Shown: in pieces, positions 1-48,921 of the stretch | How positions within the stretch are numbered: position 1 is the first letter of the stretch | Layout of the letters: every line of letters starts with the position of its first letter | NCBI GenBank assembly: GCA_024280455.1 | Contig: JAJRQC010000133.1 | Coordinates: forward strand, 1-48,921 | DNA: 48,921 nucleotides | DNA from: Deltaproteobacteria bacterium | GTDB taxonomy: Bacteria; Desulfobacterota; Desulfobulbia; Desulfobulbales; Desulfobulbaceae | Direction of reading: 5' to 3' | Program-made: the position numbers and the translations under genes | The notes under the pieces: generated by a model | The model's database searches: none | What the model saw: only the letters and a program-made list of their open reading frames with translations | Told to the model about the DNA's origin: nothing

Positions 1-93
1 GGGTCAGATTTGGATGAGGAGATTGAACAAAACCGCAGGCGTAGCAGGGCTACGTCGAGGATTTTGTGATTGAGCCTCATTCAAATACGACCC
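1..93. repeat. Long imperfect inverted repeat (MITE/REP-like hairpin)
   Basis: The first 93 bases can fold on themselves almost end to end. The outer arms are GGGTCAGATTTGGATGAGG and, at 75-93, CCTCATTCAAATACGACCC, with three mismatches. The stem continues through the AACAAAA/TTTTGTG region to the apex GTAGC/GCTAC around 41-53. No coding capacity is evident. Such elements usually spread with the help of a transposase encoded elsewhere, which is inference here. The element may continue beyond the window edge. Confidence 0.6.
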
Positions 94-236
94 GAAGATA
101 AGATGCAAGATGGCCATGTTATTTACTTACAGGCCCTAAGGATATTAAATTGTTTTTTTGATTTTATGCCACTCAGGAGTTCCTGGCTGACAGGGCCTGT
201 GAGCTGGGCACGGACTTCATTAATCAGCTCTTTTAA

Positions 237-655
237 TTGTCCATAGATGCTTCCGGTAACGTCTACAGCACCGGTTTTTTTCACGGAACTGCTGATTTTG
301 ATCCCGGGGCAGGGACGTTCAATCTAGTCAGCGCCAAATCCAACCATATTTTATCCGAAAATCGCCCACGAAGTACGCTGATTCAGGCTATTTTCATCCT
401 TGGTTGTGGCTGTGACGTTGAAAATCTTGGTCCAGCCATGCTGGTTTATCAGTAAACTGGACAGCAACGGCGATTTTGCATGGGCCAAGGGTATCAGTGG
501 AACCATAGAGGAATACGGTAAGGATATCTTCGTGGACACATCCGGAAACGTCCACATCACCGGTTATTTCCAGGGCACTGTTGACTTTGATCCGGGATCA
601 GGAACGTTCGAACTGACCAGCGCATCCGGCAGTGATGATATCTTTACTGTTGCCC
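237..655 (+). pseudogene. Remnant of an SBBP/beta-propeller repeat protein gene
   Basis: Two stretches code for the repeat pattern D-[AT]-SGNV-x2-TG-F-x-G-T-x-DFDPG-x-GTF-x-L, as in secreted SBBP-type beta-propeller proteins: about 237-345 in one frame and about 456-655 in another. The second begins FISKLDSNGDFAWAKG, a typical linker between propeller repeats. Between them lies a non-homologous segment (about 346-455) that matches a repeat near 46203-46305. No start codon context, signal peptide or remaining repeats exist, and the reading frame is lost after about 655. It is a decayed fragment, not an active gene. Confidence 0.6.
348..455 (+). repeat. Dispersed ~100 bp repeat, copy 1
   Basis: This segment runs from TATCCGAAAATCGCCCACGA to GCCATGCTGGTTTATC. 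It is closely matched by the reverse complement of 46203-46305 and more loosely by 9268-9372. It interrupts the propeller-repeat fragment, so it looks inserted. The ends are better conserved than the middle. Its nature is unknown. Confidence 0.6.
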
Positions 656-1003
656 TGGGCGCATCACCGTTCCCATGGCCTATGTTTCTGCCCGCTGCTC
701 TCCACAAAACCGCTCCATGATAAAAAAGATTTGCGTTCTGTCTTCGTAACGATTGAGCTGCGCCTGCGCACAACGCAGATGATGCTTGTTTTCTTACGCC
801 GATCTTCCCCTGCAAAAGAAGGTCTCAAGCAAATAACTCAACTCAGCGCCCTGGAGCATCTGAAAGTTTTTATAGACATTTTGAAAATAGGTTAGAGAAG
901 GGCCGTTGTTGTTACCGTAACCACCTGGAAACCTCTGATCTGCCCACTGAGTATCTCCTTGATAGAGATGTCGTGTGAAATAGATTTTTCTTGTTAAAAA
1001 AAC
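656..1003. other. Intergenic region without recognisable gene
   Basis: This stretch lies between the propeller-gene remnant and the ECF promoter. The open frames here are short, lack ribosome binding sites and show no family resemblance. I see no RNA gene or clear repeat. Confidence 0.5.
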
Positions 1004-1028
1004 GTAACCTTCCTGCCGGAAAAACGTT
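1004..1028 (+). promoter_or_regulatory. ECF-type promoter P1
   Basis: GTAACCTT (1004-1011), 12 bases, then ACGTT (1024-1028). The same two blocks with exactly the same spacing occur at 2415-2439, upstream of the secreted-protein gene. The architecture (AAC-containing -35, short GC-poor -10) fits an ECF sigma factor promoter. The position just ahead of the sigma gene suggests autoregulation. The start codon at 1040 lies only 11 bases beyond the -10, so the mRNA leader would be very short. Confidence 0.65.
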
Positions 1029-1039
1029 ATGACGACAAG

Positions 1040-1510
1040 GTGAAAACTTTTCAAAAATTCTATACGGAAAACAAAGAGCGACTCTTTGGCTACTTACTGC
1101 GAAAAACCGGCAACTACCATCTGGCTGCCGACGTCATGCAGGAGAGCTTTACCCGTTATCTCGAGCGGTATACGGACCGGGAACAGAGCCAGTCGCTGCT
1201 CTTTACCATCAGCAGGAACCTGCTCTACGATCATGCCCGCAAAAACCGGTATGACACCCCGTTTGAGGATGAACAGCATGGAACGGACGGCAACCAGGAA
1301 AACCTGTACCAGGTTCGTGAAGAGTCAAGACAGGTGCTTGCCGCCCTGCAGCAGCTGGACGAGGAGGAACAGGACATCCTGGCCCTGGTGGTGAGCAGCG
1401 GCCTGTCCTATCGGGAGATTGCTGAAATGACCGGCAACAGTGAGGCAAACATCAAGGTAAAAGTACACCGGTCTCGGTTGAAACTGAAAAAAATACTCCA
1501 TCGGAGATGA
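1040..1510 (+). CDS. ECF RNA polymerase sigma factor
   Basis: A 156-residue sigma-70 family protein of the ECF class. The N-terminal half carries the region 2 signature (FGYLLRKTGNYHLAADVMQE, then RYLERY). The C-terminal half carries region 4, with a helix-turn-helix at LSYREIAEMTGNSEANIKVK near residues 124-143. The length is normal for a minimal sigma2-sigma4 ECF protein. The start is GTG; no in-frame ATG precedes the conserved N-terminus. The stop overlaps the start region of the next gene, which encodes its likely membrane anti-sigma factor. The copy of its own promoter motif ahead of the secreted-protein gene at 2483 points to a small regulon. The inducing signal is unknown. Confidence 0.93.
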   Translation: MKTFQKFYTENKERLFGYLLRKTGNYHLAADVMQESFTRYLERYTDREQSQSLLFTISRNLLYDHARKNRYDTPFEDEQHGTDGNQENLYQVREESRQVLAALQQLDEEEQDILALVVSSGLSYREIAEMTGNSEANIKVKVHRSRLKLKKILHRR

Positions 1511-1512
1511 CC

Positions 1513-2088
1513 ATGAAAGATTATCTTATCAGCATGTTCGTTGACAACGAACTTGATCTTGACGAAAAGATCGAATTTGTCGAAATCATCCACAAACACA
1601 AAACATTCAAGGATGAAACCGTTGACCTGTTGGAGCAGGAAAAACTGTTGCAGGCCGATATGGTCACTGCAATGCCCGAAATGTCCATTCCCGAACCTAT
1701 GCCTGAACATGATCAAAAATCCGGCTGGTTCAGGCCCTGGTTGCCGCCGCTTGCCGGATTTGCAACCGCCATCGCCCTGGTGGCAGGTCTTTTCTTCCTC
1801 CGCCCGACCCCGGTTCCCAGTCAGGAGGAGCTGCACCGCTTTGTTATCTACCGGCCGAATGCAGATCAGGCCGAGATTGTCGGCACCTTTACCGACTGGT
1901 CGCCGGTGGCCCTTGAAAAAATCGGCACCAGCGGCTACTGGGCCATCACCCTGAAACTGCCGGAAGGGGAACATCGCTACAGCTATCTGGTTGAAGACGG
2001 TCGCCAGATTGCCGACCCGACTGTGCTGACCCGGGAGCAGGACGATTTCGGGGGCGAAAACTCCATTATCAGGATCGCTGCCCTATGA
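1513..2088 (+). CDS. Membrane anti-sigma-like protein with glycogen-binding-like (CBM48/AMPK) domain
   Basis: About 191 residues. An N-terminal helical, acidic segment of about 70 residues would be cytoplasmic. One membrane segment follows (LAGFATAIALVAGLFFL), then a periplasmic domain of about 85 residues. That domain reads like a CBM48/AMPK-type early-set domain: VGTFTDW, GYWAITLKLPEGEHRYSYLVEDG, then DDFGGENSIIRI. The topology and gene order suggest an anti-sigma factor, but the N-terminus has no zinc-binding H-x3-C-x2-C motif, so this is inference. Start at 1513 is preferred because GGAG sits 6 bases upstream; ATG 1507 is too close to it. Overlaps of a few bases with both neighbours indicate one transcript. 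The periplasmic domain could sense a glycan or simply mediate protein contacts. Confidence 0.75.
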   Translation: MKDYLISMFVDNELDLDEKIEFVEIIHKHKTFKDETVDLLEQEKLLQADMVTAMPEMSIPEPMPEHDQKSGWFRPWLPPLAGFATAIALVAGLFFLRPTPVPSQEELHRFVIYRPNADQAEIVGTFTDWSPVALEKIGTSGYWAITLKLPEGEHRYSYLVEDGRQIADPTVLTREQDDFGGENSIIRIAAL

Positions 2089-2411
2089 TAATGAAAAAAA
2101 TCACGTTGATCGGTTTGCTTGCCGTTTGTTTGAACGGATGCGCGTCCAGCCATTACGTGGAAACCCGACCGGACTCGGTTGTCTTTTTTCTGCAGATGCC
2201 CGAGGCGGGCCGGGTGCAGTTCGCCTCCTCGGCCGACCGGTACACACTCCACGACACCATTCGGAACAACTCCGGCACCTGGCGCATCAAGGTACCTTCC
2301 AGTGCGGATTTAAAGTATTTTTATTTTGTTGACGGTTCCGTATACGTCCCCGAGTGCCGGTTTAAAGAGACAGATGACTTCGGCTCGGAAAACTGTCTTT
2401 ATCTCCACTAA
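2085..2411 (+). CDS. Lipoprotein with early-set (CBM48-like) fold
   Basis: A 108-residue predicted lipoprotein. The signal peptide KKITLIGLLAVCLNGC ends in a lipobox with the lipidated cysteine at about residue 19. The mature part resembles the periplasmic domain of the preceding gene product: a GTWRIKVPSSADLKYFYFVDG stretch followed by DDFGSENCLYL, the equivalent of DDFGGENSIIRI. The two domains probably arose by duplication and may act together at the envelope. The start overlaps the preceding stop (ATGA). An ECF-type promoter follows right after its stop, so the next gene can also be expressed separately. Confidence 0.75.
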   Translation: MIMKKITLIGLLAVCLNGCASSHYVETRPDSVVFFLQMPEAGRVQFASSADRYTLHDTIRNNSGTWRIKVPSSADLKYFYFVDGSVYVPECRFKETDDFGSENCLYLH

Positions 2412-2414
2412 ATT

Positions 2415-2439
2415 GTAACCTTTTCAACGAGCGGACGTT
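2415..2439 (+). promoter_or_regulatory. ECF-type promoter P2
   Basis: GTAACCTT (2415-2422), 12 bases, ACGTT (2435-2439): identical blocks and spacing to the promoter at 1004-1028. It lies 43 bases ahead of the secreted-protein start at 2483, leaving a normal leader. Confidence 0.65.
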
Positions 2440-2482
2440 CTGTAGGGTAAGCGTACCATAAACCAATACGGCAGAGACAATC

Positions 2483-3397
2483 ATGAAAAACATTCTTTTG
2501 TTATCTTTACTGTGGGTCTTCCTTTTTGCCTCCTCGGCAGCCCAGGCAGAGGATACCCCGGCTGAGATAAACCGGATAATGACCGAGGCCGGGTTTACCG
2601 AGCAGCAGGTTGTTCAGGTCCGGAGCATGATCAGCGCGGCCCGGCAGAAAGGGCTGCCCGCAGAGGCGGTGACCGACAAGATCCATGAAGGAATTGCAAA
2701 GCGGATTGCCCCGGAGCGGATTGTCCAGGCCGCGGAACGGGTAACCTCCCGTTATGAATACGGCTACGCTCTGGCGGAAAAACTTGCCACGGAAAAACAG
2801 CAGGTCGCACAACTCGGCAAGACCATGGCCGACGGCCTCGCTGCCGGACTGACCAGAGGGGATGCGGAACGAATTGTCGAGCAGCTGCAGGCCAGAAAAG
2901 AGGCGATGAACCGGAGCCAGCTGCAGTCGCTGGCCCAGGAGGCCATGCGCACGGCCCGTGATCTCTCCCGCCAGGGGGTTTCCTCCAGAACGACAACCCA
3001 GACTGTGACAGCTGCCGTGCAGAAGGGGTTCAACGCCGAGGAAATGCACACCATGCGCACCTCCTTTGCCCGGCAGGCAAACCATGGCAACGCTGAATCC
3101 ATTGCCAGAGGCTACGAGGCCGCCATTGGACAGGGCATCGGGGCCAAGGATCTGTCCGAACACGGGATGGGAAACAAAGGCACCGGCATGGTTGGTGACG
3201 GGATCGGCTCCGACACCAGCGGTGGAGGCAGCGGCCATTCCGGCGGTACCAATGGAGGTGATTCAGGAAGTTCCGGAGGTGATTCAGGCGGAGATGGTGG
3301 TTCCGGTGGTACAGGCGGATCGAACGGATCAGGTGGGTCAAGTGGGTCAAGCGGAGGCGGTTCAGGTTCCGGTGGCGGTGGTGGCGGTCGCCATTAA
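2483..3397 (+). CDS. Secreted helical protein with Gly/Ser-rich tail
   Basis: A 304-residue protein with a clear Sec signal peptide (NILLLSLLWVFLFASSAAQA, cleavage near residue 22). Residues about 25-225 are helical and charged, with repeated 'EQQVVQVR', 'AERIVQAAERV', 'DAERIVEQLQ' style segments. From about residue 230 the tail is almost entirely Gly, Ser and a few Asp/Asn, ending GSGGGGGGRH. The function is not recognised. Its own ECF promoter and its place behind the sigma/anti-sigma genes suggest it is the main output of that system, perhaps a surface or extracellular product. Low-complexity tails of this kind often serve as flexible linkers or matrix-forming segments, which is inference. 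Confidence 0.8.
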   Translation: MKNILLLSLLWVFLFASSAAQAEDTPAEINRIMTEAGFTEQQVVQVRSMISAARQKGLPAEAVTDKIHEGIAKRIAPERIVQAAERVTSRYEYGYALAEKLATEKQQVAQLGKTMADGLAAGLTRGDAERIVEQLQARKEAMNRSQLQSLAQEAMRTARDLSRQGVSSRTTTQTVTAAVQKGFNAEEMHTMRTSFARQANHGNAESIARGYEAAIGQGIGAKDLSEHGMGNKGTGMVGDGIGSDTSGGGSGHSGGTNGGDSGSSGGDSGGDGGSGGTGGSNGSGGSSGSSGGGSGSGGGGGGRH

Positions 3398-3441
3398 TCT
3401 TCCGGGCGTCTTCATGGGGCCCGGTCGTAATGAAATGATCG

Positions 3442-3480
3442 AAGCTTTACTTGTGGACGGTGCCCACAAGTAAAGCTTTT
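3442..3480 (+). terminator. Strong hairpin terminator
   Basis: A perfect 15-bp inverted repeat: AAGCTTTACTTGTGG (3442-3456) and CCACAAGTAAAGCTT (3464-3478) around a 7-base loop, followed by a short T run. It lies 45 bases past the secreted-protein stop and probably ends the ECF operon. The near-symmetric stem could also help stop minus-strand transcription from the hydrolase gene. Confidence 0.75.
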
Positions 3481-3529
3481 CCGACGCATCCGGTTTCTAA
3501 ATTCTGACTTCTTTCGTCTCTGTCAGCCG

Positions 3530-4195
3530 TCAGCTGTCCTCCGCTTCAAACCTTCCGTGCTGAATAAAAAAAATAACCTGGTGGATGACCTCGTTCCGGT
3601 TCATGATAAAGGTATGCCCGTGAGGCACAACCTTGAAATCCTGCATGCCCTGTAAACGGGCACTGGCAACCGAAACCTTGCCGTCACTCGGCCCCGGAAT
3701 CATCCGCGAGAACACCGGATCAAGGCTATGGTTTCCGGCGATGATCCCCAGGGGATAATCGGCCGGGCCAAGCCGGTTTGGTACGCTGTCGGGCCCGGTT
3801 CCCAGGGAACACCCGGCCGGGCCGTTGAACCATCTGAACCACCACCTGCCCCCCAGCCTGTCCACGATTTCACTGCCGTGGTTGGGCGGGGCCAGCATCA
3901 CCACCCTGCCCAGGTTTTCCACGCTGTGGGTGGCAAGGTACTGCCGGACCAGGATTCCACCCATGGAGTGGGTGACTAAATGCAGCGGTCCGGCCGATCC
4001 TTTTTTCTTTTGACATCGCTCCACCACATCGGCAAGAACAGTATCAGCCAGATGTGCAATGCTGCGTCTTCGGGAGGGATAGCCCAGATTCAGGGTCTGA
4101 AATCCCGCCTTCTTCAACCCCCGCTCCAGCTTGCCCATGGACCGACGGGTTCTGGCCAGCCCGTGCAGCAGAAGAACCGTTTCTCTCTCTTCCAT
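3530..4195 (-). CDS. Alpha/beta hydrolase, lipase-like
   Basis: A 221-residue alpha/beta hydrolase. The oxyanion-hole motif is LLLHGLAR (8-15). The nucleophile elbow THSMGG places the catalytic serine at residue 77. A later H in VPHGHTFIM is the probable catalytic histidine. There is no signal peptide, so it is likely cytoplasmic. The family includes triacylglycerol lipases and general esterases; the substrate cannot be assigned. Its start overlaps the stop of the DUF2157-like gene by one base (TGATG), indicating translational coupling. The neighbourhood of acyltransferase and lysophospholipid flippase genes makes a lipid ester a reasonable guess. Confidence 0.85.
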   Translation of the reverse strand: MEERETVLLLHGLARTRRSMGKLERGLKKAGFQTLNLGYPSRRRSIAHLADTVLADVVERCQKKKGSAGPLHLVTHSMGGILVRQYLATHSVENLGRVVMLAPPNHGSEIVDRLGGRWWFRWFNGPAGCSLGTGPDSVPNRLGPADYPLGIIAGNHSLDPVFSRMIPGPSDGKVSVASARLQGMQDFKVVPHGHTFIMNRNEVIHQVIFFIQHGRFEAEDS

Positions 4196-5226
4196 CAGCT
4201 TCTCCGGCTGCCGAGCAGTTCCCGCACGGGCGCGGGCAGGAATGTCTGCAGACGGGTGGTCACCTCCTGTTCATGGAGCTGCCACCAGGTGCCGAGCAGA
4301 ACGATTCCAAGGCCGATCAGGGTCAGCGAGATCGGAAAAAACCATGAATCCTTAAAAATCGTTGCCGCCAGGTGACCCAGATATATGCTTATGCCGATTG
4401 CGCCGAAAATAACAAACACCCGGCGCAGCAGGACAACCCCGAGAAAAATCAGCCCCAGGTTGATCAGCATGTAACAGAACCGCGACCATTCGCCCGAGGG
4501 TTCCATACTTGTCAAACCGCCCCAGAAAGTCATGACCCCGAAGATATAGAGCCAGAATGCGTAATCGGCGGAATTTCTCGAGCGGATATCCACCCACAGG
4601 GCCAACAGAACATGGCCGATGCCGAACCAGATCGAGACCAGGGCTGCCAGCGGCCGGTCGATCCGGTTGCCGGTTATCATGGCGCTCAGATCCATGGACA
4701 TGTACCAGAGGGTGAAGGCGATGGGCATGAGTAGAAAGGGATACCTGTGCTTCCAGGCCATGAGACTGCCCACGACCAGGGTGCCTAATTCCATGAACAC
4801 CCAGTTCCAGCGGATAAAACGATGGTATTCCCGGTAGGTCAGATCATCGACCCACCAGCCCATGCCCCGCTGCAGGCCGTAGATGGCAAGCGGGGTCAGG
4901 GCAACCACAAAGACGGCACAGATTCCGGCCGGCACATGGAGGTTTTTCCGCTTGAAAAAACCAACCAGCTTCAGGCCGGCGGCGACGTAAAGACAGGAAA
5001 TTATAAAAATCCCCCAGCCTCCGAATGCCTCCCAGCCCAGGTTCATGAACAGGGTCATGGCACCGATGGCCAGCATGCCGCCGAGATAATAAAGAATATG
5101 GGTAAAATCGAACCGGGGTCCGGTTGCGGGCAGAGTGCGGATAAATTTTTTAAGTTCCCGGACCTGTTCGGCGCTGAGAATTTCTTTGTCCACGGCCAGT
5201 TCAAGTTGTCTTGATGTAATATTCAT
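4195..5226 (-). CDS. Polytopic membrane protein, DUF2157-like
   Basis: About 343 residues. A short soluble N-terminal helix-rich segment (ITSRQLELAVDKEILSAEQVRELKKF) resembles the start of DUF2157 proteins and is followed by roughly nine to ten hydrophobic segments. No catalytic motif is visible. Start at 5226 is chosen because AGGAG lies just upstream; an earlier in-frame ATG at 5253 lies inside the preceding gene. It sits 13 bases after the acyltransferase/ligase stop and is coupled to the hydrolase after it, so the three probably form one transcript. Role unknown. Confidence 0.8.
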   Translation of the reverse strand: MNITSRQLELAVDKEILSAEQVRELKKFIRTLPATGPRFDFTHILYYLGGMLAIGAMTLFMNLGWEAFGGWGIFIISCLYVAAGLKLVGFFKRKNLHVPAGICAVFVVALTPLAIYGLQRGMGWWVDDLTYREYHRFIRWNWVFMELGTLVVGSLMAWKHRYPFLLMPIAFTLWYMSMDLSAMITGNRIDRPLAALVSIWFGIGHVLLALWVDIRSRNSADYAFWLYIFGVMTFWGGLTSMEPSGEWSRFCYMLINLGLIFLGVVLLRRVFVIFGAIGISIYLGHLAATIFKDSWFFPISLTLIGLGIVLLGTWWQLHEQEVTTRLQTFLPAPVRELLGSRRS

Positions 5227-5239
5227 AAGAGTCTCCTGT

Positions 5240-7843
5240 TCAATCCCGAACATATTGCTGCAGGCTGCGATAATCGGTCTTTCCGCTGCCGAGCAACGGA
5301 ATCTCGTCTATCTTCTGCACCCGGCGGATATTATGCAGCGCAGAGAGCCCGGCCGCACGGATCTTTTGATTTGCCTGCTGCCTGGATATTTCTCTGATCG
5401 TCAGCAGGACCAGTTCCGGCTGTTCATCCCCACTTGCCACCACCGCCAGCATGGGCTCTGAAGCCTGATCCGCAAAGGCCTGTTCAAGGACCTGTTCAAT
5501 GGCGGGCAGGGAAATCATCTCGCCGCCCAGCTTGACAAAACGCTTGAGCCGCCCGGCAAAGCTGAGCATTCCCCGAGTATCACGAATCACCAGATCCCCG
5601 GTGTCATACCAGTCCTGCCCGTCAACCTGTTTAAAAGGTGAAGGCGCCTCACCAAGATAGCCACCAAAAACATTGGGACCACCCACCAGCAGCCGTCCAG
5701 GTACCCCGTCCGCCACCGGTTCCCACGTCTCCGGATGCAGGAGCAGTCCCTCCATGGACGGCAGCAGCCTGCCGATGGTGCCGGGCACGGAATCCTCCGG
5801 ACTGTTGACCGAGATCACCGGTGCACATTCGGTAACCCCGTACCCCTCGCAGAGAACGGCTTCGGGCGCATGGAGGGCAAGATCGGCAAAAACGTTCTGC
5901 GGACATTTTTCAGCCCCGGAAAAGACCAGACGCAGGGATCGCAGCTCGCCATCTTGGGCCTGACGGATCATGTTCTGCAGAAAGGTCGGGGTAGTTATAA
6001 AGGTTGTCGCCCCATAAGCGGCGGTCATCTTTGCCAGCTGCCGGCCCTCGGTGGGATTGGCCCAGTACACTGTGCGCATGCCGGTGCAGAGCGGCAGGAT
6101 CACGGTCCCGGCCAGACCCAGGGAATGAAAAAACGGCAGGACCCCAAGGAGACGGTCGTTTTCCCGCAAAGACAACACCTGATTGAAATCGCGGCCGTTG
6201 GACAAAAAATTCTGATGGCTCAGGGGCACGGATTTAGGATGAGTCTCCGAGCCCGAGGTAAAAAGAATTGCCGCGGTATCGGTCACCTGTGCCCGCCGCA
6301 GCCCTTTCCAGGATAACCGGCTTCTGACCAGGGCGGTTATTTTGGCAATAAAAGAAAGCTCTTTGGCCAAGTCTTCAAGATAGACCCACTCCACATCCAT
6401 CTCCTCCAGGGCAACGCCCTGGTTCTCAAGACGGCTGGTAAAGGCCCGGGCGGTAAGAACATGGGTAACTCCGCAATTTTTCAAGCAGTAGTCGGCCTGG
6501 CCGGTGCCCGAGGTCCAGTTGACCAGCACCGGTTCCCGGCCGGCAAACATGACCGCCAGATAACTGATCACACCGCTGACCGAGGCGGGCAGCATAATAC
6601 CGACCCGGGTTCCGGGTATTCTGCGGATTTTCGGGAGCAGGGCAAACAGGGCCATGATGACCTGGCGATAGGTTTTTTCACCACTGATCTGATCGGCAAT
6701 AATAACCTGGTCCGGGTTGCGGGCGGCCTGGCGGAGAAAAATTTCGGCCACGGTGCTGCCCTCGGGAAAATCGAGGGGGGCGTTACCGGTGTCGGCAGAC
6801 CAGGCGGTACTGACCGGATCAAGGGAAATCGAGGGTGCATCGGGCATGATCCCGCCTGCTGCCAGAATACAGTCGGCAACGGTCTGCAATCCGTCAAGAT
6901 GCTCGGCCGGGACCCCGAACTCCTCGCTCAGGTAGACTCCGAACTCCACCAGAATCAAGCTGTCCAGGGCCAGATCCCGGGCCAGACTGTCCTGCTCCCG
7001 GATCTGTTCACCCCCGGCCAGGTCCCGGATTTTTTCCAGCACCAGTTCCCGGGTCGAGGCCGGAACGATCGAGGTATCCTGTAACGATTGATACTGTTCA
7101 GGTTCGGCCACCTGCTGCACCCCGCCCCGGCCGTGAAAATACGGAACCTGCAGGCGTCGCTGCGGCGTGCTGTTGTAGAACTGTTCAAGATATCTATTCA
7201 TTTCCATCTTGTCGGCTGTCCGGGGAAAATCGAGGGCCTCGCGCACCTCGATCTCAACCGGTCGGCGTGGCATGAAAAAGATCCCGTTTGCCAGGATTCT
7301 CAGGAGATGCTTACGCAGATTGCCAAGCAGGGACGGAACCCCGTTTATCCGGCTGAAACTTGAACCCCAGAGCCCGGTGGTCCGCAACAGAACCACCCGC
7401 ACATCCTGGACCTGACTGACAATATGGTGGACCGCGGAGTTGGCCCCCAGATCTTCCTTTGGCCCGCGCATCAGGCGACCGGACGGATAGAGGAGTATAT
7501 TATCACCCTGGTTGAGCCCGTTAATCACCTCCTGCAGACCGGCTTCAACCTGAACCCGGTTATTCCTGCCCCCGGCCGAGAGATCGGGGATGACGACTGT
7601 CCGCATCAGACCGACAATCCGCCGGATTACCAGCCGGTTCACCTGGGATTCATCGGCCAGGGGCCGGGGCTGAAAACGGCTGAACAGCCGACTCATGACG
7701 ATAACCGGGTCAATAAGAGCCGGGTGATTGGGCAGAAAGAGGATCGGCCTGTTATCAGGCTCAATTGCATCAAGCCCTTTAACGGTGACCCGGTAGCGCA
7801 GCCGGAGCAGCGCAATGATTATAAAATTAAGTAATCGTGTCAT
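5240..7843 (-). CDS. Acyltransferase-ACP-acyl ligase fusion (Aas-like)
   Basis: An 867-residue three-part protein. Residues about 1-240 are a PlsC-type acyltransferase with the H-x4-D motif at NHPALID (H40, D45) and a second motif YPSGR near 119-123. Residues about 265-330 form an acyl carrier domain with the phosphopantetheine serine in LALDSL (S295). Residues about 350-867 are an AMP-forming acyl ligase: P-loop FTSGSETHPKS near 528-538, YGVTEC, and the DWYDTGDL hinge region. The family model is E. coli Aas, which re-acylates lysophospholipids using an ACP-bound acyl group; Aas lacks the internal ACP domain seen here. The lplT-like flippase gene upstream supports this role. It is probably membrane-associated on the cytoplasmic side. 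Confidence 0.9.
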   Translation of the reverse strand: MTRLLNFIIIALLRLRYRVTVKGLDAIEPDNRPILFLPNHPALIDPVIVMSRLFSRFQPRPLADESQVNRLVIRRIVGLMRTVVIPDLSAGGRNNRVQVEAGLQEVINGLNQGDNILLYPSGRLMRGPKEDLGANSAVHHIVSQVQDVRVVLLRTTGLWGSSFSRINGVPSLLGNLRKHLLRILANGIFFMPRRPVEIEVREALDFPRTADKMEMNRYLEQFYNSTPQRRLQVPYFHGRGGVQQVAEPEQYQSLQDTSIVPASTRELVLEKIRDLAGGEQIREQDSLARDLALDSLILVEFGVYLSEEFGVPAEHLDGLQTVADCILAAGGIMPDAPSISLDPVSTAWSADTGNAPLDFPEGSTVAEIFLRQAARNPDQVIIADQISGEKTYRQVIMALFALLPKIRRIPGTRVGIMLPASVSGVISYLAVMFAGREPVLVNWTSGTGQADYCLKNCGVTHVLTARAFTSRLENQGVALEEMDVEWVYLEDLAKELSFIAKITALVRSRLSWKGLRRAQVTDTAAILFTSGSETHPKSVPLSHQNFLSNGRDFNQVLSLRENDRLLGVLPFFHSLGLAGTVILPLCTGMRTVYWANPTEGRQLAKMTAAYGATTFITTPTFLQNMIRQAQDGELRSLRLVFSGAEKCPQNVFADLALHAPEAVLCEGYGVTECAPVISVNSPEDSVPGTIGRLLPSMEGLLLHPETWEPVADGVPGRLLVGGPNVFGGYLGEAPSPFKQVDGQDWYDTGDLVIRDTRGMLSFAGRLKRFVKLGGEMISLPAIEQVLEQAFADQASEPMLAVVASGDEQPELVLLTIREISRQQANQKIRAAGLSALHNIRRVQKIDEIPLLGSGKTDYRSLQQYVRD

Positions 7844-7998
7844 ATTTCCCTCCCCGGGGCTGGTGTCACGTCAACGCTGCTCTGACGCATCTCGGACTCT
7901 ATGCTTACCTGTTTGTTCTTTTCCAGTATTTCTATTTTCCAGCGATTCTCCAAAAAACGAATTCCCGGATGAATCCATGCAGCATTCGCCCTGCTTGG

Positions 7999-9255
7999 TT
8001 ACTCCAGATCCTGCATGGAACTTTTGGTGAACCAGAGCAGGATAAAGAGAAAAACACCGACACAGGCCGCAAGCACACCAAGCACAATCAGCGAAGCAGC
8101 GGGAAGCAGATACCCATCCATCACCGTAAAAATACGGCCTGAACACCACATCCCGGAAAAGGCCAGAAAATTTGAGGCCGCAATAATTTTTCCCTTGGAA
8201 TCGGCAGCAGGTCGAATCTGAATAAAAGAGGTAACCGGAATTAAAAAAAGACCGCCAAAAGAACCGGCACCGGCAAGCAGCGTCAACAGCAGCCAGAACG
8301 GCACACCGACAACCATTTGCACCAGCAGGCCGGAGGCCGCCATGCAGATTCCCATGCCCAGGGCACCTGGTGCCAGAACATGGATCCAGCATTTATCACT
8401 GGTTAACTTTGATGCCGCAAAGGCCCCGACACAGACCCCGACCATCAGGGAAACCGACAGCAGGCTGGTAGCGGATTTGCTGAGACCCAACTGCTGAAGA
8501 CCAAGGGTGTTGATGACCAGTACGGCCAGCAGGCTGATGAAATAAAAAAAGGTGTCGCCACTAACGGCCAGCAGCAGCAACCGATCTTTACGCAGCTCAA
8601 CGAGATCACGAATCGATCGCAACGGCCCGGTCCAGGGAAAGGGAATCTTGCCGCCGGTGGCCGGACGGGAGTAGACGCCAAAGGAAGCCAGTACACCAAG
8701 AAGAGCAATCAGGACGACACTGCCGGCAACCACCAGGCGCCCAAATGGAATCGTAGTTGCGGCCAGATTGATATCAAGGACAAAACCGGCCAGGGCCATG
8801 CCCAGTAAAATAGCCACCGTGGTCACCAGTTTGAGGATAGAGTTGGCGGTGGTGACATACTCTGGCGGGTAGAGTTCGGGGATGGAGCCGTTCAAGGCCG
8901 GGCCGAACAGGGTGGACTGCAGCCCCATTAAAAAGACCATGGTCAGGACGCAGGTCCAGTTCAGGGTCAGAATGCCGTAGGCCCCGATGAGCATGGCCGC
9001 AAGTTCCAGGAATTTCACTCCGATGACCACTCGCTTTTTGGTGAAACGATCGGCCAGCCAGCCGCCCCAGGCGGAAAACAGGATAAAGGGCAGGGAAAAC
9101 AGTTCGGTCGCCCTGCCCTGCAGTCCGGCCATGCCCGCTGCCACCGCCAGAAGCAGAACCGCCTGCTTAAAAAAGTTATCGTTAAAACCCCCGAGAAAAT
9201 AGGTCACGGCCATGGCAATGAATCGCTTTCTGGCCTGTCTGATTTTCTGTTCCAT
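7999..9255 (-). CDS. lplT: MFS transporter, LplT-like lysophospholipid flippase
   Basis: About 418 residues with around 12 hydrophobic segments. The N-terminus MAVTYFLGGFNDNFFKQAVLLLA matches the 'F-x-DN-x-K' opening of LplT-type major facilitator proteins, and WLADRFTKKR is the loop 2-3 MFS motif. LplT moves lysophospholipids across the inner membrane to Aas for re-acylation, and an Aas-like gene follows 155 bases downstream on the same strand. Start at 9255 is chosen because AGGGGG lies 6 bases upstream; the longer frame to 9294 has no such site. Confidence 0.82.
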   Translation of the reverse strand: MEQKIRQARKRFIAMAVTYFLGGFNDNFFKQAVLLLAVAAGMAGLQGRATELFSLPFILFSAWGGWLADRFTKKRVVIGVKFLELAAMLIGAYGILTLNWTCVLTMVFLMGLQSTLFGPALNGSIPELYPPEYVTTANSILKLVTTVAILLGMALAGFVLDINLAATTIPFGRLVVAGSVVLIALLGVLASFGVYSRPATGGKIPFPWTGPLRSIRDLVELRKDRLLLLAVSGDTFFYFISLLAVLVINTLGLQQLGLSKSATSLLSVSLMVGVCVGAFAASKLTSDKCWIHVLAPGALGMGICMAASGLLVQMVVGVPFWLLLTLLAGAGSFGGLFLIPVTSFIQIRPAADSKGKIIAASNFLAFSGMWCSGRIFTVMDGYLLPAASLIVLGVLAACVGVFLFILLWFTKSSMQDLE

Positions 9256-9267
9256 TATTTTCCCCCT

Positions 9268-9372
9268 GTATCCTCGCCCATGAAATACTGCCAATCCGGG
9301 CTCTTTTCATTGTTCGAAGTCTACGCTATCTGTCGTGACTGTGACCTGGTCCCGCAATGCTGGTTTATGAGA
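9268..9372 (+). repeat. Dispersed ~100 bp repeat, diverged copy 3
   Basis: The two ends resemble copies at 348-455 and 46203-46305: the left end reads TCGCCCATGAAATACTGCC with CCGGGCT soon after, and the right end CTGGTCCCGCAATGCTGGTTTAT. The middle is poorly conserved. It occupies the leader region of the lplT-like gene, between divergent genes. Confidence 0.4.
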
Positions 9373-9525
9373 ATCTGTGCCGGCCTCTGTTATCCCTTAT
9401 ATGTCAAACTGCGTGCCTGAACGAAACGAATCAAACAACCTACTGTATTCACATTAACTTTATCCGGGCACAACCCAAGGCAGAAAACAAAAGTTTGACA
9501 CTGAGCGTATACATGATATACAATA

Positions 9526-10986
9526 ATGTACATGAGCTCTACATTGTCCGGATCTGAACGAACATTTTTAGACCAGGTTTCCAAATCGATTTTTGCCAAC
9601 CCCTTTTGCGGAGAACGACACCTTTCCGACTGTCGGCTGACCGGGCTCTCCGAACAGAAGTCGCCAAAAAGCGTGCTCAAGGCTGCAGTCGGCACGGTTC
9701 GCTCAAAAGTGGAACAACTGGCCCGGGATAACAGGGCCACCCTCGCCGCCTATCAGGCCGGGGACCGGCAGCACATCGCCAATCTCTTTCTCTTTCACCT
9801 GTTCCACGCCTACCTTCCCGAGCTGGACCGACACATTCTGGCCCAACAGGAAACCATGGTGGCCATCCCTCTGCACTGCGGAGAACAGCTGGAAATGGAA
9901 CTGAAAAAATTTGGCTTTTCCAGACCGGACACGGAGAAATACATCGCCCTCTTCTTTCAGATGCGAAGGGCTTTTTACTTTATCAACACCAGCCTGATCG
10001 GCTGCAGTCCCTGCATGGAGGAACTGCGGGCCCGGCTCTGGAACACGGTCTTCACCCACGACATCGGCCTGTACGTTCAAACGCTCTGGAACAGGCTCGA
10101 AGACTTCTCAACCCTGCTCCTTGGGAAAACCGGAACCGGCAAAGGGCTGGCCGCTGCCGCCATCGGCCGCTCGGGATTCACCCCCTATACCAGCAAAACC
10201 CACCATTTCACCATCAGTTTCACCAGGGCCTTTCTCTCCATCAATCTGTGCCAGTTCCCGGAACAGTTGATCGAGTCTGAGCTGTTCGGCCACGCCCGCG
10301 GCTCCTTTACCGGCGCGGTCCGTGACCATGAGGGCATCTTTGCCCGTTCAAGCACCCATGGCGCCGTCTTTCTCGACGAAATCGGCGAGGTCTCCATTCC
10401 GACCCAGATCAAACTGCTGCGCATCCTGCAGGAACGCAGATTTTCACCGGTAGGCAGCAGCAAAGAGCATCACTTTGACGGCCGCATCATCGGTGCCACC
10501 AATCAGGATCTGGACCGGCTGATGCATACAGGTAAATTCAGGGAAGATTTTTATTTTCGCCTCTGCACGGATGTGCTGACCATCCCGTCACTGAGCCGGA
10601 GGATAGCCGAGGACCGGAGAGAACTGCGCCTTCTGAGCAGTCATCTGCTGGGAAAAATTACCGGACAGACCTCTGAATCCCTGCAGGAACAAATGTATAC
10701 GGAGTTGCGCAAACCGGCTCACCGCGGATACAACTGGCCGGGCAACGTCCGTGAACTGGAACAGGCTATTCGCAGAATTCTCCTGCACGGCACCTTCAGT
10801 CGACCGGAAATACCGCGGCGGGAAACAAAGCTGGAAAATAATCTACTCAGGCAGCAGTACAGTGTGGCCGAGTTGACCAGGCGCTACTGCACCCTCCTTT
10901 TTGAAAAACACGGCACCCTGCAGGCGGTCGCCCGGATCACCGGCCTGGACAGGCGAACGGTGAAAAAATATATTGAAACAGAATAA
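9526..10986 (+). CDS. Sigma-54-dependent transcriptional activator without receiver domain
   Basis: A 486-residue enhancer-binding protein. The first 190 residues match no domain I recognise and contain cysteines at 28, 36, 118, 160 and 163 (the last pair as C-S-P-C). The AAA+ core follows: Walker A GKTGTGKG (200-207), the sigma-54 contact loop as GSFTGA instead of the usual GAFTGA, Walker B VFLDEIGE, and the RDDFYFRL-like REDFYFRL. NWPGNVRELEQAI and a C-terminal helix-turn-helix (AVARITGLDRRTVKKYI) complete it. Loss of a receiver domain suggests direct sensing by the N-terminal part. Targets are unknown: no -24/-12 promoter was seen ahead of the divergent lplT-like gene. Confidence 0.88.
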   Translation: MYMSSTLSGSERTFLDQVSKSIFANPFCGERHLSDCRLTGLSEQKSPKSVLKAAVGTVRSKVEQLARDNRATLAAYQAGDRQHIANLFLFHLFHAYLPELDRHILAQQETMVAIPLHCGEQLEMELKKFGFSRPDTEKYIALFFQMRRAFYFINTSLIGCSPCMEELRARLWNTVFTHDIGLYVQTLWNRLEDFSTLLLGKTGTGKGLAAAAIGRSGFTPYTSKTHHFTISFTRAFLSINLCQFPEQLIESELFGHARGSFTGAVRDHEGIFARSSTHGAVFLDEIGEVSIPTQIKLLRILQERRFSPVGSSKEHHFDGRIIGATNQDLDRLMHTGKFREDFYFRLCTDVLTIPSLSRRIAEDRRELRLLSSHLLGKITGQTSESLQEQMYTELRKPAHRGYNWPGNVRELEQAIRRILLHGTFSRPEIPRRETKLENNLLRQQYSVAELTRRYCTLLFEKHGTLQAVARITGLDRRTVKKYIETE

Positions 10987-11201
10987 GAAAAACGGCCATA
11001 CCCTGCAGCCATAACAATGACACCGCTTCGCGGATATGAAAACAGCCTGAGAGAACAATAGCCATTCCAATACGTGTCAGAATTCCAGGACGTTTACGCC
11101 GCAATGCATTTTCGACCTGCAGATCCGAAAGCCATCAATATCCAAGTCCACCATTCCTCGGAGAACCGGTCAGGTAGCGAAGCTTTGTCGCGTTGCAGCG
11201 G

Positions 11202-11837
11202 CTACAGGATTCGCGCAAAACCGCTGTAAAAAAAATACCCGGAAAAGAGGACCAGAAAAGACGCACAGCAGCCAATCAGCCTCCGGTAAAAAACATCGCT
11301 GAAAAACCGCCTTCCCCGGGCCACTCCGAAGGAGATCAGGGTATACCAGGCCAGATCAGCCAGGATGTGGCCAAGGAAGAAAACCATAACCCCGACGATC
11401 CCGAAGGTAACCGAATATACAACATAGCCGAGCCCGATAGATGCCCACCACAGGAGCCAGTAAGGATTTGCCAGACTGAACAGGATGCCGGCAAGGACCA
11501 GGTTTCTGCTTTTTGTATCACCAGTATCGAAATCGAGGCGAAGACCGGACAGGCTTCTGAGCATGGAAAACCCCATCCACAACAGGAGAGCGCCGCCGAC
11601 CAGTGATATAAAAATGAAAACATCATTGCGCTGCAGCAGTGGTGCCGCCCCCAGAAGCAGAGCGGTTATCAGCACAAGCTCAAGAAGACCATGCCCAAAA
11701 ATCATCAGGGGCCCGGCAATGGCTCCCCGGCGCGAGCTCTCGCTCACCGTGACCGTCAGCAGGGGACCGGGCATCAAAGCGCCGGATAATGCTATTAAAA
11801 AAGATGTGCAAAATATTGTAATAAGGGCAATTGTCAT
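11202..11837 (-). CDS. LysE/RhtB family exporter
   Basis: A 211-residue membrane protein with about six hydrophobic segments. The N-terminal GALMPGPLLTVTVSESSRRG is the LysE/RhtB-family signature (MPGP followed by a small-residue helix). NPYWLLWWASIG in the middle is also typical. Family members export amino acids or related small molecules; the substrate is not determinable. It starts 24 bases after the stop of the rhodanese-ferritin gene, so the two are probably co-transcribed. Confidence 0.85.
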   Translation of the reverse strand: MTIALITIFCTSFLIALSGALMPGPLLTVTVSESSRRGAIAGPLMIFGHGLLELVLITALLLGAAPLLQRNDVFIFISLVGGALLLWMGFSMLRSLSGLRLDFDTGDTKSRNLVLAGILFSLANPYWLLWWASIGLGYVVYSVTFGIVGVMVFFLGHILADLAWYTLISFGVARGRRFFSDVFYRRLIGCCASFLVLFSGYFFYSGFARIL

Positions 11838-11861
11838 TTCTGCTCCGTTCAGGCCGACCCG

Positions 11862-12692
11862 TCAGCCATTCTCGCAGAACTGCAGGGCCTCAGCGGCTAT
11901 GCGCATGTGTTCTTTTTCAGCCTGGGCAATGGCCAGAAAGGCCTCCGCCATCTTAGGTTCCGTAAAATAATCGGCCATATTACGATACAGATCATAAGCC
12001 GCATACTCAATGGTGATGGCCATCTCGATAATATCCAGGCAGGACTCATCGCCGGAGGCATCGAGTATCCGCGTCATCGCCTCAAGGCTCTTTCCGCCCT
12101 CTATCACCTCACCGGGCAAAGAGCCGTAGAGCTCTTCAAAGGGTGGCGCCCCGGAGGCCTCCTGCCGGTAGAATGTATAGATCAACCGGGCATGCCCCTC
12201 TTCGGCCCTGGCCAGCAGGTCAATAAAACGGGCAAATCCCTGTTCCCGGTGGCGGACAAGTACCTTCGTATAAAAGAGTTCAGCTCCACGTTCCAGGTCC
12301 ATGGCCTGGAGGAAGATATCCGCCGGATCGCCCTGGAGTGGAAAAATCCGCATCCTGGGGAAATCGGGCAGGGTATAATCATTCCAGGAGAGTATTCCCC
12401 CGCTCAAATTGAAAATTTCCGTCTCAAAGTAGGGCCGGGAACCGGCAAACAGGGACGCCACCTGCGACCGTTTGCCCGATCGTCAGTAAAAAATAATATC
12501 CCGGTCCAGCGGCAGTTCACTCAGGCGGGCGGACAACTCTCCCACCGGCATAAGACAGGCTCCGGGGATATGGCCTTTCCTATATTCTTTAGGGTTGCGG
12601 ACATCGACCAGCAGGTAGTCTTCTTCCTTATGCGTCCGCATATATTCACGTAATTCATCGGCCGTAACATTTGTGAACTCTTTTCGTCCCAT
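11862..12692 (-). CDS. Selenocysteine-containing rhodanese-ferritin fusion protein
   Basis: Read through one in-frame TGA, this is a 276-residue protein. Residues about 5-100 form a rhodanese domain: YLLVDVRNPKEYRKGHIPGA, then DIIFY-U-RSGKRSQVA, then FNLSGGILSW. The TGA (12485-12483, residue 70) falls exactly on the catalytic cysteine of the C-R-S-G-x-R loop. Residues about 115-275 form a rubrerythrin-like diiron domain with two E-x-x-H motifs (EEGH, EKEH) and further glutamates in LERGAELF and ITIEYAAYDLY. Both halves are well preserved, in the same frame, and a SECIS-like hairpin follows the TGA, so selenocysteine insertion is far likelier than a nonsense mutation. Start at 12692 has AGGAG upstream. 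Likely role: sulfur or selenium transfer, or peroxide/persulfide detoxification. Conventional gene callers would split it at 12461/12483. Confidence 0.88.
12444..12476 (-). promoter_or_regulatory. Bacterial SECIS-like stem-loop
   Basis: On the minus strand, the 17-base apical hairpin GGTCGCAGGTGGCGTCC (12469-12453) pairs GG-U-CGC with GCG-U-CC around loop AGGUG, with a U-U mismatch in the stem. The E. coli fdhF SECIS apical hairpin (established knowledge) has the same GGU-x-GC-AGGU layout with a bulged U. A lower stem GGCAAAC (12476-12470) pairs with GTTTGCC (12450-12444). The loop begins 19 bases after the TGA, close to the known spacing. Confidence 0.8.
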
Positions 12693-12732
12693 ATCTCCTC
12701 CCCGGTCTTCCCGTACATAACATGGGCCAATA

Positions 12733-12769
12733 TTCGACAACTCCCGCATACCCTCGACAATTTTGTCGA
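12733..12769 (+). promoter_or_regulatory. Putative enhancer (activator-binding) site
   Basis: An inverted repeat TCGACAA (12754-12760), TT, TTGTCGA (12763-12769), with a further half-site TTCGACAA at 12733-12740. It lies about 85-120 bases upstream of the -24/-12 promoter at 12855. That is the usual place for a sigma-54 activator site, and the operon encodes an NtrC-type regulator that could bind it. Confidence 0.55.
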
Positions 12770-12854
12770 AGCAAAATGGTTGCAGGCAGTTTCTTTTCAC
12801 TAGAAATACCAATAATCCTTGTAAAATCAAGCCATTTCTTTTTCGTCAACCGAC

Positions 12855-12870
12855 TGGCACAGATCATGCT
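12855..12870 (+). promoter_or_regulatory. Sigma-54 (-24/-12) promoter
   Basis: TGGCACAGATCATGCT: the invariant GG and GC are 10 bases apart, and 9 of the 10 most conserved consensus positions (TGGCAC, TGCT) match. The predicted transcript starts near 12882 and gives a leader of about 37 bases to the gene at 12919. Confidence 0.75.
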
Positions 12871-12918
12871 TTTTATGCTATACATATTTTATCAATCTAT
12901 TTAATGGAGATTGCCGCA

Positions 12919-13749
12919 ATGAACATGCGTAAAATCACTTCCCTCACCATGCTGATTTCTTTTGTCCTGGAGCTGGTGACCAGTGTCATCCTCTATATCG
13001 TACCCCAGGGCCGGGTGGCCTACTGGTCGGACTGGCGCCTGTGGGGACTGACCAAAAGCCAGTGGGGCGATCTGCACATCAACCTGGGTATTCTTTTCCT
13101 GCTGGCTGCTTTTCTGCACCTGTTCTACAACTGGAAACCCATGATTGCCTATATGAAGAACAAGGCAAAAGAGCTTAAAGTTTTTACCGCTGATTTCAAT
13201 ATCGCTCTGATAGTATCCGTAATAGTTTGCCTCGGCACATTCTTCAACATCCCGCCCATGTCCACAGTGCTGGACTTCAGCGAATCGATCAAGGATGCCG
13301 CAGCGAAGCAGTACGGTGAGCCGCCCTATGGCCACGCCGAACTCTCCTCGCTCAAACTCTTTGCCAGGAAAACAGATCTGGATCTGGAGGCTGCTAAAAC
13401 ATTGCTCAACGAGGCCGGTATCAAAGGGGTTGACGATCAGATCACCCTGGGTGAGCTGGCAAAAATCAACCAGACCACTCCCAAGGCGCTCTTTGCAATC
13501 ATGAACCCGGCCCTGGTCAAAAATGACGGTGAGGGTTCCTTTCCCGACTCACCGCCGTCCGGTTTCGGGCACAAGACCCTGGCTGAAATCTGCTCCACCT
13601 ATACCCTGAACATACCGACCGTTATCCGTGACCTGGCCGGGAAAGGGATCACGGCCAGACCGGAACAAACCTTTAAAGAAATAGCAGCGGACAATGACAC
13701 TGATCCGCATGCCCTGTTCGAGGTCCTGCATGGGCTGGTGGTTCAGTAA
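12919..13749 (+). CDS. DUF4405 membrane protein with C-terminal helical repeats
   Basis: About 276 residues. The N-terminal part has three to four membrane helices with histidines in WGDLHINLG and AFLHLFYNW, as in DUF4405 proteins, which resemble small cytochrome b-like membrane domains; haem binding is a guess. The C-terminal ~150 residues contain two related helical repeats: LFARKTDLDLEAAKTLLNEAGI...LGELAKINQTTPKALFAIM and AEICSTYTLNIPTVIRDLAGKGI...FKEIAADNDTDPHALFEVL. Start at 12919 fits GGAG 9 bases upstream. It is the first gene behind the sigma-54 promoter, followed by a secreted protein, a sensor kinase and its regulator, and may be part of the sensed or controlled envelope function. 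Confidence 0.8.
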   Translation: MNMRKITSLTMLISFVLELVTSVILYIVPQGRVAYWSDWRLWGLTKSQWGDLHINLGILFLLAAFLHLFYNWKPMIAYMKNKAKELKVFTADFNIALIVSVIVCLGTFFNIPPMSTVLDFSESIKDAAAKQYGEPPYGHAELSSLKLFARKTDLDLEAAKTLLNEAGIKGVDDQITLGELAKINQTTPKALFAIMNPALVKNDGEGSFPDSPPSGFGHKTLAEICSTYTLNIPTVIRDLAGKGITARPEQTFKEIAADNDTDPHALFEVLHGLVVQ

Positions 13750-14140
13750 ACACTGTACGCTCTTCTTCTTTCTGCTCCTTGCCGGACTGCCACTTGCGTG
13801 TCCGGCCGGGGCCCAGACACTCGTCGGCACAGTTGTGTCTGCGGGAGAGACACAGTTTGTTTTCCGGCAGACACCAAAACAGGGAACAGAGGAGGCGATG
13901 CCTGAGATCCAGGTAGTCTTTCTCCCCGCATCCCGGAGAGGGCCGTTTTCAGGCGGACCCGCTTTTCCTCGCTGCGTGCGTAAAGGCAGGACTGTTCGGA
14001 TCAGCGGCTCTTTTGATCCGGAAAAACACATCTTCCTGGCCCGGACAATACATGGCGTTCCCGGCCCGGGAAAACATCATGATCCCACCGGGGTCCGGGC
14101 AAGGCTGGGTCGCTGTCGGCATACTTCGGGATCGCCATGA
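13730..14140 (+). CDS. Small secreted protein of unknown function
   Basis: About 136 residues. The start at 13730 gives a good signal peptide (HCTLFFFLLLAGLPLACPAGAQ), whereas the longer frame to 13694 buries it. The mature part contains VGTVVSAGETQFVFRQTP and later GRTVRISGSFDPEKHIFLARTI, alternating beta-strand patterns reminiscent of an OB-fold; this is weak. It overlaps the end of the DUF4405 gene and, by ATGA, the kinase gene start, so it is translationally coupled within the operon. Function not recognised. Confidence 0.7.
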   Translation: MGWWFSKHCTLFFFLLLAGLPLACPAGAQTLVGTVVSAGETQFVFRQTPKQGTEEAMPEIQVVFLPASRRGPFSGGPAFPRCVRKGRTVRISGSFDPEKHIFLARTIHGVPGPGKHHDPTGVRARLGRCRHTSGSP

Positions 14141-15699
14141 CCAGTTCCAACCCGACAAAAACAACCGGATCTCCCCTCCCCTCCTGGCTCATCAACCTGC
14201 TGGGATTCGGCCTGCTGATCACTCTGGTTCTGGCCTCTTTTTTCTATCAGATGCGTGGCATCAATGAAAGTATGAAGAAAAATGTGCTTGATCGTACCCG
14301 GATGGTCGCTGCGATCATCGAGCAAAATCTGGCCAATGCCACCCTGGCTCTGACCACCGTTGACAATATGGTTGCCACCTTTCTTCGCGACAAGGCCGAT
14401 TTCATTGTGTACCTTGACGGGATCGACCCCCTGCAGCCCGAAGAGCTGACGGCCCTGGCCCGGGAAACCGGCCTGCTCGGCATCACTCTGATTCGTCCGG
14501 ACAACAGCTCAGTCAGCGGTCCGGAGGGCTGGAATCCCGAGCCATTCACCTGCAGTGACAACCCGGACACGCTTCGCTACCTGGGAAACAAAATTCTTTT
14601 CCTGCATGACTCCAGCCGGGAAAGCGACGACCTCAGCTGCCTGCTCACCGGTCTTGATGGAACCGCGATCGCAGATTTACGAAAAAACAGCTCTCTGGAC
14701 ACCTTACTGGCTTCACTGTCAAAGCTGCCCGGCATTCGCAGAGTAGAGCTGGTGACGGAACCCTCTGATTCCAAAACTTCATTCGTTCGCTTAATCACCG
14801 ACAACGGCCAGGCCATTGCCCGAGCCGGATTTCCCATGGGCTCGGGCACCGTTGTCGTCAGTCTGGATGCGCACCGGTTTCTCAAACGCCGGGATGAACT
14901 GCGCCGCCAGTTTTTCTTCTTTGCCGGCCTGTTGCTTGTACTGGGCATTTTCTTTTCCTGGCTTCTGTACCGCTTTCAACAGAACAACCTGGACCAGGTC
15001 AGGACCTTTGAAAAGGCACTTGCCGGGGAACATGAAGCCGCTGCCCTTGGCCGAACAACCGCCACCATTGCCCATGAGATCCGCAACCCCTTAAATGCTC
15101 TCAACATGGGACTGCAGAGGTTGCGTATGGAATCCAGCAACCTGGACCAGGACCAGGAAGAACTCATCTCCGCCATGGGCGAGGCCGTCAAACGCACTTC
15201 CGGGATTGTCTCCGAGCTGCAACGCTATACCCGCCCTCTCCAGCCTGCAGACGACACCGTCTATCTTGACCGACAACTCAACCAGATCCTTGCCCTCTAT
15301 GGCCCGCAGATCAAAAAACAGCGGATTTCACTGCTCGTTGAATCAACCACACCGATTTCCCTGCAGGGAGACAGAGATCTGATCAACGAACTGCTGGAAA
15401 ACCTGATTAAAAATGCGGTTGAGGCACAACCTGAAGGCGGATATTTACGGATCAGGCTGTCGGAAAAAAATACATCGGTGCAGCTGCGGATTAAAAACAG
15501 CGGCTTCCTGCTGGATAGCGACCAGTCCGGACGTATCGGCGAGCCGTATTTTACGACCAAGACCCGGGGAACAGGTCTGGGGCTGGCCCTGAGTCGACGT
15601 ATCGCCAAAGCGCATGGCGGCACCATGGAGATCATTCCAGATCAAAGCAAAGAAATACTGAGAGTTCTTGTCAGCCTGCCCAAAAAACCTATTGAGTGA
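14137..15699 (+). CDS. Membrane sensor histidine kinase
   Basis: A 520-residue kinase of the NtrB/ZraS type. Two membrane helices (about 17-37 and 259-279) bracket a periplasmic sensor domain of about 220 residues. The H-box IAHEIRNPLNALN puts the phosphorylated histidine at 313. The N-box is LLENLIKNAVEAQPEGG, and the G-boxes include GEPYFTTKTRGTGLGLALSRRI. The ligand is unknown; the sensor region contains C139 and C168. It overlaps the preceding secreted-protein gene by four bases and the regulator gene by three, so kinase and regulator form a cognate pair. Confidence 0.92.
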   Translation: MTSSNPTKTTGSPLPSWLINLLGFGLLITLVLASFFYQMRGINESMKKNVLDRTRMVAAIIEQNLANATLALTTVDNMVATFLRDKADFIVYLDGIDPLQPEELTALARETGLLGITLIRPDNSSVSGPEGWNPEPFTCSDNPDTLRYLGNKILFLHDSSRESDDLSCLLTGLDGTAIADLRKNSSLDTLLASLSKLPGIRRVELVTEPSDSKTSFVRLITDNGQAIARAGFPMGSGTVVVSLDAHRFLKRRDELRRQFFFFAGLLLVLGIFFSWLLYRFQQNNLDQVRTFEKALAGEHEAAALGRTTATIAHEIRNPLNALNMGLQRLRMESSNLDQDQEELISAMGEAVKRTSGIVSELQRYTRPLQPADDTVYLDRQLNQILALYGPQIKKQRISLLVESTTPISLQGDRDLINELLENLIKNAVEAQPEGGYLRIRLSEKNTSVQLRIKNSGFLLDSDQSGRIGEPYFTTKTRGTGLGLALSRRIAKAHGGTMEIIPDQSKEILRVLVSLPKKPIE

Positions 15700-15710
15700 G
15701 AATACAAAAA

Positions 15711-17045
15711 ATGCATATCCTCATTGTCGATGACGAAAAACTCCAGCGTGACCTGTTGCAGGGATTTCTCAAAAAACAGGGCTTTGATGTGGAATCGGCC
15801 GCAGACGGCCAGGAGGCTATGCAGCTGTTCATGGACCGTCCCTTTGAACTGATCCTGCTGGATCACCGGATGCCGGATATGAATGGCGACGAGGTGCTGG
15901 CAAAAATCAAGGCAATCAATCCGATGGTGCGTGCCATCATGATCACGGCCTTTGGCGCCGTAGACACCGCGGTACGGGTTATGCAGCTCGGGGCCGATGA
16001 TTTTCTGGAAAAACCGGTTGACCTGGAAGAACTGCTGGCAAAAATACGGACCATGGAGGATCAGGTTCTTATCCGGGATGATGCCAAAAGAGTGGAAGAA
16101 ACCATCCTCCTTGATAAACTGCCGGTACGGATGGTTGGTGACAGTAATGCCTTACAGGAGGTCCTCTCCATAATCTCCCGTGCCGCCCCTACTCCCTGGA
16201 CGGTGCTGATCCATGGCGAAACCGGAACCGGCAAGGAACTTATTGCCCGTCTCCTCCACCTGCTGAGTCCCAAAAAAGACGGGCCTTTTATTGAGCTCAA
16301 CTGCGGCGCTGTTCCGGAAAGCCTTTTTGAGTCGGAACTGTTCGGGCATGAAAGAGGGGCATTTACCGGGGCCGATAACCGCAGGCGGGGCGTCTTTGAG
16401 CAGGCCGACGGGGGCACGCTTTTTCTTGATGAAATCGGGGAACTGCCCCAGGCCATGCAGCCGAAACTGCTGCGGGCCCTGCAGGAAAACAAAATCACCA
16501 GAGTCGGTGGTGAGCAGGCCATTGAAGTGGACGTCCGTATTGTGGCCGCCACCAATCGGAATCTCAAAAAGATGGTGGAGGGCGGCACCTTCCGCGAGGA
16601 TCTGTATTTCCGCCTCAACGTTATTGAGGTTGAGATCCCGCCGCTGCGAAAACGCAAAGAGGATATCGGCGCGCTGGTCGAATTCTTTCTGGAAAAATTC
16701 GGGGCCGCCTGCAGCTTTGCCCCCCAGGCCCTGCACCAACTGACCAAGTACAACTTTCCCGGTAATATCCGTGAACTTGAACATATCATTCAGCGAACCA
16801 TCACCCTGGCCCGATCTTCAAGGATCGGCCAGCGTGACCTGCCCCCGGAAATCCGCAACTTCCGGGGAGAAGACCCGGGCAGCGATCTGAATCAGCGCCT
16901 GGCTGAAGTGGAGCGGCAGATGCTGATTGATGCGCTGGAAAGCAATGACTGGGTCCAGACCCGGGCCGCGGAATCCCTTGGCATCAGTGAACGGGTTCTG
17001 CGCTACAAGATGGACAAGGCCGGGATCAGCAAAAAACAGCGCTAA
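15711..17045 (+). CDS. NtrC-family sigma-54 response regulator
   Basis: About 444 residues. The receiver domain starts MHILIVDDEK and carries the phosphorylated aspartate in LILLDHRMPDMNG (D51). The AAA+ domain has GETGTGKE, ERGAFTGAD, GGTLFLDEIGEL and REDLYFRL. The C-terminal Fis-type helix-turn-helix is TRAAESLGISERVLRYKM. It would be phosphorylated by the kinase just upstream and activate sigma-54 promoters. The best candidate target is its own operon promoter at 12855, with the inverted repeat at 12754-12769 as its site. A GTG at 15696 overlapping the kinase stop is an alternative start adding five residues. Confidence 0.93.
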   Translation: MHILIVDDEKLQRDLLQGFLKKQGFDVESAADGQEAMQLFMDRPFELILLDHRMPDMNGDEVLAKIKAINPMVRAIMITAFGAVDTAVRVMQLGADDFLEKPVDLEELLAKIRTMEDQVLIRDDAKRVEETILLDKLPVRMVGDSNALQEVLSIISRAAPTPWTVLIHGETGTGKELIARLLHLLSPKKDGPFIELNCGAVPESLFESELFGHERGAFTGADNRRRGVFEQADGGTLFLDEIGELPQAMQPKLLRALQENKITRVGGEQAIEVDVRIVAATNRNLKKMVEGGTFREDLYFRLNVIEVEIPPLRKRKEDIGALVEFFLEKFGAACSFAPQALHQLTKYNFPGNIRELEHIIQRTITLARSSRIGQRDLPPEIRNFRGEDPGSDLNQRLAEVERQMLIDALESNDWVQTRAAESLGISERVLRYKMDKAGISKKQR

Positions 17046-17132
17046 AGAATAGAGTCGGATATCATTGTTTTGACCATTCCTGCAATTGTAGTATAGTCGA
17101 TAACAAGCTCAAACTTCATCAAAAAATAAACA

Positions 17133-18266
17133 ATGACACCGGCTATTTTTTTTATTGTTACAGTCAATCTTGCGCTCGGGGTTGCTGCAGGAGCAGTGAT
17201 GTATCGTGCCGATTTCTGCGTTGCCGGCACCTTTCGCGATTTTTTTCTGTTCAGGAAAACGGTCATGCTTCGCGCCCTGCTGCTGCTGATCGTTGGAACC
17301 ATGGTCCTGTTTGAAATTCTTCGCCAACTCAGTTTCCTCCCCCTCTATCCTTTTCCCCTGCTGGGCTCACCTTCTCTGGCCAACGTTGCCGGTGGCATAC
17401 TTTTCGGCATAGGCATGGTAACGGCCGGCGGATGCGTTGTCGGGACCCTGTACAAGATGGGAGGTGGAAGCGTCATCAGTGCCACCGCCTTTATCGGGCT
17501 CATTGCCGGCAGCGGTATATATGCAGAGATCCATCCGTGGTGGAGCGGCATCGTCAAGGAGTTCACCTTTTTCAAGGGCCACCTCACCCTTCCACAGGCA
17601 ATTGGCTGCAGTCCAGCCCTCATCCTCATACCGCTGATTCTGGTTTCCGTATTTTTTTTCATGCGCTGGCAGAAACAAAATAAATGGCACCTGACCTCGT
17701 ATGTCGAGGGGTACATTCAACCCTGGAGAGCAGCCCTCTATCTTGCCCTGCTCGGAACACTCTCCTACCTTCTTGTGGGCATGCCTTTCGGGATCACCAC
17801 TGCCTATGCCAAAGCTGCGGCCTATCTTACAAAACTCGTTGCCCCGGCCCATGTAGCACAAACAGCCTTTTACAAAGCGGTGCCGCTTGACTATTCAGCC
17901 CCCATCATCCATGTCCAACTCCTTGGCGGGGCCGGTCCCGTTGTCGATGCCATAACCTATATCCAGTTTCCGCTTATTGTCGGCATTATTCTCGGGGCAA
18001 TGATCGCCGCCCTCCGACTTGGTGAATTCAAAGTCTATGATCGGGTCCCTGCACGTCAGTACGTCTCAGCTCTTGCAGGAGGCGTTATTCTGGCCCTGGG
18101 ATCGAGAATGACGCCAGGATGTAATATCTGGCACCTGTTCGGCGGCCTGCCGATCCTGAACATGCAGAGTCTGCTATTTCTGGCCGGCCTCGTCCCCGGA
18201 TCCTATATCGGCAGCAAGATTCTCGTCCACGTTGTCCTTTCAGCAGGAGCAAAGGCTACACCATGA
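17133..18266 (+). CDS. YeeE/YedE-family sulfur (thiosulfate) uptake permease, TsuA-like
   Basis: A 377-residue membrane protein with about nine to ten hydrophobic segments. Three family cysteines are present in their expected settings: C29 in RADFCVAG, C101 in GGCVVGTLYKMGGGS, and C330 in MTPGCNIWHLFGG. In E. coli TsuA (YeeE) the equivalent cysteines relay thiosulfate. The TusA-like gene that overlaps its end matches the TsuA-TsuB pairing. Some relatives are annotated as selenium transporters (YedE); the presence of a selenoprotein gene 4 kb away makes that alternative worth noting, but substrate cannot be told from sequence. Confidence 0.87.
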   Translation: MTPAIFFIVTVNLALGVAAGAVMYRADFCVAGTFRDFFLFRKTVMLRALLLLIVGTMVLFEILRQLSFLPLYPFPLLGSPSLANVAGGILFGIGMVTAGGCVVGTLYKMGGGSVISATAFIGLIAGSGIYAEIHPWWSGIVKEFTFFKGHLTLPQAIGCSPALILIPLILVSVFFFMRWQKQNKWHLTSYVEGYIQPWRAALYLALLGTLSYLLVGMPFGITTAYAKAAAYLTKLVAPAHVAQTAFYKAVPLDYSAPIIHVQLLGGAGPVVDAITYIQFPLIVGIILGAMIAALRLGEFKVYDRVPARQYVSALAGGVILALGSRMTPGCNIWHLFGGLPILNMQSLLFLAGLVPGSYIGSKILVHVVLSAGAKATP

Positions 18267-18535
18267 AAAACAACCAACCTGCAAACATAATTGTTCATGA
18301 TATCCGGGGACAGATCTGTCCCTCCTGCCTGCTGTACACCCTGCGCGAAATTAACAGACAAAAAGCGGCCTTCAAAGAGGGCAACACCCGGATAATTATT
18401 AAAACCGATAACCGGGATGCAACGACTACTATTCCAGATGCCGTCTCAAGTATGGGATATGAGTGCCTGGTTGAGAAAAAAAAGGGCTACTACGAACTGG
18501 TAATAGTGCCGCATAGAAAAAAAACAATCCATTGA
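18263..18535 (+). CDS. TusA/SirA-like sulfur carrier protein (TsuB-like)
   Basis: A 90-residue protein of the TusA/SirA/YeeD fold. The motif is DIRGQICPSCLLYTLREI: the carrier cysteine C19 is kept, while the usual CPxP is CPSC, giving a second cysteine at C22. The C-terminal strand NRDATTTIPDAVSSMGYECLVE fits the family. It would accept sulfur (or selenium) imported by the permease encoded immediately upstream, with which it overlaps by four bases (ATGA). It overlaps the TTG frame of the kinase gene at its end. Confidence 0.85.
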   Translation: MKNNQPANIIVHDIRGQICPSCLLYTLREINRQKAAFKEGNTRIIIKTDNRDATTTIPDAVSSMGYECLVEKKKGYYELVIVPHRKKTIH

Positions 18536-18552
18536 CTGGAAACTGTAAGCTA

Positions 18553-20691
18553 ATGGCAGTAGACAAATACAATACCCTTTCCATTGAAGCCCTGCAGGAA
18601 CGGCTGCTTCTTGCCGATGAAGAAAACCGCCGTCTTGAGGAAAAGCACAGTGAATCAACAAGGTATATCAGGGACAGGGTTGACCAGCTCCTGAGAGTCA
18701 TCGGGACAATTCCTCTCAAGCCGGACGAACTTGACGATGAAACCCTGATCGAGCTCGACCCGATCGGCATTATCAGTGATACCTTTGTCCGGATTCTCGA
18801 ACATCAGAAAGAGACCAACCTTAACCTGGAAACCGCAAAGAATGACATTGAGGCAATATTCAACTCGGTAGGCGAAGGGATCCAGGTCCTCAACACCAGG
18901 GGCGAGATAATTGCCTATAATAAAAAGATGAGGAATCTTTTTATTGTCGATGAGCAGGAAGTGCTTGGCAAGCTGTGCAGCGAAACGGTCTGCGGGCGGG
19001 AAACCCTTGCAAAAAACTGCCTTTTCAGAATGGTTAGAGACGGAAAAAAGAGCATGCGGATCCGCTCCTGGCAGTGTCGCGACAGGTTTTATGAGATTAT
19101 CGGAACTCCTGTGTTTGATAACGACGGGGTTTTGCAGCGGGTTGTTATCCTGTACCTGGACATTACCCGAAGAAAAAAATACGAGAAGGCGCTGCGGGAC
19201 AGTGAGGATCGTTTCCGGGATCTTTTTGAGAATGCCACGGATATGCTGCAGAGCATAGACCCCGATGGAAAGATCCTGCTGGTCAATAAGGCCTGGCGGG
19301 AAACCCTGGAATACACAGAGGAAGAGGTGGACGGCCGGAACATATTCGACTTTCTCCACCCTGATTTCAAAGTGGACTGTATGAATAATTTCAAACAGAT
19401 CCTCCGGGATGGACGGGAGTTTACCTGTCAGACCGTATTCCTGAGCAAAACCGGTAAAGAAATTCATGTGGACGGAAGAATCAACTGCAGGCTGATTGAT
19501 GGAAAGCCCGTTGTCCTGCGCAGCCTTTACCGTGACGTAACGGAAAAACTGAAAATGGAGGAAGAACTGCGGCGAACCCAGAAACTTGAGTCAATCGGTA
19601 TCCTGGCCGGCGGCATCGCCCATGACTTCAACAATCTCCTGACCGGGATCCTCGGCAACATACTGCTGGCCCAGCTCAAGGCACCTGAGGGCGATCTGGC
19701 CCAACTCTTGAAAAACACTGAAAACGCCGCCCACCGGGCCCAGGAACTGACCAGACAGCTGTTGACGTTTTCCAAGGGCGGGGCTCCGGTCAAGGAAACC
19801 GCCTCCGTGATCGATATCGTCAAGGAAGTCGTCTCCTTCACCCTCAGCGGCTCAAATACGAAATGGATCCTGGAGACGGAAGGAACCATCAGCCCTGTTG
19901 ATGTCGACACCGGTCAATTCAGCCAGGTTATTGAAAACCTGATCATTAACAGTGACCAGTCCATGCCCGATGGCGGAGTCATCACCATCAGAATTCATAA
20001 TTATACCCGGGATGAACAATCACCAGAGCCCCTTGCCGGATGCAGATACGTTAAGATTGACATCCATGACCAGGGGGTAGGTATTGCCGAGAAATACCTG
20101 CCGAGAATATTCGACCCCTATTTTACCACCAAAAAAAGCGGGAGCGGACTCGGCCTTGCCACGGCCTATTCAACAATCCGCAGGCACAAGGGATTACTCA
20201 CCGTTTATTCCGAGCCGGGCCAAGGTACGACCATGAGCATCTACCTGCCGGCGTCGAAGGGAGAACTACCCACAGATCAAACTGCTGCTCCGGAGATGCC
20301 GAGGGGGAGCGGTAAAATACTCATCATGGATGATGACGAGGTGGTGCGGCAGGTCGGGACGAAAATGTTGAATCTACTGGGCTATGAAGTGGTCGAATCA
20401 AGGGATGGTGAGGAAGCCCTGGAAAAATATCGGCAGGCACTACAGTCCCGCACACCGTTTGATCTGGTCATTCTCGATCTGACTGTTCCCGGAGGAATGG
20501 GCGGCAAGGAGACCATCGCCGGACTCCGGGAAATGGATCCGGAGGTAAAGGCCATTGTATCCAGCGGCTATAGCCATGACCCGATCATGGCCGACTTTCG
20601 CAACTACGGATTTTCAGGAGTAATCCCCAAGCCATACTCTTTTGAAAAGCTGGGCTCAACAGTCCGTTCACTTATCTCAAGCAAAGGATAA
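18553..20691 (+). CDS. PAS-PAS hybrid histidine kinase with C-terminal receiver
   Basis: About 712 residues, no membrane segment, so cytoplasmic. A helical N-terminal part is followed by PAS1 (IEAIFNSVGEGIQVLNTRGEI), which contains three close cysteines in LCSETVCGRETLAKNC, and PAS2 (FRDLFENATDMLQSIDPDGKI). The kinase core has H-box GGIAHDFNNLLTGILGN, an N-box variant ENLIINSDQSMPDGG, and DPYFTTKKSGSGLGLATAYS. The receiver domain ILIMDDDE carries the phosphorylated aspartate in LVILDLTVPGGMGG. Start at ATG 18553 is preferred over TTG 18532. It is in the sulfur uptake operon, so sensing of sulfur species through PAS1 cysteines is a reasonable inference. No dedicated output regulator is adjacent. 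Confidence 0.88.
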   Translation: MAVDKYNTLSIEALQERLLLADEENRRLEEKHSESTRYIRDRVDQLLRVIGTIPLKPDELDDETLIELDPIGIISDTFVRILEHQKETNLNLETAKNDIEAIFNSVGEGIQVLNTRGEIIAYNKKMRNLFIVDEQEVLGKLCSETVCGRETLAKNCLFRMVRDGKKSMRIRSWQCRDRFYEIIGTPVFDNDGVLQRVVILYLDITRRKKYEKALRDSEDRFRDLFENATDMLQSIDPDGKILLVNKAWRETLEYTEEEVDGRNIFDFLHPDFKVDCMNNFKQILRDGREFTCQTVFLSKTGKEIHVDGRINCRLIDGKPVVLRSLYRDVTEKLKMEEELRRTQKLESIGILAGGIAHDFNNLLTGILGNILLAQLKAPEGDLAQLLKNTENAAHRAQELTRQLLTFSKGGAPVKETASVIDIVKEVVSFTLSGSNTKWILETEGTISPVDVDTGQFSQVIENLIINSDQSMPDGGVITIRIHNYTRDEQSPEPLAGCRYVKIDIHDQGVGIAEKYLPRIFDPYFTTKKSGSGLGLATAYSTIRRHKGLLTVYSEPGQGTTMSIYLPASKGELPTDQTAAPEMPRGSGKILIMDDDEVVRQVGTKMLNLLGYEVVESRDGEEALEKYRQALQSRTPFDLVILDLTVPGGMGGKETIAGLREMDPEVKAIVSSGYSHDPIMADFRNYGFSGVIPKPYSFEKLGSTVRSLISSKG

Positions 20692-20798
20692 CATCGCGGC
20701 TTCCGCCGAATCATGGAACTCAACGCATTCATCCTGAATTCGTTGGCCTCATCAACCCTTTGGCTGTTCAACAGCAATATAATCGCCCTGTTGCCGAT

Positions 20799-21848
20799 TT
20801 ACCCCCTTTCGCTGTGCAGGGAATCCCGTAACCTGCCCCGCCAGGCTCTTTTTCCCCTGGGATAGGAAAAGTTCAGCGTGTCTCGTCCAACCCCTACCCT
20901 GAGCCCTTTGCTCAGGTGGAGCTCACTGCCGGTTCGTCCCGAGATGCCCGCCTGGAGGATGGACATAATATGTTCATAGCGCGCTGAACTGCCGAGTTTC
21001 CACAGCAGTTGTTCTACCAGCCGGCGCTGCAGGCAGGGATGGAGAACTGAAAAAGCGGTTCGATCCAGGACATGGATTTCATCTCCTTCCGTCCCGGCTT
21101 CCACCCTCATCACCTGCGGCCAGATCTCCCTGATCCGGATTTCAAGATAGTCCTCATCTTCACTCAGATTTGCAGCCGTTTTCAGCATGGCCTTACGGAT
21201 TCCGGGGTCAAAATCGCCCTCAAGCAGCGGCAGCAGGATATGTCGAATTCGATTACGTACAAACCTGAGATCATCGTTGCTGGAATCATGACAAAAGGCG
21301 ATATCGTGATGATCAAGATACTCCAGGATTCGTTCTTTTGAAGTGGCCAGCAGGGGCCGGATGACATCCCTGTTCAGCAGGCGCATCCCGGCAAGCCCCT
21401 TACGACCGCTGCCGCGCAACAGGCGTAAAAGCAGTTCTTCGACCTGGTCATCGGCGGTATGGGCAACAGCTATCCGTGAGGCCCCATGTCTTTGGGCACA
21501 CCTCCGCAGAGCACGATAACGAAGCTGGCGGGCGGCGTGTTCTATGGACATTCTGCTTGACCGCACAAGGTCCATGGTGTCCACCGGCACGCGTTCACAG
21601 TCCAGCTTTAACCCGGCTGCAGCAGTTTGAACGTATGCCCATTCAGCAGATGTTTCATCCGGGCGCAGTCCATGGTCTACATACACGGCAACAGGAACAT
21701 ATTGTAATTCTTTGCGTAAAAAAGCCAGAATGTGCAGCATGGCCATGGAATCGGGGCCGCCTGACACCGCGACAATCAGCGAACCTCCCGCCTCAACCAG
21801 GCGATAGTTCAACAGGATTCGCTTGATGTCAAACTCAAGAACACTCAT
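20799..21848 (-). CDS. tilS: tRNA(Ile)-lysidine synthetase
   Basis: A 349-residue PP-loop ATPase. The signature SGGPDS is at 29-34, followed by AVYVDHGLRPDE and later AVAHTADDQVEELLLRLLRGSGRKGLAGM, the diagnostic TilS block. TilS converts cytidine 34 of the minor tRNA-Ile (CAU) to lysidine, using ATP and lysine, and is normally essential. A C-terminal substrate-recognition region is present but short (RTGSELHLSKGLRVGVGRDTLNF). It is convergent with the hybrid kinase gene and divergent from the HPt gene. Confidence 0.92.
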   Translation of the reverse strand: MSVLEFDIKRILLNYRLVEAGGSLIVAVSGGPDSMAMLHILAFLRKELQYVPVAVYVDHGLRPDETSAEWAYVQTAAAGLKLDCERVPVDTMDLVRSSRMSIEHAARQLRYRALRRCAQRHGASRIAVAHTADDQVEELLLRLLRGSGRKGLAGMRLLNRDVIRPLLATSKERILEYLDHHDIAFCHDSSNDDLRFVRNRIRHILLPLLEGDFDPGIRKAMLKTAANLSEDEDYLEIRIREIWPQVMRVEAGTEGDEIHVLDRTAFSVLHPCLQRRLVEQLLWKLGSSARYEHIMSILQAGISGRTGSELHLSKGLRVGVGRDTLNFSYPRGKRAWRGRLRDSLHSERG

Positions 21849-21940
21849 TATTGATGGAACGAAAAAAATACATTATGATGGAGGACCAGAGGAGAAAACA
21901 AGATGAGAACTTTCGGTCGAGAACAACAGAGAACTGAACA

Positions 21941-22276
21941 ATGAAGGGCGAAGAGTATTTACAATCCATACTGGACCATCTCCACAAGGCCTACATGCTG
22001 GACGATGAAAAAATCAAGGATGTTCTGCCACGTTTTCTCGACACCCTGGTGGCTCACCTGAACAACCTGCAACGCCCTCTGCAGGCAAACGACCTGCCGG
22101 AACTGGGCAGGGCCGGACACACCCTGAAAGGCGCCCTGCTCAACCTTGGCCTGCTTGAGCTGGCAGACATCGCCTACTCCATTGAACAACAGTGTAAGAT
22201 CGAAGACTCAACAGCCGATTATCAGGTTATGGTCCAGCAGCTGCAACAAGAGATCAGCTCTTTTGTCGTGCGCTGA
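21941..22276 (+). CDS. Stand-alone histidine phosphotransfer (HPt) protein
   Basis: A 111-residue helical protein with the HPt signature GHTLKGALLNLGL; the phosphorylated histidine is in H-T-L-K-G near residue 63. The rest fits a four-helix HPt bundle. It would shuttle phosphate between a hybrid kinase receiver and another receiver. The hybrid kinase encoded at 18553-20691 lacks its own HPt and is a possible partner (inference; not adjacent). Confidence 0.82.
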   Translation: MKGEEYLQSILDHLHKAYMLDDEKIKDVLPRFLDTLVAHLNNLQRPLQANDLPELGRAGHTLKGALLNLGLLELADIAYSIEQQCKIEDSTADYQVMVQQLQQEISSFVVR

Positions 22277-22299
22277 TCAGGCGTTGCCGGATCCTGCCG

Positions 22300-22500
22300 T
22301 CAGTTCTCGTCCTTAACTTCTAAAAAACCAAAGAATCTTGCTGCGTAGTACAGGACAACAAGAAAAAGCATCCCTCCGACAAGCCCATCAATGGTTCGCT
22401 CAAGTGCGGTAGCCATTCCTGCTTCCACACGGATATTTATCACATACCAGATGAAAACGACGGCAATCCACCAGGGAGAAAGATTTTTTTTATTCTGCAT
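22300..22500 (-). CDS. Small two-helix membrane protein
   Basis: A 66-residue protein with two hydrophobic segments (WWIAVVFIWYVINI and GGMLFLVVLYYAARFFGF). AAGGAG lies upstream of the ATG at 22500. It resembles no family I can name. It lies tail to tail with the HPt gene and is followed upstream by a decayed-looking region. Confidence 0.6.
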   Translation of the reverse strand: MQNKKNLSPWWIAVVFIWYVINIRVEAGMATALERTIDGLVGGMLFLVVLYYAARFFGFLEVKDEN

Positions 22501-22777
22501 AGCCTGTGCTCCTTAAAGCTATAAATCTACAACAGCGCCGGACATGGATTCAAGGGGTGGTTATGTATCCCTGACCGTAACCGTTCACCAAATAGCAACT
22601 AAGCTTGATAAACCCATACTTGTAAACGTTTACCAATGCTCCATATTCGTCTAGATAAGCGTAGACTTCGAGCAGGCCGACGAATCTATAGCCTGCCTAT
22701 GTGAGGAGGGCCTGATCGAACAAAGAGGGGGTGCTGGTGAACGCTTACCCCTGACCCATGTCCGAGTCAACCTCCAA
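22501..22777. other. Intergenic region with repeated GTRAACGYTYACC motifs, likely element remnant
   Basis: Three related 13-14 base motifs occur here: GTAACCGTTCACC (about 22577), TGTAAACGTTTACC (about 22620, nearly palindromic) and GGTGAACGCTTACC (about 22735, in inverted sense symmetrical). A short open stretch between the last two reads FEQADESIACLCEEGLIEQ in the plus frame with no start. This looks like debris of a mobile element, but I cannot name the family. Confidence 0.35.
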
Positions 22778-24160
22778 CTAGTCGCTCCCCTTGAACTCTG
22801 CAACCAGCGCTTGAATCGAGGCCTTGGCATCACCAAAATACATTCTGGTATTGGGCCGAAAAAACAGGGCATTCTGGATACCGGCAAATCCCGGGTTCAT
22901 GGAACGTTTGAGTACAATAACCGTTTTGGCGTTAAAGGTTTCAATAATCGGCATCCCGTAAATCGGACTGGACTCATCCTCAATCGCCGCCGGATTGACG
23001 ACATCATTGGCCCCGATAACCACACAGACATCCACCGAATCCATCCGGGGATTGATTTCATCCATCTCCACCAGCTGGTCATAGGGCACATTGGCCTCGG
23101 CCAGTAGCACATTCATATGACCGGGCATTCGACCAGCCACCGGATGAATGGCATAGGAAACCTCGGTGTCGTTGGCCTCCAGCAGATCGCCGAGTTCACG
23201 GGTGACATGCTGGGCCTGGGCAACGGCAAGACCATAACCGGGAACAAAGGCCACCGAATCGGCGGCCTCAAGGATGTAATAGACATCCTCGGCAGTGGCA
23301 GGACGAATCTCGCCCTCAGGGCCATCGCCGCTGGTAGCCTGGACAGCGGAGCCGAAACCGGAAAAGAGCACATTGGCCAGTGACCGGTTCATGGCCTTGC
23401 ACATGATGTTGGTCAGAATCATTCCGGAGGCACCAACCAGGGAGCCGGCAACAATCAGAATATTGTTGGAGAGAACAAAACCGGCGGCGCAGGCGGCCAG
23501 ACCGGAATAGCTGTTTAACAGTGAGATAACCACCGGCATGTCGGCCCCGCCGATGGGCAGTGTGGACGTAACACCAAAGCCAAGGGCGACCAGGACGATA
23601 ACAATAAAAAAGATATATCCCCAGCCCGAGGCCGGATTCAGGCTGAACAGGACGGCCGCACCAACAGCAGTTGCCAGGATAACCGCATTAATCAGATGCT
23701 GTCCCTTGAAGACTACAGCCTTCTGACTGATTTTGCCGCTGAGCTTACCAAAGGCAACCATGGAGCCGGTAAAAGTCACCCCGCCGATAAAAGCGGACAG
23801 AAAGGCGACGATGGCGATAAAAACGGACATCTCCGGTTTCTGATGATACTCGCCCCAGGCAAGAAGCAGACTGGAAATACCGCCGAACCCGTTAAAAAGG
23901 GCGACCATTTCAGGCATCTCGGTCATCTCCACCTTGAGGGCGGCAAACAGACCGATACCGGTTCCAATCGCCATGCCGAGAAAAATCCAACCGTAGGACA
24001 GACCGGAGGCCAGAAGGGTAACAACAATGGCCAGCAGCATCCCCAGGGCGGAGAGCAGATTCCCGCGCCGGGCAGTGGCCGGAGAGCTCAGCATCTTCAG
24101 GCCGAATATGAAAAGTGCCGCCGAAATGACGTACACAAAGTTGATATTGATCAAACTCAT
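22778..24160 (-). CDS. pntB: NAD(P) transhydrogenase subunit beta
   Basis: A 460-residue protein. The first ~270 residues hold about nine membrane helices; the C-terminal ~180 residues are the NADP(H)-binding domain III (ILEAADSVAFVPGYGLAVAQAQH, MPGHMNVLLAEANVPYDQL, VVIGANDVVNPAA, MNPGFAGIQNALF). It couples hydride transfer between NADH and NADP+ to proton movement. Start overlaps the stop of pntA2 by four bases. Together with the two genes upstream it forms a three-gene split transhydrogenase. Confidence 0.95.
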   Translation of the reverse strand: MSLININFVYVISAALFIFGLKMLSSPATARRGNLLSALGMLLAIVVTLLASGLSYGWIFLGMAIGTGIGLFAALKVEMTEMPEMVALFNGFGGISSLLLAWGEYHQKPEMSVFIAIVAFLSAFIGGVTFTGSMVAFGKLSGKISQKAVVFKGQHLINAVILATAVGAAVLFSLNPASGWGYIFFIVIVLVALGFGVTSTLPIGGADMPVVISLLNSYSGLAACAAGFVLSNNILIVAGSLVGASGMILTNIMCKAMNRSLANVLFSGFGSAVQATSGDGPEGEIRPATAEDVYYILEAADSVAFVPGYGLAVAQAQHVTRELGDLLEANDTEVSYAIHPVAGRMPGHMNVLLAEANVPYDQLVEMDEINPRMDSVDVCVVIGANDVVNPAAIEDESSPIYGMPIIETFNAKTVIVLKRSMNPGFAGIQNALFFRPNTRMYFGDAKASIQALVAEFKGSD

Positions 24161-24450
24161 TTCTTGCCTCCATCATCTTTCTTCTTAAACATCTCCAGCA
24201 TTCTGTTGGTTACCGCATAGCCGCCGACCACGTTGATGGTGGCAAAAACAACGGCCAGGGTACTCAAAAAGATGGCGAATCCAAGATGTTCGGTTTTCAA
24301 AGAGGCCAGGGCGCCGATCAGGGTAATACCGGAAATGGCATTTGATCCGGACATGAGCGGGGTATGCAAGGTTGAGGGTACCTTGGAAATCAGCTCAAAA
24401 CCGAGAAAAATTGCCAGTACAAAGACAAATGTTAAATATACCGCGTCCAT
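24157..24450 (-). CDS. pntA2: NAD(P) transhydrogenase subunit alpha, membrane part
   Basis: A 97-residue protein with three membrane helices, matching the C-terminal membrane part of PntA: FLGFELISKVPSTLHTPLMSGSNAISGITLIGAL and VFATINVVGGYAVTNRMLEMF. In E. coli this is fused to the NAD-binding domain; here it is a separate gene between pntA1 and pntB. Confidence 0.93.
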   Translation of the reverse strand: MDAVYLTFVFVLAIFLGFELISKVPSTLHTPLMSGSNAISGITLIGALASLKTEHLGFAIFLSTLAVVFATINVVGGYAVTNRMLEMFKKKDDGGKK

Positions 24451-24458
24451 TTAATTCC

Positions 24459-25595
24459 TCACTTTTTCATGATGCTCTTATACATCTCGCTGAACAGAGC
24501 GCCATTATGGGTAATCAGTGCGCCCTGAATGATTTCATCCTCAAGATCAAGGTTGAATTTCTTTGCCTCTTTGTTCCAGAAATGATCGATGAAATTGCCC
24601 AGGTTGGACGAGTACATCTGGCTGGCGGTAATGGCTACCCGGCCGGGCAGATTGCCCAGGCCGACGACCTTTACACCTTCGACCTCTACTATCTTGTCGA
24701 CCTCGGACCCTTCAACGTTGCCGCCGGTCTCAACCGCCATATCAACAATAACACTGCCCGGAGCCATACCGGCAATCATCGGCCGGTCAATGATCCGCGG
24801 GGCCGGACGGCCAAAGAGCTGAGCCGTAGTAATCACGATATCCGACTGGGCACAGGCCTTGGCCATGCCCTCTTTCTGCATCTGCATCTGTTCCGGGGTC
24901 AGTTCCTTGGCATAGCCGTCCTTGGTCTGCCCGGTTTCACCGAGATCGACCTTGACGAATTTTGCTCCCAGCGACTTGACCTGCTCTTCAACCACCGGTC
25001 GGGTATCAAAGGCCTCGACCCGGGCGCCAAGCCTGCGCGCGGTTGCAATGGCCTGGAGGCCGGCTACCCCGACCCCGATAATAAAGACCCGGGAAGGCTT
25101 GATCGTTCCAGCAGGAGTGGTCATCATCGGCAGGACCTTATCCAACTGGTCGGCCCCGACAATTACCGAGGCATACCCGCCAAGATTGGCCTGTGAGCTG
25201 AGCACATCCATTTTCTGAGCAATGGTTGTCCGGGGAATCATCTCCAGGCTGATGGTGGAAATTCCGCTTTCGGTCATTTTGTCGACCAGCTCAACCTCAT
25301 TAAAGGGATCGAGATAACTTACATGGATACATCCCCTGCGCATCAACTCGATTTCCTCAATCGGCGGCTTGCGCAACCGCAGGACGATATCCGCGCTTTT
25401 CAGCATATCTTGACGGGAGGTCCCGATTTTTGCCCCGATCTCGGTATATGCAGAGTCCTCGTAGCGGCAGGCCAGGCCGAGACCACTCTCGACCTCAAGC
25501 TCGGCTCCAAGTTTGACCAGCTTCTCTACAGTCGGCGGTATCAGGGGAACCCGTGTTTCCCCTTCATGGGTTTCTTTCATGACCGCAATTTTCAT
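24459..25595 (-). CDS. pntA1: NAD(P) transhydrogenase subunit alpha, NAD-binding part
   Basis: About 378 residues, soluble. It contains the alanine dehydrogenase/PntA N-terminal domain (MKIAVMKETHEGETRVPLIP), the QANLGGYASVIVGA block, and the NAD fold VFIIGVGVAGLQAIATARRLGARVEAFDTR. It supplies domain I, which binds NADH. Start at 25595 has AAGGAG upstream; a longer frame to 25673 lacks support. It is the promoter-proximal gene of the pntA1-pntA2-pntB operon. Confidence 0.94.
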   Translation of the reverse strand: MKIAVMKETHEGETRVPLIPPTVEKLVKLGAELEVESGLGLACRYEDSAYTEIGAKIGTSRQDMLKSADIVLRLRKPPIEEIELMRRGCIHVSYLDPFNEVELVDKMTESGISTISLEMIPRTTIAQKMDVLSSQANLGGYASVIVGADQLDKVLPMMTTPAGTIKPSRVFIIGVGVAGLQAIATARRLGARVEAFDTRPVVEEQVKSLGAKFVKVDLGETGQTKDGYAKELTPEQMQMQKEGMAKACAQSDIVITTAQLFGRPAPRIIDRPMIAGMAPGSVIVDMAVETGGNVEGSEVDKIVEVEGVKVVGLGNLPGRVAITASQMYSSNLGNFIDHFWNKEAKKFNLDLEDEIIQGALITHNGALFSEMYKSIMKK

Positions 25596-25675
25596 AAACC
25601 AACTCCTTGTTGTGGAATACTGCAGGATAAAACCTACATGTACATGATGAACGCTTTTCTGTACATCGCTCAACC

Positions 25676-25790
25676 CTGATGGACTCGTAAAAAGTCGAAA
25701 ACGCCATTTGCACAGTATGGAGTTACAAGATGTTACGAACTATCCGCCGTCGGTGGCGGGGCTTTTTACGACACCGACAAACCTGACGGA
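25676..25790. repeat. Intergenic inverted-repeat element
   Basis: CGTAAAAAG (25686-25694) and CTTTTTACG (25762-25770) form a perfect 9-bp inverted repeat; a second pair GTCGGTG (25749-25755)/CACCGAC (25772-25778) overlaps it. The surrounding text GATGGACTCGTAAAAAGTC is of a kind I associate with intergenic repeats in Deltaproteobacteria, from memory only. The rest of 25596-25899 shows nothing coding. Confidence 0.45.
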
Positions 25791-25899
25791 CCTGTGGAAT
25801 ATCACCGGCCGGCTGCTGAATGACGATTCAGATTTTATACATCTTAAACCATTAAATTGTCAACCTAAATTGAAGGTTTTTCATTGACACCCGGTTGAT

Positions 25900-27339
25900 T
25901 CACACAAGTTTCGACAATAACCGTTCGTGGATGTCATCAAAACCGCCGTTGGAGAGAATGGCCATGATATCACCGGCCCGGGCTTGATCAACAAGAAATT
26001 CAAGAATGGTTTCCGTATCCGGAAAATAATGGGCGTCAATATGTCGGCTGCGGAGATCCTGTACCAGGCGGGCGGAGGAAAACTGCTCGGAGCTCGGCAC
26101 ATCAGCAAGAGGGACATGCTCGCGGACAACAACCAGGTCACTGCCGTCAAAGGAGTCGGCATAACGCTCCTGGAATATGGCCCTGCGGCTGGAGTTGGTC
26201 CGGGGCTCAAAAACAACAATCAGCCGCCGCTCGGGCCAGGCAAGACGCAGGGCGCGCACCGTTTCACGAACCGCGGTCGGATGGTGGGCAAAGTCGTCAA
26301 TCACGGTAATGCCGTTGACCTCACCCCGGATCTGCTGGCGTCGCTTAACGCCTTCAAAGGTAGCCAGCCCGTTCTGGATGTCCGCCACTGAAAAACCGAG
26401 ATGATCCATCAGGGCCACAACCGCTGTTCCGTTGAGTCCATTATGCAGACCCGGCAGCGGCAGAGTAAAGTTCCCCAGTTTTGTCCCCTGTTTATACACG
26501 GAAAATCCGGTGTCCAGCCCATCAACCTGTAAATCAGCTATCCGGTATATGTTTTTTCCACCGACGCCATAGGACAACACCGGACAGGATGCACGAGCGG
26601 CAATTTCGGCCACAACCGGATCATCCATACAGGCAACCAGAGAACCATCCTTTGGAATCAGGTCAACAAATTCGGCAAACGAGGCCTTGATCGCCTCCAG
26701 GTCCGGGAAGATATCGGCATGATCAAATTCGATGGAGGTGAGAATCGCATAGCGGGGCCGGTAGTGGAGGAATTTTGACACCTTGTTGAAAAAAGCGGTG
26801 TCATATTCATCCCCCTCAACCACGAAATAATCGCCTCTGCCAATACGATAATTTGTACCGAATGCCTCGACAATACCGCCGATCATAAATCCCGGCGAGT
26901 CCCCGGCCCGATACAGGGCCGTGGCCAGCAGTGAGGAAGTTGTGGTTTTACCATGGGTACCGGCAACAACCAGCGGCAGGTGATGGGCAAGGAAAAAATG
27001 GCCAAGGGCCTGGGGCATGGAAACATAGGGGATATGCAGATCCGCCAGGGCAACTGCCTCGGGATTCACCGCCCTGATCACGTTGCCGACCACCACCAGA
27101 TCCGGAACCGGATCAAGGTTTTTGGGGCCGTATCCTGCCATGACCTCGATTTCCAACCCGGCAAGAAAATCCGACATCGGCGGATAGACATTTTCATCCG
27201 AGCCGGTTACCCGGAAGCCCTGTTCTTTCAGCATTCCGGCCAGGGCCGCCATCCCGGTCCCGCAGATTCCCATGATATGGATATGACTGCAGGGATCCGG
27301 AACTCGGTTCAGAGTCGGATCTACAACACAATCAATCAT
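25900..27339 (-). CDS. mpl: UDP-MurNAc:L-Ala-gamma-D-Glu-meso-DAP ligase (peptidoglycan recycling)
   Basis: About 479 residues of the Mur ligase family. The N-terminal Rossmann-like domain reads HIHIMGICGTGMAALAGMLKEQGFRVTGSDENVYPPM. The ATP loop is VAGTHGKTTTSSLL, and the metal/substrate motif is VVEGDEYDTAFF followed by LTSIEFDHADIF. The third domain has TVIDDFAHHPTAVRET and FEPRTNSS. The YDTAFFNKVSKF stretch is typical of Mpl rather than MurC. Mpl attaches recovered tripeptide to UDP-MurNAc. The start at 27339 overlaps the end of the small upstream gene. Confidence 0.9.
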   Translation of the reverse strand: MIDCVVDPTLNRVPDPCSHIHIMGICGTGMAALAGMLKEQGFRVTGSDENVYPPMSDFLAGLEIEVMAGYGPKNLDPVPDLVVVGNVIRAVNPEAVALADLHIPYVSMPQALGHFFLAHHLPLVVAGTHGKTTTSSLLATALYRAGDSPGFMIGGIVEAFGTNYRIGRGDYFVVEGDEYDTAFFNKVSKFLHYRPRYAILTSIEFDHADIFPDLEAIKASFAEFVDLIPKDGSLVACMDDPVVAEIAARASCPVLSYGVGGKNIYRIADLQVDGLDTGFSVYKQGTKLGNFTLPLPGLHNGLNGTAVVALMDHLGFSVADIQNGLATFEGVKRRQQIRGEVNGITVIDDFAHHPTAVRETVRALRLAWPERRLIVVFEPRTNSSRRAIFQERYADSFDGSDLVVVREHVPLADVPSSEQFSSARLVQDLRSRHIDAHYFPDTETILEFLVDQARAGDIMAILSNGGFDDIHERLLSKLV

Positions 27340-27526
27340 TGTCCTCAGAACGAACCGTCCGTTTAACGGTTGAATAGACCCGCTCAAAGGTCTCTTCAAA
27401 ATTGGCCGGGGTCAGGCGACCAGCTTCAATAAATTTAACCACGATCTCCTTGCTTACCTTGAAAATAGCCTCATCGGTGACCGGGCGATTATACTGCTGC
27501 AAGGCGTCAGCCTTTTCCTTACCCAT
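27332..27526 (-). CDS. Small conserved-looking protein of unknown function
   Basis: A 64-residue, mostly helical, charged protein with no signal peptide. AGGAGGT is placed ideally upstream of the ATG at 27526. Its stop overlaps the start of mpl, so both are co-translated. No domain recognised. Confidence 0.7.
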   Translation of the reverse strand: MGKEKADALQQYNRPVTDEAIFKVSKEIVVKFIEAGRLTPANFEETFERVYSTVKRTVRSEDND

Positions 27527-27547
27527 GCATGACCTCCTGACTCCATA

Positions 27548-27603
27548 AAAAAATCCCCCTGCTACAGGAAGAAGGCCAATTCTTAACCAAGAGTAACAGG
27601 GGG
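27548..27603 (-). terminator. Rho-independent terminator
   Basis: On the minus strand CCCCCTG (27603-27597) pairs with CAGGGGG (27561-27555), followed by a run of seven T. It lies 95 bases past the stop of the secreted-protein gene ending at 27699 and separates it from the mpl operon. Confidence 0.7.
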
Positions 27604-27698
27604 TCTCATCTCACACGGAAAAAACCTCGTCGGCACTCCCCGGAAGATTTTTTTAATCTCTTTTTCTTATCGCACTTTGCAGTCCTGTCCGCTTGTCA

Positions 27699-28295
27699 TC
27701 AATACTTGGTCAACTCCTGATAATCGATGGCCTCAGCATAGGCGACAAGATCAGCCTGCTCCACCTGATTACCCTTGATGGTCACCATGAAGCGACCGGC
27801 AACGACAATATTGATATCACCACTGCGATTGGAGCCGTTATACTTAATGATGGCCCGCTGTCCCTTGATGGTGTTCAGGTTACCGCCGCCGGCCCCTGCA
27901 AACATAGGATTGTTGAGCATCATCAGTACCGACTGCAACACCGGGGAATCAGAAATAATTTCCACATTGACCGAAGAAGCCCCCTTGGTATATTCCCGGC
28001 CCACCGTCACTCCACCGCCGAAGACCGCCGTCCCCATAGCCTGGGAACTGGCTTCCCCCGCCTGCCAGCCGGCAAGGGGTTCCGGCAGCAGTTCCTTCAT
28101 TTTCTCACTTTTCTTCTGCCTGACCAGCTGTGCTGCATAATCCAGATTGGAGGCGGCACCGGCAAAATCACCCTTGTTGTACTGTTTAATTGCCTGGTCA
28201 ATGGTGGTCAACACATCATCTTCAGCTGCCTGAAGCGGATGCTGAAGAACAAGTGAACAGAGAACGATCAGAAGGCCTTGGAAAAAATATTTCAT
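27699..28295 (-). CDS. Secreted protein of unknown function
   Basis: About 198 residues. The signal peptide YFFQGLLIVLCSLVLQHPLQA ends near residue 23. The first mature part resembles a short TPR-like helix pair (TIDQAIKQYNKGDFAGAASNLDYAAQLVRQKK). The rest is beta-rich, with NVEIISDSPVLQSVLMMLNNP and GQRAIIKYNGSNRSGDINIVVAGRFMVTIKGN. Start at 28295 is set by the signal peptide; the open frame extends to 28679 but without it. Monocistronic, with its own terminator. Confidence 0.78.
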   Translation of the reverse strand: MKYFFQGLLIVLCSLVLQHPLQAAEDDVLTTIDQAIKQYNKGDFAGAASNLDYAAQLVRQKKSEKMKELLPEPLAGWQAGEASSQAMGTAVFGGGVTVGREYTKGASSVNVEIISDSPVLQSVLMMLNNPMFAGAGGGNLNTIKGQRAIIKYNGSNRSGDINIVVAGRFMVTIKGNQVEQADLVAYAEAIDYQELTKY

Positions 28296-28324
28296 TGAAT
28301 GATAGGTATAAATAATAATAGGAA

Positions 28325-28341
28325 TGTCCCATATCGGGACA
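28325..28341. promoter_or_regulatory. Perfect operator-like palindrome
   Basis: TGTCCC-ATATC-GGGACA, a 6-bp inverted repeat with a 5-base spacer, sits 30 bases upstream of the start of the secreted-protein gene (28295, minus). The position and symmetry suggest a regulator-binding site. The remainder of the 350-base divergent region up to 28644 has no gene or other structure I can support. Confidence 0.45.
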
Positions 28342-28644
28342 CAGTACATACTTGGTAAAAAAAACTGAGAACCTGTATACTCCTCTTCATACCAATTGGG
28401 ATTTTTCATGTCAAGAGCCCAAAGAGTGCAAACAAGCAACAACTTAATATCACATAACTTTCTTTTTTCATCGACCTTGACGCAAAAAGCAGACGACAAC
28501 GCGCAAAAGATGCGGTAATTTATCCCTGTCACACCGTAACAGGATTGCTCGACTGTCCCCTGGTACGGAATTCTAAACCGGACGGTATACAGTGTAAAAC
28601 TATCCTGAATCCGTGACGGAAAACAGATCTGCAATACACCATAC

Positions 28645-29310
28645 ATGCTTGACCCGTTAAAGAAAAAACTTAAGCCCATACCCTCTCTTCAGGAAGTTCG
28701 AGGCGTGCAACTCCCAGCCGAATTAACCTTTATCCAGCTGGTGGTCACCGGGCCTCCGGGAGCGGGCAAGACCCATTATATCAACAAAATTCACGGATGG
28801 CCCAATGAGGGATATCTTGATCTGTCCCGTAAGGGCTGGTGGAAAGATCGCGCCCTGACATATCGACCCCGGGAAGTACATCTCGGCTTTCCATTTGTCG
28901 GCTGTGCGGAAGGGCTGACCGTATTTGACAAAGAGTGGCTTGAGGCGTCCAAGCCCCTGGAGCTTGAACTGGAGCGTATTCAAATTCCACCGGTAAGTCG
29001 TCACATATTCCAGACCGACTGGCGCAACCGTTATATCTTTGAATTTCTACTGCCTCCTGCAGAAACCATCCTCAAACAAAGACAGTCCCGCCACAGTGAA
29101 GGATATTTCCCGGTAGACAAAAATCTCTCGCTGGACATTGTTGAACGGCAGCTGGACATCTACCAGCAGGTTGTCCTCTACCTGCACCGGAAGAAGATGC
29201 AGGTCTATGTCAGGCAAAGCCTGGATCAGCCCCCCATGTGCATTGTGGAAAAAAAGATCCCGGTGTACCTAGATGGCTTTCTCCGGAATCACGCCCTAAA
29301 CCCAGCCTGA
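28645..29310 (+). CDS. P-loop NTPase/kinase-like protein
   Basis: A 221-residue protein with a Walker A motif VVTGPPGAGKTHYINKI (P-loop at 36-43) and the following YLDLSRKGWWKDRALTYRPREVHLGFPFVG. The rest is helical and charged. The compact size and single P-loop domain recall small-molecule or nucleotide kinases; no family is assigned. The stop lies within the next frame, which encodes a phosphatase-type protein, so the two may be co-expressed and act as a pair. Confidence 0.7.
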   Translation: MLDPLKKKLKPIPSLQEVRGVQLPAELTFIQLVVTGPPGAGKTHYINKIHGWPNEGYLDLSRKGWWKDRALTYRPREVHLGFPFVGCAEGLTVFDKEWLEASKPLELELERIQIPPVSRHIFQTDWRNRYIFEFLLPPAETILKQRQSRHSEGYFPVDKNLSLDIVERQLDIYQQVVLYLHRKKMQVYVRQSLDQPPMCIVEKKIPVYLDGFLRNHALNPA

Positions 29311-30731
29311 CCACGGTGGCCGGCTGGAAATGGCTGCTTCTCCGCCGATATCCCATCAACTGGTTTACCCCGTCCGACCAGTGGCAGCAACTGATAAAGG
29401 AAAGCCGGGTTGCCTATGACGGCAAGCCCCTTGAGCTGAAACTTGGCAAACAGCGCCTCCGCTTTTATCCGGAAATCCCTTTTGGAATTCGTAAAAAACA
29501 CCTCCGCAAAAACTGGCTGGTCACTGCACCCTCCACCTACGGCTCCAACCTCTGCGGTTTTGCCCGAATCCGAGTTGGTGATACGGTCATGATCGGCCGG
29601 GCCAATAAAAAGTATAAAAACCTGTTCAACCTTCCTAAAAGTGTCGGCAAAAGGCATGTCAGCATCACAAATGAACGGGGAGATCTCATCATTACGCCGC
29701 TGGATGACCACAGACAGGTTGAAATCATCCGCTTTGAAGACTGTGACCGAAAAGAGCGTATTGAAACCAGGCGTTATGAAGCGCTCAGACAGATCCGTTT
29801 GCTGTATGGCGGCCCGTTAACAATACTGCCGAAGGAAAATGCACTGAACCTGCTGCAATCGGTCAACGAAATTCTTAAACAGGAACCCTGTCGGCCAAAA
29901 GATGACTCCGGGCTGCCGGGAGGCCTGGTTGAACTGCCGGAGAACATAGCTCCCATTATTGTCGGCGACCTCCATGGCCAGGTCAACAACCTGCTCAAAA
30001 TCTTAAGTGAAAATAAATTTCTTGATGGTATTGAAAGTGAGTGCGCCGCTCTGATTATTCTCGGTGATGCGGTTCACTCCGAAATCCCCGGTGAAATGGA
30101 GGAGATGGACAGCTCCATCCTGATCATGGATCTTATCCTGAGCCTGAAAAAGCGGTTCCCGGCCAATGTTTTTTACCTGCGAGGCAACCACGACAGCTTC
30201 AACCCCAGCATCTGTAAAAACAGTATCTGCCAGGGAAGCCTGCTGCGCAGGCGTCTTATCGAGCTTCGCGGCAGTGAATACGTTTCCGCAATGGAAACCT
30301 TTTATGACCTTCTCCCTCTGGTTATACAATCCGATGACTTTGTCGCCTGTCATGCAGGACCACCCAGAAAGAAAACAAACCGATCGGAACTGATCAACAT
30401 ACGAACTTTCCCGGAAACCGCCCAGGATATCACCAACAGTCGCCTGAAACGTTCCAATTATTTTGCCGGATACGGCAAGGCCGATGTCAAACGTTTCCGC
30501 AAAAGTCTGAACCTGCCCAAGCGCACACCGTTTATCGTCGGCCATACACCCCTGCATTCAGCGGGCAGCATATGGAGCGATGTCGGCGATATAAAGAATC
30601 ACCATATTATTTACAGCGGCCGTCCGGAGGGCCCAAGCCTGTTTGTTGAAATCAACAATCGTATAATTCCGATTTCCTATCCGGCCGAACCCCTCATAAA
30701 TATTATTGGTGAAATGGATCAAGTCGATTAG
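29238..30731 (+). CDS. PPP-family metallophosphoesterase with FHA-like N-terminal region
   Basis: Up to 497 residues. The C-terminal ~270 residues are a calcineurin-type phosphoesterase: IIVGDLHGQ (D-x-H), LGDAVH in place of GDxVDRG, YLRGNHDS, later ACHAGPP and VGHTPLHSAG. The N-terminal part contains VGDTVMIGRANKKYK...KSVGKRHVSITNERGDLIITPLDD, which has the order of an FHA phosphothreonine-binding domain (GR, RH, beta strands); this is tentative. Start is uncertain: GTG 29238 overlaps the P-loop gene by 73 bases, while GTG 29316 follows its stop. Substrate could be phosphoprotein or nucleotide. Confidence 0.75.
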   Translation: MHCGKKDPGVPRWLSPESRPKPSLTTVAGWKWLLLRRYPINWFTPSDQWQQLIKESRVAYDGKPLELKLGKQRLRFYPEIPFGIRKKHLRKNWLVTAPSTYGSNLCGFARIRVGDTVMIGRANKKYKNLFNLPKSVGKRHVSITNERGDLIITPLDDHRQVEIIRFEDCDRKERIETRRYEALRQIRLLYGGPLTILPKENALNLLQSVNEILKQEPCRPKDDSGLPGGLVELPENIAPIIVGDLHGQVNNLLKILSENKFLDGIESECAALIILGDAVHSEIPGEMEEMDSSILIMDLILSLKKRFPANVFYLRGNHDSFNPSICKNSICQGSLLRRRLIELRGSEYVSAMETFYDLLPLVIQSDDFVACHAGPPRKKTNRSELINIRTFPETAQDITNSRLKRSNYFAGYGKADVKRFRKSLNLPKRTPFIVGHTPLHSAGSIWSDVGDIKNHHIIYSGRPEGPSLFVEINNRIIPISYPAEPLINIIGEMDQVD

Positions 30732-30980
30732 GTAGTGCTTGACATATTTTTTTTGTATAATTTGAACCCGTGAGCGGTCACCTGTGCCGCGGGGTGACTG
30801 CCGGCTACAACATAATAACACTGCAAACGTTAATTTATTCATCTGCCTGCAAGGCGTTACACGATAATATAATCGTTTTCCGTCATGGGTTCAGGTATAA
30901 GGCAGAATCCAAATCAAATATAGACCGACCTGAAGTTCAGGTCAAAATCCGGGACCACGAAAAGAGGAGGTTTTTCAACC

Positions 30981-31667
30981 ATGGCCATAAAGTCAACAAG
31001 TCCGCTGTCCGGGCTCTTGAGGAAATCGCCGTTTAAACCGATTCAGGAGCATATGCGAAAGGTATTCTCCTGCGTCTGCCTGCTCCCTCCCCTGTTTGAT
31101 GCGCTCTACCGCAACAAGCAGGAGCAGGTTGCCGACTTTGCCGACCAGATAGATCGGGTTGAAACCGAGGCGGATAAGCTGAAAAGTGAATTTCGGCTGC
31201 ATATGCCAAAAACTCTTTTCCTTCCCGTGGATCGCCGTGACCTGTTAACCCTGCTTCGGGACCAGGACGCCCTTGCCGATAACACAGAGAAAATCAGTCA
31301 AATTCTAACCAGCAGGATCATGGTGGTTCCCGAAGAGATCAAGGAGCTGCTTGATGAACTCCTTGAAGCTACCATGGAAATCAGCTCGGAGGCAAAACTC
31401 ATGATCGAAGAACTCGACGAGCTGGTTCAGGTGGGTTTTGGCGGCAGAGAGTATGACAAAGTCATCAAGATGATTGCAGGGGTCAGAAGAGGTGAACATA
31501 ACATCGATAAGATCCTGCACAAGATCAAGCGAAAGCTTTTTTCCATTGAGGATACACTCAACCCGGTTTCCGTCATGTTCTGGTACCAGATCATTGAACA
31601 CCTGGGTGATATATCCAACCAGGCGGAAAATATGTCCGATCGTTTACTCTTATTTTTATCTAAATAA
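30981..31667 (+). CDS. DUF47/PhoU-like phosphate transport accessory protein
   Basis: A 228-residue helical protein of the DUF47 (PhoU-like) family: PIQEHMRKVFSCVCLLPPLFDAL, then ADFADQIDRVETEADKLKSEFRLHMPKTLFLPVDRRDLLTLLRDQDALADNTEKI, with E/D-rich metal-binding motifs typical of PhoU. A strong RBS (AAGAGGAGG) precedes the ATG. The PiT transporter gene follows, the usual partner whose activity DUF47 proteins modulate. Confidence 0.92.
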   Translation: MAIKSTSPLSGLLRKSPFKPIQEHMRKVFSCVCLLPPLFDALYRNKQEQVADFADQIDRVETEADKLKSEFRLHMPKTLFLPVDRRDLLTLLRDQDALADNTEKISQILTSRIMVVPEEIKELLDELLEATMEISSEAKLMIEELDELVQVGFGGREYDKVIKMIAGVRRGEHNIDKILHKIKRKLFSIEDTLNPVSVMFWYQIIEHLGDISNQAENMSDRLLLFLSK

Positions 31668-31714
31668 TCAGCATGGTCGCATCAGGTCAACCGACCGCGA
31701 CAAATAAACGAACC

Positions 31715-31742
31715 CGGGTTTTCAGCGTGTTACGCTGAGAAA
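31715..31742 (+). other. Intercistronic hairpin
   Basis: TCAGCGT (31722-31728) pairs with ACGCTGA (31732-31738) over a 3-base loop, flanked by T and A runs, between the DUF47 and PiT genes. It could be an attenuating or mRNA-processing hairpin; the T run is on the 5' side, so it is not a standard terminator for this strand. Confidence 0.4.
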
Positions 31743-31776
31743 ATACAAAATTTTTATCTAATTCAAAGGGAATCCC

Positions 31777-33042
31777 ATGGAAATCATAGCAGCTTACGGA
31801 ACAATTTTGATGATCCTGGCTGTAATTTTCGGTCTGTTTATGACCTGGGGCGTTGGCGCAAATGATCTGGCCAACGCCATGGGCACCTCGGTTGGGGCCG
31901 GAGCAGTTACCGTCAAGCAGGCCGTTGCGATTGCAATTGTTTTCGAGTTTGCCGGTGCGGTTCTCGCCGGTGGCAATGTCACTAAAACCATTCGCAAGGG
32001 CATCATTGACCCTACCGACATCATTGCCAACCCGGAAATCCTTGTTTACGGTATGCTTGCCGCCCTGCTCGCGGCTGCAGTATGGCTGATGATTGCCTCA
32101 GTTAAGGGATGGCCAGTGTCCACGACCCATTCCATTGTCGGGGCGTTGGTGGGTTTTGCTCTGGTCGGGATCGGTCCAAGTGCGATCAACTGGTTAAAAA
32201 TAGGGAAAATCGTTGCCAGCTGGGTCATTTCCCCGGCAATTGGCGGTACTCTTGCCTTTCTCCTGGTCATGAGTACCCGAAGGCTTATTTTCGACACGGA
32301 AAACCCACTGAAAAACGCCAAGCGATATGCCCCTGCCTATATTTTTCTTGTTGGTTTTGTCATCTCCCTGGTCACCCTCTTCAAGGGATTAAAACATCTG
32401 AACATTGATCTTTCAGCAGCGCAAAGTTTTGCTATTGCAATCTGTATCGGTCTGCTGACCGGGTTTGTCGGCTGGCTATTTGTAAGAAAAGTCAAAGAGG
32501 ATGTAGAGGCGGACAGGGAGTTTCACTTTGCCAGTGTTGAAAAGGTTTTCACCCCCATGATGCTCTTTACCGCCTGCTCCATGGCTTTTGCTCATGGGTC
32601 AAATGACGTCGCCAACGGTATCGGTCCATTGGCAGCGGTTATAAGTATTGTCACGTCCGGGGGCGAGGTTATGCAGACGTCCAAGATGCCGTCCTGGATC
32701 CTGGTAGTCGGCGGGGCCGGTATCGTGACTGGACTTATAACCCTGGGTTATCGCGTCATGCTGACGGTGGGCACAAAAATTACCGAATTAACCCCCTCGC
32801 GCGGATTCTGTGCTGAACTCGCAGCCGCCAGTACCGTTGTCCTGGCCTCACGGACCGGACTCCCGGTCTCGACAACCCACATCCTCGTCGGTTCGGTGCT
32901 TGGCGTCGGCCTGGCCCGCGGAATCGGCGCCCTTGACCTGCGGGTGGTGATGAACATCATTATCTCATGGCTGGTGACTCTGCCGGCTGGAGCAATCCTG
33001 GCCATGGGATTTTTCTTTTTTCTCAAGGGAATTTTCGGCTGA
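31777..33042 (+). CDS. PiT-family inorganic phosphate transporter
   Basis: A 421-residue membrane protein with the two PiT signature copies: GANDLANAMGTSVGAGAVT near the N-terminus and AHGSNDVANGIGPLAAV in the second half, plus GWPVSTTHSIVGALVG and GLPVSTTHILVGSVLG. About ten to eleven membrane segments. It would import phosphate (with metal ion) by proton or sodium symport. It follows the DUF47 gene by 110 bases. Confidence 0.95.
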   Translation: MEIIAAYGTILMILAVIFGLFMTWGVGANDLANAMGTSVGAGAVTVKQAVAIAIVFEFAGAVLAGGNVTKTIRKGIIDPTDIIANPEILVYGMLAALLAAAVWLMIASVKGWPVSTTHSIVGALVGFALVGIGPSAINWLKIGKIVASWVISPAIGGTLAFLLVMSTRRLIFDTENPLKNAKRYAPAYIFLVGFVISLVTLFKGLKHLNIDLSAAQSFAIAICIGLLTGFVGWLFVRKVKEDVEADREFHFASVEKVFTPMMLFTACSMAFAHGSNDVANGIGPLAAVISIVTSGGEVMQTSKMPSWILVVGGAGIVTGLITLGYRVMLTVGTKITELTPSRGFCAELAAASTVVLASRTGLPVSTTHILVGSVLGVGLARGIGALDLRVVMNIIISWLVTLPAGAILAMGFFFFLKGIFG

Positions 33043-33162
33043 ACCAGCCATACCTCCCGGAACACAGCGACAATGAAAATACGCAGACATCATTTTGAAT
33101 CCATTTTCGTTTTTTCGTCATCACACGATCTTTTTTCTTATCAACCCGGCGGCCTTTCTTTT

Positions 33163-33195
33163 CGTCATCCCCGCGATCTTTCAGGCGGGGATCCA
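33163..33195. repeat. REP-like hairpin (CGTCATCCCCGC type)
   Basis: ATCCCCGC (33167-33174) and GCGGGGAT (33185-33192) form a perfect 8-bp stem in CGTCATCCCCGCGAT...CGGGGATCCAGG. This is the widespread CGTCATTCCCGCG...CGGGAATCC type of intergenic repeat. It lies between the PiT gene and the start of the helicase-Wadjet operon. Nothing else is seen in 33043-33307. Confidence 0.6.
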
Positions 33196-33307
33196 GGCCC
33201 CCCGGACCGATCATGATATTTTCCAGAATGGTCAACAAGTACCTCGGCCACGACGGAAGCCAAAACCCATGGTCTATGCTCACCAGAACACTCTTTTTTA
33301 AAAAATC

Positions 33308-36300
33308 ATGTCACCGTCTCCAGCACTGCCAGCTTCAACCACAACAGAACTTGAATCCATTGTAACCCAGCCCATGGAATACAATCTTGTATTAAAAACC
33401 TGGTTCAAGCCCCAAACACTTAAAAAAGCGCTTGCCCTGCTCCACAAAAAACAGGCCCATCACTTTCTCTTTTTTCGCCATGCCGCCGCCCTGGTCTGTG
33501 AAGACGATATCACGGCCATGGTCAACATTGTCACAGGTACGGGCAAACATAAATTTGTCTTTCGTGACGGATGGTGCAGCCAGTGTGTGGCCGGAAAAAC
33601 AGGACAACACTGCCACCATGTTGCGGCTTTGGCCATGCTGTGCCTCTGTGAATATGAAAAAAAGAACAGGCTGCAACCGGTTACCATGGCCTTTGCCGAC
33701 AGTCACTGGCAAAAAATCGGACACTATCTCAGTGAACGACTGAAACCCGGGCAAACCACCATCACCTGGCATGAAAATGCAGACCACATGCGTCTATCCG
33801 TTCTACAGGAATCCGGGCTTTCCCTGCAAGTCCGCCTGCATAGTGAGGCTGCGGCAGAACTGCAAGGACTGGGCATTACCGATAAAAACAAGCCACCGGC
33901 AAAACAGAAGGATATCCTTGTACCACTTGCACAAGAGCTCGCGCAGAAAACCGCCACGGAAAATGAACGGGCGTTGCTTCAACGAGGCAGCACCTCCAAA
34001 CAAATGCACAATGATCAGTCATGCTGGATGTGGCTGGCCCGTTTCCTTTTTCTACACCTGCCTGCTGAAGACATCTCCCTTTCCCTTCATGATTCAGGCC
34101 GATTTATGCTCCGTCCTTCCGGACAAACGGAGCTGTTTGAGCTCCTTCTTGCCCGCCATCACAGCTGGGAACTACTGCGTCAACTGGATCCGGAGTCGTA
34201 CGGGTTCTGCCTCCTGCCGCCGGCCCAACAGTTCAACCGGGTTCAATTCAATGACGACGGCAATACTATCGTGGTTGAAAACCGGTGCCGACTTAGTGAT
34301 GGGACAAGGCATAATCTGGCAACTCTTGAAAAGCAGCGTTACGGCAGCCGTTATTTTCTGAATAATTCATTTTTCACTCTGGCGCCTGTGCCACCTGAAG
34401 AACGCATTGATGAAGAGGAAAAAAAAGTGTTGTCTCTTTTTTCTCTGCCGGCTCTAACCGAAAAAAAAAACCACCGGTTTTACGGTCTCCTCCAATGCGA
34501 TCCCCGATTTTCTCAAACGCAACAAACAGGCTCTGCGGGCTGATCGCCATCAGGTTGAAACGGGAATTCTAGAGTTGAAAGTGGTCAACGAGCCGGAATC
34601 ACTACAGCTGACCGACTTTCAGGAGGACGTAGACTGGTGCTACCTGGCAGGATATTACGAGCTGGGCAACCAGCAAATTGATTTTACCGATATTCTCGAG
34701 GCAACTGCCGACAAACAGCAATATATTGCCGGCCGTCAATGGTTTGATCTCCATAACTCACCGCTTGAATGGTTTCACAACCTGGGAAGCGAGCGATTAG
34801 CCGAAAACGGGCTGATTAAACTCACCCGCTCGGAACTCCTCCTGCTCGGCAGTCAGGTTTCCACCCTGAATACGGATGTACAGAAAAAACAACAGGGGCG
34901 AATGCTGTCCTTCCTCCTGGGCAAGGAAAAGGACGAAGACGCGCCACCGCTGGATGCCGAACAGTGCAACCACCTTCGCGACTATCAAGTAAATGGGGTT
35001 AACTGGCTGTTCAGACTGCACAGACACGGTTTGGGCGGCATCCTGGCCGATGACATGGGCCTGGGCAAGACCCACCAGGCACTGGCAATAATTGACCTGA
35101 CGGCTGAAGAATCAGACCGCTTTCTGATTGTCTGCCCGGCTGCTGTGCTCTATCACTGGCCGGAAAAGCAACAGACCTTTTTTCCCCACCTGAGCATGAG
35201 CGTCTATCATGGGCCACAACGTGACCTGAAACAAGCGCTGGCAAGCCGAATAATCGTGACGACCTATGGCATTCTGCGTCAGGATATCGACGAGCTCGGA
35301 CTGATAAAATTCAAGCTGGTCATCTTTGATGAGATGCATCACTTAAAGAACAAGAAAACATCAACCTTTAAGGCGGCGGGACTGTTACTCGCCGGGACCA
35401 CATTCGGTCTGACCGGTACCCCGGTGGAAAACAACATCCAGGAGCTGGAAACCCTGCTCACCATCTGCCTGCCTGACCTTTTTCTATCTTCCCGGATCCA
35501 CCATATGTTCAAGGGTGCCGAGACCAGCGAAGAGCGGCAAATGGTGCAGCGTATCGTTGCCCCCTTTATCCTGCGCCGTACCAGAAAGCAGGTACTGAAG
35601 GAACTTCCCGCACTCAGCGAAGATATCCGGCTTTGCGAACTCAGCGATGACCAGGTCGCCGCGTATCGGCAGGCCGTGGAACAGGCAACCGAGGTCGTCG
35701 ATGAGCTAATGGGTGAGGCCCCCTTATCAAATTACACCCATATTCTGACCACGATTATCCGGCTCAAGCAGATCTGCAATCATCTCTGCCAGCTTGAACA
35801 GTGTACGGATTGGACAATGTACCGAAGCGGAAAATGGGACGAATTTACCCGTCTGCTCCGGCAATGCCTGCAATCAAAATTGAAAGTTGTGGTCTTCAGC
35901 CAGTTCACCACCATGCTCGATATCATTGAGGCCTGGCTCCATGACAAAAAAATTGATCACGTCAGCCTGCGCGGCAAGGTCAGCGCCAAGGAACGAAGCA
36001 AACGCATTAAACGATTTAACGGGGTTAAAAAATGCAGGGTGTGCTGCGCCAGCCTGCTTGCCGGAGGCACCGGCATTGATCTGACCGGCGCCCAGGTTGT
36101 CATCCATTTCGACCGCTGGTGGAATCCGGCCAAAGAGGAACAGGCAACCGCCCGGGTGCATCGCATGGGACAACGCCACCCGGTACAGGTATACAAACTG
36201 GTTACTGTCGGAACCTTAGAAGAAAAAATCCACGGCCTGATTGAGCAGAAACGGGCTCTGGCGGCTGAACTGATCGTTGAGGACGACGGTTCTATCTTAA

Positions 36301-36347
36301 AGACCCTGAGCCGGAAAGAACTGGCCGGCTTGTTCCGTTACGGTTGA
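33308..36347 (+). CDS. SWIM-SNF2 helicase, frame-shifted at an A10 run
   Basis: Two frames together encode one SNF2-type protein of about 1012 residues. The N-terminal part (33308 to about 34466) holds a SWIM-like zinc finger, C90-x2-C93-x8-C102-x-H104. At AAAAAAAAAA (34461-34470) the frame must move by +1 to continue as TEKKTTGFTVSSNAIPDF and then the ATPase. The helicase part has ADDMGLGKT (motif I), DEMH (II), LTGTPVENN (III), CCASLLAGGTGIDLTGA (V) and QATARVHRMGQ (VI). Both halves are free of other stops, so either polymerase slippage on the A run restores the frame in part of the transcripts, the sequence has an error, or this is a recent mutation. The stop is 8 bases ahead of jetA's ATG, so it is part of the Wadjet operon. 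A remodeller/translocase role in DNA defence is inferred. Confidence 0.85.
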
Positions 36348-36355
36348 CAACACCC

Positions 36356-37789
36356 ATGGATCACGATTATCTCCTTGAGCTCAAACGCAGCCATCCGGCC
36401 CTGCGGCTGCTCGCTGCCGACACCGCCCCTCTTGTCCTGGGGTTTCTTTTTCGGGTCTTTGTCAAACCTAATCGGCGCGGCATCGGCCACGGTGAACTGG
36501 AATCCCTGCTCAATGACTACCTGTTCGGCCTGCACCGAATCCATGGTGAGGAACACTATCCCCGTACTGGAGGCCAGTATCTTGAGGTCTGGGCCGATCC
36601 GGGCCGGGGCATCCTGCGCAAATATTACCCTGACCGGGGCGATGAACCCGAATTCGACCTGACCCCTGCTACGGCCCAGGCCATCGACTGGATCCAGGGG
36701 CTGCAGGAACGGCAGTTTGTCGGCACGGAATCCAGACTGCGAATCATTCTTGATCTGCTCAGGGAAATCATCCAGGAGACAGAGCAGGATCCGAAAGCTG
36801 TAATCCATGATCTGGAAGTACAAAAGCAGGAAATTGAAAACAAAATAGCCTCCATCCAGGAACATGGCCTCTCCCCCACCGATCCGACCAGGATACGGGA
36901 ACAGTTCTTTCAGGCTGAAGAGACCGCCCGCAGATTGTTAGCTGACTTCCGTCAGGTTGAGTATAACTTCCGAACTCTTGATCGGGAAACCCGGGAACTC
37001 ATTGCCACCAGCGACAAATCAAAAGGTGCCCTGCTTGATGAAATCTTCACAAACCGGGATGTGATCCGGGACTCTGATCAAGGACGCAGCTTTCAGGGAT
37101 TCTGGGAACTGCTGATGACCCCTGCAAGGCAAACAGAACTGCAGGAGATGTTGGCACGGCTCTACCAGTTGGAGGAGATCCTGGCCTTGCATCCGGATCC
37201 GTTCCTGAAGAAAATTCATTTTTCCCTGCTTGAGGCTGGGGAACGAGTCTATAAAACCGCCAACCGGCTGGTTGAGCAGTTACGTCGTTTCCTCGACGAT
37301 CAGGCCTGGCTGGAAAACCGACGCATCATGGATCTTATCAAAATAATCGAAAAACAGGCTATCGAGATCAAAGATTCCATGCCTGCAGATCGTGATTTTA
37401 TTCGCGTTCCCCAACTCAAGCCCCGTCTCGAGCTCCCCATGAGTCGAAACCTGTTTTCACCGCCCCGCTCCATCCGGCTGGAAAGCGCAGAAATCGAAGA
37501 GGGAACAACCGACATTACGGCCGATCTACTCTATGAACAGATCTATGTTGATGAACAGCTGCTCCGCAACCGCATTAACAGACTTCTACAGACCCGCTCC
37601 CAGATCAGTCTCACCCAACTGCTGGAACAGCATCCTCTGGAGCGAGGGCTGGCTGAGCTGGTGGCCTATGTCAACATCGGCACCAAGGAAGGAATAGTGG
37701 ATGAAGAACAGCAGCTGGTTATCACTATCATATTGGAAGGTGGAACCTCTCGACGCATATGGATGCCACGGGTTCTCTTTGTCCGTTGA
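36356..37789 (+). CDS. jetA: Wadjet type I JetA (kleisin-like, DUF3375)
   Basis: About 477 residues, DUF3375 type. The N-terminal winged-helix-like part (LLELKRSHPALRLLAADTAPLVLGFLFRVF) is followed by a long coiled middle (about 130-320) with the family stretch NRDVIRDSDQGRSFQGFWELLMTP. In Wadjet, JetA is the MukF/kleisin-like subunit linking the JetC motors. Start ATG 36356 is chosen; the overlapping TTG at 36344 is less likely. It sits directly after the SNF2 gene, before jetB. Confidence 0.92.
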   Translation: MDHDYLLELKRSHPALRLLAADTAPLVLGFLFRVFVKPNRRGIGHGELESLLNDYLFGLHRIHGEEHYPRTGGQYLEVWADPGRGILRKYYPDRGDEPEFDLTPATAQAIDWIQGLQERQFVGTESRLRIILDLLREIIQETEQDPKAVIHDLEVQKQEIENKIASIQEHGLSPTDPTRIREQFFQAEETARRLLADFRQVEYNFRTLDRETRELIATSDKSKGALLDEIFTNRDVIRDSDQGRSFQGFWELLMTPARQTELQEMLARLYQLEEILALHPDPFLKKIHFSLLEAGERVYKTANRLVEQLRRFLDDQAWLENRRIMDLIKIIEKQAIEIKDSMPADRDFIRVPQLKPRLELPMSRNLFSPPRSIRLESAEIEEGTTDITADLLYEQIYVDEQLLRNRINRLLQTRSQISLTQLLEQHPLERGLAELVAYVNIGTKEGIVDEEQQLVITIILEGGTSRRIWMPRVLFVR

Positions 37790-37914
37790 CAGCCCCTGAC
37801 CCAATGTGTTTCTTTACCGGCTGGTGGAACAGCGTAACGACTTCAAACTTGTACCGCATGCACAACAACCAATAAATAAAGATTATACCGGACGTATTTA
37901 CGGCACCGCAACCA

Positions 37915-38520
37915 ATGGAAACCGAGACCGCCACGCCTCTGCAGCTTGACAGTGAAATATCACTCGTGCTGATCCACATGCTCAAAGGAGTTCTGTACCA
38001 AGACCAGCAGCCGTTGCTCTGGGGGGAACTGCTCCGTTCCATGGCCCCTGTGCGTGAATATTTCGGGCTCATCGGCCTAGAGGTCTTCCTGGATGAATCC
38101 GAGGGGTATGCCTTTCTGCGCCAAAGGGAAGCGCAGAACGATGAGAGCAATCCTCTCCCCAGCCTCATCCACCGACACCGGCTCAGTTACCCCGTCAGCC
38201 TGCTGCTGGTGCTGTTACGAAAAAAGATTGTGGAGCAGGACGCCGGCGGGGGTGAAACACGGCTGATCCTGCCCAGAGAGCAACTGGTTGAGATGGTGCA
38301 GGTTTTTCTCACTGAAACCTCCAACGAGGCCAAGATGATACAAGCCATAAACCAACATATCAATAAACTTGTCGAGTACGGCTTCCTGCGCCGTCTCAAG
38401 GGCAATGAAAACCAGTTTGAAGTTCACCGGATCATCCGTGCCCTGGTCGACGGTCAGTGGCTCGCCGATTTTAACACCAGAATGCAACAGTACAGAGACC
38501 ATGCAGCAACCCTTGCTTAG
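37915..38520 (+). CDS. jetB: Wadjet type I JetB (MukE/KITE-like, DUF4194)
   Basis: A 201-residue protein of the DUF4194 type: ISLVLIHMLKGVLYQDQQPL, ESEGYAFLRQ and LSYPVSLLLVLLRKKIVEQDA match the family. It is predicted to form winged-helix dimers that bind JetA. A 125-base spacer separates it from jetA, longer than usual in this compact operon, with no gene seen inside. It overlaps the start of jetC by 20 bases. Confidence 0.92.
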   Translation: METETATPLQLDSEISLVLIHMLKGVLYQDQQPLLWGELLRSMAPVREYFGLIGLEVFLDESEGYAFLRQREAQNDESNPLPSLIHRHRLSYPVSLLLVLLRKKIVEQDAGGGETRLILPREQLVEMVQVFLTETSNEAKMIQAINQHINKLVEYGFLRRLKGNENQFEVHRIIRALVDGQWLADFNTRMQQYRDHAATLA

Positions 38521-41500
38521 CTTTGCCACCTCGGATACCGAGGCAGGGTTCCGACTGGCCGGACTTGAACTGTATAACTGGGGAACCTTTCACCGCAAGG
38601 TGTGGTCCATTGAACCCGGCGGCCATAACGGTCTGCTCACCGGTGATATCGGCTCCGGCAAGTCCACCATTGTCGACGCCCTCCTAACCCTGCTGGTTCC
38701 TCAGCAAAAACTGATTTATAACAAGGCGGCAGGTGCGGAAAGCCGGGAACGGACCCTGCGCTCCTACGTTCGCGGTGAATATAAAAGTGAAAAAGATGAT
38801 CTCACCCAGGGGGCCAAAGCGGTCTGCCTGCGTAATGAAGGTCAATATACCGTTCTCCTGGCCAAGTTCAGCAACATTGGCTATGGCCAGGAAATAACCC
38901 TGGCCCAGGTTTTTCATCTCAAAGACGACCAGTCCGTGCCGGACCGATTTTTTGTGGTCGCCGAGTGTACACTCTCCGTCAGAAGGGACTTTACCGGTTT
39001 CGGCAACGACCTGACCGGATTACGGAAGCAGCTGCGCTCTAAGGAAAAGATACAGTTATTCACCTCGTTTAAGGAGTATTCACTCCGCTTTCGACACCTG
39101 TTCGGTATTCAAAACAGTCAGGCCTTAAACCTGTTTTACCAGACAGTGTCCATGAAATCCGTCGGCAACCTGACGGATTTCGTCCGCCTGCATATGCTGG
39201 AGCAAAACGATATCCAGGCCCAGGTCGATGAACTGCGGGTTAATTTCGACAACCTGACCCGGGCTCATGAGGCTGTACGCAAGGCCAGAAAACGAATCGA
39301 GGAACTGGGGCCGCTCTGCGCAGACCTGACCAGACTGAACGGTACCATAGAAAAGCTCAACAGTCTGCGCAGTTGTCGAAATGGACTTGAAGACTATTTC
39401 AAGTCCATTCGGGTCGAACTGCTGGACACCAGGATCAAAGGACTCAATGGAATAATGACCCGGCTTGCAGGCCGGCTCACGACACTGGAACGTGAACTCA
39501 GCTCCCTGCGTGATGATGAAACAGCGCTGCATGCAGCCATAAATGAGCATGGCGGCAGTCGCCTGGAAGAACTGGCCCGGGAAATTGCCCGCCTGGATCT
39601 AGATATCAAAACCGCAAGAAAAACGTCTACCCGCTTTAATGAACTGAGCAAAGGTCTTGACTTAAATCAGGTTTCCGGACAGGAACAGTTTCATGAACGC
39701 CGACAGGAGGCTACAGCCCTTCTCCACCGCCTGGAAAACGAGCTGGAGACCTTGGACCTGCAACGGGTGGATCTAGGGGTTGCCGTCCGCAACCTGAACG
39801 AGCAGCACCAGGAGCTTGTACGCGAGATCACCTCACTTGAGAGCCGTACCTCCAACATTCCATCCCGCGTTCTGGTCGTCCGCACCAGGATGGCCCAGGT
39901 TCTGGAACTGGACGAACATGACCTGCCCTTTGCCGGTGAACTGCTGCAGGTGGCCGAGAAAGACCAGGCCTGGGAAGGGGCCGTTGAAAGGGTTCTGCAC
40001 AGCTTCGGGCTCTCCCTGCTGGTAGAGACCTCTCTGTACGCCCGGGTCAGCCGCTATGTGGACAAGACCAATCTGCGCGGCAGACTGGTGTACTTCAAAG
40101 TCGGCGAGGTACGGCAGACCGCCGGACGCGATTCGGATTCCCGTCTCCTCTACAACAAGGTCCGGGCCAAACCGGATTCCTGCTTCTATGAGTGGCTGGA
40201 TCACGAACTCTGCCACCGCTTTGATTACCAATGCTGCGACTCCATGGAATCTTTTCAACGGGTGCACAAGGGGTTGACCATCCAGGGACAGGTCAAAACC
40301 GGCGGTCGCCGCCATGAAAAGGATGACCGAAGCCGCCTGGACGACAGGAGTCGTTTTGTACTTGGCTGGACCAATACAGAAAAAATCCAGACCCTGAAAC
40401 ACCAGCTGAAGCAACTTGAGCAACAAGAACACGACCTGACCGGCCAGGCAGCAGTATTGGAAAAAAAGCGGCAACGGTTGACGACTGACCGGGACAACTG
40501 TCGCGACCTCCTGCAGATGGATGTTTTTTATGCCCTTGACTGGCAGACTCCAGCCCGGCGACAGGCTGAGCTCCAGGAAGAACAAAGGCAAATGGAACAT
40601 AATTCAGATATTCTGCTCTCTTTGCGCAGCCGTCTTGATGACACCTGCAGGCTCATCCAAGAAAAAGATGCGGAACGCTCCGGCCTGCAGGGTGAGCTCG
40701 GCGGCAAAAAAAACGAACTGCAGAGCCACGAGACGGATCTCTCTACAATGGAGGAGTTTCGTACATTCCGTACCGATCCGGCAAGGGAACCTCTGATTGC
40801 GCAACTTGCGGACTTCCAACATCAGGTGCTGGCGGAGAAACGACTTGACCTGCGTACCCTGGAACAGGATCAAACCAGGATGCGTGAACATCTACAGCGG
40901 TTGATCGACAATACGGAAAAACGCCGCAAGGATCGGGAAAACGCGCTCATCAAAAAAATGAGTGCCTTCTGCAACAACTGGCCGGCAGAGACTGCGGAGC
41001 TGGATATTTCCGTAGAGGCCGGGCCAGCTTTCAGGCAAATGCTGGACACCCTGAAAAAAGAGGACCTCCCTCGACACGAGGCCCGGTTCAAAGAGCTGCT
41101 CAACGAGGGCACCATCAACTCCATTGCCCTGTTCCAGGGCCAGCTCGAGCGGGAATGCGATGATATCGAAGCCAAAATTCAGGCCATTAACCGCTCCCTG
41201 CGGGAAACGGAATACAATCCGGGCACCTATATTGAATTGCGGGCCGAACGTACTCTGGACGCTGATATCCGACGATTTCGGGAAGAACTCAAGCAGTGTC
41301 TGGCCCACTCTCTAGGTAATGAGGAGCTCTACAACGAGCAACGCTTCATGCGGGTTCAGGAGGTGATCAGTCGTTTTAACGGCCGGGAAGGCATGGTGGA
41401 TGTGGATCGGCGCTGGACAGCCAAGGTGACCGATGTCCGTAACTGGTTTATCTTCTCGGCCATGGAACGTTGGCGGGAGGATGACTCGGAAAAAGAATAC

Positions 41501-41875
41501 TACTCCGGTTCCGCCGGAAAATCAGGCGGCCAAAAAGAAAAACTGGCCTATACCATCCTGGCCTCGGCCCTGGCCTACCAGTTCGGCCTGGAATGGGGCG
41601 AGGTTAAATCACGCTCCTTTCGCTTCGTAGTCATTGATGAGGCCTTCGGTCGCGGCTCAGACGAGTCCACCCGCTACGGCCTGGAGTTGTTTAAGCGCCT
41701 CAACCTCCAGCTCTTGATTGTTACCCCGCTGCAGAAGATCCATGTGATTGAAAACTATATTCGCTCGGTTCACTTCATCCACAACGTCGACGGCCGGGAC
41801 TCCCAGATCCGTAACCTGACCATTGAGGAGTACAGGGAAGAAAAAAAGAAACGGATGGAGAAAAGCCATGAATAA
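38501..41875 (+). CDS. jetC: Wadjet type I JetC (SMC-like motor ATPase)
   Basis: About 1124 residues with SMC architecture. The Walker A is GDIGSGKST (48-56), long coiled coils span about 250-460 and 660-960 around a hinge-like part, and the C-terminal head holds SGSAGKSGGQKEKLAYTILA (signature) and FRFVVIDEAFGRGSDES (Walker B). It powers loop extrusion of DNA so that JetD can cut circular plasmids. The upstream extension of the frame to 38369 lies inside jetB and is not coding in this frame; ATG 38501 fits the conserved FRLAGLELYNWGTFH start. Confidence 0.94.
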   Translation: MQQPLLSFATSDTEAGFRLAGLELYNWGTFHRKVWSIEPGGHNGLLTGDIGSGKSTIVDALLTLLVPQQKLIYNKAAGAESRERTLRSYVRGEYKSEKDDLTQGAKAVCLRNEGQYTVLLAKFSNIGYGQEITLAQVFHLKDDQSVPDRFFVVAECTLSVRRDFTGFGNDLTGLRKQLRSKEKIQLFTSFKEYSLRFRHLFGIQNSQALNLFYQTVSMKSVGNLTDFVRLHMLEQNDIQAQVDELRVNFDNLTRAHEAVRKARKRIEELGPLCADLTRLNGTIEKLNSLRSCRNGLEDYFKSIRVELLDTRIKGLNGIMTRLAGRLTTLERELSSLRDDETALHAAINEHGGSRLEELAREIARLDLDIKTARKTSTRFNELSKGLDLNQVSGQEQFHERRQEATALLHRLENELETLDLQRVDLGVAVRNLNEQHQELVREITSLESRTSNIPSRVLVVRTRMAQVLELDEHDLPFAGELLQVAEKDQAWEGAVERVLHSFGLSLLVETSLYARVSRYVDKTNLRGRLVYFKVGEVRQTAGRDSDSRLLYNKVRAKPDSCFYEWLDHELCHRFDYQCCDSMESFQRVHKGLTIQGQVKTGGRRHEKDDRSRLDDRSRFVLGWTNTEKIQTLKHQLKQLEQQEHDLTGQAAVLEKKRQRLTTDRDNCRDLLQMDVFYALDWQTPARRQAELQEEQRQMEHNSDILLSLRSRLDDTCRLIQEKDAERSGLQGELGGKKNELQSHETDLSTMEEFRTFRTDPAREPLIAQLADFQHQVLAEKRLDLRTLEQDQTRMREHLQRLIDNTEKRRKDRENALIKKMSAFCNNWPAETAELDISVEAGPAFRQMLDTLKKEDLPRHEARFKELLNEGTINSIALFQGQLERECDDIEAKIQAINRSLRETEYNPGTYIELRAERTLDADIRRFREELKQCLAHSLGNEELYNEQRFMRVQEVISRFNGREGMVDVDRRWTAKVTDVRNWFIFSAMERWREDDSEKEYYSGSAGKSGGQKEKLAYTILASALAYQFGLEWGEVKSRSFRFVVIDEAFGRGSDESTRYGLELFKRLNLQLLIVTPLQKIHVIENYIRSVHFIHNVDGRDSQIRNLTIEEYREEKKKRMEKSHE

Positions 41876-41889
41876 TACAAAGTGTTTTC

Positions 41890-43080
41890 ATGCTCAGCCC
41901 TGAACAAATCAGAAAAAAAACTCTCCGGCACTGGGACAGCGGCAGATTCCTGCGGGCCGAAGTCTGCAGCGATGATTTTTTTCCACTTCGTATTCCCTGG
42001 GGCAAACCAGGGGCCAGGCAGATCAGCGAAGACTTTACCGCCATCTGCAAGCGTATTCAGCAACTGCAACTCCACAGCGGCCCGGACAACATGGGCTATA
42101 CCATCCAGTGGCAGCAGATCAAACACCGCCGACTGGGTGACCAGAAGATACCGGCAGCTGTTCTCTTTAACCGAGCCGGATTCCTCCGTTGTATAGGCAA
42201 AAAGGAGCAGTACAAACGGTTTCTTGTCGACCTTGACCTTATCGTCAGCCGGGAACCGGAGCTGAAGCAATGGCTGCGTAACAATCCACTCCTAGTCGTG
42301 CTCCATGCCGGGTTCTGGCAGCAGCTGCTGGCCGTTGTCCATTACTTCAAAAAACACCCGAAACCAAAATTTTTCATTCGCCAGCTCGACATCCCCGGTA
42401 TTGACACCAAGTTCATAGAGGGTCATAAAAAAATTCTAGCCTCCCTGCTGGATGCGGTTTTACCAAAAACTGCCGTTGACCTTGAGGTAACAGGCCTGAC
42501 CGCGCACGGTTTTGAACGCCGTTTCGGCCTGCGTCACGATCAGCCCCTGATCCGGCTGCGCTATCTAGACCGCACACTTGCTCCAAAACCGGCACTGGTT
42601 GACCTGACCCTCCCTCTGCCTGGATTTCATGACCTATCCCCTGGTTGCCGAAGGGTGTTTATAACGGAAAACAAAATAAACGGTCTCAGTTTTCCCAACC
42701 TTACCGACGCAATCGTCATCTTCGGGCTGGGCTACGGAGTACAGGCGCTGACCGAGGTGCCCTGGCTTGCAGATTGTGAGATCTACTACTGGGGAGACAT
42801 CGACACCCACGGCTTTTCCATCCTCTCCCTGGTCCGCTCCTTCCTACCTCAAACCCGGTCATTTCTCATGGATCGTTCAACCCTGATGACCTACAGGAAA
42901 CTCTGGGTTCGAGAAGAAGAGCATAAACGATGTCGCGATCAACTGCACCATCTCAACGTTGAAGAGCAATCTCTGTATGAGGATCTGCGAGCTGATGTTC
43001 CGGGAAAAAATGTCCGCCTCGAACAGGAACGCATCAGTTATTCCCACCTCTGCGACATAATCAGGCAACTAGCAGTATGA
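41890..43080 (+). CDS. jetD: Wadjet type I JetD (Toprim nuclease, DUF3322-DUF2220)
   Basis: A 396-residue protein. The N-terminal ~190 residues match DUF3322 (FFPLRIPWGKPGARQISEDF). The C-terminal part is the Toprim-like DUF2220 nuclease domain with the invariant glutamate at ITENKIN (E260) and YYWGDIDTHG (D303, D305). JetD cleaves the plasmid once JetABC has extruded it. It follows jetC by 14 bases, closing the operon. Confidence 0.93.
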   Translation: MLSPEQIRKKTLRHWDSGRFLRAEVCSDDFFPLRIPWGKPGARQISEDFTAICKRIQQLQLHSGPDNMGYTIQWQQIKHRRLGDQKIPAAVLFNRAGFLRCIGKKEQYKRFLVDLDLIVSREPELKQWLRNNPLLVVLHAGFWQQLLAVVHYFKKHPKPKFFIRQLDIPGIDTKFIEGHKKILASLLDAVLPKTAVDLEVTGLTAHGFERRFGLRHDQPLIRLRYLDRTLAPKPALVDLTLPLPGFHDLSPGCRRVFITENKINGLSFPNLTDAIVIFGLGYGVQALTEVPWLADCEIYYWGDIDTHGFSILSLVRSFLPQTRSFLMDRSTLMTYRKLWVREEEHKRCRDQLHHLNVEEQSLYEDLRADVPGKNVRLEQERISYSHLCDIIRQLAV

Positions 43081-43376
43081 TAAGAAGAATAACCGCATCC
43101 CCTTCCGGAATGGCCGTGGCAGAAATTTCGGTAATCCATTGGCTGAAGGTCAGCTCTGTGATACATTAAGATTATTCTTTAACATATTCATTCTTCCCTT
43201 CTCTCCAAAGCACACTGTTTTTCACACGCAACCTTGTGCTCGATCAAGGAGAAAAGATGGCGGTTCCTACAGACAGGAGTAGCCCATAGAAGGGGAAGAG
43301 GGGAAGACAGGAAAAATATCTATCGAAAAAATCCGCCGAACACATAGAAGAGGTGCCTATGCAGGGTGAGGAGTTT
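43081..43376. other. Intergenic region after the Wadjet operon
   Basis: No gene-sized frame. A 10-codon open frame (43257-43289) does follow an AAGGAG, but nothing shows it is translated for a purpose. No terminator hairpin is clear. Confidence 0.5.
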
Positions 43377-43673
43377 ATGATCAAACGGGCCGAATACCGG
43401 AAGGCCAAAGAAGCTGATCTGTTTAAGCGGGTCATTGGCTGGGCTCGTGAAGACAGCGATGACATCGTGGTTGAAATCATAGAACGAGCCTTTGCCGACG
43501 ACAATGCTGAACATTGGCTGACCATCCACCCCACCAGTTCCTTTTCCGGTCTCACCGGCTACTACATGGAAATCGTGGCCGAAGAAAAAGAACTCACCGG
43601 CAATGAACGCCGCCTGCTGGCCATGAGGATTGAGGAATACAGTAAAAGATTTTTGAAAGGATCAAGCGTTTAA
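43377..43673 (+). CDS. Hypothetical protein, ~98 residues
   Basis: A small, charged, helical protein with no signal peptide, starting MIKRAEYRKAKEADLFKRV; GAGGAG sits 4 bases upstream of the ATG at 43377. The longer frame to 43353 uses GTG and has no such site. Possibly a leftover of the defence island or an unrelated small protein; no domain recognised. It converges with der. Confidence 0.55.
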   Translation: MIKRAEYRKAKEADLFKRVIGWAREDSDDIVVEIIERAFADDNAEHWLTIHPTSSFSGLTGYYMEIVAEEKELTGNERRLLAMRIEEYSKRFLKGSSV

Positions 43674-43704
43674 ACGTTTTTTTTGTTTATCATTTGCACA
43701 CTTT

Positions 43705-45048
43705 CTATCCTTTCTTTTTACGGCCGCTCCGCTCCTTGAACACCAGACGAACCGGCACCCGGTCAAGCCCCAACCCTTCACGAAAACGATTTTTCAGGTA
43801 GCGCTGATAGGAAAAATGCACGCCCTTGGGTGAGTTGGTAATAACGGCGAAACACGGAGGGGCCGTGCCGATCTGGGCCGTATAATAGAGTTTCACTCTC
43901 CGGCCCTTATATATCCGCGGTTCATGGTGGGCAACCGCGGCCTCCAGCAGCCGGTTCAGGGCACTGGTGGGAAAACGCTCATGAAACTGACGATACATTT
44001 TGCCGATCTCGGGAAAAACGCGTTTAATACCGTAACCGGTTTTGGCCGAGACCCTGAGTACCGGGGCAAAGGGAATAAAATTTGTTGCCAGCCTGACCTC
44101 TTCCAAAAGCCAGTCCTGCCGCTTCTTATCATCCTTGATCAGATCCCACTTGTTTAACAGAATGATCAACGCCCGGCCCTGGTCCTGTGTATAACCGATA
44201 ACCTTGGTGTCCTGCTCGGTGATTCCCTCTTCCGCATCAATAAGGACAAGGACAATGTCACAGCGACCAAGGGCTTTGAGTGCCTTGAGGATTGAAAATT
44301 TTTCCAGTTTGTCTTTTGTTTTTCCCTTGCGCCTGATGCCTGCTGTATCAATGAGAAGATAATTATATTGATCACGACTGAGCAGGGTATCCACGGAATC
44401 CCTGGTTGTGCCGGAAATATCGGACACCACCATCCGCTCCTGACCGATGATCGCATTGATCATGGAGGATTTGCCCACATTGGGCCGACCGAAAAAAGCC
44501 AGCCGCATGGTTCCCTCAGGCAGTTTACCGGTCTCCCCGGCCTGCCCCAGATCAGTCGTCAGGTTCTCCATCAATGTCCGGAAGCCATAGCCATGATCAG
44601 CAGACAGCGGCCAGAGCGCATCGACCCCCAGCTCATAAAAGGGCGAGAGCAGGTCAATTTCAAGATCCGGACTGTCAATTTTGTTGACGATAAAAAAAAC
44701 TTTTTTCTTCGTTCGCCTGAGCAGATCGGTGATTTCCAGATCACTCGGGGTCAAGCCCTGGCGGCCATCCATCAGAAACAGGATAATATCCGCCTCTTCA
44801 ACAGCCAACAGGGCTTGATTACGGATATGGCCGGTCATGGCATCGTCTTCATCATCAATGCCGCCGGTATCGATCAGAATAAAGGGATGTTCTTCATAAC
44901 TGACGTAGGCGTAATGCCGATCCCTGGTTACACCGGGTGTTGGATCAACAATGGCATCCCGCCGCCTGGTCATGCGGTTGAACAGGGTGGATTTACCGAC
45001 ATTGGGTCGACCGATGAGGGCCACCAGGGTGGAAGATTCTATGGTCAT
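43705..45048 (-). CDS. der: Ribosome-assembly GTPase Der (EngA)
   Basis: A 447-residue protein with two tandem GTPase domains, the hallmark of Der. First domain: GRPNVGKS (13-20), DTGG and NKID. Second domain: FFGRPNVGKS near 184-193, DTAGIRRKGK and LNKWD. The C-terminal KH-like domain (KLYYTAQIGTAPPCFAVITNSPKGVHFSYQRYLKN) binds the ribosome. It helps 50S subunit maturation and is normally essential. It lies downstream of the phosphotransferase gene, probably co-transcribed. Confidence 0.96.
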   Translation of the reverse strand: MTIESSTLVALIGRPNVGKSTLFNRMTRRRDAIVDPTPGVTRDRHYAYVSYEEHPFILIDTGGIDDEDDAMTGHIRNQALLAVEEADIILFLMDGRQGLTPSDLEITDLLRRTKKKVFFIVNKIDSPDLEIDLLSPFYELGVDALWPLSADHGYGFRTLMENLTTDLGQAGETGKLPEGTMRLAFFGRPNVGKSSMINAIIGQERMVVSDISGTTRDSVDTLLSRDQYNYLLIDTAGIRRKGKTKDKLEKFSILKALKALGRCDIVLVLIDAEEGITEQDTKVIGYTQDQGRALIILLNKWDLIKDDKKRQDWLLEEVRLATNFIPFAPVLRVSAKTGYGIKRVFPEIGKMYRQFHERFPTSALNRLLEAAVAHHEPRIYKGRRVKLYYTAQIGTAPPCFAVITNSPKGVHFSYQRYLKNRFREGLGLDRVPVRLVFKERSGRKKKG

Positions 45049-45120
45049 GATTCAGGGATAAGGAAGAAAGGGTTCTGATGCGATTGCAGGGTTGAGTAAG
45101 CAGTCTTCCCCGTAACAATT

Positions 45121-46155
45121 TCATTCCGCCTGCTGGACGGAAACAAGACATTGACCGGCAAGCTTGCGCAGGCCAGCATAATCCGCCGCCTCCGGTTTGG
45201 CAAGCAGGGAGTTGAGCGAGTCGAGCGCCGGTTCAATGAAGTTGGAAAAAAAACGTTTTTTTCGCTGCCGGCTGAGAAAGGCAAAGGCACCGAGGATCTG
45301 CAGGTTTCGCTGCAGGGCGAGCAGAATATATTCCCGTTCAAACCGGCCACGATCATAGGGAAGATATTCCTGCAACCGGGTGAAATAAAGCTGCCGGATC
45401 TCCTGTTGCAGAGGCTCGGACAAGGCCACATAGGGGTCGATGAGCAAAGATGCAAGATCATAGGCCAGAGGGCCGCGACGACCGCCCTGAAAATCGATGA
45501 TCCGAATTTTGCCCGCTTTAATCATGATGTTCCGGCTCTGAAAATCACGGTGGAGGAAAAAATCAGCTGGAGCACGGCTTGCCCGTTTGGCAAGAAGAAT
45601 GCACTCCCTCTCTATTGCTTCACGATCAAAGGCTAGATCAAGAAAATCTCTGCACAGGGCCTGGAGAAAATAGCCGGATTCACGTTCAAGCATAAGCTGC
45701 CGGTCGTAGCAGGGTGTATCCCAGCACCAGGACGCTGAGAAATCACGGCTGCCGTGAACCTGCATCCGCACAAGTTCGACAACCACCTGGCTGTACCACT
45801 TAAGTCGCTGTTCATCAGCAGCATCCTGCAGCAGGTCGTACAACCGCTGATCGCCAAGATCCTCGACAAACAACCGGCCGGAATCCTGCTCAAATCCGTA
45901 CACCTCCGGCACGGGAATACTCAGCTCATACAGATGACGGCCGATATGAAAGGCGGCTTCTGCCTCTTGCAGTCCGCTTTTATCCTCTGCAGGGGGTTGG
46001 ATCACAAGCACTCGCTCCCCATCCGGCCCGATCAAACGGTGAAACCGTCTCTGGGAGCCATCAGGGCTGATCGGTTGCAGGCAAACCTGATCCGGATTCC
46101 ACCTTTTTTCAGAAAGATTCAGAAGCTTACCGGCCTTGATGATAATTTCGTCCAT
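45121..46155 (-). CDS. APH-family phosphotransferase, AmgK-like sugar kinase
   Basis: A 344-residue protein of the aminoglycoside phosphotransferase/choline kinase fold. The catalytic loop is LHRDFQSRNIM (H202, D204, N209) and the metal-binding DFQ is at 221-223. The opening SPDGSQRRFHRL and VIQPPAED resemble AmgK-type kinases of cell-wall amino sugars (MurNAc/GlcNAc anomeric kinase), which feed UDP-MurNAc recycling; the presence of mpl elsewhere in the window is consistent. Antibiotic resistance is unlikely from this architecture. Inferred. Confidence 0.78.
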   Translation of the reverse strand: MDEIIIKAGKLLNLSEKRWNPDQVCLQPISPDGSQRRFHRLIGPDGERVLVIQPPAEDKSGLQEAEAAFHIGRHLYELSIPVPEVYGFEQDSGRLFVEDLGDQRLYDLLQDAADEQRLKWYSQVVVELVRMQVHGSRDFSASWCWDTPCYDRQLMLERESGYFLQALCRDFLDLAFDREAIERECILLAKRASRAPADFFLHRDFQSRNIMIKAGKIRIIDFQGGRRGPLAYDLASLLIDPYVALSEPLQQEIRQLYFTRLQEYLPYDRGRFEREYILLALQRNLQILGAFAFLSRQRKKRFFSNFIEPALDSLNSLLAKPEAADYAGLRKLAGQCLVSVQQAE

Positions 46156-46202
46156 AAAAATTCGGTTTTATTGGCAAGAGCCGATTCATTTTGCTACACT
46201 CA

Positions 46203-46305
46203 GATAAACTAGCATGGCTGGACCAGATTTTTAACGTCACAGCCACAACCAAGCATAAAAACAGCCCGGAACGGCATCACTTCGTGGGCGATTTTCGGAT
46301 ATAGC
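46203..46305 (-). repeat. Dispersed ~100 bp repeat, copy 2
   Basis: Read on the minus strand, from TCCGAAAATCGCCCACGAAG to CCATGCTAGTTTATC, it aligns along its whole length with 348-455 (plus strand); the middle GGTTGTGGCTGTGACGTT is identical apart from flanks. It lies between divergent genes. It may extend to about 46195-46320. Confidence 0.6.
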
Positions 46306-46344
46306 CATCAGTTCTTCTATTTTAATCTCTCAACAAGGAAGACC

Positions 46345-46800
46345 ATGAAAAAACTTAGTATAACCGTATGTACCTGCGCTTGTCTATTGCTTCCTGCCGC
46401 TGGCATGGTAGCAAAATTCGACATGAATCCAGGCAAATGGGAATTTACAACCACAATGACCATGCCCATGCTTCCCCAGCCCCAGACCACCACCACGACT
46501 GAATGCGTAACCGAAGAAGAGGCTAAACAGGATCCCCTGGCGGATCTGGTCGATGACGGCAACTGCAAGATCCTCAATAGAAAAATGAAGGGCAGCAGCC
46601 TGGAGTTTGAAATGGAATGTAATGAAGAAGGCATGATCACCCGGGGAAAAGGGGTGTTTACGGCCAAAAAGAATACCGCCTCCGGCTCCATTGAGATGAT
46701 CATGGAGATGCCGGAAATGCCGAACATGCCCAATATGCCTTCCGGGCCAATGACCATGAAAACCAGCTGGCAGGGAAAACGAATCGGCGCATGTGATTAA
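46345..46800 (+). CDS. Secreted DUF3617-like protein
   Basis: A 151-residue protein with signal peptide LSITVCTCACLLLPAAGMVA and a mature start KFDMNPGKWEFTTTMTMPM, as in DUF3617 proteins (NPGxWE opening, ECVT cysteine pair later). It contains a Met/Pro-rich stretch EMPEMPNMPNMPSGPM near the end. Periplasmic; function of the family is unknown. It is followed 30 bases later by the Fe-S protein gene, with which it may be co-transcribed. Confidence 0.75.
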   Translation: MKKLSITVCTCACLLLPAAGMVAKFDMNPGKWEFTTTMTMPMLPQPQTTTTTECVTEEEAKQDPLADLVDDGNCKILNRKMKGSSLEFEMECNEEGMITRGKGVFTAKKNTASGSIEMIMEMPEMPNMPNMPSGPMTMKTSWQGKRIGACD

Positions 46801-46830
46801 TACGGTTCTGCCCGGATCTGATTTTTTTCC

Positions 46831-47631
46831 ATGTCGAAAAATCCTTTAAACCCGCTGGACCTGTACAAACATCTGCCGCAAACCAACTGCGGCAGATGTT
46901 TGCTGCCCTCCTGCCTGGCCTTTGCCGCCGGGATCGTTGCCGGGAACAAAAAACTGCAGGAATGCCCGTTTATTTCCATAGAGCTACAGGAGCAGCTCGC
47001 CGAGGGCCTGCAACCGCGTTCAAAACTGGAGCCGAACCAGGCTCAGTTTATCGATCGGCTCGAAGAAAAAATCCGCACCATCGACTTTGCACAGGTCGCG
47101 CCGGTACTCGGTGCGACCTGCAGAGACAGTCAACTGGTTATTAGCTCCATGGGCAAGGATTTTTATATCGACCAACAGGGGCAGTTACGCTCGGAATGTC
47201 ATATCATCCCCTGGGTCAAGGCGCCCCTGCTCTCCTACGTGACCAATACAACCCACCAGGGAATCACCGGTGACTGGATCACCTTTCGCGAACTCAAAGG
47301 CGGAATAGACTGGCAGGGATTATTTACCAGCCGCTGCGAACGCCCCCTGCAGCAGCTTGCCGATGAGCACCCCGAACTGCTCGGCGACATCATCGACCTG
47401 TTCATGGGGCGGAAGACCGAGGCCTTTGATGCCGACATCGCCCTGACCCTCCATCCCCTGCCCCACTTCCCTATTCTCATCTGTTACCAGGCACCGGAGG
47501 AGGATCTGGAATCAAAACTGACCATCTTTTTTGATGCCTGCTGCGGAGTCAACCTGCACATCAAATCAATCTACACCCTGTGCGCAGGTCTGATCCAGAT
47601 GTTCGACAAAATCTCAAAACTGCATATCTGA
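46831..47631 (+). CDS. Fe-S cluster/DUF3786 protein
   Basis: A 266-residue soluble protein. The N-terminal four-cysteine motif C20-x2-C23-x4-C28-x16-C45 (NCGRCLLPSC...ECPF) matches the 4Fe-4S domain of corrinoid Fe-S proteins and Rnf subunit B. The C-terminal ~190 residues are the DUF3786 region (GDWITFRELKGGIDWQGLFTSRCERPLQQLADEHPELL, LTLHPLPHFPILICYQAPEED). Such proteins are common in anaerobic Deltaproteobacteria; the exact role is unknown. A perfect 15-bp inverted repeat lies inside the cysteine-motif codons (46866-46902). Confidence 0.82.
   Translation: MSKNPLNPLDLYKHLPQTNCGRCLLPSCLAFAAGIVAGNKKLQECPFISIELQEQLAEGLQPRSKLEPNQAQFIDRLEEKIRTIDFAQVAPVLGATCRDSQLVISSMGKDFYIDQQGQLRSECHIIPWVKAPLLSYVTNTTHQGITGDWITFRELKGGIDWQGLFTSRCERPLQQLADEHPELLGDIIDLFMGRKTEAFDADIALTLHPLPHFPILICYQAPEEDLESKLTIFFDACCGVNLHIKSIYTLCAGLIQMFDKISKLHI
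46866..46902 (+). other. Perfect 15-bp inverted repeat within coding sequence
   Basis: CAAACATCTGCCGCA (46866-46880), loop AACCAAC, TGCGGCAGATGTTTG (46888-46902). It sits at codons 12-24 of the Fe-S gene and would form a very stable mRNA hairpin close to the start of translation. Confidence 0.6.
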
Positions 47632-47719
47632 CAATTTGCCCGGATGAAATGATTTCATTGCAAAAAAAGAGTGCAGAGGCTTCGCAATCATTGTATAAAA
47701 AATTACATCCTTTCCCCAT

Positions 47720-47796
47720 GCGCTCGTAGCTCAGCTGGATAGAGCACCGGCCTTCGAAGCCGGGAGTCGCAGGTTCGAATCCTGCCGGGCGCACCA
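47720..47796 (+). tRNA. tRNA-Arg (anticodon TCG)
   Basis: A 77-base tRNA with encoded CCA. Acceptor arm GCGCTCG (47720-47726) pairs with CGGGCGC; anticodon stem CCGGC/GCCGG surrounds loop CTTCGAA with anticodon TCG, which reads CGA and related Arg codons. The T arm is GCAGGTTCGAATCCTGC. The decayed integrase gene that follows makes its 3' end a likely integration site. Confidence 0.95.
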
Positions 47797-47844
47797 GAAA
47801 ATCTTTTAATTTAAGTCAGTTACGCTACACTTGAAAAAGTGCAT

Positions 47845-48374
47845 TTAAGCCGTCTGAAGAGATGACGGCTCTTCAGACGGCTTTTTCTTCTGAATAAAAA
47901 CCTGCATAGCTTTTTTCAGGTCCCCTTGTTGATGCAAATAACGCTCAGTTGTTCTAGCTGACCTATGGCGCAAAATGCTTCAGCTAAATGCAGATATGCC
48001 AGTAACATAATTCTGTCTTGCCCTTTGGCCTCATCATATACCTTCCAGAAATCTTCTCCTGGTGGCACATAACGCAGTGTTCTCTTTTCAGGCATTTTCC
48101 GTACAAGGCAGGGGTTAGGTGCCGGCAATACTGGATCCATATACTTCATTCCCCAGTTCCACGCCGCTACAAGATTTTTTCTGTCCTTATTCGCCGCATT
48201 ACCAGAGCGATTTCGCATTTGTTCCTGTAAGTGCCGTAGCATTATTGCAGGTGTCAGGCTCTCAACGAGTTGCGTGGGTTCTAAAATCTGAAACAACATC
48301 TTAAAAACGAAACGTTTCTCAAGATACGTCTTTTCTGAAAAAGCTACTTTAGCAGATACGGTCTCCGGGGCCAA
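47845..48374 (-). pseudogene. Tyrosine integrase with internal deletion and frame change
   Basis: Reading the minus strand, the N-terminal/core part is intact in style: TPAIMLRHLQEQMRNRSGNAANKDRKNLVAAWNWGMKY...DFWKVYDEA...LLAYLHLA. The sequence then jumps, in another frame, to ILRHRSARTTERYLHQQGDLKKAM, the C-terminal integrase motif with the catalytic tyrosine, ending QTA at 47845. The central catalytic residues between AYLHLA and ILRH are missing, so roughly a hundred residues were deleted. Its upstream edge at 48374 abuts a resolvase fragment. A dead integrase next to a tRNA marks an old integration event. Confidence 0.75.
47848..47887. terminator. Bidirectional terminator
   Basis: AGCCGTCTGAAGAG (47848-47861) pairs with CTCTTCAGACGGCT (47869-47882), a perfect 14-bp stem with a 7-base loop and T run on the plus side. 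It would end the tRNA transcript and also overlaps the last codons of the integrase remnant on the minus strand. Confidence 0.75.
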
Positions 48375-48507
48375 GGCCGACCGCCCCGGCTTAAAAGATG
48401 CCCTGGACTATGCCCGGCAGGGTGATTGCCTGATTGTTTGGCGGTTGGACCGGCTTGGCCGGAGCCTTAAACAGGAGTTTATAGAATTTTCCATATTTTT
48501 TCGATAA
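48355..48507 (+). pseudogene. Serine recombinase (resolvase/invertase) fragment
   Basis: A 50-codon remnant with the resolvase N-terminal domain motif DTVSGAKADRPGLKDALDYA followed by GDCLIVWRLDRLGRSLKQ (the LDRLGRS block). The catalytic serine segment upstream and the DNA-binding domain downstream are absent; it stops at 48507. It overlaps the integrase remnant's edge and shows that this spot collected several mobile elements. Confidence 0.75.
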
Positions 48508-48533
48508 AAATACGGCATTTCAGCACGATAAAC

Positions 48534-48921
48534 CTATATTTCCTGTAAGACCCCACCGGCTATCTTCCAGCCGAAAGCCCGCATAAGCTCGGCCTGCTCC
48601 TCATCCGGATCTTCCAGTATACGCATGGCTTTTCTTTTTCCCGGCAACCAGAGAAGGCAGGAGTGTAAACTGTTCATGTGGCGCATTGCCGCCTTGGCCG
48701 TCATGTCCACTCCGGCCTTCCTGAGCCTGAGCTCAATGATGCGTAAAAGCACCATGGCGGCGATACAGGTGAAGATGTGACATCGTATCTTGCTGTCCGT
48801 CCAGTGCCGCAATGGCCTGAGTGCTACCTGTGCTTCGTCTTTGGTCAATCGAAAACCATCTTCAACCGCCCAGCGGTCCAGGCTTGCCTGGACTATCTCA
48901 TCGGTTGTCCAGTCGGTTATA
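48534..48921 (-). CDS. IS1634/IS4-type transposase, C-terminal part, cut by window edge
   Basis: On the minus strand the frame runs from the window end (ITDWTTDEIVQASLDRWAVEDGFRLTKDEAQVALRPLRHW...) to a stop at 48534. The stretch RWAVEDGFRLTKDE with HWTDSKIRCHIFTCIAAMVLLRIIELRL is typical of the C-terminal part of IS1634-like DDE transposases, including the last catalytic glutamate region (Y/W-x2-E-x-x-F-R). Only about 128 residues are in the window; intactness of the full gene cannot be judged. Confidence 0.8.
   Translation of the reverse strand, partial: ITDWTTDEIVQASLDRWAVEDGFRLTKDEAQVALRPLRHWTDSKIRCHIFTCIAAMVLLRIIELRLRKAGVDMTAKAAMRHMNSLHSCLLWLPGKRKAMRILEDPDEEQAELMRAFGWKIAGGVLQEI

Follow-up and report, generated by a model that had tools for sequence, protein, structure and literature searches.

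We find that a minus-strand gene in the window (the whole analysed stretch of 48,921 nt) is predicted to encode a rhodanese with selenocysteine (Sec) at its catalytic position, fused to a rubrerythrin/ferritin-like diiron domain (Table 1). The Sec reading of residue 70 is derived from features that can be seen in sequence, namely the position of an in-frame TGA, the exchange between Sec and Cys among relatives, a conserved hairpin, the Sec machinery of the genome, the predicted folds and the set of metal ligands. Given these, the TGA should almost certainly be decoded as Sec. SelB, directed by a bSECIS just past the UGA, would insert Sec at residue 70, the nucleophile position, and translation would continue into the C-terminal rubrerythrin/ferritin-like diiron domain; that the product is such a single selenoprotein of 276 residues appears very probable. 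Rhodaneses containing Sec are already known, and the ferritin-like diiron partner appears to be the new element relative to the literature searched.

Table 1. Features of the fusion gene and its divergent neighbour in the window
Feature	Position	Strand	Description
Sec-rhodanese/rubrerythrin-like fusion gene	11862..12692	-	276 aa, TGA70 read as Sec (predicted); full-length homologues
Sec codon TGA, residue 70 (predicted)	12483..12485	-	catalytic position of the rhodanese loop FY-U-RSG-KRS
Putative bSECIS upper stem-loop	12453..12469	-	GGUCGC-AGGUG-GCGUCC, 5/6 pairs, one U.U; register conserved in relatives
Extended hairpin with lower stem	12444..12476	-	-17.2 kcal/mol for the 37-nt stretch
Rhodanese domain, residues 4-107	12372..12683	-	Pfam, model, VIA-align
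Rubrerythrin/ferritin-like domain, residues 113-276	11865..12356	-	Pfam, alignment, VIA-align
DUF4405 protein, 276 aa, divergent neighbour	12919..13749	+	PF14358, 70 bits

The in-frame TGA and the Sec/Cys exchange

The frame of the fusion gene runs from an ATG at 12692 to 11865 on the minus strand and ends with a TGA stop at 11864-11862; a ribosome-binding-like GAGGAG lies ahead of the ATG, at 12700-12695. Its 276 residues are broken by one internal TGA alone, codon 70. The first-pass annotation had placed this TGA (12485-12483, minus strand) exactly at the catalytic position of the rhodanese loop, and the alignment of homologues bears this out: among 71 distinct rows the column holds U in 39, C in 32 and no other residue. 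The catalytic-loop Cys by which membership in the rhodanese family is judged is thus replaced by TGA in the window protein and 38 further rows and is retained in 32. The motif at Sec70 is UxxG. The Pfam rhodanese profile (PF00581) scores 64.1 bits (cut-off 22.2) over residues 11-104, across the TGA. In the structure model, VIA-align finds the rhodanese at residues 2-107 (Z 16.6, rmsd 2.0, 100 residues aligned with 3tp9_B), and the best 50 of 647 Foldseek matches (E <= 10) obtained with the whole model are all rhodaneses. The N-terminal half is therefore assigned as a rhodanese by profile and fold, and sulfurtransferase activity is predicted for it.

The closest named record to the window protein comes from Desulfobulbus sp. 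HyVt-436 (83% identity). Relatives were found in 181 of the 257 genomes of the order searched (E <= 1e-25), and the 75 loci taken from this search represent the 71 distinct sequences of the alignment. They fall into a closer subfamily, set A (38 rows: 13 U and 25 C), and a distant one, set B (33 rows: 26 U and 7 C); the rows were picked with a preference for TGA carriers, so that these ratios are not frequencies. Among seven other genomes of the same genus, a match is present in five, each time with one TGA, and absent from two, which makes a local error or contamination unlikely. Of 395 genomes sampled across the phylum, 105 have the fusion at a stricter threshold (E <= 1e-40). We examined 40 further loci from the phylum, 18 chosen for a TGA and 22 others, locating the catalytic place by the loop motif; all 18 TGA codons are at that place and the 22 others have Cys there. 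The search for C or U in homologues, proposed as a check in the first-pass annotation, has thus returned both residues in each sample.

The regions on either side of the TGA had been described as conserved in one frame, and this also holds. Apart from the profile match across the codon, dN/dS ranges from 0.04 to 0.23 ahead of the TGA and from 0.09 to 0.32 behind it (NG86, four comparisons, with dS saturated in some pairs). The homologues have therefore kept the C-terminal domain under selection, instead of showing a plain stop followed by its loss. On a tree of 70 rows, built with the catalytic and hairpin columns removed, at least seven changes between Sec and Cys are required (six to seven over bootstrap trees, five of them forced by well-supported branches), gain and loss being indistinguishable. 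As a separate observation, one Cys-type member (L140, G391:C40) has a TAG in frame within the diiron domain, near residue 231 of the match.

The presence of the Sec machinery was another of the proposed checks. In the window's genome, which is 99.85% complete, the genes selA, selB, selC and selD named in the first-pass annotation have all been found. Its tRNA-Sec scores 72.1 bits in Rfam (gathering score 47) and is confirmed by ARAGORN with anticodon TCA; since this Rfam cut-off lets through 5 of 14 control genomes as well, it is ARAGORN and SelB that carry this point. SelB and SelA score 372 and 636 bits, respectively. SelD is represented by two near full-length matches, each with one in-frame TGA (L033 and L034; G000:C104:41338-42264 and G000:C59:176-1105), which probably are Sec-containing SelD; a third SelD frame, lacking TGA, is located on contig C33 of the same genome. 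Across the 66 genomes behind the rows, selA is over the cut-off in 59 and selB in 57. For the 39 genomes with a U row the counts are 34 and 33, with at least one of the two genes in 38, the exception being 63% complete; for the 27 Cys-only genomes they are 25 and 24, with at least one in 26. Because Cys-only genomes mostly keep selA or selB, loss of the Sec system does not account for the Cys versions. One genome (G113; two contigs, listed as 100% complete) has a TGA-containing member and selB with no selA match.

A further observation concerns gene order. Of the 35 set A genomes in which selB was matched, 14 have it 0.03-6 kb from the fusion gene in convergent orientation, and in 13 of these the fusion gene is of the Cys form. 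The loci are L110-L121 (genomes G069, G054, G055, G050, G049, G062, G034, G035, G064, G063, G046 and G042) together with those of G048 and G068, and 12 of the 14 regions were read. The genomes concerned are all members of a single family, and the linkage may reflect inherited order. In the window's genome, selB and the fusion gene are on different contigs.

A hairpin that accompanies the TGA codon

The SECIS-like hairpin reported in the first-pass annotation is present. Its upper stem-loop starts 13 nt past the UGA and has the loop AGGUG. In the extended hairpin, the loop and the inner CGC/GCG pairs are those of the conserved register, but the two G that follow have partners lying further out than in that register; the whole is not the structure of lowest energy for the 53-nt stretch. 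By energy, the window hairpin is not exceptional: the z-score is -0.47 for the 53-nt fold, where another structure is preferred, and 0.03 for the 28-nt fold. Synonymous recoding of the window row reached equal pairing in 8.85% of 2000 random draws. The 38-nt energy after TGA70 is the lowest (-17.1 kcal/mol, the next being -15.9 kcal/mol) among 60 TGAs of the window, taken from all six frames with at least 50 stop-free codons on either side. A scan of positions 10800-13700 with Rfam gave five matches, all below the gathering score of the family. It is conservation across relatives and not its own energy that makes the window hairpin convincing.

In set A, the stem of six pairs with a five-base loop 13 nt after the UGA forms 5-6 pairs in all 13 U rows and 2-4 in all 25 C rows. 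The set B stem, 12 nt after the UGA and with a six-base loop, behaves likewise, with 5-6 pairs in each of the 26 U rows and 2-4 in each of the seven C rows. Paired cells amount to 97.4% in set A U rows, 94.2% in set B U rows and 46.0% in set A C rows; when the set A register is slid as a control, the U rows drop from 97.4% to 31-72%. The set A stem is nearly invariant, so that shuffled pair counts are uninformative there. In set B, two pairs have changed on both sides among the U rows, and the covariation score of these rows was reached by none of 500 shuffles, relatedness being ignored in this comparison.

The same dependence is seen in codon usage. Ser76 is encoded by TCG in 13/13 set A U rows against 7/25 C rows, and Ala79 by GCG in 13/13 against 10/25; in set B, Ala79 is GCT in 26/26 U rows and in 0/7 C rows. 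Within those same U rows, variation is seen at control codons such as Gly99 and Glu134. In other words, the hairpin codons are locked only in rows with TGA. The median probability of the observed pairing under recoding is 0.0075 for set A and 0.0055 for set B U rows, compared with 0.76 and 0.69 for the respective C rows. Over the wider phylum the separation of U and C is imperfect: in the set B register, three of the 18 U loci have only three pairs (5-6 in a neighbouring register) and one has four, while three of the 22 C loci have five or six. One of these three C loci, L147 (G461:C164), has TGT for Cys and yet keeps all six pairs of the hairpin around the loop CGTGCT, possibly a relic SECIS of a recent change from Sec to Cys.

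The bSECIS model, as described in the accessible part of PMC13188914, has a loop of 3-9 nt that carries G in its first two positions and lies at a distance of 16-37 nt from the UGA, an upper stem of 4-16 bp and a minimum free energy of -7.5 kcal/mol or lower. The window hairpin agrees with it in loop (AGGUG), spacing (19 nt from the UGA) and energy (-17.2 kcal/mol over 37 nt), the upper stem-loop by itself reaching only -6.5 kcal/mol. Where the fit is incomplete is the continuity of the stem, which consists of 3 bp, a U.U mismatch and 2 bp. In 11 of the 13 set A U rows (the window is among the 13), U-G takes the place of the mismatch and all six pairs are formed.

These data bear directly on whether the TGA might be an ordinary stop or a nonsense mutation, with the downstream part being a separate gene or a pseudogene remnant. 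Gene calling with table 11 does split the frame in two, the second ORF comprising 199 aa from a GTG at 12461. Yet the TGA occupies the Cys column in 39 distinct genes, dN/dS is far below 1 on both sides of it, one rhodanese domain scores across it, and over 71 rows the hairpin and its codons are conserved with TGA and not with Cys. We consider a stop extremely improbable, and on the tests of the column, of selection and of the hairpin we reject nonsense mutation, assembly error and separate genes alike.

The diiron half and the gene neighbourhood

The fusion of a rhodanese to a ferritin-like domain, noticed at first pass from the translation, is confirmed by Pfam: besides PF00581, the rubrerythrin domain PF02915 is matched above its cut-off, at 45.6 bits (cut-off 22.8), after the TGA. 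In a 50-row alignment, the candidate diiron ligands E134, E164, H167, E198, E229, E259 and H262 are invariant, and so is Tyr141. AlphaFold2, run on this alignment, gave two confident domains (pLDDT 91.2, pTM 0.87). VIA-align superimposed residues 113-276 on the ferritin-like bundle of 8w1d (Z 15.9, rmsd 2.6, 139 residues) and on nigerythrin 1yuz_B (Z 15.6, rmsd 3.0, 139 residues); for helical bundles, Z near 13-14 can reflect a mere common arrangement. This half came up in the second look with VIA-align and is absent from the best 50 of 647 Foldseek matches, and its sequence resemblance to solved structures is weak, TM1526 being the best (E 0.0018). Nevertheless, the Pfam score and the invariant candidate ligands and Tyr141 agree with a diiron fold. 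Iron-binding domains of this type often act on peroxide.

The resemblance to the rubrerythrin, nigerythrin and TM1526 type lies in the helical bundle and the pattern E...ExxH...E...ExxH (Z 15.6 for 1yuz_B, 14.3 for 1ryt and 14.2 for 1vjx). The window protein differs from this group in its fused N-terminal rhodanese, in having no rubredoxin domain, and in an invariant Glu198 that is part of an EGG motif and is located between long helices two and four. No rubredoxin family is found among Pfam matches up to E 1, and in the model the protein ends after the last helix. It is thus not a rubrerythrin in the strict sense, which includes a C-terminal rubredoxin-type Fe(SCys)4 domain, and the usual electron path of rubrerythrin is missing. 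Two cysteines, C218 and C273 (12041-12039 and 11876-11874, minus strand), lie in the diiron half. By hand count over 36 set A rows (two rows at contig ends left out), both are present in 30, neither in five and C218 only in one; three of the five rows with neither stop short of residue 273, and one of these three, L065, ends in Cys. Such co-occurrence is what a disulfide or redox pair would be expected to show.

The gene neighbourhood is only partly shared. Judging by its hydrophobic stretches, we read the divergent DUF4405 neighbour as a putative membrane protein. The divergent pair recurs at 14 of 38 set A loci, in U and C forms alike, and at none of 33 set B loci; little upstream DNA is available for a few loci. 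In 12 regions read, the window's MFS gene is found in one and its alpha/beta-hydrolase gene in five. Deducing the function from gene context was therefore abandoned, DUF4405 being missing near 33/33 set B loci and other neighbours being shared only in part. We also discarded a second selenoprotein in the minus-strand ORFs at 13549-14031 and 12901-13335, as these are antisense to the DUF4405 gene. Elsewhere in the window, positions 17133-20691 of the plus strand hold genes for a YeeE-type sulfur transporter, a TusA-like protein and a PAS/histidine kinase, in this order.

Known relatives and possible function

That selenoprotein rhodaneses are known as a class, as the first-pass annotation had it, agrees with the literature in so far as the sources were accessible. 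A 2026 inventory (PMC13188914) lists rhodanese-like selenoproteins of forms 1-5, of which form 1 has UxxS, forms 2 and 4 UxxG and form 3 CxU, form 5 being a rhodanese/DsbD fusion. At least four rhodanese selenoprotein entries are given in PMC9312934, rhodanese or sulfurtransferase selenoprotein families appear in PMC1088965, PMC2398784 and PMC5029168, and a Sec-containing rhodanese-like domain and a sulfurtransferase are named for a deltaproteobacterium in PMC8318568. With UxxG and a ferritin-like partner, the window protein differs from forms 1, 3 and 5; it shares Sec and the UxxG motif with forms 2 and 4, a comparison that extends to the motif description only. The profile of form 3 (NF041203) gives 25.8 bits against a cut-off of 115, the motif being UxxG and not CxU, and that of form 5 (TsoB, NF045694; two Sec and a DsbD part) gives 23.5 bits against 805, there being one internal TGA. 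None of the 23 NCBIfam families listed for the window protein is above its cut-off, and none of the 15 listed for 50 members, all rhodanese-containing or ferritin-type by name, is named as this fusion. In the accessible main texts of PMC13188914, PMC9312934, PMC1088965, PMC2398784, PMC5029168, PMC8318568 and PMC1794560, the words ferritin and rubrerythrin do not occur. Hence, within the literature searched we found no Sec-rhodanese with a ferritin-like partner, the UxxG forms 2 and 4 having been compared by motif only, and an encapsulin paper touching on rubrerythrin, persulfide and rhodanese shows no rhodanese/rubrerythrin fusion in its accessible part.

Among the matches listed, those nearest to the rhodanese half in both sequence and fold include the solved domains of CoA-disulfide reductase-RHD (3ict), NADH-dependent persulfide reductase (3nta) and persulfide dioxygenase-rhodanese (5ve3), which, as here, join a rhodanese to a redox domain. 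We take their partner domains to be of flavin or MBL type and not ferritin-like, and their catalytic residue to be Cys and not Sec. The first-pass suggestion of a link between selenium/sulfur chemistry and peroxide handling can be given a more definite form. Sec70 would either form a selenosulfide by taking up sulfane sulfur (from persulfide, polysulfide or thiosulfate) or be oxidised by peroxide, and peroxide or O2 would be reduced at the diiron site of the same chain, the electrons being supplied by persulfide, by a thiol pair or by an external carrier. The protein is probably a redox enzyme handling persulfide or peroxide, and we lean towards functional co-operation of its two domains. Its overall role would most likely be that of a persulfide-coupled peroxide (or O2) reductase protecting the anaerobe, although a peroxidase role coupled to persulfide is offered tentatively. 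It is more speculative still, and somewhat doubtful, that the Sec70 selenosulfide (Se-S) might itself be the direct electron donor or substrate of a peroxide- or O2-reactive diiron centre, making the protein a persulfide-driven erythrin; we know of no such enzyme, and none was found in the literature searched.

Rhodaneses occur as sulfur carriers joined to many different partners, and the protein could instead be a plain Sec sulfurtransferase whose diiron domain serves as a sensor or in structure and oligomerisation, with no shared catalysis. The Cys versions in sister lineages, which indicate that selenium is not essential to the architecture, are compatible with this; however, a purely structural domain would not need seven candidate ligands and Tyr141 invariant in 50 rows, and the occurrence of the fusion in the phylum genomes sampled (105 of 395) also speaks against this reading. 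We regard such a sulfurtransferase as unlikely. Sulfur-handling and iron-binding domains in one chain might also supply sulfur and iron for the repair or assembly of Fe-S clusters damaged by oxygen or peroxide, and diiron proteins that repair Fe-S clusters do exist (RIC/YtfE). This seems improbable, since no Fe-S assembly family is present among the 21 window frames between 1040 and 27399 scanned with Pfam. It is nearly as hard to favour an oxygenase reading, in which the diiron domain would oxidise the Sec-bound persulfide in the manner of persulfide dioxygenase-rhodanese fusions: these are represented among solved structures (5ve3), and a rhodanese-PDO fusion is described for cable bacteria and their relatives in the accessible part of PMC13047784, but its PDO domain is of the MBL fold and not a ferritin-like diiron site.

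If a selenoprotein is indeed encoded here, the rhodanese selenoproteins would gain a two-domain architecture that contains iron and that standard-code ORF calling cuts in two at the TGA. On the tree, Sec and Cys have been exchanged about seven times while most hosts kept the Sec machinery, which provides a natural experiment on the benefit of selenium in a sulfur-transfer enzyme, and closely matched Sec and Cys orthologues allow the two to be compared directly.
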